Assembly (NCBI GenBank): GCA_016931495.1
Contig: JAFGER010000106.1
Coordinates: 1-43,835 of the forward strand
Direction: 5' to 3'
DNA: 43,835 bases
DNA from: Chlorobiaceae bacterium
GTDB lineage: Bacteria; Bacteroidota; Chlorobiia; Chlorobiales; Chlorobiaceae
Shown here: piece after piece, positions 1-43,835 of the stretch
Layout of the letters: each line of letters opens with the position of its first letter
Numbering within the stretch: position 1 is the first letter of the stretch
The notes under the pieces: generated by a model
The model's input: only the letters and a program-made list of their open reading frames with translations
Database searches by the model: none
Told to the model about the DNA's origin: nothing
Made by a program: the position numbers and the translations under genes

Positions 1-12
1 CTTTTTATCGAC

Positions 13-87
<75 letters not shown>

Positions 88-105
88 GTCTGGTCAAGTG
101 GGCTA

Positions 106-134
106 AGTATAGGGAAAACGCTGTTTCGATGCAA
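106..134 (-). promoter_or_regulatory. Sigma-70-type promoter of tRNA-Gly
   Basis: On the minus strand, TTGCAT (129-134) and TATACT (106-111) are separated by exactly 17 bases and point at the tRNA, whose 5' end lies about 19 bases past the -10 box. This is a sequence match to the primary-sigma consensus; the start site is inferred. Confidence 0.75.
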
Positions 135-165
135 CAGAAAAATAAAAAAAAGTGCCGGGCGCAGC

Positions 166-290
166 AATGGACGACGTGGACGAAGCGGACTTGCTGGTCA
201 GGATAGACTGACGGGAAAACCCGGTTTCACTTACATTGTCCATTCTGTCCATCTCTTGCATTCGTCCGCGTCGTCCATTCCGTCCATTTT
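166..290. repeat. TGGAC-type degenerate repeats forming an inverted repeat
   Basis: Positions 166-182 (AATGGACGACGTGGACG) match the reverse complement of 263-279 at 16 of 17 bases. Both arms are built from short TGGAC/CGGAC units, and further GTCCAT units continue from 237 to 290. No gene is visible between the tRNA and the trpB stop, so this is an intergenic repeat that could fold in either transcript. Confidence 0.6.
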
Positions 291-302
291 CCTTTTTCCT
301 TC

Positions 303-1505
303 TCACAGTTTCAGCTCCTGCATGATGGTGCCCATGTCCTTGTCTCCGCGGCCCGAGAGGTTCACCACGATGATCGACTCTTTCGGCATTTCGGCGGCGC
401 GCTTCATCGCATAGTGCACGGCGTGGGCCGATTCAAGGGCGCAGATGATGCCTTCGGTTTTGGCGAGCGCGTCGAGTGCTGCGAGCGCCTCCGTGTCCGT
501 CGTCGAGGTGTAGCTGACCAGGCCCAGTTTCTGCAGGTAGCAGTGCTCCGGGCCGACGCCGGGGTAGTCGAGTCCCGCTGAAATCGAGTGCGCCTCCTGC
601 ACCTGGCCGTGCTCGTCCTGCAGGAGCTTCATCATCGCGCCGTGCAGAACGCCGATTTCGCCCCTGGTGAGCGAGGCGGCGTGGCGGCTGTCAAGTCCTT
701 CGCCTGCCGCCTCCACGCCAATCAGTTCGACCTCCTTGGCGTCGGGCAAAAATTCGTAGAACATGCCGATGGCGTTGCTGCCGCCGCCGACACAGGCCAC
801 GACCACGTCGGGCAGGCGTCCGGCCTGTTCGACGACCTGCTGGCGGGTTTCGCGCCCGATGACCGCCTGGAAATCGCGCACCATCATCGGGTAGGGGTGC
901 ATGCCGACCACCGAGCCGATGATGTAGAAGGTCTCTTCGGGATTGTTCATCCAGTCGCGGATCGCTTCGCTGGTGGCGTCCTTGAGCGTTCGGGTTCCTG
1001 CCGTGACCGGGCGCACATCCGCGCCGAGCAGCTTCATGCGCGCCACGTTGGGAGCCTGGCGGCGCATGTCCTCCTCGCCCATATAGACGATGCAGTCGAG
1101 GTCGAAGAGCGCGCAGACGGTGGCTGTCGCCACGCCGTGCTGGCCCGCGCCGGTTTCGGCGATGACGCGGCGCTTGCCCATCCGCTTGGCGAGCAGCACC
1201 TGGCCGAGGGCGTTGTTGATCTTGTGGGCGCCGGTGTGGCAGAGGTCTTCGCGTTTCAGCCAGATTGCCGCGCCGCCCTGCCGCTCGGTGAGCCGCGTGG
1301 CGTGATAGAGCGGCGTCGGGCGGCCAACGTAGTCGCGGAGCAGGCTGTCGAGCGTGCGTTTGAACTCCGGATCCTCTTTGGCTCTGAGATATTCCCGCTC
1401 AAGATCGGCGGCGTTCCTGACCAGCGTTTCGGGAATGAATTTGCCCCCGAAGATGCCAAAGTGGCCTGATTCGTCGGGTGCGTTGTAGGTGACCTTCTGC
1501 GTCAT
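303..1505 (-). CDS. trpB: Tryptophan synthase beta chain
   Basis: This is the beta subunit of tryptophan synthase, the cytosolic PLP enzyme that condenses indole with L-serine in the last step of tryptophan synthesis. The 400-residue length and N-terminus ([13 protein letters not shown]) fit the TrpB1 family. The PLP lysine is K95 in [12 protein letters not shown], the catalytic glutamate is E117 in [11 protein letters not shown], and the phosphate loop GGGSNAIG follows at mid-protein. Its partner TrpA is encoded 14 kb away at 15699-16502, so the two subunits are not in one operon as they are in many bacteria. It is transcribed divergently from the LptD-like gene. All key residues are intact. 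Confidence 0.97.
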
Positions 1506-1733
1506 AAAGCGTGGCGAAGTGTTTGAATGATCGTTCTCCGGTTGCCCACGGCAATGGATCGCGATGTCTGAACAAGTTTACGAAGTGCCCGTAATATAGA
1601 AAGCTTTCGTTCATATCTCCATACGGCAAGCGGTTCAATGCCGTTTGGGGCCTCGATAAAGGGGAAAGGTTTCCTATATTCCGTTTTTGCTGATGGTTCT
1701 CCTTTTCGTCCGTTAATCCAGCATGATCTGCCC

Positions 1734-4439
1734 GTGAAACTTGCCCGGCCCCTGAAGCTCCTGATGCTGCTGCTCCTTGTGCAGGCTACTGACGGCTTGG
1801 TGCCGGCGCAGGCCGAAGAGCGTCCGGCAACCGATTCCGGCAAGACCGCAGCCACGGCTGCACGGGCGGACGAGCCGCAGCAGAAGCGCGATGATCTTGA
1901 CTCGACGGTCGTTTATACCGCGCGCGATTCGCTGTTGTACCATTTCGACCGCCGCACCATCGAGCTGTCGGGCAAGGCGAAGGTCGAGTACAAGGACATC
2001 CGCATCGAAGGCCCCGCCATCACCGTTGAGCAGGCGTCGAGCACCGCGCGCACCAGCGCGACGCGCGATTCGCTCGGCAGGATTCGCGAACTTCCGAAGT
2101 TTACCGACAAGCAGGGCTCGTTCAGCGCCGAGTCGATGTCCTACAACTACAAGACCCGCTTCGGCACGGCATCGGCGGTTTCGTCGAAGGAGGAGCTGGG
2201 CATCTTTTCGGCCAGCCAGATCGACCGGCTGCCCTCCGGGGAGCTGCACATCGAGGACGGCATCTACACCACCTGCGACCTCGAAGAGCCGCACTACTGG
2301 TTCTGGGGCAAGCACATGACCATCATTCCGGGCGACCGGCTCATCTCCCGCCCGTTCGTCATGTATATCCATCCTGAAATTTTTAACAAGCGGCTGCCGG
2401 TGATTCCGATTCTGCCTCTGCCTTGGATGTCGGTGCCGATTTCCAACAAGCGCTCTTCGGGATTCCTTTTCCCGCGGGCCGGGCACAGCTCCGGGCGGGG
2501 CGTCTATCTGTCGAACCTCGGCTATTTCTGGGCAATCAGCGATTACCTCGATCTTCGCGTCGAGGGCGACGTCTCCTTCAATGGAGGCTGGCGGCTTGGC
2601 GAGCGCTTCCGGTACAAAAAGGGCGAGCTGTTCAGCGGAAGCATCGAGGGCGAGTACGAGCGGATCGTGCTTAACCAGCCCGGCGACGCGGATTACGAGC
2701 GCTACATCAACCGCAATCTGCGCATCATCCACCACCAGGCGTTCGATCCGACCGCCCGGCTCGATGCGAATCTGCACTATCTGGGCGGACAACGTTACTA
2801 CGATCTCAACTCGATCGATCCGGAATCGGTTGTCACCCAGCAGGCGACCTCGTACGCTTCGTTCTCGAAGAGCTGGGACGAAGGACGCCGCGCGCTGATC
2901 GCGGGATACCAGCGGGTCGATGATCTGGTCACCGGCGAGCTGACCCAGAAAGTGACGGCTTCGCTCTACCAGGACCGGATCTATCCTTTCCGGACAAGGC
3001 TTTCGACGCCGCTCTCCGACTGGCGTTCCCGCCTTTCCGTCCAGCCGGCCCTCTCCTTCAGCGGCGAGTTTGCCGATGATGCGGGCGGCTCGCGCGATCT
3101 GTATGTCGGCAATGCGTCGCTGGAGGTGAACTACCAGCAGGAGTTCGCTCCCGGTTACCGGGCGCTGTTCACGCAGGGCGTCAGTGTTCAGGGGCAGCGG
3201 CACATCATGAGCGCGCAGAGTGATTTGAGCGGCACGAGGGTTCAGCTGCCGTTCACGATCCAGTCCACGCTTTTCCGGTATCTGCACCTGACGCCGTCGC
3301 TGACCTTCACGCAGTACCGGGTCAACAGTACGCAGCAGTACGACAGCGACAGCCAGTCGTTCGTCACCGTCAGCGATCCGGACAGCTATTCGACCGCAAT
3401 CTTTTCGGTTGACGCCCAGACCCGCCTGTACGGCGTGATGAATACCGGCTTTCTCGAAAAAATGGTGGGGCTGAAGGCGTTGCGCCACACCTTCATTCCG
3501 ACGCTGACTTACACCTACAACCCCGACTACCGTGGAGACGGGTATGACTATTATCGCTCCTATTACGATCCGGTTTCGCAGTCGATGGTGAGCTACAACC
3601 GCTTCGCCCGTTCGCTCTACTCCGGGGTGCCGGAGGAGCAGAGCCGGGTGGGCGTGAATCTCCAGAACCTCATTCACGGCAAGTTCCGCAACAGCGATGG
3701 CAGCTACCGGACGGCGCAACTGCTCTCGCTCACGGCTTCGTCCGGCTACAACTTCGCCGCCGGTTCGATGCCTGCCGAGCCGCTGGTTCTGACCGCCACG
3801 AGCAACGCTTTTTCGCCAGCACTGCTCTTCAGCGCCGGGGCGACCTACGATTTCTACAGCTTCGACGATGCGACCGGCCAGCGTGTTGACAAGCTGGCGA
3901 TGGACGACGGCAAGGGGCTTCTGCGCTTCGTCAACGGTTTTCTCAATATGAGCGTGAGCGTCAGCGGCCATCTGCGTTCGGAGTATAAAACCGTCGATGG
4001 TGAAGAGGGGGAGGGTTCGCTGGTGAAAAACAGCGAGTCGCCAATCCAGCAGGCGATTTTCAGGGAGCGTTTCACCGGCGACGAGCTGGTTGACTTCAAG
4101 TCGTCGCTGCCGTGGTCGCTGCGCATGTCGCTTTATCTGGTCAACGACAAGAGCGATCCGCACAATCCCGAGAGCACGGCGCTGCTTAACTCCGCCGCCA
4201 AGGTCGCTCTTTCGCGGAACTGGCAGGTGGGGGTCAACACCGGTTTCGATCTCGGAAACGGAAAGTTTGTCTATCCGGCGCTGATGGTCTGGCGCGATCT
4301 GCACGATTTCCAGTTCAGCGCGCAGTGGGTGCCGTCCGGCGAGTACAAGGGCTACCTCGTGCAGATCGCCATGAAGCCCGCCCAGCTCAAATATCTGAAA
4401 CTTCAGGCCGGAAGCGGCAGCGCCACGTCCGGTTTGTAG
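1734..4439 (+). CDS. lptD: LPS-assembly outer-membrane protein LptD (OstA)-like
   Basis: This is a large outer-membrane protein of the LptD/OstA type, the beta-barrel that inserts lipopolysaccharide into the outer leaflet. An N-terminal OstA/LptA-like beta-jellyroll lies at roughly residues 60-230 (for example YTARDSLLYHFDRRTIELSG). A long barrel-like region with alternating aromatic and polar residues runs to the C-terminus. The open frame begins at ATG 1638, but the signal peptide (basic KLARPLK, then LLMLLLLVQA) starts directly after GTG 1734, so that start is preferred, giving 901 aa. No clear Shine-Dalgarno marks either start. Chlorobi homologues are often annotated only as organic solvent tolerance protein. 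Family assignment is good; the LPS role is inferred from the family. Confidence 0.85.
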   Translation: MKLARPLKLLMLLLLVQATDGLVPAQAEERPATDSGKTAATAARADEPQQKRDDLDSTVVYTARDSLLYHFDRRTIELSGKAKVEYKDIRIEGPAITVEQASSTARTSATRDSLGRIRELPKFTDKQGSFSAESMSYNYKTRFGTASAVSSKEELGIFSASQIDRLPSGELHIEDGIYTTCDLEEPHYWFWGKHMTIIPGDRLISRPFVMYIHPEIFNKRLPVIPILPLPWMSVPISNKRSSGFLFPRAGHSSGRGVYLSNLGYFWAISDYLDLRVEGDVSFNGGWRLGERFRYKKGELFSGSIEGEYERIVLNQPGDADYERYINRNLRIIHHQAFDPTARLDANLHYLGGQRYYDLNSIDPESVVTQQATSYASFSKSWDEGRRALIAGYQRVDDLVTGELTQKVTASLYQDRIYPFRTRLSTPLSDWRSRLSVQPALSFSGEFADDAGGSRDLYVGNASLEVNYQQEFAPGYRALFTQGVSVQGQRHIMSAQSDLSGTRVQLPFTIQSTLFRYLHLTPSLTFTQYRVNSTQQYDSDSQSFVTVSDPDSYSTAIFSVDAQTRLYGVMNTGFLEKMVGLKALRHTFIPTLTYTYNPDYRGDGYDYYRSYYDPVSQSMVSYNRFARSLYSGVPEEQSRVGVNLQNLIHGKFRNSDGSYRTAQLLSLTASSGYNFAAGSMPAEPLVLTATSNAFSPALLFSAGATYDFYSFDDATGQRVDKLAMDDGKGLLRFVNGFLNMSVSVSGHLRSEYKTVDGEEGEGSLVKNSESPIQQAIFRERFTGDELVDFKSSLPWSLRMSLYLVNDKSDPHNPESTALLNSAAKVALSRNWQVGVNTGFDLGNGKFVYPALMVWRDLHDFQFSAQWVPSGEYKGYLVQIAMKPAQLKYLKLQAGSGSATSGL

Positions 4440-4484
4440 CCGGGCTTGCCTGAGGCTTGCCGGATCGTTCCGTTCCTGGGCGCT

Positions 4485-5348
4485 TCACTCCAGGCCGCCA
4501 AGAATGTGCGCGAGCCGCTCGTTGAAGGTTTCGTGCGCGTCGTGATGGATGCAGTGGCCGGCTTTGGGAATGATGTAAGCGCCCGCCTGCGGCAGCAGCT
4601 CCTGAAACTCCGGAATGATCTTGTGCGGCGGCAGCGCCGTATCCTCCGCGCCCCACACCAGCCATGCACGGCCCTTGTAGTTGCAGGGCTTGATGCCTTC
4701 GAGCAAGAAATCGTTCGGCCGTTTCGACGGCGAGAGGTAGGAGAACATCGCGCCGCGATCCTGGAGCGGGCGCGAAAACTGGTTGATCAGGTTCAGATCG
4801 ACCTTTTTCTGGTTGTAGTAGGTCGGGGCGAGGCTCTGGCTGACGCCGACCGGGTTGGCGAAAGCCGCGAAAAGCATTTCGCCGATCAGTGGCGAGCCGA
4901 CCAGTCCGAAAAAGACCTTTGCCATGCCGTCCATGCTGTCGCCGTACAGTCCTGACGGATTGGCCAGAATCAGTCCGTGCACCTTCTCCGGGTTCAGGTG
5001 CGCGTAGATGATGCTGCCCGCCCCGCCCATCGAGTGGCCTACAAGGATGATCCTGTCGAGCTTCTTCAGGTGCATGAAGGCGTTGATCTGGGCGGCGAAC
5101 AGCTCCAGGCTGTAGCGCACATTGGGCTTGGCGGACTGGCCGAAACCGATCAGATCCATCGCGTACATCCGGTAGCGGCTTTCAAAAGCCGGAATGTTGT
5201 CGTCCCAGTGCTCGATCATGCCGCCGTAGCCGTGCACGAACAGCAGCGGCGTGTGGGGCGAGCCGGACGGGCCGTACTCCCGGTAACGGATTTTCGCCTC
5301 TTCCTTTTCGGAGAATTGCCAGATGAACCAGCGGTCTTGCGATGCCAT
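4485..5348 (-). CDS. Alpha/beta hydrolase
   Basis: This is an alpha/beta-hydrolase-fold enzyme of unknown substrate, probably cytosolic because no signal peptide is visible. Counting from the longest frame (5375), the nucleophile elbow GHSMGG places Ser115, the acid is Asp245 in WGAEDTALP, and the base is His274 in KAGHCIHH. The oxyanion region is [11 protein letters not shown]. The family includes pigment-pathway members such as BchO-like proteins, but nothing here proves that role. The start at ATG 5348 (MASQDRW) is preferred because the extra N-terminal residues are not hydrolase-like; ATG 5375 and 5354 remain possible. The gene is convergent with lptD and divergent from the Rrf2 regulator. 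Confidence 0.85.
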
Positions 5349-5482
5349 TGTCATGCCTGAGGTTGGGGCCCACATGCTTTGCGCGGCCTTTTGATTGAAC
5401 AGCTATCTGGCAAGATATAGCGGTTCCGGCGAGAATTAAAAGCGGATTGGGGAATTTCCTGAAACAGGTGTAAGTTTATCCT

Positions 5483-5494
5483 GTTTTGCAAAAC
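5483..5494. promoter_or_regulatory. Perfect 12-bp palindrome upstream of the Rrf2 gene
   Basis: GTTTTGCAAAAC is its own reverse complement and ends 14 bases before the Rrf2-family start codon. A second short dyad, CCTGAAACAGG, lies just upstream. Rrf2 proteins commonly autoregulate through dyad operators, so this is a candidate operator; binding is inferred. Confidence 0.4.
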
Positions 5495-5508
5495 ATCTTC
5501 ATTCGCTT

Positions 5509-5946
5509 ATGCTGCAAGTATCCAGAAAATTTGAATATGGCCTGCATGCCGTAAGCTACCTTGCCATGAAAGGCCCCGAACGGCCTGTGACGGTCAAGGA
5601 GCTGGCCTCCGAAATCGGCTTCTCCCAGGTCTTTCTGGCCAAGGCGATGCAGAGCCTCAACAAGGCAGGCATCACGCGGTCGGTGCAGGGAGTCAAGGGG
5701 GGCTATACGCTGGCCAGGGCTCCCCAAGAGATCACCGTTGCGGATATCGGCGTGGCCATCGAGGGGGAGCCGCACCTGATGCGCTGCTCCGGCGATGATT
5801 GCCGGTGCGAAATTGAATCGACCTGCCCTCACAAAAGATACATGTTCAACCTTCAGAAAAGAATCCAGCAACTGCTCGCCGAAACAACCGTCGCGGCGCT
5901 TCTCGATACATACTCCGTTCCGCGCTGCCCTGAAAAGGTCTCATGA
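5509..5946 (+). CDS. Rrf2-family transcriptional regulator with clustered cysteines
   Basis: This is a 145-residue DNA-binding regulator of the Rrf2 family (relatives IscR, NsrR, CymR). The winged helix-turn-helix covers about residues 1-75, with the family signatures KFEYGLHAVSYLA and GVKGGYTLAR. A C-terminal cysteine group, C93, C98, C100 and C106, sits where IscR and NsrR bind an iron-sulfur cluster, so redox, NO or Fe-S sensing is plausible. The spacing includes an extra Cys compared with the usual three. No Fe-S assembly gene is adjacent, so the regulon cannot be read from context. A palindrome just upstream may be its own operator. Confidence 0.9.
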   Translation: MLQVSRKFEYGLHAVSYLAMKGPERPVTVKELASEIGFSQVFLAKAMQSLNKAGITRSVQGVKGGYTLARAPQEITVADIGVAIEGEPHLMRCSGDDCRCEIESTCPHKRYMFNLQKRIQQLLAETTVAALLDTYSVPRCPEKVS

Positions 5947-6153
5947 TTCCGCTCCGGATGGTGCCACAAGCGAGGCCGCCCGTCGCCGGATGCTGATGGC
6001 CGCAAGGCTCCGCCATGGCTGCCGCGGACGAACGGTTTCCGCCTGATGCACGCCCAGCTGTTCCGGGAACCGGGATTGTTTCGTTTATTGTTGTCTCGTT
6101 ACAAGGCGCACCGGTAAAGCGGCCGGAATTTTTTCAGTCAGAGCACTCATTGC

Positions 6154-9021
6154 ATGTCATCCATTCAGAACCGTCCCGAATCGAATACCGCCCCCGAAAG
6201 CGAGGAGCACGAAGTCGAAATCCGGCTTCCCGACATCGTGCTTCGCGGCGTATCGACGCACAATCTCAAGCATGTCAACGTTCGCATTCCGCGCAACCGT
6301 TTCGTCGTCCTCACCGGCCTGAGCGGCTCGGGCAAGTCGAGCCTCGCCTTCGACACGCTCTACGCCGAGGGGCACCGGCGCTACGTTGAGTCGCTCTCCG
6401 CCTACGTGCGGCAGTTCCTCGAACGGATGCCCAAACCCGACATCGAAAGCGTCGAGGGAATCGCGCCCGCCATCGCCATCGAGCAGAAGGCGATACCGAA
6501 AAATCCGCGCTCGACGGTCGGCACGGTCTCCGAAATTTACGACTACCTGCGCCTGCTCTACGCCCGCATCGGCAAGATCTACTCGCGCGATACCGGCGAG
6601 CTGGTGCTGAAGCACACGCCCGAGGATGTGAGCTTGCAAGCGCGATTCTTCGACGATGGAACGCGTTTTTACGTCGGCTTTCCCTTTCCGAGCCACCACG
6701 ACGAGCACCATCACGACCGCTCGGTGTCGGACGAGTTGAAGAATCTGCTCAAAAAGGGATTTTTCCGGCTGCTGAAAGGGGAGCTCGTCATCGATATTTC
6801 AGGCGAAAAGGAGCGCGCCGGAGTGGAGGCGATGAAGCGCCAGGAGCTGTCGGAGCTGCTCGTGCTGGTGGATCGCTTCGTCGCCAAAAAGGACGAGAAG
6901 GTGTACAGCCGCGTCGCGCAGGCCGCCGAGACCTGCTTCGCTGAGTCAGGCGGCCAGGCGGTCATCCGCGTGGCGGGCGGCAAGGAGTTCCGCTTCAGCG
7001 ACCGGTTGGAGCTGAACGGCGTGGTTTATCAGGAGCCGTCGCCGCAGCTCTTCGCCTTCAACTCGCCCATCGGGGCCTGCACGGCGTGCCAGGGGTTCGG
7101 GCGAATCGCGGGCATCGATGAGGATGCGGTGATTCCCGACAAATCGCTCTCGCTGAAGGAGGGGGCGATTTCGTGCTGGAACTCCGAAAAGTACTCGTGG
7201 TATCGCAGGCAGTTGCTCAAGATCGCGCCGGAGGTGGGCATTCCGGTCGATGTGCCGTACGAGAAGCTGAGCCGCGTGCATCGCGAAATGGTCTGGAAGG
7301 GAATTCCGGAGCGGAGCTTCAAGGGCGTGCGTCCCTTTTTCGAGGAGATCGAAAAGGACGCGGGCTACAAGGTGCACTACCGCGTCTTCCTGAGCCGCTA
7401 CCGGGGCTACGCCACCTGCCCGGAGTGCGAGGGGGCGCGGCTCAATCCCGACGCTTTGCAGGTGCGGGTCTCCGGCAAAAACATCGGTGAGGTCGTGCGC
7501 ATGACCATCGCCGACGCGCAGGCCTTTTTCCAGGGACTCGACATTTCGCCCTTCGACCGCTCGGTGGCCGACTCGGTGCTGCGGGAAATCAACAAGCGGC
7601 TCGGCTACCTGATGGATGTTGGTCTCGACTACCTCACGCTCGACCGCTTGACCCACACGCTCTCCGGCGGAGAGTTCCAGCGCATCAACCTCTCGACCTC
7701 GCTCGGCTCGCCGCTGGTGGGTGCGATCTACATTCTCGACGAGCCGAGCATCGGCCTGCACCAGAGCGACTCGGCGCGGCTTGTGGCGCTGCTCAAGCGG
7801 TTGCGCGACCTTGGCAACACGGTGGTGGTGGTCGAGCACGACCGCGAAATCATCGAGGCTGCCGACGAGGTGATCGACCTCGGCCCGCGCGCCGGACGTC
7901 TCGGCGGCGAGGTGGTGTTCCACGGTCCGCCCTCCGCGATGGCCGGGGCGACCGGCTCGCTGACCGCCGACTACGTCACGGGCCGCCGCCACATCGCCGT
8001 GCCCGCCGAGCGCCGCAAGCCGGACTTTTCGCGCTGCATCGAAATCACCGGGGCGATGCAGAACAATCTGCGCAACATCGATGTCAGGTTCCCGCTCGGC
8101 GTCATGACCTGCGTTACCGGCGTCAGCGGCTCCGGCAAATCGACGCTCGTGAACGACATCCTCAAGCTCGGCATCATCCGCGAAAAGGAGGGGTCGCGCG
8201 AGAAGGTGGGCACGCATCGCGCCATATCAGGCGTCGAACTGATCGAGAAGGTCGAGCATGTCGATCAGTCGCCCATCGGCAAATCGAGCCGCAGCAATCC
8301 GGCGACCTACCTCAAGATTTTCGACGACATCCGCCAGCTCTTCGCCGCGACCCGCGAGAGCAAGTCGCGCGGCTGGAAGCCCGGCTACTTTTCGTTCAAC
8401 ATCCCCGGCGGGCGTTGCGAGGCGTGCGCGGGCGAGGGGACGGTGAAGATCGAGATGCAGTTCCTCGCCGACATCGAGGCGGTGTGCGAGGAGTGCGGCG
8501 GCAAGCGCTACAAGCCCTCGACGCTCGACGTCCACTACAACGGCCTCTCCATCGCCGAGGTGCTCGACCTGACCGTCGCCGAGGCGGTCGAATTTTTCGG
8601 CCCGGAAAAGGCGATCCAGAAAAAGCTTCAGGTGTTGCAGGAGGTTGGACTCGAATACATTCGCCTCGGCCAGTCATCGAGCACGCTCTCGGGTGGCGAG
8701 GCGCAGCGGCTCAAACTCGCGCACTTCATCTCGCGCTCCGACGTGAGCGACACGCTTTTCCTTTTCGACGAGCCGACCACCGGCCTCCACTTCGACGACA
8801 TTTCGAAGCTGGTGCGCTGCTTCGAAAAGCTCATGGCCAACGGCAACACGCTGGTCATCATCGAACACAACCCCGACATCATCAAACAAGCCGACTGGAT
8901 CATCGACCTCGGCCCCGGCGCGGGCGTGCGCGGCGGCGAAGTGGTTGCGGTCGGCACGCCGGAGGAGATTGCCAACGGCGAAGCCTCCCTCACGGGGAGG
9001 CATTTGCGGGGGTATTTGTAA
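6154..9021 (+). CDS. uvrA: UvrABC excinuclease subunit A
   Basis: This is the damage-recognition ATPase of nucleotide excision repair, which acts as a dimer and loads UvrB on DNA. The 955-residue protein has the two ABC modules of the family: Walker A GLSGSGKSS at 55-63 and GVSGSGKST near 655, with signature motifs LSGGEFQR near 500 and LSGGEAQR near 844. The second zinc module, CEAC...CEEC, lies near 755-785, and the first has CTAC and CPEC pairs. The UvrB-binding region follows the first Walker A. About 20 N-terminal residues are non-conserved. It stands alone, with no uvrB or uvrC nearby. Confidence 0.97.
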   Translation: MSSIQNRPESNTAPESEEHEVEIRLPDIVLRGVSTHNLKHVNVRIPRNRFVVLTGLSGSGKSSLAFDTLYAEGHRRYVESLSAYVRQFLERMPKPDIESVEGIAPAIAIEQKAIPKNPRSTVGTVSEIYDYLRLLYARIGKIYSRDTGELVLKHTPEDVSLQARFFDDGTRFYVGFPFPSHHDEHHHDRSVSDELKNLLKKGFFRLLKGELVIDISGEKERAGVEAMKRQELSELLVLVDRFVAKKDEKVYSRVAQAAETCFAESGGQAVIRVAGGKEFRFSDRLELNGVVYQEPSPQLFAFNSPIGACTACQGFGRIAGIDEDAVIPDKSLSLKEGAISCWNSEKYSWYRRQLLKIAPEVGIPVDVPYEKLSRVHREMVWKGIPERSFKGVRPFFEEIEKDAGYKVHYRVFLSRYRGYATCPECEGARLNPDALQVRVSGKNIGEVVRMTIADAQAFFQGLDISPFDRSVADSVLREINKRLGYLMDVGLDYLTLDRLTHTLSGGEFQRINLSTSLGSPLVGAIYILDEPSIGLHQSDSARLVALLKRLRDLGNTVVVVEHDREIIEAADEVIDLGPRAGRLGGEVVFHGPPSAMAGATGSLTADYVTGRRHIAVPAERRKPDFSRCIEITGAMQNNLRNIDVRFPLGVMTCVTGVSGSGKSTLVNDILKLGIIREKEGSREKVGTHRAISGVELIEKVEHVDQSPIGKSSRSNPATYLKIFDDIRQLFAATRESKSRGWKPGYFSFNIPGGRCEACAGEGTVKIEMQFLADIEAVCEECGGKRYKPSTLDVHYNGLSIAEVLDLTVAEAVEFFGPEKAIQKKLQVLQEVGLEYIRLGQSSSTLSGGEAQRLKLAHFISRSDVSDTLFLFDEPTTGLHFDDISKLVRCFEKLMANGNTLVIIEHNPDIIKQADWIIDLGPGAGVRGGEVVAVGTPEEIANGEASLTGRHLRGYL

Positions 9022-9053
9022 GTCGGGAATAGCTCGGCGCTTCGCATCGTAGT

Positions 9054-9073
9054 TTTTCTCCTATAGGAGAAAA
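9054..9073. repeat. Perfect 20-bp palindrome after uvrA
   Basis: TTTTCTCCTATAGGAGAAAA is a perfect palindrome lying between the convergent ends of uvrA and the small gene at 9113-9421. It could fold in both transcripts, but neither side has a good U-tract, so calling it an intrinsic terminator would be overreach. Confidence 0.6.
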
Positions 9074-9112
9074 GCCAGAAGAAAGAAAGATTTTCTCGGG
9101 CGCCTTACGCCT

Positions 9113-9421
9113 TCAAAGATTCATCTTCAGCGGATCGTCCTCAAGCGCGCCGCCGTGGAGGCGGATGTGGGGGTAGTGCGATGCGGTGCGCTCCGTCCAG
9201 GCGTCGCCGCCCTGTTCGACGTCCGATTCGTTCTGTTGTACCGATACGCGGTTCATGGCGAGAGCCACGATTTCGCGCAGAATTTCATGGTTGAGCCTGT
9301 CGGCCTCGGTTGCCACATCATCCCTGATCTTCGAGGAGAGGCTTTCCAGCTTTTCAAGCGTCACCTTGCCAATGGCCGCGAGCGTCTCGGGATTTTTTCT
9401 GTTGCGATCATCTGAAGTCAT
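9113..9421 (-). CDS. Small hypothetical protein
   Basis: This 102-residue, acidic, hydrophilic protein is not recognised. Residues about 15-60 are predicted helical (IGKVTLEKLESLSSKIRD and following heptads), and a His-containing tail HYPHIRLHGG precedes the end. There is no signal peptide or membrane segment. The start is ATG 9421, with no strong ribosome-binding site visible. It lies between uvrA and the groE promoter and is transcribed away from groE. Amino-acid composition looks protein-like, and the opposite-strand frame over the same bases is the less convincing one. Confidence 0.6.
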   Translation of the reverse strand: MTSDDRNRKNPETLAAIGKVTLEKLESLSSKIRDDVATEADRLNHEILREIVALAMNRVSVQQNESDVEQGGDAWTERTASHYPHIRLHGGALEDDPLKMNL

Positions 9422-9489
9422 ATCAAAGGCTCTGGTTTCAGGGTTTCCGGGTGTTTTCAGGATAAAAAAATTTCAGGATAAAAAAATAT

Positions 9490-9518
9490 TTGCGCCCCGG
9501 AAATCTTTTTTTTATAAT
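9490..9518 (+). promoter_or_regulatory. Sigma-70 promoter of groESL
   Basis: TTGCGC (9490-9495) and TATAAT (9513-9518) are separated by 17 bases and lie directly upstream of the CIRCE operator, which would sit at about +5 to +31. This is the standard arrangement for an HrcA-repressed heat-shock promoter. Confidence 0.8.
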
Positions 9519-9529
9519 TGTGTCAGCTT

Positions 9530-9556
9530 TTAGCACTCTCCTTCAGTGAGTGCTAA
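9530..9556 (+). promoter_or_regulatory. CIRCE operator (HrcA binding site)
   Basis: TTAGCACTC, a 9-base spacer, then GAGTGCTAA is an exact match to the CIRCE consensus. It lies about 90 bases upstream of groES and overlaps the predicted transcript start. By established knowledge HrcA represses groESL from this site and is itself stabilised by GroEL. hrcA is not in this window. Confidence 0.96.
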
Positions 9557-9646
9557 AAGAGCCCCGGACTTGATGTCCAGGCTGCAATCTGACTTGAAAA
9601 AACAGTACAGACGATTCATTTACAAACTCAAACGAGAAAGAAGACA

Positions 9647-9934
9647 ATGAACTTGAAACCATTAGCTGATCGAGTTATTGTTAAGCCCGCGCAGGCCGAG
9701 GAGAAAACCAAGGGTGGTCTTTACATCCCCGATACCGGCAAGGAAAAGCCGCAGTACGGCGAGGTTGTCGCCGTTGGTGAAGGCAAAGTGGCTGACAACG
9801 GCCAGCTTGTCCAGACGCAGGTGAAGGTTGGAGACAAAGTGCTTTATGGCAAGTACTCCGGCACCGAAGTTCAGGTCGAGGGTGAGGACTACCTCATCAT
9901 GCGCGAGTCCGACATTTTCGCGATTCTTGGCTGA
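9647..9934 (+). CDS. groES: Co-chaperonin GroES
   Basis: This is the 10-kDa lid of the GroEL folding chamber, 95 residues as usual. It opens with [14 protein letters not shown], has the mobile loop region around [12 protein letters not shown] (residues 17-28) that docks on GroEL, and ends with [15 protein letters not shown], all family signatures. It is the first gene of the groESL operon, with groEL 48 bases downstream. Expression is expected to follow the CIRCE/HrcA heat-shock switch upstream. Confidence 0.98.
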
Positions 9935-9982
9935 CCAATTAACCAACAGTTTTTTTAAATCCTTAAGGAGGAACGCTTTACA

Positions 9983-11626
<1,644 letters not shown>

Positions 11627-11645
11627 TCCACCGATTGTCGAAAAC

Positions 11646-11683
11646 AAACAGAAAAGGCCTGCAAAAGCGGGCCTTTTCTGTTT
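11646..11683 (+). terminator. Rho-independent terminator of groESL
   Basis: AAACAGAAAAGGCC (11646-11659) pairs perfectly with GGCCTTTTCTGTTT (11670-11683) around a 10-base loop, 20 bases after the groEL stop. The A-rich 5' and T-rich 3' arms make it usable on both strands, so it may also end the convergent sensor-kinase transcript. Confidence 0.85.
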
Positions 11684-11710
11684 GGAGCGCGCAACGCATC
11701 AGCGGCGTCT

Positions 11711-13798
11711 TCAGCCCAGCATGGCTCGCACGGTGTCGGTCAGTTCACGTACCTTGAATGGCTTGCGGATGAAGCGGGTTCCGGTTTTTGGCGAGTTTTT
11801 CTGCATACCGTGCTCTACGGTGTAGGCCGACATGAAGAGTGTTTTCATCTCCGGATAGCGCAGGTGCAGGCGCGCAGCAAGTTCGCGCCCGTTCATTTCA
11901 GGCATGACCACGTCGGTCATGAGCAGATCGACCGGAACCTCCGACCGGGTTGCAAGCTTGAGCCCTTCGTGCGGCGTGGGCGCTGAAATCAGGCCGAAGC
12001 CGTTTTTTTCGAGCACACGTCCGATAAGCTGGATGATGGACGGATCATTGCTGATCAGCAGCACCGTTTTACGTCCAACGAGGTCGCTCATACCGTCCGG
12101 GAGCGCCTGCCCGCCCCGGCCAGCAGTCTCGTCGAACAGCGGCAGATAAACCGTGAAGCGGGTTCCCCGGCCCGGATCGCTCTGACAGTCGAGGTAACCC
12201 TTGTTCTGCTTGACGATACCATAGACGGTTGAAAGTCCGAGCCCGCTCCCTTTGCCGACCTCCTTGGTGCTGAAAAATGGCTCGAAAATGTGCGGCAGCA
12301 CGTTCGGATCGATACCGCTGCCGGTGTCGGTCACGGCAATCACCGCGAAATCACCCGGCGTTTGGCAGGCGTGCCCCGTGTAGCACTCGGATTGCTGTAC
12401 CCTGACGGTGGAGGTTTCGATGGTCACCGAACCCTCTTCGCCGATGGCGTCTCGCGCGTTGGCGCAGAGGTTGGTCACGATCTGGTCGAGCTGTGACGGA
12501 TCCATCAGAATCCTTGCGCCATGAGCGCCGGGACGGCACTTGAACCGGAACTGGTTGCCGACCAGTTCATGCAGCATCGGCAGCTCTTTGCAGAGCACCA
12601 TATCCAGCTCCAGAATTTTCGGCAGCCTCGTCTGCTTTCGCGCAAAGGCCAGCAACTGGTGGATAAGGTTGGCTGCGCGGATGGTCGAGTCGCGGATGTT
12701 CTGAAGATTTTCGGCAAACGGGTTGTCGCTGTTCATCTCCTCGATCACCATATCGGCATGACCGAGCACGGCCGTGAGCACATTGTTGATGTCGTGCGCT
12801 ATGCCTCCGGCGAGTTGGCCGATGAGCTCCATTTTCTGGGTGTATTGCATCGCCTCCTGCATCTTCATCTCCGACTCCTCGGCATACTTTCGGGAAATGA
12901 TGTCCCATGCCACTCCGGCAATGGCCGTCACCAGCCGGACGTCGTTTTCATCGTAATCGACCGGTTTGTTGCCGATTTCCAGCGTGGCCATCACCCTGCC
13001 TTTCCGGATGATCGGCACGATCAGCTCGCGCGAGCATGTCAGGTGGCAAGCTGTTGTGCAGTTGCAGTGCTTGAGCGTGGCATGATCGTTGTGGATTATG
13101 GCCCGTTTTTCGCGTATGACATCCTCCGACAAGCTGAAATCGATGGCGATGGGGTGGCGGGCCAAACCGCAGTTGTCTGCTTTGGCTGTGTTCGAACAGG
13201 CGTGCCGCAGCACGGCCTGGTCTTCGGAGATGAAGTTGAAAAATCCGATGGTGCTGCCGGTAAGTCGCTCGGCTTCATTGAGCGTGACGTTGAGCAGCTT
13301 CTCGGTTGAAACGGATTCGGCCAGCTCAAGCAGGCGGAGGCGGAATGCTGTAAGCAGCTCGAAATGCCGGCGTTCGCTGTTGTCCTGCACGATGCAGAAA
13401 AGCAGGGTTCTGTTTTGCCGCCGGGCGGTGCCGAAACTCACCTCGACGTACTGGAGAGCCTTGTTGGCTCTGCGGTGCATGGAGACAAAGCGTCCCTGTC
13501 CCTGCGTGGCAAGATCGTTTGTCCACGCCTTATTTCGTGCCCATGAGGGCGCGTCGATCTCACGGATGTTCATTGAACAGAGCTGCTCGACCGGCCATCG
13601 GTAAAAAGCGGATGCCGCCTGGTTGGCCCCGACGATGTTGCCCGATTCGGCATCGATCAGCAGCATCACCGAAGGATGGTGTCCGAACTCCGTCATGAAA
13701 ATGGCATCGCCTTGCGGTGTTCCGGCCAGACAGCCGCCATCGGTATCCGGCGACAGGAGCTGCCGTTCATTGCTGTTGTCGATCCGATCGTCGAACAT
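11711..13798 (-). CDS. Hybrid sensor histidine kinase (PAS-GAF-HisKA-HATPase-receiver)
   Basis: This is a 695-residue cytosolic hybrid histidine kinase. In order it has a PAS domain (about 35-145), a GAF domain (about 160-305), HisKA with phospho-acceptor His335 in GGIAHDINN, an HATPase with N box NLCANARDAI, G1 DTGSGI and G2 GKGSGLGLSTVYGIV, then a receiver with Asp629 in LLMTDVVMPEMNG and Lys679. The receiver has Asn584-Asp585 where an acidic pair is usual. The GAF region holds a cysteine cluster (C245, C247, C251, C255; also C201 and C210). The frame is open to 13954, but that extension runs into a repeat, so ATG 13798 is preferred. No response regulator is adjacent. Confidence 0.9.
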   Translation of the reverse strand: MFDDRIDNSNERQLLSPDTDGGCLAGTPQGDAIFMTEFGHHPSVMLLIDAESGNIVGANQAASAFYRWPVEQLCSMNIREIDAPSWARNKAWTNDLATQGQGRFVSMHRRANKALQYVEVSFGTARRQNRTLLFCIVQDNSERRHFELLTAFRLRLLELAESVSTEKLLNVTLNEAERLTGSTIGFFNFISEDQAVLRHACSNTAKADNCGLARHPIAIDFSLSEDVIREKRAIIHNDHATLKHCNCTTACHLTCSRELIVPIIRKGRVMATLEIGNKPVDYDENDVRLVTAIAGVAWDIISRKYAEESEMKMQEAMQYTQKMELIGQLAGGIAHDINNVLTAVLGHADMVIEEMNSDNPFAENLQNIRDSTIRAANLIHQLLAFARKQTRLPKILELDMVLCKELPMLHELVGNQFRFKCRPGAHGARILMDPSQLDQIVTNLCANARDAIGEEGSVTIETSTVRVQQSECYTGHACQTPGDFAVIAVTDTGSGIDPNVLPHIFEPFFSTKEVGKGSGLGLSTVYGIVKQNKGYLDCQSDPGRGTRFTVYLPLFDETAGRGGQALPDGMSDLVGRKTVLLISNDPSIIQLIGRVLEKNGFGLISAPTPHEGLKLATRSEVPVDLLMTDVVMPEMNGRELAARLHLRYPEMKTLFMSAYTVEHGMQKNSPKTGTRFIRKPFKVRELTDTVRAMLG

Positions 13799-13944
13799 GG
13801 TTAATGACGCGCTGTTGCTGATGAAAGTTGAGGTGGTTGCAAATGAAACTTCCTCTACAATAATACTTATTTTTTCGACAGTATATATCGCTTTATTGAT
13901 TTGGCCCTTAAAGAAGCCAGCGCCGGTTTGTCCGTGAGCTTGTC

Positions 13945-14032
13945 GTGATGCCATTCAGTGCCTTGCGAAGAATCCGGAACTCATTGTTTTTGAACAAGAT
14001 GGACTTCTACGCCTTGCTTCATTCAGCATGAC
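13945..14032. repeat. Decayed palindromic intergenic repeat (copy 1)
   Basis: The right part (GCCTTGCTTCATTCAGCATGAC) and left part (GAAGAATCC) resemble the arms of the better-kept inverted repeat at 42997-43083. The arms here are mutated. It lies between the divergent sensor-kinase and queC genes; the rest of the 13799-14286 gap holds no convincing gene. Confidence 0.5.
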
Positions 14033-14286
14033 AGGCCCGACTCAAGCATCTCATAGCGACTTGCTCTGGCCGGAGGAATCAATGACACAATGGTTCGTTG
14101 CCGGAAGACGGAGCGCAGATGGCCGGGTAAAGCCGGTTTGACTGACGGCAGAGCGCCGGCCCGGTTCATTGTCATGTCGTAACGGAAATATTCCGGGACG
14201 CGGTTCATCCCGCATCGCTTTTTTATTTATCTCTCCAATTCCGTACAATTAACATCAATCTTTATTCGTTATTTCGACCTGAATTT

Positions 14287-14970
14287 ATGAAGGCAGTACT
14301 TTTGGTCAGCAGCGGGATGGACAGCCTGGTGGCTACCGCGCTGGCCCGTCACGAGGGGTTCGAGCTGGCGGCCATGCATGTCAATTACGGGCAACGCACG
14401 TGGCAGAAGGAGCTTGAGTGCTTCCGGCAGATTTGCAACCATTACGGCATCGCCGAACGGCTGGAGGTCGATGCGCTGTTCCTCAGCACCATCGGCGGCT
14501 CGTCGCTCACCGACGCTGCCATTCCCGTCGGCCCCGCCGATCTCGCAGGGACTGAAATTCCCACCAGTTACGTGCCTTTCCGCAACGCCAATTTCCTCTC
14601 GATGGCCGTGAGCTGGTCGGAGGTGATCGGCGCGAGCCGCATCTACATCGGCGCGGTCGAGGAGGATTCGTCGGGCTATCCCGATTGCCGCAAAATCTTT
14701 TACGACGCCTTCAACCGGGTGATCGACCTCGGCACGCGGCCCGAAACCCGCATCGAAATCGTGACGCCGCTCATCGCCATGAACAAGGCGGAGATTGTCA
14801 GGCGCGGGCTGGAACTCGACGCGCCGTTCCACTTCAGCTGGTCGTGCTACAAGAGCGAGGGCAAGGCGTGCGGCGTGTGCGACAGTTGCGCCCGGCGCTT
14901 GCGGGCGTTCGCGTCCGCCGGCATCTCCGATCCGGTCGAGTACGAAATCCGTCCGAATTATCTGCAATAA
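14287..14970 (+). CDS. queC: 7-cyano-7-deazaguanine synthase
   Basis: QueC converts 7-carboxy-7-deazaguanine to preQ0 using ATP and ammonia, a step toward queuosine in tRNA. The 227-residue protein has the PP-loop motif as SSGMDS (residues 8-13, where SGGxDS is usual) and the C-terminal zinc-binding cysteines C187, C195, C198 and C201 in the CxxC-type array ACGVCDSC. The QueC stretch HVNYGQR is also present. The pathway partner QueD is encoded about 6 kb away at 21077-21523. The CPBP protease gene follows after 20 bases and trpA after that, all on the same strand, so a loose operon is possible. No preQ1 riboswitch was recognised upstream. Confidence 0.95.
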
Positions 14971-14990
14971 CAAAGAAATCCTGAGGTTTC

Positions 14991-15677
14991 ATGGAAAAGG
15001 CATATTCGATCGATTCCGGTTCCGCTTTGCTGAACGAGCGCTTCAGGCTCGCCTTCGGCCTGACCGCCCTGATCTGGGTGACGGGTCTTGTCGGTCATTT
15101 CACGCCGCTGAAGGAGTGGCCCGCGCTGGCGCTCTACGTGCTTGGCGGCATCGGCGTGGTCATCTGGCGCGGCGTCAGCAGGGGCGAGTGGGCCGGGATG
15201 TATCTGGCGGGCGGCAACCTGAAGAAATCGCTCAAGTGGGGCGGCATCGCGGGCGGCATCCTGTTCGTGCTCGACATCGTCAACACGGTGATCTACTACT
15301 CGAAGGGCGCTCCGCCGATGGTTGACATGCTCGGCATTCTCATCAACATGAATTTCCTGTACTTCTTTCCGGTTCTCGTGCTGGCCGAGGAGTTCCTGTG
15401 GCGCGGCCTGATGCTTTCGTCGATGGTCGAGAAAGGGTTCAACCCCCACCTCAGCGTCTTCGTTACGGCCATGTGCTACGTGTTCAATCACTACGCCGTT
15501 GCGCCGGTCGGCATGTACGAGCGCGGACTGATGGCGATGATGGCTTTTCCGATTGGCATTCTCGGCGGTTATATTGTGCTCAAATCGAAAAACGTCTGGG
15601 GAAGCGTGCTGGTGCACATGATTACCATGATCTCCATGGTGCTCGACATTTTCGTCATTCCGAATCTCGTGCACTGA
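14991..15677 (+). CDS. CPBP-family intramembrane metalloprotease
   Basis: This is a 228-residue integral membrane protein of the CPBP/Abi (CAAX protease, Rce1-like) family. The three catalytic motifs are present: E133-E134xxxR138 in AEEFLWRG, H167 in VFNHYAV, and H209 in SVLVHMI. About six hydrophobic segments are visible, starting near residue 20. Family members process or degrade membrane peptides, but the substrate is unknown here. It sits between queC and trpA with short gaps (20 and 21 bases), which suggests cotranscription rather than shared function. Confidence 0.88.
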   Translation: MEKAYSIDSGSALLNERFRLAFGLTALIWVTGLVGHFTPLKEWPALALYVLGGIGVVIWRGVSRGEWAGMYLAGGNLKKSLKWGGIAGGILFVLDIVNTVIYYSKGAPPMVDMLGILINMNFLYFFPVLVLAEEFLWRGLMLSSMVEKGFNPHLSVFVTAMCYVFNHYAVAPVGMYERGLMAMMAFPIGILGGYIVLKSKNVWGSVLVHMITMISMVLDIFVIPNLVH

Positions 15678-15698
15678 TCCTGTATCATTCCGTTATTT

Positions 15699-16502
15699 AT
15701 GAAAGAAAACCGAATTACCCGGCTGCTGAAGCTGGACAAGAAGCTTCTGCTGGCTTACTATATGCCCGAATTTCCCGTGCCGGGCGCGACTTTGCCCGTG
15801 CTCGAAGCGTTGCAGGAGAACGGTGCTGACATCATCGAACTCGGGATGCCCTACTCCGACCCGATTGGCGACGGGCCGGTGATCCAGGACGCGGCGCACA
15901 AGGCGATCAGCCACGGCGTGACCGTGCGGGGCATCCTCGACCTGGTGAAAAAAGCCCGGAGCGGCGACGGCTGCAAGAAGATCACCACGCCGATTCTGCT
16001 GATGGGCTACAGCAATCCGCTGATTGCTTACGGCGGCGACTGCTTCATGTCCGACGCGGTCGAGGCGGGTGTCGATGGGCTCTTGATTCCCGACCTTCCG
16101 CCCGAGGAGTCCGAGGACTTTCTCGAACGCGCCAGGAGTTTCGGCCTGACGGTGGTTTACCTCATTTCGCCGGTTACGCCGCCGGAGCGCATCGCCCTGA
16201 TCGACAGCCTCTCCACGGACTTTTCGTACTGCCTGGCGGTAAACGCCACCACCGGAACGGGCAAGCTCGACAGCGCGGGCATGGACGAGCAGATTGCCGA
16301 ATATCTCAAGCGCGTCCGCCAGCACGCCAGAAAGAAGTTCGTGGTCGGCTTCGGCATCAAGGATCGCCAGCGCGTGCGCAAGATGTGGGAGCTGGCCGAC
16401 GGCGCTGTGGTCGGTTCGGCGCTGTTGCAGCAGGTTGCCGGGGCGAAAACGCCGGAAGAGACAGCCGCGCTGGCCGCCGCGTTCTGGAAGTCGCTGCGTT
16501 GA
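15699..16502 (+). CDS. trpA: Tryptophan synthase alpha chain
   Basis: This subunit cleaves indole-3-glycerol phosphate to indole, which is channelled to TrpB. It is a 267-residue TIM barrel. Catalytic residues Glu47 and Asp58 lie in IELGMPYSDPIGDGP, which is the family signature, and phosphate-loop residues follow in the C-terminal half (VVGFGIKDRQ, GAVVGSALL). It is unlinked to trpB in this window (14 kb away on the other strand) and follows the CPBP protease gene by 21 bases. Confidence 0.97.
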   Translation: MKENRITRLLKLDKKLLLAYYMPEFPVPGATLPVLEALQENGADIIELGMPYSDPIGDGPVIQDAAHKAISHGVTVRGILDLVKKARSGDGCKKITTPILLMGYSNPLIAYGGDCFMSDAVEAGVDGLLIPDLPPEESEDFLERARSFGLTVVYLISPVTPPERIALIDSLSTDFSYCLAVNATTGTGKLDSAGMDEQIAEYLKRVRQHARKKFVVGFGIKDRQRVRKMWELADGAVVGSALLQQVAGAKTPEETAALAAAFWKSLR

Positions 16503-16530
16503 CCCGCGCGGCAAAAGATAATCCTGCAGA

Positions 16531-16550
16531 GGCAGACCTGCGTGTCTGCC
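16531..16550. repeat. Short intergenic hairpin
   Basis: GGCAGAC pairs with GTCTGCC around a 6-base loop (CTGCGT), 28 bases past the trpA stop. It resembles the other dispersed hairpins in the window but lacks their CCTAC tail. It could help terminate trpA, though no T-run follows. Confidence 0.45.
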
Positions 16551-16668
16551 CTCATGCGTCAAAGCAACGAGAGCCGTTCAATGGCAAGTAATCTGAAAAA
16601 GCCTTGTAAGTCTCTGCGATTCATATACTTATCGTTCTTCGTCAACCGAGCGCGATTTCATCGTTTCA

Positions 16669-16694
16669 GGGCGAACACGCAGGTTTGCCCCTAC
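16669..16694. repeat. Intergenic hairpin with CCTAC tail
   Basis: GGGCGAAC (16669-16676) pairs with GTTTGCCC (16683-16690) with one G-T wobble and loop ACGCAG, followed by CTAC. It is a member of the dispersed hairpin set also found near 27501, 30123 and 41204. Confidence 0.5.
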
Positions 16695-16783
16695 GGAACA
16701 GAATGACAGGCCGGGCGCCGGATCATCCGTTGTTCTGTCGCATTTGAGAAAACCCAGCGCCTGTCCATTCCAATCGCCTGACC

Positions 16784-17842
16784 ATGCAAGCATCGCGCAA
16801 AGCCGCTCCGGCGGTAACGGTCATCATTCCGCATCTCAGGAACCGGCCGATGCTCGAAGCCTGCCTCGAAGCGCTTCAGAACAGTACTTTCCATAACTTT
16901 TCCATCATCGTCGTCGATAATGGCGGCAAGGATTCCGACCTGGACGGTCTTGAATCCGGCTATCCCGGCCTCACCGTGCTCCGCCTGTCCGAAAACGCTG
17001 GATATGCCGGTGGCTGCAACGAGGGACTGAGACTTGCTGTCTCGCCGTATGTGCTTTTTTTGAATGACGATGCTGTACTCGAACCCGATGCGCTCGGCTA
17101 TCTTGTCGCCGCTGCCGAACGCGATTCGCAAGTTGGTGCGTTGCAGCCGAAAATCCTCTCGCTGCCGGAGCGGCGGCGAGGCTGGCGGGTGTTCGACTAC
17201 GCCGGAGCGGCTGGCGGACTGATTGACCGGCTCGGCTATCCCTACTGCCTTGGCAGGAGCTTCCGGAAACAGGAGGAGGATCGCGGGCAGTATGACGAGC
17301 CTCGGGAAATTTTCTGGGCCTCGGGCGTGGCGCTTTTCGCCCGGCGCGACGTGCTCGAAAAGCTTGGCGGTTTCGAGGCCGGTTTTTTCATGCACATGGA
17401 GGAGATCGACCTCTGCTGGCGGATGCTGCTTGCTGGCTACAAAGTCCGTTCGGTTCCGCAATCGGTCGTGTGGCACGAAGGCGGCGCATCGCTCCGGCAG
17501 GGCTCGCCGCTCAAGGTTTATTACAACCACCGCAACGCCCTGCTGACGTTGCTGCGCAACCGGAGCGCTGCGCCACTCGTGCTGCTGCTGCCGCTGCGCC
17601 TCGTGCTCGAAGTCGCGGCGATGCTCTTCTATGTCGCCGGCGGACGAGAAGGGATTTCGAGAGCGGCGCAGGTGGCGCGGGCCGATGCCGCCGTGCTGCG
17701 CCGCCTGCCGGAAACGCTCCGGCAGCGCCGGGCGATCCAGCGCTCCAGATGCGTCAGCGACCGGGCACTTTTCCGCTCCGCTCCGCTCTCGATCTTTCTG
17801 CCTGGCCGTTCCCGCCAGCCTGCGGCGCCCGATGCCCTATAG
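16784..17842 (+). CDS. Glycosyltransferase family 2 (rhamnosyltransferase-like)
   Basis: This 352-residue protein is a GT-A fold family 2 glycosyltransferase. The nucleotide-sugar region VTVIIPHLRN and VVDNGGKDSD lies at about 11-54, the metal-binding NDD at 94-96 in LFLNDDAVLEPDA, and the acceptor-side motif GGFEAGFFMHMEEIDLCWRM near 200. This pattern is typical of WbbL/rhamnosyltransferase-like enzymes in O-antigen or polysaccharide synthesis. A hydrophobic stretch near 262-285 could associate with the membrane. No other polysaccharide genes are adjacent, so the glycan is unknown. Confidence 0.9.
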   Translation: MQASRKAAPAVTVIIPHLRNRPMLEACLEALQNSTFHNFSIIVVDNGGKDSDLDGLESGYPGLTVLRLSENAGYAGGCNEGLRLAVSPYVLFLNDDAVLEPDALGYLVAAAERDSQVGALQPKILSLPERRRGWRVFDYAGAAGGLIDRLGYPYCLGRSFRKQEEDRGQYDEPREIFWASGVALFARRDVLEKLGGFEAGFFMHMEEIDLCWRMLLAGYKVRSVPQSVVWHEGGASLRQGSPLKVYYNHRNALLTLLRNRSAAPLVLLLPLRLVLEVAAMLFYVAGGREGISRAAQVARADAAVLRRLPETLRQRRAIQRSRCVSDRALFRSAPLSIFLPGRSRQPAAPDAL

Positions 17843-18019
17843 TGTATCGCTTCATTGCATTCCCTTCAGCTATCCCGGCATCCCTTCCGTATTGATGCTG
17901 GCCACATCATTGATGCGCTGAACTGTTTGCAGAAACGAAACCTCCGGAAATGCTATGTTCGTACCGGGTTCCCGAATATGTTTCGCCCCCCTGTTCCGTC
18001 AAATTCTCTCAAAACCGAA

Positions 18020-18325
18020 ATGAAACTCAAAGCACTCAGATACGGTGAGTTTTTCCAGGGCAAGATCAGCACCTACAACCACCAGCGCCCCGTGTTCATC
18101 CATTTCCTCGAATGTATCCGGCAAGAGACGCAGGAGTGGCTGGTCGATTTCTACCCGAAAAATGGCCTGACTCCCGGCATGGTGCTTTCCATCGATCACC
18201 ATGAGCAGAGCGTTTTGTGCGAAATCATCGGGCGGAAACGGGCCGGGCGGTTTGTGCGTCTTTTGAATCCCGGGGTCAATCTTGAAGAGCTTTGGGCGCA
18301 CCGGGAAGTGGCGCTTGCAGAGTGA
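18020..18325 (+). CDS. Small hypothetical protein
   Basis: This 101-residue protein is not recognised. It starts MKLKALRYGEFF, is mixed alpha/beta in character, and has no signal or membrane segment. The open frame extends upstream to 17855, but that part reads like translated intergenic DNA, so ATG 18020 is preferred. It may be cotranscribed with the next small gene at 18398. Function cannot be assigned. Confidence 0.6.
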   Translation: MKLKALRYGEFFQGKISTYNHQRPVFIHFLECIRQETQEWLVDFYPKNGLTPGMVLSIDHHEQSVLCEIIGRKRAGRFVRLLNPGVNLEELWAHREVALAE

Positions 18326-18397
18326 GCGTCTTGCGGTGTCGCCGGAGGCCAGTCGTTGCAGCACAACATGCAGACCGGTAAAACAGGGAGAGCATTG

Positions 18398-18628
18398 ATG
18401 CTACACGAATCCAACGAATCGATCAGCCGCACGGTTTCAGCTCAACTGTACGCAGCCCGAAAAGCGGGCCGAACTCCCGAATCGATCAGAACCTCTCCCC
18501 AAACCTACCACCGTCTTCTCGTTGCCTTCATGCACCATGTCAGCACCTCATCCCGGGGCGTGGAACTTTTCGGCATCCCGCTGGTGATCGATCAAGAAAT
18601 CGCCGAGATCGACGTGAGCTTGGGGTGA
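18398..18628 (+). CDS. Small hypothetical protein
   Basis: This 76-residue protein is not recognised. The start ATG 18398 is chosen because AGGGAG lies 8 bases upstream; the frame is open further, to TTG 18356. It is hydrophilic with a predicted helix over the first 30 residues and ends FGIPLVIDQEIAEIDVSLG, a beta-type pattern. It is 72 bases downstream of another small unknown gene and convergent with the large membrane hydrolase-like gene. Confidence 0.55.
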   Translation: MLHESNESISRTVSAQLYAARKAGRTPESIRTSPQTYHRLLVAFMHHVSTSSRGVELFGIPLVIDQEIAEIDVSLG

Positions 18629-18641
18629 CTGGAGAATCCTG

Positions 18642-20849
18642 CTACGTTTCCGGTTTATTCGACTTTTGGGGATGAATTCGCTTCCAGGCTCTGAAAAACG
18701 AAAATGCCACATAAAACCGGACAAAAGTATAAGTCAGCATAAAAAAGAATGCGATTCGTCCAGCCTTCAGCAAGACAGGACTCTTTTCTTGATGATCTGA
18801 AAAAATATTGAGAAATAATATTCCGGCATCAGAAATCATAAAGAAATACGCACTTATAACAAGGCAAACGAATGAAATGATGAGGAGTTGAATAAAGTAT
18901 TTCAATGGCTCGTTATGAGTCAGAGAGGTTTCGCTCATTTCCTGACGCTGAAATGCTATGCGCTTATGCACGTCATAGGTTGTATTTGACCCCAGGCTTT
19001 CAACGATCAGGATTCTTCTCCACTCGATTGCAGCACTGACCAGGCGGCTGAAGATGCCTCTGACCAGCCTGATTTTGTTCCATTTGTCCGCAATCCACGC
19101 AAACCATGAGTCGTCTATTTTTCTGCTACTAACCAGCTCTTTCTTGTAGGCGGAAAGTGCGTTCGGCTGGACCCAGAGAAGCACTGAGGCGATAATATAG
19201 ATCCATCTCCATAATAACGATCCGTTCATCATACCATAACTGAATAGCGCCGTGGTTACCAGGACGGTTAAAAACGGAATCAGATAATAAGCCCACCGTT
19301 TTGCTGATTTGAAAGCCAATTTCTTTTCGTGAATATCTTTCCAGACAAATCTGTTATTGTCGTCAGCTTTTTTTGTGTCGATAATATTGTCGATAATTCC
19401 AAAAAACAGTTGCTGATCGGTCCAGTACATATTGTGAGCAAAGCCGGGAACGCCATAACGCCTGAACACCACATCATGATTTCCTGGCGGCTCGGCTTGA
19501 AAAACAGTCTTGTATAAAGGGGTTTTCATCGCCTCTTCCAGATGGTGTCCAACAGGATCCTGTTCGTCGCAGAAGTTATAATGATTGATTCTGCCTTTAA
19601 TAAATAAGCAATCCTCTTCTTTTATGTTAGTAGTGCAATTGTCGTTGAGATGGTTATAGTTGTCAGGCCAGAGCGCGAGAAATTTGTCGACAGGAGATCC
19701 TATGGTGATAAAATTGGTCACATGGTTCTTCCAGGAAATATAAGGAATGTCTGGAGCGGAGAAGTCGTTATTTTCTACTGTCTGATTGTTTTGCTGATGA
19801 GCTCTTGTGCTGAACAGTTTGTCTGCGTCTGGCACCAGTTGCCTGATGACGTCAAGGATTTGAGTATTATTTTTTTCGGCTGTCCATATTTCATAAAGTT
19901 TTCGATACAAGTGATTCCAGTTTTTTGTTTCATTGTCATTGACAACGTTACAGTAGCCGGGAAATGGCAGGCTCGTTGGCCACGCTTTGCTTGTATCTTC
20001 GGTTTTCCTGATTTCATCTTTTGCATGAGCATACACAAGAGCATCAAAGCTCATGATGCTGCCAAGGCTGTGCGCTATGATGGTGAATTCAGGTGGCTGG
20101 TATGGCTGCGCCGGATTCTGGAGATAAACACGATGATACCATTTCGTAAAATCCCGTATCATGATTTCATCCAGCACAACATGAAAATGCCTGACCGCGC
20201 GACCTCTGGTTCTTCGATAATCGCCATAAAGATGAACATCGCCGAGGAAGCCGTCAAAAACAAGCCTGGTCAATCCGGCATATTTGAATGCCAGCATCTT
20301 TTTGATGGGAATCGCCGTGTTGACGATGGATTCGAGCATGGGGAGCGCCCAAACAGGCATCGGGTTAACAGTTTCTGGACGAGATTTTTGGAGGCACGCT
20401 TCCTTCTGTTTTCTGAGCCTGAGCTTTTCAAGCAGGGCGCTTGACCACTCTTCAGTTGAGGAGCCGAAATTTTCAATATCGCTTCTGAGGATGAATTGCC
20501 ATTCAATATCGACGAATCTGAAATTTTTGCCTTCGGGGTCAGTGCAGATCGAGCCGTTAAATTCTTTGTCAGCACACTCTTTCAATACAGGAATCCCCTC
20601 GAACTCGGCCCAGCCGCGACCGATTCCTGCGTAGCGGACGGTTTGCTCGGACAAATTGGCTGGAATAATGAAACCGTAATCCGGTGAATCGGATGCTTTC
20701 CAGTCGGCAGTTCTTTGGCGAGCTTCTGCGAAACGCTCCACGACAGCCGGCGCTGTTACATTGGTTTTCTGCTCTCCCATACCGTGAACCACGACGATAT
20801 AGTGCCGCCTTTTCTGATGAGACGAAGGATTCCGGTGCTGGTTATCCAC
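18642..20849 (-). CDS. Large membrane protein with serine-hydrolase (lipase-like) N-terminal domain
   Basis: This 735-residue protein has an alpha/beta-hydrolase-like N-terminal half: oxyanion-type VHGMGEQ at 21-27 and nucleophile-elbow-like AHSLGS with Ser261. The C-terminal third has about four hydrophobic segments, two in the stretch YYLIPFLTVLVTTALFSYGM to WIYIIASVLLWV and two near the end (LLIISFVCLVISAYFFMI, IAFFFMLTYTFV). The start is GTG 20849, preceded by AAGGAGGT five bases away; ATG 20870 lacks such a site. Base composition is AT-richer than its neighbours, suggesting transfer. No partner genes are visible. Substrate unknown; a lipase/esterase or signalling role is only inference. 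Confidence 0.75.
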   Translation of the reverse strand: MDNQHRNPSSHQKRRHYIVVVHGMGEQKTNVTAPAVVERFAEARQRTADWKASDSPDYGFIIPANLSEQTVRYAGIGRGWAEFEGIPVLKECADKEFNGSICTDPEGKNFRFVDIEWQFILRSDIENFGSSTEEWSSALLEKLRLRKQKEACLQKSRPETVNPMPVWALPMLESIVNTAIPIKKMLAFKYAGLTRLVFDGFLGDVHLYGDYRRTRGRAVRHFHVVLDEIMIRDFTKWYHRVYLQNPAQPYQPPEFTIIAHSLGSIMSFDALVYAHAKDEIRKTEDTSKAWPTSLPFPGYCNVVNDNETKNWNHLYRKLYEIWTAEKNNTQILDVIRQLVPDADKLFSTRAHQQNNQTVENNDFSAPDIPYISWKNHVTNFITIGSPVDKFLALWPDNYNHLNDNCTTNIKEEDCLFIKGRINHYNFCDEQDPVGHHLEEAMKTPLYKTVFQAEPPGNHDVVFRRYGVPGFAHNMYWTDQQLFFGIIDNIIDTKKADDNNRFVWKDIHEKKLAFKSAKRWAYYLIPFLTVLVTTALFSYGMMNGSLLWRWIYIIASVLLWVQPNALSAYKKELVSSRKIDDSWFAWIADKWNKIRLVRGIFSRLVSAAIEWRRILIVESLGSNTTYDVHKRIAFQRQEMSETSLTHNEPLKYFIQLLIISFVCLVISAYFFMISDAGILFLNIFSDHQEKSPVLLKAGRIAFFFMLTYTFVRFYVAFSFFRAWKRIHPQKSNKPET

Positions 20850-20853
20850 GGGT

Positions 20854-20861
20854 ACCTCCTT
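20854..20861 (-). promoter_or_regulatory. Strong Shine-Dalgarno that fixes a GTG start
   Basis: AAGGAGGT on the minus strand lies 4-5 bases before GTG 20849. The nearby in-frame ATG 20870 lies upstream of this site, so the GTG is the better start for the large membrane hydrolase-like gene. Confidence 0.75.
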
Positions 20862-21076
20862 TTTTTTCATTGAATGAACAGAGGACGCGAAAGGGACTTT
20901 TTTAAAAAGTAATGCTTTTTTCCGCGTGGATAAAGCGGTATTGATCGTGCGGAATTACGGAGGTTCTGTCAGGAAGAACAGCTCTGGGCAGGCGATGCTC
21001 AGCAAGAGACGTCAGAAAGTGGAAGTTTCAAGCTGTGGCAATGAAAACACGATCTTCCAATGATGGATGCCGTGGT

Positions 21077-21523
21077 TTACTGGCCGTCGTAGTCGGCCCA
21101 GTTGTTCGGCGTCTCGTACCAGCGGAGGTTCTTGAGCGTGACGCCTTCAGGCAGCCTGTCCCTGATCTGGTTGAAGGCCCATTTGGCGAGATATTCAGCG
21201 GTAGGCGGCTCGTCGGTGACCAGCACGCGGGTGTTGCGTTTGAGGATGAATTCGAGGTCTTCCTTATCCTCTTTCCAGACGGCAAAGCCGTGGTCAAGTT
21301 GGTCGTGAATATGCTCGTCCATGATCTGTCGCAGGAACTTGAAGTCCATCACCATGCCCTGCTCGGCGTCGCCGTCCCGCTCGATGACCGGCCCTTCGAC
21401 GGTCGCCACAATCACGCCGCGATGACCGTGCAACTGGTTGCAGAAGCTGAAGCTGTTCGGAAGCGTGTGGCCGTAATCGATCTCGATTTTCCTCGATATG
21501 AGCATGGTGTCGCAGGGTGTCAT
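21077..21523 (-). CDS. queD: 6-carboxy-tetrahydropterin synthase (QueD/PTPS family)
   Basis: This zinc enzyme of the PTPS/QueD family converts dihydroneopterin triphosphate to 6-carboxytetrahydropterin in queuosine precursor synthesis. Zinc ligands are His19 (DYGH), His32 and His34 (LHGHRG), and the catalytic Cys28 sits in CNQLHGH. The LDHGF and PTAEYLA motifs follow. It is 148 residues if started at ATG 21523; ATG 21505 (MLISRKIEIDYGH) is an alternative. QueC is 6 kb away, so the pathway genes are dispersed. It is divergent from cysE. Confidence 0.93.
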   Translation of the reverse strand: MTPCDTMLISRKIEIDYGHTLPNSFSFCNQLHGHRGVIVATVEGPVIERDGDAEQGMVMDFKFLRQIMDEHIHDQLDHGFAVWKEDKEDLEFILKRNTRVLVTDEPPTAEYLAKWAFNQIRDRLPEGVTLKNLRWYETPNNWADYDGQ

Positions 21524-21763
21524 GTTCTGTGAACTTCAGGCGAAGTGTACGTAAAATTTTTCAGAAAACATGGGCTATTTTCCTTCCGGAGCATTGTGCT
21601 GTGAGCATTGCCGGAAGTTGTCTGGCGGGTGGTTTGCGGTGTTTTGTGTACATTTGTCGGTCAGCACCGCCGGCCGATGAAACCTTTAAGATACAGGCGG
21701 CGCTTTATTGCATGACGCGGCAAGCAGTTGTACCGGATTGCCGTAACCATCCAAAAGGAAGTT

Positions 21764-22588
21764 ATGAGCGTACAGGAGATTTGGTCTTTGATTCGTGAAG
21801 AGGCGCGGCTCGAATGCGAGCGAGAGCCGGAAATCCGGCTGTTTCTGGAGCAGCATATTCTGCGTTACGAGGAGTTTGCGCCGGCGCTGGCGATGCTGCT
21901 GTCGGTGAAGCTCGGCTCGAAGCACTTTCCGCCACCGGTGCTGGAGGGCATCTTCGAGGACTTTTACCGTCAGAACCCAGAGTCCGTCCGGTGCGCAGCC
22001 TGCGACATGGTTGCCACGCAGGAGCGTGATCCGGCGGCGGTAAACTATTTCGAGATCATGCTTTTTCTCAAGGGCTACCAGGCGCTCCAATCCTACCGGC
22101 TGGCGCACTGGCTGTGGCAGAATGGCCGCAAATCGCTGGCCTACTTTCTGCAGAATCGCATGTCTGAGGTGTTCGCAGTCGATATCCACCCGGCGGCGAA
22201 AATCGGCAAGGGCATCCTGCTCGACCACGCCACCAGCCTCGTCATCGGCGAAACCGCCGTTGTGGACGATAACGTTTCAATTCTGCACGAGGTGACGCTC
22301 GGCGGCACCGGCAAGGAGAGCGGCGACCGCCACCCGAAGGTCGGGAAATCAGTGATGATCGGAGCTGGAGCCAAGATTCTCGGCAACATCAGCATTGGTG
22401 AAGGCGCCAAAGTCGGCGCGGGTAGCGTTGTGCTCGACGACGTCCCGCCGCACTACACGGTTGCCGGTGTGCCCGCGCACATCGTGGGACGCACCGAAGT
22501 GCCCGAACCCTCACTCGACATGAACCAGCGCCTCGTGTTTCCGGAGAAGCAGAAGCAGAAAGGCAGTGAGCATCATTCGTGTTTGTGA
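21764..22588 (+). CDS. cysE: Serine O-acetyltransferase
   Basis: CysE acetylates L-serine with acetyl-CoA, the first step of cysteine synthesis. The 274-residue protein has the N-terminal helical SATase domain (about 1-130, with RDPAAVNYFEIMLFLKGYQ) and a left-handed beta-helix of hexapeptide repeats (IHPAAKIGKGILLDHATSLVIG onward). The catalytic His lies in DHATS and another in LHEVTLGGTG. The start is ATG 21764, with AAGGAAG just before it; the frame opens at 21728 but without a better site. Cysteine supply links to sulfur assimilation. Confidence 0.95.
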   Translation: MSVQEIWSLIREEARLECEREPEIRLFLEQHILRYEEFAPALAMLLSVKLGSKHFPPPVLEGIFEDFYRQNPESVRCAACDMVATQERDPAAVNYFEIMLFLKGYQALQSYRLAHWLWQNGRKSLAYFLQNRMSEVFAVDIHPAAKIGKGILLDHATSLVIGETAVVDDNVSILHEVTLGGTGKESGDRHPKVGKSVMIGAGAKILGNISIGEGAKVGAGSVVLDDVPPHYTVAGVPAHIVGRTEVPEPSLDMNQRLVFPEKQKQKGSEHHSCL

Positions 22589-22985
22589 GACAGTGACGAG
22601 GTGAGGCGAGTTCCCGTGCATTGCCTGTGAGATTAAAGGCTTGGGAGCCGCTTTTCTGTCCCGATACCCTGTATTTTTTTCACTCGGAAACTGACCCGCC
22701 AGAAGAACACTCCCGATGTGATTTTTTAGCCAGCGGCATTCGTGAATGGTGCATGAAATCCCCGTGCATCATGCAGAATGCCAGGTTCTGATCTTATTTC
22801 CCGTGCATATCGGCGTGTAACGGATTTGTTTCCGATACAGTTGTGCGGTATGCTAAACGCTCGATAGCAGGGATTGGTTTGTCTTGGATTAGAAGGTGTT
22901 TCATTCAATCAGCAAAGGCCTCCTGGAATTGTCCTATACAGTTTCCTGGAGGCCTTTGTTGCGGTATGCTTCCCATCAAATGATA
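22589..22985. other. Gene-free stretch after cysE
   Basis: No convincing gene is visible in these 397 bases. The only clear structure is an imperfect inverted repeat at 22913-22958 near the end of the PEP-CTERM gene. Confidence 0.6.
22913..22958. terminator. Candidate terminator hairpin between cysE and the PEP-CTERM gene
   Basis: CAAAGGCCTCC pairs with GGAGGCCTTTG, extended by four more pairs after one mismatch, around an 11-13-base loop. It lies 27 bases past the end of the minus-strand protease-like gene and on the plus strand is followed by TTG. It lacks a long U-tract, so termination is only likely. Confidence 0.5.
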
Positions 22986-23849
22986 TTACACTGAAGTGTT
23001 GCGACGTCGTTGTAGCCAGAAATAGCCAGAAGTTATCAGCAAATACCAGAAATGGCTTGGTTCAGGCATCGGCATCAACCCCGATGATGAAAGAGATGCT
23101 GCTGTCAACGATTGTCCTCTGGCTGACAGGACGTTGTTGATATCGTTGTAATAGGTAGGGACGAATGTATCCACAGAGATCGAGGTTCGGTTACTCAGCC
23201 AGTGAATACCGATCAAGGCCAAGCCCGAGCTGGAAACCGCAAAGCTTGGCGCACCCGAGTCACCAGTCTGCAAAACGGTTTCATCGCCTCCTACAGAAAA
23301 TTTGTCATTGTTGTCGTAATCATACCAAGCCGTCATAGCCGAATTATACAACTTTACTGACTCCGTCACATTACGTCCAACACGGTGTGTTTTTCCATAA
23401 TTGTAAAGTTCCAGACCGACATAACTGCTTGTGTTTGGCAGTGTCAGAACAGAGTAACGTTCGATTGATTCATCGACAGTTAGCCCTGCATCAAACCATC
23501 CAACCCAAAGGTCAGTACTTCCGATTCGTTTTCCACCCGTCACTTTGTAACTAAAGCTTGAATCCGCAAGATTGTCGGTTGACCAGAACGTTATTGTCTC
23601 ACCAACAGCTGGATGGTAGTGATTGGCTGAAATGAAGTAGTTATCGCTCACCAGTGTTGCCCAATGGCCAGAGCTGCCGAGTCCGACGCCTGAAAAATCG
23701 TATGAGTCACCAACGAAGTCTTTGTCGCTACCGGTGTAAAACCGGTAGTGCTCAGCTGCTGAGTAGGAGCGTACTGTCATAACTCCATAACTTGTCGCTG
23801 GACTCAAGAACATCAATGCAATCAAGAGTGATGGCAGAAATCTTTTCAT
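22986..23849 (-). CDS. Secreted trypsin-like serine protease with PEP-CTERM sorting signal
   Basis: This 287-residue exported protein begins with a signal peptide (MKRFLPSLLIALMFLSPATS). Its core resembles a chymotrypsin/trypsin fold: His77 in ISANHYHP where TAAHC is usual, Asp113 in STDLWVGW, and Ser198 in QTGDSGAPSF. The C-terminus has the PEP-CTERM pattern: Pro-Glu-Pro at 262-264, a hydrophobic run HFWYLLITSGYFWL, then RRR. Such signals are cut by exosortase during export to the cell surface or polysaccharide matrix. The start is ATG 23849; the frame is open to TTG 23879. It is AT-richer than neighbours and isolated. No exosortase gene is in the window. Confidence 0.8.
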   Translation of the reverse strand: MKRFLPSLLIALMFLSPATSYGVMTVRSYSAAEHYRFYTGSDKDFVGDSYDFSGVGLGSSGHWATLVSDNYFISANHYHPAVGETITFWSTDNLADSSFSYKVTGGKRIGSTDLWVGWFDAGLTVDESIERYSVLTLPNTSSYVGLELYNYGKTHRVGRNVTESVKLYNSAMTAWYDYDNNDKFSVGGDETVLQTGDSGAPSFAVSSSGLALIGIHWLSNRTSISVDTFVPTYYNDINNVLSARGQSLTAASLSSSGLMPMPEPSHFWYLLITSGYFWLQRRRNTSV

Positions 23850-24180
23850 GATAGCTATCGATTTGTTAAAGACGGTCAAGGTTTCGTCTTTTGGTTGTGA
23901 AAAGTGTTAATGATGTACAATGTTTTTGTTGGCTTATGAGCCGTTCCTGATGCTCGACCTGTGCGGGCGGGGTATGGCAGGCCAAGCAGTACTGATGTGG
24001 CTTCCGTGGAGTGGGCATACCCTCACCCGAATACCTGTTGGTTCGGGTGAACAACCCTGGAGGCCTTCGACTGTAAATACGACGAGTATATGCTGTGATG
24101 ATGAGGTGGTATGGCTTGATCATTCCAGCGTACCATAGAATTCATTACTGACAGCAAGATATACTAAGAGTAGAATAACA

Positions 24181-24203
24181 ATATTTATTCGAATAATAAA
24201 TAT
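24181..24203. repeat. AT-rich palindrome
   Basis: ATATTTATT, 5-base spacer, AATAATAAATAT-side arm AATAAATAT form a perfect 9-bp dyad, with an inner 12-bp palindrome TTATTCGAATAA. It lies in the gene-poor stretch; role unknown. Confidence 0.55.
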
Positions 24204-24825
24204 AAATTTAGACTTAAATTTTTCACTATATATATGAACTTGACGCCAGATGCGTCAGTACTTAAAAGGCGCAGCGGATAGTTGCTGCCTGTGAAGTGTT
24301 TATCTGAGTGATGTAATTCGAGCGTTAGGGGTGGTTTTCAGGTTGGCTGTGGATGATGAGCTTGAGAGCGTGGATGCGGATCAGTATCTCGTTTTGATTA
24401 TGCGAACATTTTTTACCCTGTTATGACAACATGAAGGGTACCTTGAAAAAAGTATTGCGCGTTCCGATCGATGCACTGGATAGTGCTTGAAATCCTCACC
24501 TGCTCCATGGAGGCTCCGGTTTCCGCACTCCATCAGCCTTGCACTCGGGTTGCTTATCACACTATTTTATATGCGTCCTGAATTTTGCGTTTCAGCGCCG
24601 GTGTATGACTCTGAAGATGTGGCTTGCTTTGTTGCCAATGTTGTGGTAAGTGGGGTAGGGAAACGCGCAGGAGCTTGCAATAAGAGGGGGCTTGACCGGA
24701 ATTTGAGGCTTTCCGGTTTTTCGATAGTTCAGTTCTGGATGATTCGTAGCTGAATCATCTGCAATTGGAATGCGCTGCTCGTGTACCGCTCGCCATCCCT
24801 TTAACTCTGAAGTTGACCGTCGGGT

Positions 24826-24880
24826 GCTGTCAAAATAAAATGACTGGGGGGAGGTTGCGTGGCCAACTCCCCTTGACAGC
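24826..24880. repeat. Nested inverted repeat, possible structured RNA
   Basis: Outer arms GCTGTCAA (24826-24833) and TTGACAGC (24873-24880) are perfect complements. Inside, GGGGAG pairs with CTCCCC and continues with TTG/CAA after a one-base bulge. A transcript would fold as a two-part stem. No gene overlaps it convincingly. Confidence 0.5.
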
Positions 24881-24943
24881 TTCAGGTTCGAGATACAATA
24901 ACCCTGAACACTGCGTTCTCAACTATTCTTTTCATAGCACTTG

Positions 24944-24985
24944 GTTAGGCCCTGTACCTGTCGGCAGATGGGTGCAGGGCCTAAC
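24944..24985 (+). terminator. Strong hairpin followed by TATTTT
   Basis: GTTAGGCCCTGTACC pairs over 15 bp with GGTGCAGGGCCTAAC (one U-G pair) around a 12-base loop, then TATTTTGCT follows. It has the form of an intrinsic terminator, which implies a transcript arriving from the left in a stretch with no recognised gene. Confidence 0.6.
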
Positions 24986-25299
24986 TATTTTGCTGGTCAC
25001 GCTGTATCTACAGCGCTCCTGATTGAGGCTGAGAGTCCGGCAGCATGATTTACTGGCCCGTCCTGAATTATGTACTCTGGGCGTTCCTGGTAACTGAAAT
25101 TTATTGACAGCGAGAATAGTAAATCTCTGTATGGCTGAAGAGATTATTTGAATTATCTCATATTAAATTATACATTAATTATGTGTTTGAGTGCTTGAGG
25201 TTTACTTGCAGAATAGGTTTTGCTTGATGAATGGCTAAGCGCAATATATATGAAGCTGATTAGTGTGCAAATGCAGTAATAGTGTGAAAAAGCGAAAAA

Positions 25300-25440
25300 A
25301 TGCAACAGATCATTACATCTTTAATCAGAGAGGCGTCGTCTTTGCCCCCTACAGAACTGGCAATTGCGGTGTCGGCAGCGGGAGTTTTACTGGTGTCGCT
25401 GGCAGTAAAATTTCTTGACAAGAACGCAGGTATTTATTAA
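25300..25440 (+). CDS. Possible 46-residue single-helix membrane protein
   Basis: An uninterrupted frame from ATG 25300 to TAA 25440 encodes 46 residues. Residues 1-17 are polar with a short amphipathic start, 18-38 form one clear hydrophobic helix (LAIAVSAAGVLLVSLAVKFL), and the tail is DKNAGIY. The protein-like profile, higher local GC than the flanks and isolation in a gene-poor stretch argue it may be real. Against it, no good Shine-Dalgarno is visible (only AGCGAAAAA upstream). I do not recognise it; small single-helix subunits of membrane complexes have this form. Confidence 0.45.
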   Translation: MQQIITSLIREASSLPPTELAIAVSAAGVLLVSLAVKFLDKNAGIY

Positions 25441-25652
25441 ATCGTTACTCTATATTTTGCGTCATTTTGCTTGGCGTAATTATTGGGGGTTTAATAATTT
25501 GATTAACCTGTTGTTTCAAGTTTAGCTGCTAAGTTATTTCAATAAGTGCGCCTATCCAGTTTGTTCAGGGCTGATAGGTTCATGAATTGCTTCAGTCTTC
25601 CTTGTTTTTTGCCGACCACCCGTTTCGAGTTCAAGCTACCCGCCCTCCCATT

Positions 25653-25679
25653 ATAAGCTCATGAAAAAAATGAGCTTAT
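25653..25679. repeat. 10-bp stem hairpin at the broken end of the IS remnant
   Basis: ATAAGCTCAT and ATGAGCTTAT form a perfect stem around loop GAAAAAA, exactly where recognisable transposase orfB sequence stops. It could be a product of the event that truncated the element. Confidence 0.6.
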
Positions 25680-25903
25680 GGCCAAAGCCTATCTTTTGTA
25701 CGTGTGCGGTAAACCCTGTAGTAAGGCCGCAACGGATACTTCTCGTCGATCAGCCGCATGAGTTCGCAATTCAGCTTCGAGGTTTTCTTTGGCTGGTAAT
25801 ACAGGCCTGAACGGTGAATTGAAAGCAGCTCGCACTGCCGCTGCATACTGATACCGGAATGTTTTTTCTCAACTATAGAGCGTCGTTTTGACAGGGATTT
25901 CAC
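25676..25903 (-). pseudogene. IS3-family transposase orfB, truncated
   Basis: A 75-codon remnant carries the N-terminal part of an IS3-type OrfB: RSIVEKKHSGISMQRQCELL, then IHRSGLYYQPK and LMRLIDEKYPLRPYYRVYR, the helix-turn-helix-like leader before the integrase core. Similarity is lost after that and a stop follows. The DDE catalytic domain, about 200 residues, is missing, so it cannot encode a working transposase. Confidence 0.8.
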
Positions 25904-25909
25904 GACTGC

Positions 25910-26189
25910 AATTTTTTTTGAGATAGTCGACCTCGACCTTCAGCTAGCCTATGGTTTTGTAAAGCGCTTCGTTCTCTTGCTGGTAATCCTGCTCGGTTTT
26001 TCGGGCCTTTTCGCCTTTCGAGAAGACCTCTGAAGCCTTGTCGAGGAACTCCCGTTTCCATTGGGCGATCCGGGTTGGATGAAGCTCATGCTTTTGGGCG
26101 AGTTCCGTCACCGATAGCCTTTCGCTGAGGGCTTCGAGGATAACTTTTGTTTTGAATTCAGGCGTGAATTTGCGACGTGTTTGTTTCAT
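25910..26189 (-). pseudogene. IS3-family transposase orfA with nonsense codon
   Basis: This encodes the DNA-binding OrfA of an IS3-family element: MKQTRRKFTPEFKTKVILEA and helix-turn-helix VTELAQKHELHPTRIAQWKREFL, then a leucine-zipper-like tail. The frame stops at TAG 25944-25946 after ENEALYKTIG, but reading on gives LKVEVDYLKKN, the expected continuation, so CAG probably mutated to TAG. The A8 slippery run lies in that continuation at 25912-25919. Confidence 0.8.
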
Positions 26190-26255
26190 GGTGACTGCTG
26201 GGTTTTTTGGTTATTCCAATGTAACCAGCTGTCCTAATTTTGGGGAGTATTTCAC

Positions 26256-27449
26256 TCACCCCCCAAACCTCATCTTCAGCTTCTCCTGGTAAGCCTCCAG
26301 CCTTTCCGCAATTTCCGCTATATGATCGCCGCCGATCTTTTCCAGCAAAGCGTTGGCGATGACGGGGGCGACGACCGCTTCGGCGACGACTCCGGCGGCG
26401 GGGACGGCGCAGGCGTCGCTGCGTTCGAAGCGCGACTGGACGGCTTCGAGCGTGGCGAGGTCGAAGGAGCGGAGCGGGGAGACGAGCGAGGAAATCGGCT
26501 TCATGGCGGCGCGGATGTGGATCGGCTGGCCGCTCGACATGCTGCCTTCGATGCCTCCGGCGCGGTTGGTTTCGCGCCTCAATCCCTTCTCTCCACCGGC
26601 GAACAGTTCGTCGTGTACCTGCGATCCGGGTTTGCGTGCGTTGTCGAAAGCGGGGCCGATTTCCACGCCCTTGATCGCCTGGATCGACATGATGGCGGCG
26701 GCAAGCGCCGAGTCGAGCCTGCGGTCGTGCTGGACGTAGCTGCCGAGGCCCATAGGGACGCCGGTGATGTAAATCTCGACAATGCCGCCGAGAGTGTCGC
26801 CGTCGGCTTTGGCCTTGTCAATCGCGGCGATAGCGGCGGTTTCGGCTTCGGCGTCGAGCATCCGCACCTGCGATTTGTCGGCTGCGGCGGCGAGGCTTTC
26901 GGCTCCGGCGTCGAGCAGCGCCTGCAACGAGGCGGGAGCGCTCGTCTCCGAAACGGGGCCGATGGTGGAGATGTAGCTGCCGATCTGGATGCCGAGCTGT
27001 CTCAGAAACGCCTTTGCCAGCGATCCGGCAGCGACTCTCGCGGCGGTTTCGCGAGCCGAGGAGCGGTCGATCACCGGGCGTATGTCGTCGAAGCCATATT
27101 TGATGAAGCCGGTGAGGTCGGCGTGGCCGGGGCGGGGAATGGTGATTTTCTGCACCTCGGCGGCGTGATCCTCGAACTGCGCCATCGGCGTCGTCCAGTT
27201 CTCCCAGTCGCGGTTGCGGATCACCATCGCCACGGGCGAGCCGATGGTTTTGCCGAAGCGGATGCCGGAGAGCACCTCGGCGCGGTCGGTTTCGATCTTC
27301 ATGCGACCGCCGCGTCCGTAGCCTTGCTGGCGGCGGGCAAGCTGGTCGTTTATGTCGGCCTCGGTGAGGGCGACGCCTGCGGGAAGTCCTTCGACGATGG
27401 CCGAGAGCGCCGGCCCGTGCGATTCGCCTGCGGTGAAGTAACGGATCAT
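26256..27449 (-). CDS. aroC: Chorismate synthase
   Basis: AroC makes chorismate from EPSP using reduced FMN, the last step of the shikimate pathway feeding Trp, Phe, Tyr and quinones. The 397-residue sequence has the three family signatures: GESHGPAL near the N-terminus, GRGGRMKIE at about 45-53, and RSSARETAARVAAGSLAKA near 132-150; MSSGQPIHIRAAMKPISS follows. Chorismate here would supply the trpA/trpB step also in this window. The IS3 remnant lies six bases past the stop codon, so the gene is intact but its own terminator may be lost. Confidence 0.97.
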   Translation of the reverse strand: MIRYFTAGESHGPALSAIVEGLPAGVALTEADINDQLARRQQGYGRGGRMKIETDRAEVLSGIRFGKTIGSPVAMVIRNRDWENWTTPMAQFEDHAAEVQKITIPRPGHADLTGFIKYGFDDIRPVIDRSSARETAARVAAGSLAKAFLRQLGIQIGSYISTIGPVSETSAPASLQALLDAGAESLAAAADKSQVRMLDAEAETAAIAAIDKAKADGDTLGGIVEIYITGVPMGLGSYVQHDRRLDSALAAAIMSIQAIKGVEIGPAFDNARKPGSQVHDELFAGGEKGLRRETNRAGGIEGSMSSGQPIHIRAAMKPISSLVSPLRSFDLATLEAVQSRFERSDACAVPAAGVVAEAVVAPVIANALLEKIGGDHIAEIAERLEAYQEKLKMRFGG

Positions 27450-27500
27450 ATCAGTGTGGAGAAGAAAAAAGTGTCGGTTGTTTTTGGGCGCATCGTAAAA

Positions 27501-27524
27501 GGGTAACCGCGAGGGTTACCCCTA
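27501..27524. repeat. Intergenic hairpin with CCTAC tail
   Basis: GGGTAACC (27501-27508) and GGTTACCC (27514-27521) form a perfect 8-bp stem around GCGAG, followed by CTAC. It lies upstream of aroC and belongs to the dispersed hairpin set. Confidence 0.55.
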
Positions 27525-27560
27525 CAAAGATGTTCGAGTTTCAAGTGCAATAAAGATAAT

Positions 27561-27588
27561 AAAAAAGCCCGGCGATTTCGCGCCGGGC
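27561..27588 (-). terminator. Rho-independent terminator of hemB
   Basis: On the minus strand GCCCGGCG pairs with CGCCGGGC around a 6-base loop and is followed by TTTTTT (complement of 27561-27566), about 30 bases past the hemB stop. Confidence 0.88.
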
Positions 27589-27615
27589 GTGGTGTCGTAG
27601 CTACTCAGCCGGAGA

Positions 27616-28650
<1,035 letters not shown>

Positions 28651-28764
28651 TCAACTTCGTGAAGGTGGCCTTGCGTTTTTCACGGCATATCGTTAGGTTC
28701 GGCCTCCGTTGATTATCTTACCTCATCGTTCGCATTTCCAACCACTTAACCGGACGGTTCACCC

Positions 28765-29541
28765 ATGACTCCCGAACTTCAGCTCGCGCTCGAACTGGCC
28801 GAACAGGCGGGCAGGCTTACGCTCGATTACTTCGGCAAGCGCACGCTCCAGGTCTTTTCCAAACGCGATGATTCGCCCGTCACCGAGGCGGATCGCAAAG
28901 CCGAGGAGCTGATCCGGCAGGGCATTGCGGCGAAGTTTCCCGGCGACGGCCTGTTCGGCGAGGAGTTTGACGAGCGCCCCTCCGGCAACGGGCGGCGCTG
29001 GATCATTGATCCCATCGACGGCACCCGCTCGTTCATCCACGGCGTGCCGCTCTACGGCGTGATGATCGCGCTTGAGGTCGGGGGTGCGCTCAAGCTCGGC
29101 GTCATCAACTTTCCCGCGCTTGGCGACCTCTACCACGCCGAAGTTGGCGGCGGGGCTTTCATGAACGGCTCGCCGGTGCAGGTCTCGGCTATCGCGGAGA
29201 CGGCGGCGGCCACGGTGGTGTTCACCGAAAAGGAGTATCTGCTCGACTTGCCCTCGACCCATCCGGTCGATCTCTTGCGTTCGAGCGCCGGGCTGGTGCG
29301 TGGTTGGGGCGACTGCTACGGCCACATGCTGGTGGCGTCGGGCCGGGCCGAGGTGGCCGTGGACAAGATCATGAGTCCGTGGGATTGCGCGGCGGTCATT
29401 CCGATTGTCACCGAAGCCGGTGGCTGCTGTTTCGATTACCGGGGGCGCCGGTCGATCATCGATGGTGACGGGCTGGTGAGCGCCAACAGGTCGATCGGGG
29501 AGGCATTGATTACGGCTGTCGAGAAAGGGGAGCGTGCCTGA
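28765..29541 (+). CDS. hisN: Inositol-monophosphatase-family phosphatase, probably histidinol-phosphatase
   Basis: This 258-residue enzyme belongs to the magnesium-dependent IMPase family. Metal ligands are Glu66 (GEEF), Asp82 and Asp85 (DPIDGTRS), and a later Asp in SPWDCAAVIPIV. The sequence after DPIDGT reads RSFIHGVPLYG, the variant typical of HisN histidinol-phosphatases rather than inositol phosphatases, so a histidine-synthesis role is favoured but not proven. The stop overlaps the next gene's ATG by one base (TGATG), so the two are probably translated together. Confidence 0.85.
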   Translation: MTPELQLALELAEQAGRLTLDYFGKRTLQVFSKRDDSPVTEADRKAEELIRQGIAAKFPGDGLFGEEFDERPSGNGRRWIIDPIDGTRSFIHGVPLYGVMIALEVGGALKLGVINFPALGDLYHAEVGGGAFMNGSPVQVSAIAETAAATVVFTEKEYLLDLPSTHPVDLLRSSAGLVRGWGDCYGHMLVASGRAEVAVDKIMSPWDCAAVIPIVTEAGGCCFDYRGRRSIIDGDGLVSANRSIGEALITAVEKGERA

Positions 29542-30038
29542 TGAACCTGCTGATTCTGCTGTTCGCCATCGTCATTTTGCTGCTTCTTGTCATCATCACC
29601 ATCCTGGTGACCGGCTGGCCGGGGCGTCAGCGGGACGAGATGGAGCGGATTGGCAATGGCCTGCGTCGCGAAATGGCCGAGCATCGCGCAGAGAGCATTC
29701 GCATGATGAACGCCATCAGGATTACCGTCGAGGATTCCATTCAGGAAGCGGTCGAGCGCGAGATGGCTGCCGCCCGTCCGCGCCGGTCGCGCAAGGCGTC
29801 GAAAGCTGCGCAGGCTGAAGCCCAGGAGGGCGCCGATGCCGCACCGATGGCTGGCATGGCTGCCGACGAGACGCCGGATTCGGTGCTGATTGCCCGCCAG
29901 ATTTCACTCTTTCAGGAGCCCGATCCGGTGAAGGCTGAACTGGCGGAGTCCATTCAGTCCCAACCCGCCGCACCGGCGACGCCTGTCGTTTCATCGGTAA
30001 TGGTTATCGGTGGCGACGATCTGCCGGATGTGGAGTGA
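29541..30038 (+). CDS. Hypothetical membrane-anchored protein
   Basis: This 165-residue protein has one N-terminal membrane helix (residues 2-24, LLILLFAIVILLLLVIITIL), then a charged helical, probably coiled-coil stretch (about 30-80, DEMERIGNGLRREMAEHRAE) and a low-complexity Ala/Pro-rich tail. It has no recognised family domain. Translation is coupled to the hisN-like gene through the TGATG overlap. The topology looks like a small cytosolic-facing anchor, but function is unknown. Confidence 0.75.
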   Translation: MNLLILLFAIVILLLLVIITILVTGWPGRQRDEMERIGNGLRREMAEHRAESIRMMNAIRITVEDSIQEAVEREMAAARPRRSRKASKAAQAEAQEGADAAPMAGMAADETPDSVLIARQISLFQEPDPVKAELAESIQSQPAAPATPVVSSVMVIGGDDLPDVE

Positions 30039-30122
30039 GCGGCGCAGGGTGGTCGATCGACTTCCTTGATGGCTGGCATGGAGTGAATGCTTTTTAGGCA
30101 CCCCTTTGGCCATCCGAAAATG

Positions 30123-30148
30123 AGGAACGCTCTGGGGAGTGTTCCTAC
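30123..30148. repeat. Intergenic hairpin with CCTAC tail
   Basis: AGGAACGCTC (30123-30132) pairs with GAGTGTTCCT (30137-30146) with one G-U pair around TGGG, followed by AC so the tail reads CCTAC. It lies between the convergent membrane-protein gene and hemD. Confidence 0.5.
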
Positions 30149-30201
30149 GCAAAACGGCAGCTACGGGGGCCTGTACGTGTAGAAAATCATGGTGCAGTAA
30201 C

Positions 30202-30233
30202 AACAAAAAGGGCGAACAACATGTCCGCCCTTT
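30202..30233 (-). terminator. Rho-independent terminator of the hemA-hemC-hemD operon
   Basis: On the minus strand AAAGGGCG pairs with CGCCCTTT around an 11-base loop, followed by TTGTTG, about 30 bases past the hemD stop. Confidence 0.8.
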
Positions 30234-30263
30234 CAGTAGCATTGTTCAGTCGTCACCTTTTGC

Positions 30264-31004
30264 TCAGCTCAGCGCCTCGGCTATCGCTTTGGCGAAGCTT
30301 GGCCCGTCGAAGTATTCGGGGACGATGTGCACCCTGATACCTATTTTTTCGAGCGCTCCGGAGGTGGTGGTGCCGATGGCCGCGATTCGCACATCTTCCG
30401 GCACCTCCTTCGAGCCCATTGCTTCGAAGAAGTTGATGGCTGTTGAAGGGCTGGTGAAGGAGAGGCAATCAAGCTTGCCCTCGGAAAGCAAAGTCCTGAT
30501 TCTCTGCGTGTCTTCGAGCGATGGTTGCAGGTTTTCGTAAACCGTTACCTCCACGCAGACGCCGCCGCGCTGGGCGAGCAGCTCCGGAATCGTGCCGAGC
30601 GACAGGCTGCCCCGGACGAAGAGAAAGGTTTTGCCTTCAATCTCTTTCGGGTCGATGCCCGACATGAGATTCACCGCATCGGCGATCTTTGGCACCGGTT
30701 CGGTGCTGACGCCATGCTTTTCAAGGTCGCCGGCCGTGGCCTTGCCAACCGCCCATACTCGCGCCTGCTGGAGGTTTTTCAACTCTTCAGGCGCGGTTTG
30801 CAACAGATTTTCGAGGAAAAACTGGACGCTGTTGGGGCTGGTGAAGAAGATGCCCGCGAATCTGGTGAGATCGGGCACGCTCCAGCCGGCAACCGGCCTG
30901 ATCTCGATGGTCGGAAAGACCACCGTCTTCAGGCCGTACTGCTCAAGCTCCCTGACAAAAGGCTCGGCCTGATGTTTCGGGCGTGTAACGAGAACGGTTT
31001 TCAT
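30264..31004 (-). CDS. hemD: Uroporphyrinogen-III synthase
   Basis: HemD closes and inverts ring D of hydroxymethylbilane to give uroporphyrinogen III, the last common precursor of heme, siroheme, cobalamin and chlorophylls. It is 246 residues in two Rossmann-like lobes. Family sequence is weak in general, but [21 protein letters not shown] at the N-terminus, [15 protein letters not shown] and [15 protein letters not shown] near the end are typical. It starts within the hemC stop (TGATG overlap), giving translational coupling, and is the last gene of the operon before an intrinsic terminator. Confidence 0.93.
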
Positions 31005-31942
31005 CAGCGGGTCTTGCGGATATCGGCGAGAATTTTCTCGGCACCCATTGAAAGCAGAATCTCTGCAAGTTCAATACCAACGGCTTCGGCCTCTTCCGGC
31101 GTGCTGACCGCCTTGGTCACTTCGTTGCGGATGGCGGTTTTGCCGTCCACCGAGCCGACGTAGGCAAGCAGCTTCAGGGTGCCGCCGGCATACGAGCCGT
31201 AAGAGCCGATCGGAATCTGGCAGCCGCCCTGCAGGTGCCTCAGGAGTGCGCGTTCGGCGCGGCAGCAGATTTCAGTGTTGTCGTCGTTGAGCACGCGGAC
31301 GATCTCCCTCGTTTCGGCATCATCTACGCGGGTCTCGATGCCGAGAGCGCCTTGGCCGACCGCCGGAAGCATCACGTCGTGCGGCAGGATTTCGGAGATG
31401 CGGTCGCTGAACTCAAGACGATAAACGCCTGCGTAAGCCAGCATCATGGCGTCGAATTCACCCTCGTCGAACTTCTTGAAGCGGGTGTTGAGGTTGCCCC
31501 TGATGTCCATAATCTCCAGATCGGGCCTCATGCTCAGGAGCTGCGACATTCTGCGCAGGGAGCTGGTAGCCATTTTCGCGTTCGGCGGAAGGTCTTTCAA
31601 GCCCTTGCCGGACTTGGAGATGATGACGTCGCGGGTATCTTCGCGCTCGGTGAACGAGGTGATGACCAGGCCTTCGGGCGTACCGGTCGGAACATCTTTC
31701 AGGCTGTGCACGGCCAGATCGATCTCACCGGCAAGCAGGTGTTTCTCGATGTCCTTGGTGAACAGTCCCATGTCTCCGATCTTGGAAAGCGGAGAGTCGA
31801 GCAGCACGTCGCCGGTCGTCTTGACCAGCTTGAGCGTGATGTTCATGTCGGGAAAGCGCCTGGAAAGTTCTGCTTTGGTGAACTCAGCCTGCCACAGAGC
31901 CAGCGGGCTGGAACGAGTGCCGATGATAATCTCTTTTTTCAA
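31004..31942 (-). CDS. hemC: Porphobilinogen deaminase (hydroxymethylbilane synthase)
   Basis: HemC polymerises four porphobilinogens into hydroxymethylbilane on a covalent dipyrromethane cofactor. The 312-residue protein has [14 protein letters not shown], catalytic Asp in [21 protein letters not shown], and the cofactor cysteine Cys241 in [13 protein letters not shown]. It lies 18 bases after hemA and overlaps hemD by one base, so hemA-hemC-hemD form one operon. Confidence 0.98.
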
Positions 31943-31960
31943 TGCGAATACAGATTGATT

Positions 31961-33241
31961 TTATTGGAGTGACTGGTTTGGTTCTTCAAGATCGAAGATG
32001 TTCCTGACGAGGTTGACCTTGCTGGGGATATTGTCGGCGGTATCGACCGGAGCCTTGAGCATCTTGATCGGATGATGCAGGATTTTCTTCAGGATCCTGT
32101 CGGTCAGGTGCTCCATACGCCTCAGCTCTTCTTCGCTCACCTTGTGGCGATAGCGCTCAAGCTCTTTCTCCTTGATTTCAATGAACTTGGACTGAAGGTC
32201 AACGATGGTCGGGCGAACCTTGAGGGTGTTGATCCACTGGCCGAAGCCGACGAGCTCTTCGTCGATGATCTCCTTGACCTTCGGAAGTTCCGCGCGGCGG
32301 CGTTCGAGGTTTTTGTCGATGATGTGCTTGAGGGCGTCGATATCCTTGAGGAACATGTTCTGCAACTTGCCGACCTCGGGATCGATGTTTCTCGGCAGGC
32401 CGAGGTCGAGCATGATCACCGGCTTGAGGCGGCGCCTCATCATGCTCTGCTGCATTTCAGCTTCGTTGAGGATGTACTCCTTGGTGCTGACGGCGGTGAT
32501 GATGATGTCGAATTCGTGCAGGTGTTCCTTGTAGCTTTCGTAGGGGAGCACGCGGTTGGTGCCCAGCTCCTCGGCAAGCGCCTCGGCTTTGGAGAGCGTC
32601 CGGTTGGTGATGACGATATTCCGGGCGTTTTTGGCGTACATGTGCTTTGCCGCCAGCTCTCCGGTTTCGCCCGCGCCAACGAGCAGCACCTTTTTCATCG
32701 AAAGGTTGGAGAATATCTTCTGGGCAAGTTCGACCGCTGCGTAGCTGACCGAAACGGCGCCCTCCATCAGTTTTGTGCGGGTCTTGACCTTCTTGGCGAC
32801 GCTGAAGGCGGTGTGGCAGAGCCGGGTGAGCAGAATGCCTGCGGTGCCGACTTCGGCGGCGATGCGGTAGGCATCCTTGACCTGGCCGAGAATCTGGCCC
32901 TCACCGAGCACCAGCGAATCGATGGCGCTGGAGACCTCGAAGAGGTGGCGGGCCGTGCCGCAGTAGAAACGGTTGAAGAAGTGTTCGGGACGGACAGTGT
33001 TCCGGGCGTCCTTGTAAGCGATGAGGTACTCCTTGAGGTAATCGCAGTTCACCTCGGACATTGCCGGGACAACATAGAGTTCCGTGCGGTTGCAGGTCGA
33101 GACAACCATGGCCTCGCTGGCAAGTCCGCTCGATACCAGGTCGGTGACGAATTCCTTGTTCTGAACCTCCGAAAGAGCGATCCTTTCACGGATTTCAATA
33201 GGTGCTGTCTTGTGGTTGACACCAACTGAAATGATGTTCAT
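31961..33241 (-). CDS. hemA: Glutamyl-tRNA reductase
   Basis: HemA reduces glutamyl-tRNA to glutamate-1-semialdehyde with NADPH, the committing and usually controlled step of C5 tetrapyrrole synthesis. The 426-residue protein has the N-terminal [13 protein letters not shown] motif, nucleophile Cys50 in [11 protein letters not shown], and an NADPH-binding [13 protein letters not shown] near residue 190. A C-terminal dimerisation helix follows. Its presence shows the organism makes 5-aminolevulinate from glutamate. It follows a CcsA/HemX-like gene by 113 bases. Confidence 0.98.
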
Positions 33242-33354
33242 ATGCAGGATTGTTTATTAGCCGTTCGTAAACCGTGTAAAAAGAGCCTGATCGGGGTGCG
33301 CCCGAAAGAATGTTAATATATCGTAAAGGGCTGAATTTTCAAATGGCGGTTCAG

Positions 33355-34200
33355 TTAAATGCTCACTCCGTGAAAGCTTGGCGTGAACAGGCTCATGATG
33401 AACAGTAGCGCCGTGACAAGCACGAAGGTTGCGATGAGCAGAACCGCCATGTGCTTGATATCCCAGCCGACCAGCGGTTTGACGAAAAGGCTGATGCCAT
33501 AAAGCAGCCAGATGACGACAATCGAAATGAGTTTCGGATCGAGCAGTCTTATGCTCTCTTGCGAGGCTTGCTGTTCGACGATGCCTGCCCCGATGGTGAT
33601 TGACAGGAAGAAAAAGCCGAAGGCCACGGCATGCATGATCAGCAGTTCAAGCACTTCGAGGTTCGGCAGGCGCTGGAAGAGCAGGCCGAAACGGTTGAGG
33701 CGTATCTGGCGGAACAGGATCAAATAAAGGCCGCTGTACAAGCCGGCGATGGCGATCGAGCTGAAGCCGAAAATCGCGGCGATCAGATGCACGCCGATGC
33801 CCAGTCCGCTGAAGGCCGGGCCGGCGTCAATCGTTTTGGCGCTCAGGATCGAGGAGAGCAGCGCCGAACCGGCGGCGAAAGCGATGACGAAAAAGCCGGT
33901 CTTGTCGCTCTTGGTGGTCAGTTCGATGAACATGTAGGTGATCGTCAGGGTCAGCGCCACCATGCTCATGAGGTTGTAGGCCGAATAGCTCAGGCGGTAA
34001 CCTTCGATCGAGGTGAGCAGGCCGATGTCGGCTATGTGGGAGACTATGGTGAGGATGAGCGCCGGCTGCTTGAGCTTGCCGGCAAGGGGCAGCTCACGGA
34101 AAAAGTGAAGCCCGTACAGCGCGCTCGTGGCGATATAGAGCAGCGGCACGAGCTGCGTGAGGGTGAAAAGCAGGCTGTTTTCAAGAAAAATATTTGCCAT
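33355..34200 (-). CDS. CcsA/HemX-like cytochrome c assembly membrane protein
   Basis: This 281-residue protein has about eight hydrophobic segments and belongs to the CcsA/CcmC/HemX-type group. Conserved-looking histidines sit in GIGVHLIAAIFGF and LIMHAVAFGFFFLSITIGA. The frame is open to 34323, but ATG 34200 (MANIFLENSLLFTL) begins directly at the membrane part and the extra 41 residues look non-native. By knowledge of relatives it could either assist cytochrome c maturation or, as HemX in Bacillus, influence HemA level. Its place directly upstream of hemA favours the second. Confidence 0.8.
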   Translation of the reverse strand: MANIFLENSLLFTLTQLVPLLYIATSALYGLHFFRELPLAGKLKQPALILTIVSHIADIGLLTSIEGYRLSYSAYNLMSMVALTLTITYMFIELTTKSDKTGFFVIAFAAGSALLSSILSAKTIDAGPAFSGLGIGVHLIAAIFGFSSIAIAGLYSGLYLILFRQIRLNRFGLLFQRLPNLEVLELLIMHAVAFGFFFLSITIGAGIVEQQASQESIRLLDPKLISIVVIWLLYGISLFVKPLVGWDIKHMAVLLIATFVLVTALLFIMSLFTPSFHGVSI

Positions 34201-34367
34201 AATCCGGGAAAAAAGAGGATCGTTCAACAGGGCAGGTGGCTTCCGAGGGGGCTTGGCGCCCTCTTTTCGGGAATATGCGAAACCGAAAAGCCATGAGTCA
34301 AGCTTTTCATTCCCGCCCTGCAATATATCAAAAGAAAATATGTATATTCGGCCCGAGTGAAATAACG

Positions 34368-34466
34368 GGGCACCTCTGAAAAACTGTTGTGCGTCTCGGT
34401 TGCTGCGTTGTTCCGACCCGTCGGGATGGTATTCAAGACGCTTCAGACACTTTTTCAGGGGTGCCC
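34368..34466. repeat. 99-bp imperfect palindromic element upstream of typA
   Basis: Ends GGGCACCTCTGAAAAA (34368-34383) and TTTTTCAGGGGTGCCC (34451-34466) match as inverted repeats with one difference. The interior is partly self-complementary, centred on CCGACCCGTCGG near 34422. It has the form of a MITE or REP-type insertion and lies in the typA leader, 34 bases before the start codon. Confidence 0.75.
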
Positions 34467-34500
34467 TTATGCTTTTAAATATACTTATTTATCGCCAAAG

Positions 34501-36330
34501 ATGAGCAGGAAACAGAATATTCGCAATATCGCCATCATCGCGCACGTTGACCATGGCAAGACAACGCTTGTCGATTCGATTTTCAAGCAGACGGGTGCTT
34601 TCAGGGAAAACCAGCAGGTGGATGTCAGGGTAATGGACTCAAACCCCCAGGAGCGGGAGCGGGGCATTACCATTTTTTCCAAGAACGCGGCCGCATTGCA
34701 CAAGGGTTGCAAGATCAACATCGTCGATACTCCCGGTCACGCCGATTTCGGCGGTGAGGTGGAGCGTATCCTGAAGATGGTCGATGGCGTGCTCCTGCTT
34801 GTCGATGCGTTCGAAGGGCCGATGCCGCAGACCAAGTTCGTGCTGCGCAAGGCGCTGGAGCTTCACCTGAAGCCGATCGTGGTCATCAACAAGATCGACC
34901 GTCCGCAGGCCGATCCGGAAAAGGTGCACGACCAGGTGCTCGACCTGTTCATCGCGCTCGGCGCGGACGAGGAGCAGCTCGACTTCCCCTACATTTTCGC
35001 TTCGGCCAAGAACGGTATCGCCAAATATGACATGGCGGATGCGGACGGCGACATGAGCCTTCTGCTCGACATGATCGTCAAGGAGATTCCCGCGCCCGAG
35101 GCGGACGACGATGCCGGCTTCCAGATGCTTGTCACCAGCCTCGATTACAACGACTATATCGGCAAGATCGCCATTGGCCGCATCCAGCGCGGCAAGGTCG
35201 CGCCAGGCCACCAGCTTTCGCTGGTGACGCAGGACGGCGTTGTGGGCAAGGGCACGGTCACCAAACTCTTCCTGTTCGACCGGACGCAGCGCGTCGAGGC
35301 GCAGGAGGCGACGGCGGGCGACATCGTCGCTCTTGCTGGCATCGCGGCGGCCAACGTCGGCGAGACGCTCACTTCGCCCGACCAGCCCGAAGCGCTCGAT
35401 TCTTTCGAGATCAGCAAGCCGACGCTCTCGATGCTCTTTTCGGTGAACGATTCACCGTTCGCCGGTCAGGAGGGCAAGGAGGTGACCAGCCGCAAGATCC
35501 GCGAGCGCCTGATGAAGGAGATCATGACCAACGTCGCGCTCAACGTCGAGGAGACTGACAGCGCCGATACCTTCAGGGTTTCAGGCCGCGGCGAGCTGCA
35601 CCTCTCCGTGCTCATCGAGACGATGCGCCGCGAGGGCTACGAGCTGGCGATTTCGCGCCCCGAGGTGATTCTCCGCGAGGAGAACGGCGTGACGATGGAG
35701 CCGGTCGAGCATGTCACCATCGACGTTCCGGAAGAATATACGGGCGTGGTCATCGAGAAGATGGGCCGCAGAAAGGCTGAGATGACCAACATGAGCACCC
35801 TTCGCGGCGGCATGAACCGCCTGGAGTTCGAGATTCCGACGCGCGGTCTGATTGGTTACAACCTTGAATTCACGACCGATACCAAGGGCGAGGGCATGAT
35901 GTCGCACGTGTTCCATAACTACCAGCCCTACAAAGGCAAGCTGCCGTCGCGCGAAACCGGCGCGCTGGTCTCCGCCGAAACCGGCGTGGCTGTGGCATAC
36001 GCGATTTCGAGCCTCGAAGATCGTGGCACTTTCTTCATCGGGCCGAACACAAAGGTTTACGAAGGTATGGTGGTTGGCGAATCGACGCGTGACCTCGACA
36101 TTACGATGAACATCTGCAAGACCAAGAAGCTCACCAACATGCGCGCTTCCGGTTCGGATGACTCGATCCGCCTGACGCCGCCGAAGCGCCTCTCGCTCGA
36201 ACAGGCGCTCGAGTTCATCAACGACGACGAGCTGCTCGAAGTGACGCCGGAGAACATTCGCATTCGCAAGAAGATTCTCAACGCTGACCTCCGCGCCAAG
36301 GCAACCAAAAAAGCCAAGGCGATGGGGTGA
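34501..36330 (+). CDS. typA: Ribosome-associated GTPase TypA/BipA
   Basis: TypA/BipA is a translation-factor-like GTPase that helps 50S assembly and stress adaptation. From ATG 34501 it is 609 residues, the usual length. G motifs are AHVDHGKTT at 14-22, [17 protein letters not shown] and NKIDRP; the C-terminal domain with [15 protein letters not shown] is BipA-specific. The frame is open to 34387 but that part lies in the palindromic element, so 34501 is used. It is divergent from the ccsA-hemACD operon. Confidence 0.96.
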
Positions 36331-36363
36331 AGAGAATTATGAATGCTGAATGATGAATTGAAG

Positions 36364-36394
36364 AAAGGCTGCTCCGAAGGGGGTGGCCTTTTTT
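36364..36394 (+). terminator. Rho-independent terminator of typA
   Basis: AAGGC pairs with GCCTT, with further partly wobble pairing inside, and T6 (36389-36394) follows, 35 bases past the typA stop. Confidence 0.75.
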
Positions 36395-36410
36395 GTTGTG
36401 GGGGGGGAAA

Positions 36411-36432
36411 GATCAGTCCGATCCGACTGATC
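36411..36432 (-). terminator. Hairpin downstream of bchX
   Basis: On the minus strand GATCAGTC pairs with GACTGATC around a 6-base loop, about 35 bases past the bchX stop, followed by TTTCCC. The stem is perfect but the U-tract is short. A G8 run (36400-36407) lies just beyond. Confidence 0.5.
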
Positions 36433-36464
36433 TGAAAAAGCCCGGGGAGATTCTGCGCTGCGTT

Positions 36465-37562
36465 TTACAACCCGAAAAACAGCTTGCGCATCGCTTTGCG
36501 GGCGCTGGCGATGGTGGCTCGCACCTCTTCCTCGGTGAGGTTTTTCAGTCCGGCGATCTGCCCGGGTGATTTGCCTTCGACCTCCAGCAGCGTGTAAATC
36601 TCGCGCTCCGCTTCCGGTAGTTGTTCGATGCAGGCGAGCAGGCGCTGGCGTTCGGGGTCGCGGGTTTCGTTTTCGTCGGCGGCTTTGACGTTGCGCCTGA
36701 ACAGCTCATCCTCGGTAGCCGGAACTGGCGATTCGTCGCTGACCTCGCCGAAGAGCTTGACGAAATCGGCGAAGTCGAGGCCGCTCGCTTCGCAGGGCGT
36801 GATGGCGTTGTTGAGGATGTCTTCGGCGAGTTTGCGGAATGGTTCGCCAACTTCGGGCAATTTGATAGCGAAGTCGAAGCTGTCGTCCATGTCACGCGCC
36901 TGGAGGTTATAGGGCACCTTCATCAGCACGTTGATGCCCGCCGCCTTGGCGTAACTCTCGGCCATGCCGCTGCCGTCGTCGCGGTTGACGATGAGGCCGA
37001 GCAGGCGGGAGCGGCCGCCGATGGTGCGGAAGTAGTTGTTGGCCTGGCAGATGTTGTTCGAGGTGAAAATGGACTGGCGGTCGTTGCTGGTCACGAGCAG
37101 CACCTCCTCGCTGAGCGAGCGGGCGAGGGGAGTTGCGAATCCGCCGCACACCACGTCGCCGAGAAAATCCATCAGAATGATGTCGATGTCCCACTCGAAA
37201 ATGCCGAGCTTTTCAAGCACGTCGAAGCCGGAGATGATGCCGCGCCCGCCGCACCCGCGCCCGACCTGCGGGCCGCCGAGTTCGATGCCGTAAATCGGCT
37301 GGGGAAAGCCCGGAATGTCGCGCCGGAAGACGATGTCGCTGATCTCAATCTGCTCGTTTTTCGCGTTCTTTTCAGCGAACACCTCGGTCACCGTCGGCAG
37401 CGAAATGCCGCCGAAGAGCGATGTCGTCGAGTCGTGCTTCGGATCGCAACCGAGCTGCAAGACGCGCTTGTTCATCATGGCGAAGGTCGCGCTGAGGTTC
37501 GTCGTGGTGAAGCTCTTGCCGATGCCGCCCTTGCCGTAGATGGCGATGGTTCTTGGGGCCAT
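36465..37562 (-). CDS. bchX: Chlorophyllide reductase iron protein BchX with C-terminal sigma-70 region 4-like domain
   Basis: BchX is the nitrogenase-like Fe protein that feeds electrons to BchYZ, reducing the B ring of chlorophyllide a toward bacteriochlorophyll a. Walker A GKGGIGKS is at 10-17, and the cluster-bridging cysteines are Cys104 (GRGCGGRG) and Cys139 (GDVVCGGF). The Fe-protein part ends about 275. After a charged linker, residues 305-365 resemble sigma-70 region 4: LPEAEREIYTLLEVEGKSPG, then a second helix pair ending ARKAMRKLF. The reading frame is continuous to TAA. It lies six bases after bchC. BchX proteins known to me from purple bacteria lack this tail. Confidence 0.93.
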   Translation of the reverse strand: MAPRTIAIYGKGGIGKSFTTTNLSATFAMMNKRVLQLGCDPKHDSTTSLFGGISLPTVTEVFAEKNAKNEQIEISDIVFRRDIPGFPQPIYGIELGGPQVGRGCGGRGIISGFDVLEKLGIFEWDIDIILMDFLGDVVCGGFATPLARSLSEEVLLVTSNDRQSIFTSNNICQANNYFRTIGGRSRLLGLIVNRDDGSGMAESYAKAAGINVLMKVPYNLQARDMDDSFDFAIKLPEVGEPFRKLAEDILNNAITPCEASGLDFADFVKLFGEVSDESPVPATEDELFRRNVKAADENETRDPERQRLLACIEQLPEAEREIYTLLEVEGKSPGQIAGLKNLTEEEVRATIASARKAMRKLFFGL

Positions 37563-37568
37563 GACTGC

Positions 37569-38582
37569 TCAGTTCCCCGTTTTGCAGATTGGAAAGTTCT
37601 CGCCCGCCTCGTCGCCGTGCTTCCAGTGGATAATCATCTTCAGGCAGTCGGAGTCGCTGAAAGCCTGCATGTACGCCTCCATCAGATTGTCGTCAACCGT
37701 GCACTGGTGGGTGAAAATCTTTTCGGCGTTGATTTTACCGGCGGCGATCAGCTCGCGCACGCGGCGCAAGTCGCCCTTGGCCCACTGCCGCGCGGCGATG
37801 AACGACAGCTCCTTGTTGAAGGCCTGCGAGTAGTCGATGTTGATGCGCTGGTAGTAGCCGCCAAAAATTACCTTGCCGTGGAATTTGACAAAGCGCAGCC
37901 CGGTTTCAATGGCGCTCATGATGCCGGTGCTGTCGATCAGCACGTCGAACTCGTGGCCCGCCAGCGCCGCCGAAACATCCTGCTTTTCGGGGTTGACCTT
38001 GATGTCCGCCGTCGAGATGTCGAGCCGGTTCTGGTGCGGCTCGGTAACCGCCACAAGACTCGCGCCCATGTGCTTTGCCAGCTCGGCGGCGAGGATGCCC
38101 ACCGCGCCCTGGCCCAGCACCAGCACCTTGCGATTCTTCACCTCCGCCAGATCGACGATGTGCAGCGCCGTCGCGCCAAGCGGCAAAGCGATGCCGCACT
38201 GCGGATTCTGGATGCCGTCGAGCACCGTCAGGCTCTCGACCGGGCAGACGATGAACTGCGACGCGCCGCCGAAAGCCGCGTTCACATCCTCGTAGCCGAA
38301 CGACCCGGCCACGTAGGCGAATTTGCCGATCAAATCCTGATTGACATGGTCACCCGCCTCGACGATCCGCCCCACGGTTTCGTAGCCGGGGATGAACGGA
38401 AAGATGAACGGCGGCGACGGAATCAGCCCGTTCAGGGCCATCTTCTCGGTGCCGGTGCTGATGGACGACCACCAGGTTTCGACCAGCACATCGGTCGAGC
38501 AGACCGGCTTGAGCGTCACATCCCGCAGCTCGATCTGCCGGACGCCGCTGAAAACGATCGCTTTGGATTTCTTTGCTTCCAT
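37569..38582 (-). CDS. bchC: Bacteriochlorophyllide a dehydrogenase BchC
   Basis: BchC oxidises the 3-(1-hydroxyethyl) group to the 3-acetyl group of bacteriochlorophyllide a. The 337-residue protein is of the zinc-type medium-chain dehydrogenase fold, with the catalytic-domain stretch ETWWSSISTGTEK, PFIPGYETVGRI near 65-75, and the NAD-binding VLVLGQGAVGILAAELA near 153-169. The sequence FPFIPGYETVG is characteristic of BchC. It sits between bchF (14 bases) and bchX (6 bases) in one operon, matching the known bchFC/CX association in other phototrophs. Confidence 0.95.
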   Translation of the reverse strand: MEAKKSKAIVFSGVRQIELRDVTLKPVCSTDVLVETWWSSISTGTEKMALNGLIPSPPFIFPFIPGYETVGRIVEAGDHVNQDLIGKFAYVAGSFGYEDVNAAFGGASQFIVCPVESLTVLDGIQNPQCGIALPLGATALHIVDLAEVKNRKVLVLGQGAVGILAAELAKHMGASLVAVTEPHQNRLDISTADIKVNPEKQDVSAALAGHEFDVLIDSTGIMSAIETGLRFVKFHGKVIFGGYYQRINIDYSQAFNKELSFIAARQWAKGDLRRVRELIAAGKINAEKIFTHQCTVDDNLMEAYMQAFSDSDCLKMIIHWKHGDEAGENFPICKTGN

Positions 38583-38596
38583 GTTGTTCCCCCTTG

Positions 38597-39073
38597 TCAG
38601 ACCGCGCCGCTGGCCTTGAGCTTCTTTTCGTTATGCTTTTCGAGCAGCAGGCGAATGACGAACTGCGCCGCGTTGACGAGGTAGCTCAGGTAGGCAAGAT
38701 AGGCGGTCAGAATGAGAATGTCCTCAGCCGGTTTGATCCAGAAGAAGAGCACGAAATAGGCGAGGTGCACGATCATGGCGATGGCGCTGCCGAAATCCTC
38801 CCAGAAAAACTCGTGCGCGAAGGCGAACTTGCCGAACACCTCAAGCTCGAAAAAGCCGCCGGTCACGAAGATCAGCACGAGCATGAAGGTCTTGAGCGCG
38901 ACGAAAAAGGTCACCCACCAGAAATCGGTGATCCAGATGCCCTGCGAATAGAGGTACGTGACCGTCAGACCGGCAAGGAAGATGAGGAACTGGATCGGCG
39001 CAAGAATCGCCTGCGAGGTCGTCCACTTGGACGCATTTCTTTTTTCAAGCTGTTCCGGTGTATAACGAGGCAT
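38597..39073 (-). CDS. bchF: 3-vinyl bacteriochlorophyllide hydratase BchF
   Basis: BchF hydrates the C3 vinyl group of the chlorin, making the substrate for BchC and for the antenna bacteriochlorophylls. The 158-residue protein has about four membrane segments and the family N-terminus YTPEQLEKRNASKW; the central FELEVFGKFAFAHEFFWEDF is strongly BchF-like. ATG 39073 is used since the longer frame from 39106 adds non-conserved residues. First gene of the bchF-bchC-bchX operon. Green sulfur bacteria also have a paralogue (BchV); operon context with bchC and bchX favours BchF. Confidence 0.93.
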   Translation of the reverse strand: MPRYTPEQLEKRNASKWTTSQAILAPIQFLIFLAGLTVTYLYSQGIWITDFWWVTFFVALKTFMLVLIFVTGGFFELEVFGKFAFAHEFFWEDFGSAIAMIVHLAYFVLFFWIKPAEDILILTAYLAYLSYLVNAAQFVIRLLLEKHNEKKLKASGAV

Positions 39074-39149
39074 GATGGATGATCGGTTCGGTGATGGAAA
39101 GGGCACGCGGTGCGCGCCGAAACGACGGAGAATATAGTAAAAGCGGGGG

Positions 39150-39200
39150 AAATAGTTGATGGTTGATAATTGACAATGGATAGTGGATAATGGATAATGA
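39150..39200. repeat. GGATAATG-type degenerate direct repeats
   Basis: The stretch upstream of bchF contains TTGATAATTGACAATGGATA followed by GTGGATAATGGATAATG, repeats of about nine bases. A similar run (GAATTATGAATGCTGAATGA) lies just after typA at 36334. Role unknown. Confidence 0.45.
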
Positions 39201-39219
39201 AAGGGTCAGGCTTTGCAGG

Positions 39220-39236
39220 GGCGCACGGCGTGCGCC
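39220..39236. repeat. Short intergenic hairpin
   Basis: GGCGCAC and GTGCGCC form a perfect 7-bp stem around GGC, preceded by AGGG and followed by TATT. It is a looser relative of the CCTAC-tailed hairpins. Confidence 0.45.
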
Positions 39237-39394
39237 TATTGGTGATTGGGTTATTGCTGTGTATGGTTTTTAACGTAATTGGTCGCGCCTACGGCGCTCA
39301 TCATCGCACGCAACATCGCGAGCATCTCATACCGGAAAAGGTGTGAAGAAGGTGGGGCGCGGTGTTTTTTTGATGGGAATACTCAGTTTGGTTG

Positions 39395-40403
39395 TTACAG
39401 TGTTCTCTGAATTTTGATTTGATTAGTATAGTCGCCGATTTTTAATTCTCCTGAGTCGACTAGTTCGCGTAGCTCGCCAGGTAATAAAATTTTCAGTACA
39501 AGTTCACCATGTTTAACTATGGTCTCGCCGCCCATTCTTGCACCATCCTTTGCAACGATTGCAATCGTTCCGCCGTCTGTTACTTCATATATATTGTAGA
39601 GTTGACCGTCGGGATGAACCAGTAAGAGTCTGGAACTTTTCAGCAGTTCAATCCGGCTTTTTCCGTCCGGAACGCCGATGATTTTTATCGTGTCGGTCCT
39701 TTCAAAATGTACCGGATAGGTTCTGCCAAACAAAAGGCTGTTTACGTGCGAGAAGAAAGACTGGGCTGATCTGCGGAGTTCAATATTGTCCAACATCTCA
39801 GATTCGGGCTCAGAGAGCAATGCTCCTTTTCTGACTTTTTCATAGATAATCCTAAGCGAGTCAGTCATTTGTTCGTTTTTATTTTCCTCGTTAATCGTTT
39901 TGATCTCAGCGAGTAGCGAATCCTGCGGGCGGCTTTCAGCCTTCACGAATACCGTTGCGTTTACGATGATAACCACGATTGAAACGATTCGTGACGCGCG
40001 TTCGTAGCTTACAAGAGCAAGGCTTCCGCCAGAAGTTGCAGCGAAGAAGATCATGCTCAGAGCAAGCCATTTATTCAGCGACAATCCGGAGAAGAAATCC
40101 GGTGCGCTGAAAGCAAGGCTGACATGAGGTTCAGATACAAAACGATGATGCCGAGAAAGACGGAGCGTCCTTTTCCGAATGTGGATCTGATGGTGTTCAG
40201 CAATGCGCAGAAAAGAGTTGCTCCTATTGCGGCGACCCCAAAAATCAATCCAGCAATGGTTGACCAGCCGAATTGGATTGCAATGATGAGGAGCAAAAAC
40301 GTTACCGCATGCCAATAAGAAAAAAGTAAAATAAAGCAGCTCCCTGGCTGGCTGCATGACTGATTTTTTCTTTCATGCGAGATTGAAGATCACGGTTGTC
40401 CAT
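39395..40403 (-). pseudogene. Frameshifted membrane-protein gene, unknown family
   Basis: Three successive frames look like parts of one protein. It would begin at ATG 40403 (MDNRDLQSRMKEKISHAA), shift at a T6 run near 40325, continue in a second frame with membrane helices (LLLIIAIQFGWSTIAGLIFG and FLGIIVLYLNLMSALLS), shift again near 40110 and finish in a third frame to 39395, with two more helices and a soluble C-terminal domain (RIELLKSSRLLLVHPDG). Both joins need one missing base. The 320-codon frame alone has a non-native N-terminus. It may be decayed or hold sequencing errors; the family is not recognised. Confidence 0.6.
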
Positions 40404-40449
40404 GTCGTTTAAGCGGCTTGAGTTGGCGTTTTGCCTGCAATTTGAAGGC

Positions 40450-40776
40450 TCAGATAATTTCGGCTTTATTCGACATTAATGCAATCGGCGTGATGCGCTG
40501 AAGAATGGATTCCTCTTTTCGCGTCGCCTCGTACAAGTCAGCTCGTAACTGGAGGTTCATCCAGAAATCTGGGGTATTACCGAAATATTTTGCCAGACGC
40601 AGTGCTGTCGAGCTTGTGATGCCGCGCTTGCCGTTGATGATTTCGTTGATTCGCTGATAGGGCACTTGAATGGCGTCGGCCAATTGACGCTGGGTAATGT
40701 TCATCGGAATCAGGAACTCTTCGAGTAGCATCTCTCCGGGATGCGTTGGTGCGCGATGGGTTGGTATGCGTATCAT
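40450..40776 (-). CDS. higA: HigA-family antitoxin
   Basis: This 108-residue antitoxin is of the HigA (XRE helix-turn-helix) type. The family signature HPGEMLLEEFLIPMNITQRQLA and the recognition region YQRINEIINGKRGITSSTALRLAKYF are clear. It would bind and neutralise HigB and repress the operon. ATG 40776 is chosen because AAAGGAG lies six bases upstream; the frame opens at TTG 40794 inside higB. As usual for higBA, the toxin gene comes first. Confidence 0.93.
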   Translation of the reverse strand: MIRIPTHRAPTHPGEMLLEEFLIPMNITQRQLADAIQVPYQRINEIINGKRGITSSTALRLAKYFGNTPDFWMNLQLRADLYEATRKEESILQRITPIALMSNKAEII

Positions 40777-40782
40777 GTTTGG

Positions 40783-40789
40783 CTCCTTT
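40783..40789 (-). promoter_or_regulatory. Shine-Dalgarno fixing the higA start
   Basis: AAAGGAG lies six bases before ATG 40776, placing the antitoxin start after the toxin stop rather than at the overlapping TTG 40794. Confidence 0.75.
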
Positions 40790-40790
40790 G

Positions 40791-41084
40791 TCAATGATAG
40801 TCCACGATTTCAACTTCTGCTGGGCCTGATGAGGTCCAGAGAAAACAGATTCTGTACTGCCGGTTAATCCTGATGCTGTGCTGACCCGACCGGTCACCTG
40901 ACAGTGCTTCGAGATGATTGCCCGGCGGGATTCGCAACTCTTCAAGCATCACGACAGAATCAAGCTGATCCAACTTTCTCTGCGCTATCTTCCATAAATC
41001 AACCGGGCATATCTTCCGTGCAGCCTTTGTCTGCTCGCCGTTAAATACCGCTTCGGTCTCGTTGTTCTTGAATGACTGTATCAT
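40791..41084 (-). CDS. higB: HigB-family (RelE superfamily) toxin
   Basis: HigB toxins cleave mRNA on the ribosome. The 97-residue protein has the family pattern: IQSFKNNETEAVFNG at the start, ARKICPVDLWKIAQRKLDQLD, IPPGNHLEALSGDRSGQHSIRINRQYRICFLW, and the end VEIVDYH. The C-terminal His and the Arg residues of the RIN/YRI stretch are those expected for the active site. It precedes higA by 14 bases. An inverted repeat covers its start region. Confidence 0.93.
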   Translation of the reverse strand: MIQSFKNNETEAVFNGEQTKAARKICPVDLWKIAQRKLDQLDSVVMLEELRIPPGNHLEALSGDRSGQHSIRINRQYRICFLWTSSGPAEVEIVDYH

Positions 41085-41106
41085 GATAACACGGCTATCA
41101 TGTTAT
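41079..41106. promoter_or_regulatory. Candidate HigA operator
   Basis: TATCATGATA (41079-41088) is a perfect palindrome over the higB start, and ATAACA (41086-41091) with TGTTAT (41101-41106) form a second dyad around a 9-base spacer. TATCATG occurs twice (41079, 41096). Antitoxin autorepression from such sites is normal for higBA; occupancy is inferred. Confidence 0.5.
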
Positions 41107-41197
41107 TTGTTGCAATATCTGAAAACATTTTGTGATGAGCAAGACGGTAATGGGGGGCTTGACTCTGAAGCGGAAAATGGTTCTGCCATCGGCTATC

Positions 41198-41233
41198 CGT
41201 AGAGGGCATCCCGACCAGTCGGGATGCCCCTAC
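41198..41233. repeat. Strong hairpin with CCTAC tail downstream of the substrate-binding gene
   Basis: GGGCATCCCGAC (41204-41215) pairs perfectly with GTCGGGATGCCC (41218-41229) around two bases, flanked by GTAGA on the left and CCTAC on the right, so the outer bases pair as well. It lies 10 bases past the stop of the lipoprotein gene and is the best formed of the dispersed hairpins; it may act in termination or mRNA 3'-end protection. Confidence 0.65.
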
Positions 41234-41243
41234 AAGTTAACCT

Positions 41244-42935
41244 TCACTTCTTGTTCCCCTTCACCTTCCAATCATACATATTCCCCAACGTCGCCAGCAG
41301 GCTTAGTTTTACATTCTTGACCCGATCGTTGAATCCCTCCAGCTCGGAATAATAGTACAGGAAAGTTCGCGGTTGTTCGCTGGCGAGGATTTGCTGGTAC
41401 TCTTTCCAGAGTTTTTTCTGTTCGGCTTCTGGTAGCGGGCCGGTCAGTTGCGAGACCACTTTGTCCAGTTGTGCGTTCTGGAAGGCGCTGGAGTTGAAGG
41501 GTTTTTTCTCAAAATCCGAGCCCCAGATGACGAGCTGGAAGGGGAGCGTTTCAGCCGCCAGTCCCGACAGCGCGGCGTCGTAGCGGTACTGGTTCTGGTT
41601 TTTGTTGAACATCAGCGCTTCGTCGAATCGCAGGCGGCAGTCGATGCTGATTTCGCGGAGGTTTTGCTGGATGATGTTGGCCGCATAGTTGCGCCTCGGG
41701 TTGCCGGTCGGGGCGGCGAGTTCAAACGAGAAGCGCAGGCCGTTCTTCTGCAAAATGCCGTCCGGCCCCGGCGTCCAGCCAGCCTCCTTGAGCAGGGCGA
41801 GCGCTTTGTCGGGGTCGTAGCCGTAGGCGGGCAGCGACTGGTCGATGATCGAGGTGTAGGCGGGTGAGAGCGTCGTGTTGACGATGGTGGCGTAATCAGG
41901 CCCCATGAAGCCGTCGATGATCGCCTGCCGGTCGATGGCGTAGGTCATCGCCTGCCGCACGCGGCGGTCGCCGAATAAGCGGTTCGGCGCGATTTTTTTG
42001 CCGTTGCGCCACGCCTCGCCGTCGATGTTCAGCCAGACGACGCTGTCGAAATAGCGGTCGGCCACCGGGATGATCGAAATCTCCGGGTTGCTTTTGGCCA
42101 TCTCCGCGGCGTCTTTCGGATTGATGCCGCCCGCTGAAACGAGCGCGTCAATCTGCCCGGACTTGAGCATCGCCAGCCGCGTCGTGTACTCCGGCACCAC
42201 CATGAAGGTCAAAGCGGGCGTCGCCGCCGGATGGGGCAGCACCGAGGTCGGACTGGATTCAAGCGTTAGCTTCGACTGCCGCTGCCACTCCCTGACCCTG
42301 AACGGGCCGGTGCCGACAATCGGCAAGGTGGCCGCGCGCTGGCGGATTTCGGCGGCGGGAATCGCGCGGAAGAGGTGCTCAGCGACAGGCATCAGGTCGT
42401 TGAAGTGGTCGAGCGCGATGCTTTCCGACATCGGCTTGTTGAAGTGCAGCACCAGCGTCTTGTCGTCCGGCGTCTCGACCGCTTTGTCGAAATCGACCGT
42501 GCCGTCGGGCTTCAGCAGCAGGTCGTTCAGGTAGTCCTGACGGCTGCTCGCTACCGCCGGATCGGCGTAGAGGCGGTACGAAAAGCTGAAATCCTTCGAG
42601 GTGAGCGGTTTGCCATCCTCCCACACCGCATCGCGTTTCAGGTGAAAGGTGACGCTCCGGCCGTCCGGCGTAAACTTCCAGCTCTCGGCGGCGTTCGGCT
42701 GGTAGGAGATCGCGCCGATTTTCTCGTCGAACGTTGGCCTGACCAGTGACGGATAGATCATCGTGCACACTTCGCGGGCGAGCGACATCTGGATGAGCAG
42801 GGGGTTGAGGTGGTCGAAATCGGCGTTGACGGCCACCACGATCGTGTCGGGCCGGGATTTTTGCGATTTCGCGCTGCAGCCAGCGAAGAGCGTGACGAAG
42901 AGCAGGGCGGCGATGGCGAGCAAGGATTTGCGCAT
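41244..42935 (-). CDS. Peptide/nickel-type ABC transporter substrate-binding lipoprotein
   Basis: This 563-residue protein is a family 5 extracellular solute-binding protein (DppA/OppA/NikA type). It has a lipoprotein signal peptide with lipobox LFAGC, so Cys20 would be lipidated. Family regions include FDHLNPLLIQMSLAREV near 40, PNAAESWKFTPDGRSVTFHL, and ALLKEAGWTPGPDG near 385. No permease or ATPase genes adjoin it, so it is either served by a remote transporter or stands alone. The ligand is unknown. Confidence 0.93.
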   Translation of the reverse strand: MRKSLLAIAALLFVTLFAGCSAKSQKSRPDTIVVAVNADFDHLNPLLIQMSLAREVCTMIYPSLVRPTFDEKIGAISYQPNAAESWKFTPDGRSVTFHLKRDAVWEDGKPLTSKDFSFSYRLYADPAVASSRQDYLNDLLLKPDGTVDFDKAVETPDDKTLVLHFNKPMSESIALDHFNDLMPVAEHLFRAIPAAEIRQRAATLPIVGTGPFRVREWQRQSKLTLESSPTSVLPHPAATPALTFMVVPEYTTRLAMLKSGQIDALVSAGGINPKDAAEMAKSNPEISIIPVADRYFDSVVWLNIDGEAWRNGKKIAPNRLFGDRRVRQAMTYAIDRQAIIDGFMGPDYATIVNTTLSPAYTSIIDQSLPAYGYDPDKALALLKEAGWTPGPDGILQKNGLRFSFELAAPTGNPRRNYAANIIQQNLREISIDCRLRFDEALMFNKNQNQYRYDAALSGLAAETLPFQLVIWGSDFEKKPFNSSAFQNAQLDKVVSQLTGPLPEAEQKKLWKEYQQILASEQPRTFLYYYSELEGFNDRVKNVKLSLLATLGNMYDWKVKGNKK

Positions 42936-42996
42936 GAGGGTCTCTTTAATTACTGCGGCAACATTAAGCTGCTAAAAAAATCCAGAAGAAAAGTCT

Positions 42997-43083
42997 GTCA
43001 TTCTGAATGCAGCGTAGCGTAATGAAGAATCCATCTTGTTCTTGCATACTGGCTTCTGGATTCTTCGCTTCGCTCAGAATGAC
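42997..43083. repeat. 87-bp imperfect inverted repeat (copy 2)
   Basis: Arms GTCATTCTGA (42997-43006) and TCAGAATGAC (43074-43083) are perfect complements, and GAAGAATCCA/TGGATTCTTC continue the pairing after a mismatched segment. It lies upstream of the lipoprotein gene and shares sequence with the decayed copy at 13945-14032. Confidence 0.7.
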
Positions 43084-43146
43084 AAGAACAAGGGGATTCA
43101 GACTGCTGATACTGTGTGATTTCATGGTCGCAATAGGTTATTCCAT

Positions 43147-43835
43147 TCAAGCGCCGGGCGCGAACACTTCGGTGAAGCGGTCGATGCCGAGGACGCCGTG
43201 CAAGAGGAAGCCTTCGCCGTACATGACGCCGATCTGCTCGCCGAGCGAGCGGGCGCGCGCTTCGAGGCCCGGCAGGAACTCCTTGCGGTTGATCATGGTG
43301 ACCGGCTGATTGCTGTTTTCGTCGCGCTCGAACTGCGAGCCGAACGCCAGCACGCCGCTTCTCGAACGCACGAAGGTCGATGAGACATCGACGATAATAT
43401 CCGGCTCGATCTGCTTGAACTGGATGTAATAGAGCAGGTGCGCCGGGCGATGGGCCTGTTGCGGTATGCCGTTCTCGACGGTCTCGATCTTGCGCAGCCC
43501 GGCGTAGAAGCAGGCGTCACTGACCAGCCGCGAGGCTTTCATGTGATCGGGGTGGCGCTCGTCGGGCGGGTTGCAGAAAACCGTGTCGGGGCGGTATTTC
43601 CGGACGATGCGGATGATTTCGTGCAGGTTCTCCCTGGTGTAGAACAGCTCCGAATCGCCGAAGTTCAGCGTTTCGCGCGCCACGTAGCCCATCCGTTCGG
43701 TGGCCAGCGAGGCTTCCCGGTGGCGGGTCTCCGGCGTGCCGGCGGTTCCCATTTCTCCCTTCGTGAGGTCGCAGACGGCCACGCGGCGGCCTTCGTCCAT
43801 GATTTTCAGCAGCGTCGCTCCGCAGGAAAGCTCGA
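43147..43835 (-). CDS. bshB1: N-acetylglucosaminyl-malate deacetylase-like (BshB1/LmbE family), 5' end outside window
   Basis: This is a zinc-dependent LmbE-family deacetylase of the BshB1 type, which removes acetate from GlcNAc-malate in bacillithiol synthesis. The frame has no start before the window edge: residues ELSCGATLLKI precede MDEGRRVAVCDLTKGEMGT, so the AHPDDVE zinc motif would lie just beyond 43835. Seen here are TKGEMGTAGTPETRHREA, NPPDERHPDHMKA with the second zinc motif, and the BshB1-like QFERDENSNQPVTMINR near the end. Established work reports N-methyl-bacillithiol in Chlorobaculum tepidum, which fits. Confidence 0.85.
   Translation of the reverse strand, partial: ELSCGATLLKIMDEGRRVAVCDLTKGEMGTAGTPETRHREASLATERMGYVARETLNFGDSELFYTRENLHEIIRIVRKYRPDTVFCNPPDERHPDHMKASRLVSDACFYAGLRKIETVENGIPQQAHRPAHLLYYIQFKQIEPDIIVDVSSTFVRSRSGVLAFGSQFERDENSNQPVTMINRKEFLPGLEARARSLGEQIGVMYGEGFLLHGVLGIDRFTEVFAPGA

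Follow-up and report, generated by a model that had tools for sequence, protein, structure and literature searches.

A predicted chymotrypsin-fold serine protease with a PEP-CTERM tail, and its tail-less sister, in Chlorobaculum

The closest described counterpart of the locus reported here is the PEP-CTERM/exosortase (EpsH) system, whose substrates combine a signal peptide with a C-terminal tail made of a Pro-Glu-Pro (PEP) motif, a hydrophobic stretch and a basic cluster (Haft et al., 2006; PMC1569441). In 2006, enzyme homologues were rare but existing among PEP-CTERM proteins, and C. tepidum was found to lack EpsH despite encoding two PEP-CTERM proteins (PMC1569441). Trypsin homologues (PF00089) with GlyGly-CTERM tags, sorted by rhombosortase, are also known (Haft and Varghese, 2011; PMC3237569). 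The Chlorobaculum protease that we describe resembles the PEP-CTERM/EpsH system in its signal peptide and tail and in the location of the exosortase of its relatives, which lies with EpsI at an exopolysaccharide cluster, but the cargo is a hydrolase and its tail falls below the HMM cut-off. It shares with the GlyGly-CTERM trypsin homologues the secreted chymotrypsin-fold protease and the tripartite C-terminal sorting tag, yet differs in tag, sorting enzyme and phylum, and lacks a PF00089 match. Such precedents make a surface-sorted protease less unusual than the initial annotation had claimed. The architecture of an enzyme with a C-terminal sorting tag is, indeed, known, while the family and the pairing of tailed and tail-less forms appear to be unreported: a literature search of incomplete coverage returned no work on the protease family, none on green sulfur bacterial exosortases and no paper combining PEP-CTERM with Chlorobaculum. 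We propose, with a probability of roughly 0.7, that the protein is an active chymotrypsin-fold serine endopeptidase, exported by its signal peptide and either retained at or targeted to the cell surface or exopolysaccharide layer via an exosortase-processed PEP-CTERM tail.

The gene lies in a stretch of 43,835 nucleotides (the window, analyzed at its full length) from the draft genome of a green sulfur bacterium of the genus Chlorobaculum (2.25 Mb, 106 contigs, 92.65% complete). Its features are listed in Table 1, and its start codon is backed by homologues that align at M1. As the initial annotation had it, a single 287-residue protein carries the signal peptide, the putative catalytic residues H77, D113 and S198 in chymotrypsin order and the PEP, hydrophobic and Arg tail. 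The gene lies at different locations in different species and a search for conserved neighbors identified no constant partner. Beside the gene, a low-GC stretch (42-46%; positions 24100-26190) holds no convincing gene and ends in an apparent IS3-type transposase OrfA without OrfB (25944-26189), so that it may be a decayed insertion adjoining the protease gene. Elsewhere in the window (18642-20870), a stretch of lower GC encodes a protein of 742 residues that contains hydrophobic stretches and an HSLG motif reminiscent of lipases, and for which no significant Pfam family was found.

Table 1. Coordinates of the tailed protease gene and its predicted features in the window.
Feature	Position	Strand	Basis
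Tailed protease gene (287 aa + stop; ATG at 23849, stop at 22986)	22986..23849	-	ORF call; homologue alignment at M1
Signal peptide, ~residues 1-22 (MKRFLPSLLIALMFLSPATSYG)	23784..23849	-	Sequence; hydrophobic maximum at residues 4-18; exact cleavage site inferred
Chymotrypsin-fold protease domain, ~residues 50-245	23115..23702	-	AF2 model, Foldseek PDB, profile match to elastase
Putative catalytic His77 (ISANHY; chymotrypsin position 57)	23619..23621	-	Invariant; on elastase TAAH
Putative catalytic Asp113 (STDLWVG; chymotrypsin position 102)	23511..23513	-	Invariant; on D of elastase GYDIALLRL
Putative catalytic Ser198 (GDSGAPSF; chymotrypsin position 195)	23256..23258	-	Invariant; on GDSGGP of elastase
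His216 of GIHW (chymotrypsin position 213), probable S1 determinant of a Glu/Gln preference at P1	23202..23204	-	Invariant in homologue alignment; on elastase position 213 and GVH of norovirus NS6 protease
Pro-Glu-Pro motif, residues 262-264	23058..23066	-	Sequence; position kept in tailed homologues
Hydrophobic helix of tail, residues 265-280	23010..23057	-	AF2 model helix 266-285; hydropathy
Arg cluster R281-R283	23001..23009	-	Sequence

Structure prediction, which the initial annotation had proposed as a check on the triad, returned a chymotrypsin-like model. The AF2 model, built from 14 sequences, averages a pLDDT of 81.5 and reaches about 90 or more over most of the core, and its 50 best Foldseek matches in the PDB are all chymotrypsin-fold proteases (probability 1.00, E from 1.9e-8), the majority of them thrombin, trypsin, chymotrypsin, factor Xa and elastase. 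The protein thus has the double beta-barrel fold of clan PA by both AF2 and Foldseek. A profile built from the family hits porcine elastase (E=0.0017), its His, Asp and Ser columns falling on H57, D102 and S195, and the three residues never vary among 22 members from three phyla (18 Chlorobaculum homologues and four relatives from outside), which is consistent with the His-Asp-Ser order of clan PA at homologous positions. Profile searches placed the protein in no established family: neither it nor ten aligned family members matched PF00089 or PF13365 at the curated cut-off, and no Pfam peptidase family attained its cut-off for the tailed protease. Membership in Peptidase S6 (PF02395, autotransporter-type) was considered and rejected; one homologue matched over the His-motif region (E=0.0019), below the curated cut-off, and there is no autotransporter barrel.

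The description of the protein as trypsin-like in the initial annotation holds for the fold but not for the specificity. The residue six positions before Ser198 is Val rather than Asp, leaving no equivalent of Asp189, and a trypsin-type preference for Arg or Lys is therefore unlikely. The H216 of the GIHW motif is, on the other hand, invariant and aligns with elastase position 213 and with the GVH of the norovirus NS6 protease, placing a His in the S1 pocket as in the S1B proteases. V8-type glutamyl endopeptidases, like 3C-like proteases, recognize Glu or Gln through a His at position 213, so the invariant His216 predicts a preference for Glu or Gln at P1, to which, judging from sequence and analogy, we give about even odds. 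The likeness to V8-type glutamyl endopeptidases (MEROPS S1B) extends to the xSGxP...GIHW arrangement and a weak profile match to V8 protease (E=0.23), but the similarity in sequence is below significance and the V8-type enzymes have no PEP-CTERM. The Chlorobaculum protease also has Leu five residues before the Ser, where V8 protease has Thr.

With its N-terminal signal peptide and a PEP motif, hydrophobic helix and basic cluster at the C-terminus, the protein has the anatomy of a PEP-CTERM protein. A test for the tail anatomy was passed by only 23 of 200,000 shuffles of the protein's own last 45 residues and by one of the 224 open frames of at least 80 aa in the window, the tailed protease itself. 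The tail is found at the same position in all ten tailed Chlorobaculum members and in the relatives from outside, across three phyla. It is weakly hydrophobic (best 15-residue mean of 0.75), and the 287-residue protein scored below the cut-offs of PF07589 and TIGR02595; weak matches to these profiles and NF038129 were found among some family members.

The 18 homologues come from nine of 86 Chlorobiaceae genomes, all nine of them Chlorobaculum, and no other genus carried the family in 394 sampled Bacteroidota genomes. Outside the Bacteroidota, four MAGs carry relatives, a verrucomicrobial one from the Akkermansiaceae (54% identity) and three planctomycete ones from the Pirellulales (33-38%); three of these proteins have the typical hydrophobic stretch and basic residues at the C-terminus, and the contig of the fourth stops just past the PEP. 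This distribution, together with a gene GC of 47% against 57% for the window, suggests that the protease gene was acquired laterally. In one of the Pirellulales relatives (L053:2449-3591), the protease domain and the PEP-CTERM tail are separated by what seems to be a region of dockerin-type repeats.

Five genomes (G001, G005, G013, G017 and G020) carry a tailed and a tail-less copy in tandem on the same strand; in the genome under study the two copies are on different contigs. C. thiosulfatiphilum DSM 249 is among the carriers of a tandem pair (L044). On the tree, the tail-less copies group in a single clade within the tailed ones (branch support 99/97). Because the tail-less copies are a single nested clade and the outside relatives are tailed, we take the tail to be ancestral and lost once, and a duplication followed by a single loss of the tail would be the simplest history of the Chlorobaculum pair. 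The dN/dS is about 0.2 in tailed and in tail-less forms, indicating purifying selection on both and, therefore, the maintenance of the same protease in tagged and untagged versions. Hence, one enzyme is probably produced in two forms, anchored and free. PEP remnants were searched for 3' of the tail-less genes, and only the copy of the genome under study (L096:8581-10724, contig C50) has one, an in-frame MPEPNLC right after the stop; it is possibly a remnant of the lost tail but may be due to chance. Divergently oriented beside this paralogue is a gene for another Trypsin_2 protein (PF13365, 4e-7), which also gave weak NAL1-like matches.

The draft encodes four further PEP-CTERM proteins, which the initial annotation had suggested looking for, but neither an exosortase (PF09721 profile; protein of a close relative as query) nor an EpsI (PF11984) was found in it. 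The species could thus have lost the exosortase system, with C. tepidum as a precedent (PMC1569441), and the tail would then serve as a C-terminal membrane anchor only; the four PEP-CTERM matches of the draft, versus 10-12 in three exosortase-bearing relatives, also point in this direction. We regard such a loss as unlikely, given what surrounds the locus elsewhere in the genus. Four protease-bearing relatives have an adjoining exosortase and EpsI (PF09721, 1e-32; DUF3485, 7e-19), at the end of an exopolysaccharide cluster in all three whose surroundings were read, and in two relatives the locus is some 1-18 kb from alaS and adjoins kor (and accC-accB). The universal gene alaS is missing altogether from the draft and so is the accC-accB-kor block, save for short weak matches. 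The missing exosortase is thus most plausibly due to an assembly gap and is unusable as a refutation of sorting. Furthermore, those Chlorobaculum genomes that consist of a single contig and lack exosortase carry no copy of the protease and two PEP-CTERM matches at most; matches number 4-21 in eight of the nine family-bearing genomes of the genus and no more than two in the other 12. Four Chlorobaculum MAGs (G008, G009, G013 and G017) have 15-21 PEP-CTERM matches each and yielded no exosortase or EpsI. G013 is also without alaS, making an assembly gap likely there, and the contigs adjoining alaS in G008 and G009 contain no exosortase. If the missing exosortase and EpsI were real in all five drafts (4-21 PEP-CTERM matches), an enzyme not yet recognized would process the tags, including that of the protease, a scenario that we consider highly improbable.

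Two further rival readings concern the catalytic activity and the sorting role of the tail. The protein could be a pseudo-enzyme, a chymotrypsin-fold surface protein that binds instead of cutting, as might be suspected from the missing Pfam trypsin match, from a homologue (G005a) with YY in place of the usual xG before DSG, and from a His motif, ISANHY, that departs from the usual TAAHC and had led the initial annotation to question activity. The residue after the His varies among members (Y, L, F, R, A) and the His never does, so the motif is no argument against activity; the invariance of all three triad residues in three phyla while adjacent positions vary, and the low dN/dS, render a non-catalytic protein improbable. 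The tailed protease is, judging from sequence and model, probably an active enzyme. The hydrophobic C-terminus could also be accidental and have no sorting role, which would agree with its scores below the PF07589 and TIGR02595 cut-offs, but we give this idea hardly any credence considering how seldom shuffled sequences pass the anatomy test, the presence of the same tail in all tailed homologues and its co-occurrence with other PEP-CTERM proteins.

We infer catalysis, specificity, exosortase processing, final location and substrate for the preferred reading, a surface-sorted protease, as follows. The signal peptide would direct Sec export and the tail helix would retain the protein in the inner membrane, where an exosortase, encoded in relatives with EpsI at the end of the exopolysaccharide cluster, would cleave near the PEP and hand the enzyme on. 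The His77-Asp113-Ser198 triad would then cut extracellular proteins, probably after Glu or Gln owing to the His at S1 position 213. Duplication of the gene, often in tandem, and the single loss of one copy's tail would have added a free secreted form to the anchored one.

Most PEP-CTERM cargo proteins have no known function and few of them are enzymes; the Chlorobaculum cargo has a predictable activity that can be assayed. The tail-less sister gene, adjacent in several species, allows one to ask how a PEP-CTERM tail affects the location and use of an enzyme. The exosortase loci of Chlorobaculum also give context to C. tepidum, the only exception noted in the founding paper, with PEP-CTERM proteins and no EpsH: because other species of the genus have the exosortase/exopolysaccharide locus, it may have been lost in the C. 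tepidum lineage.
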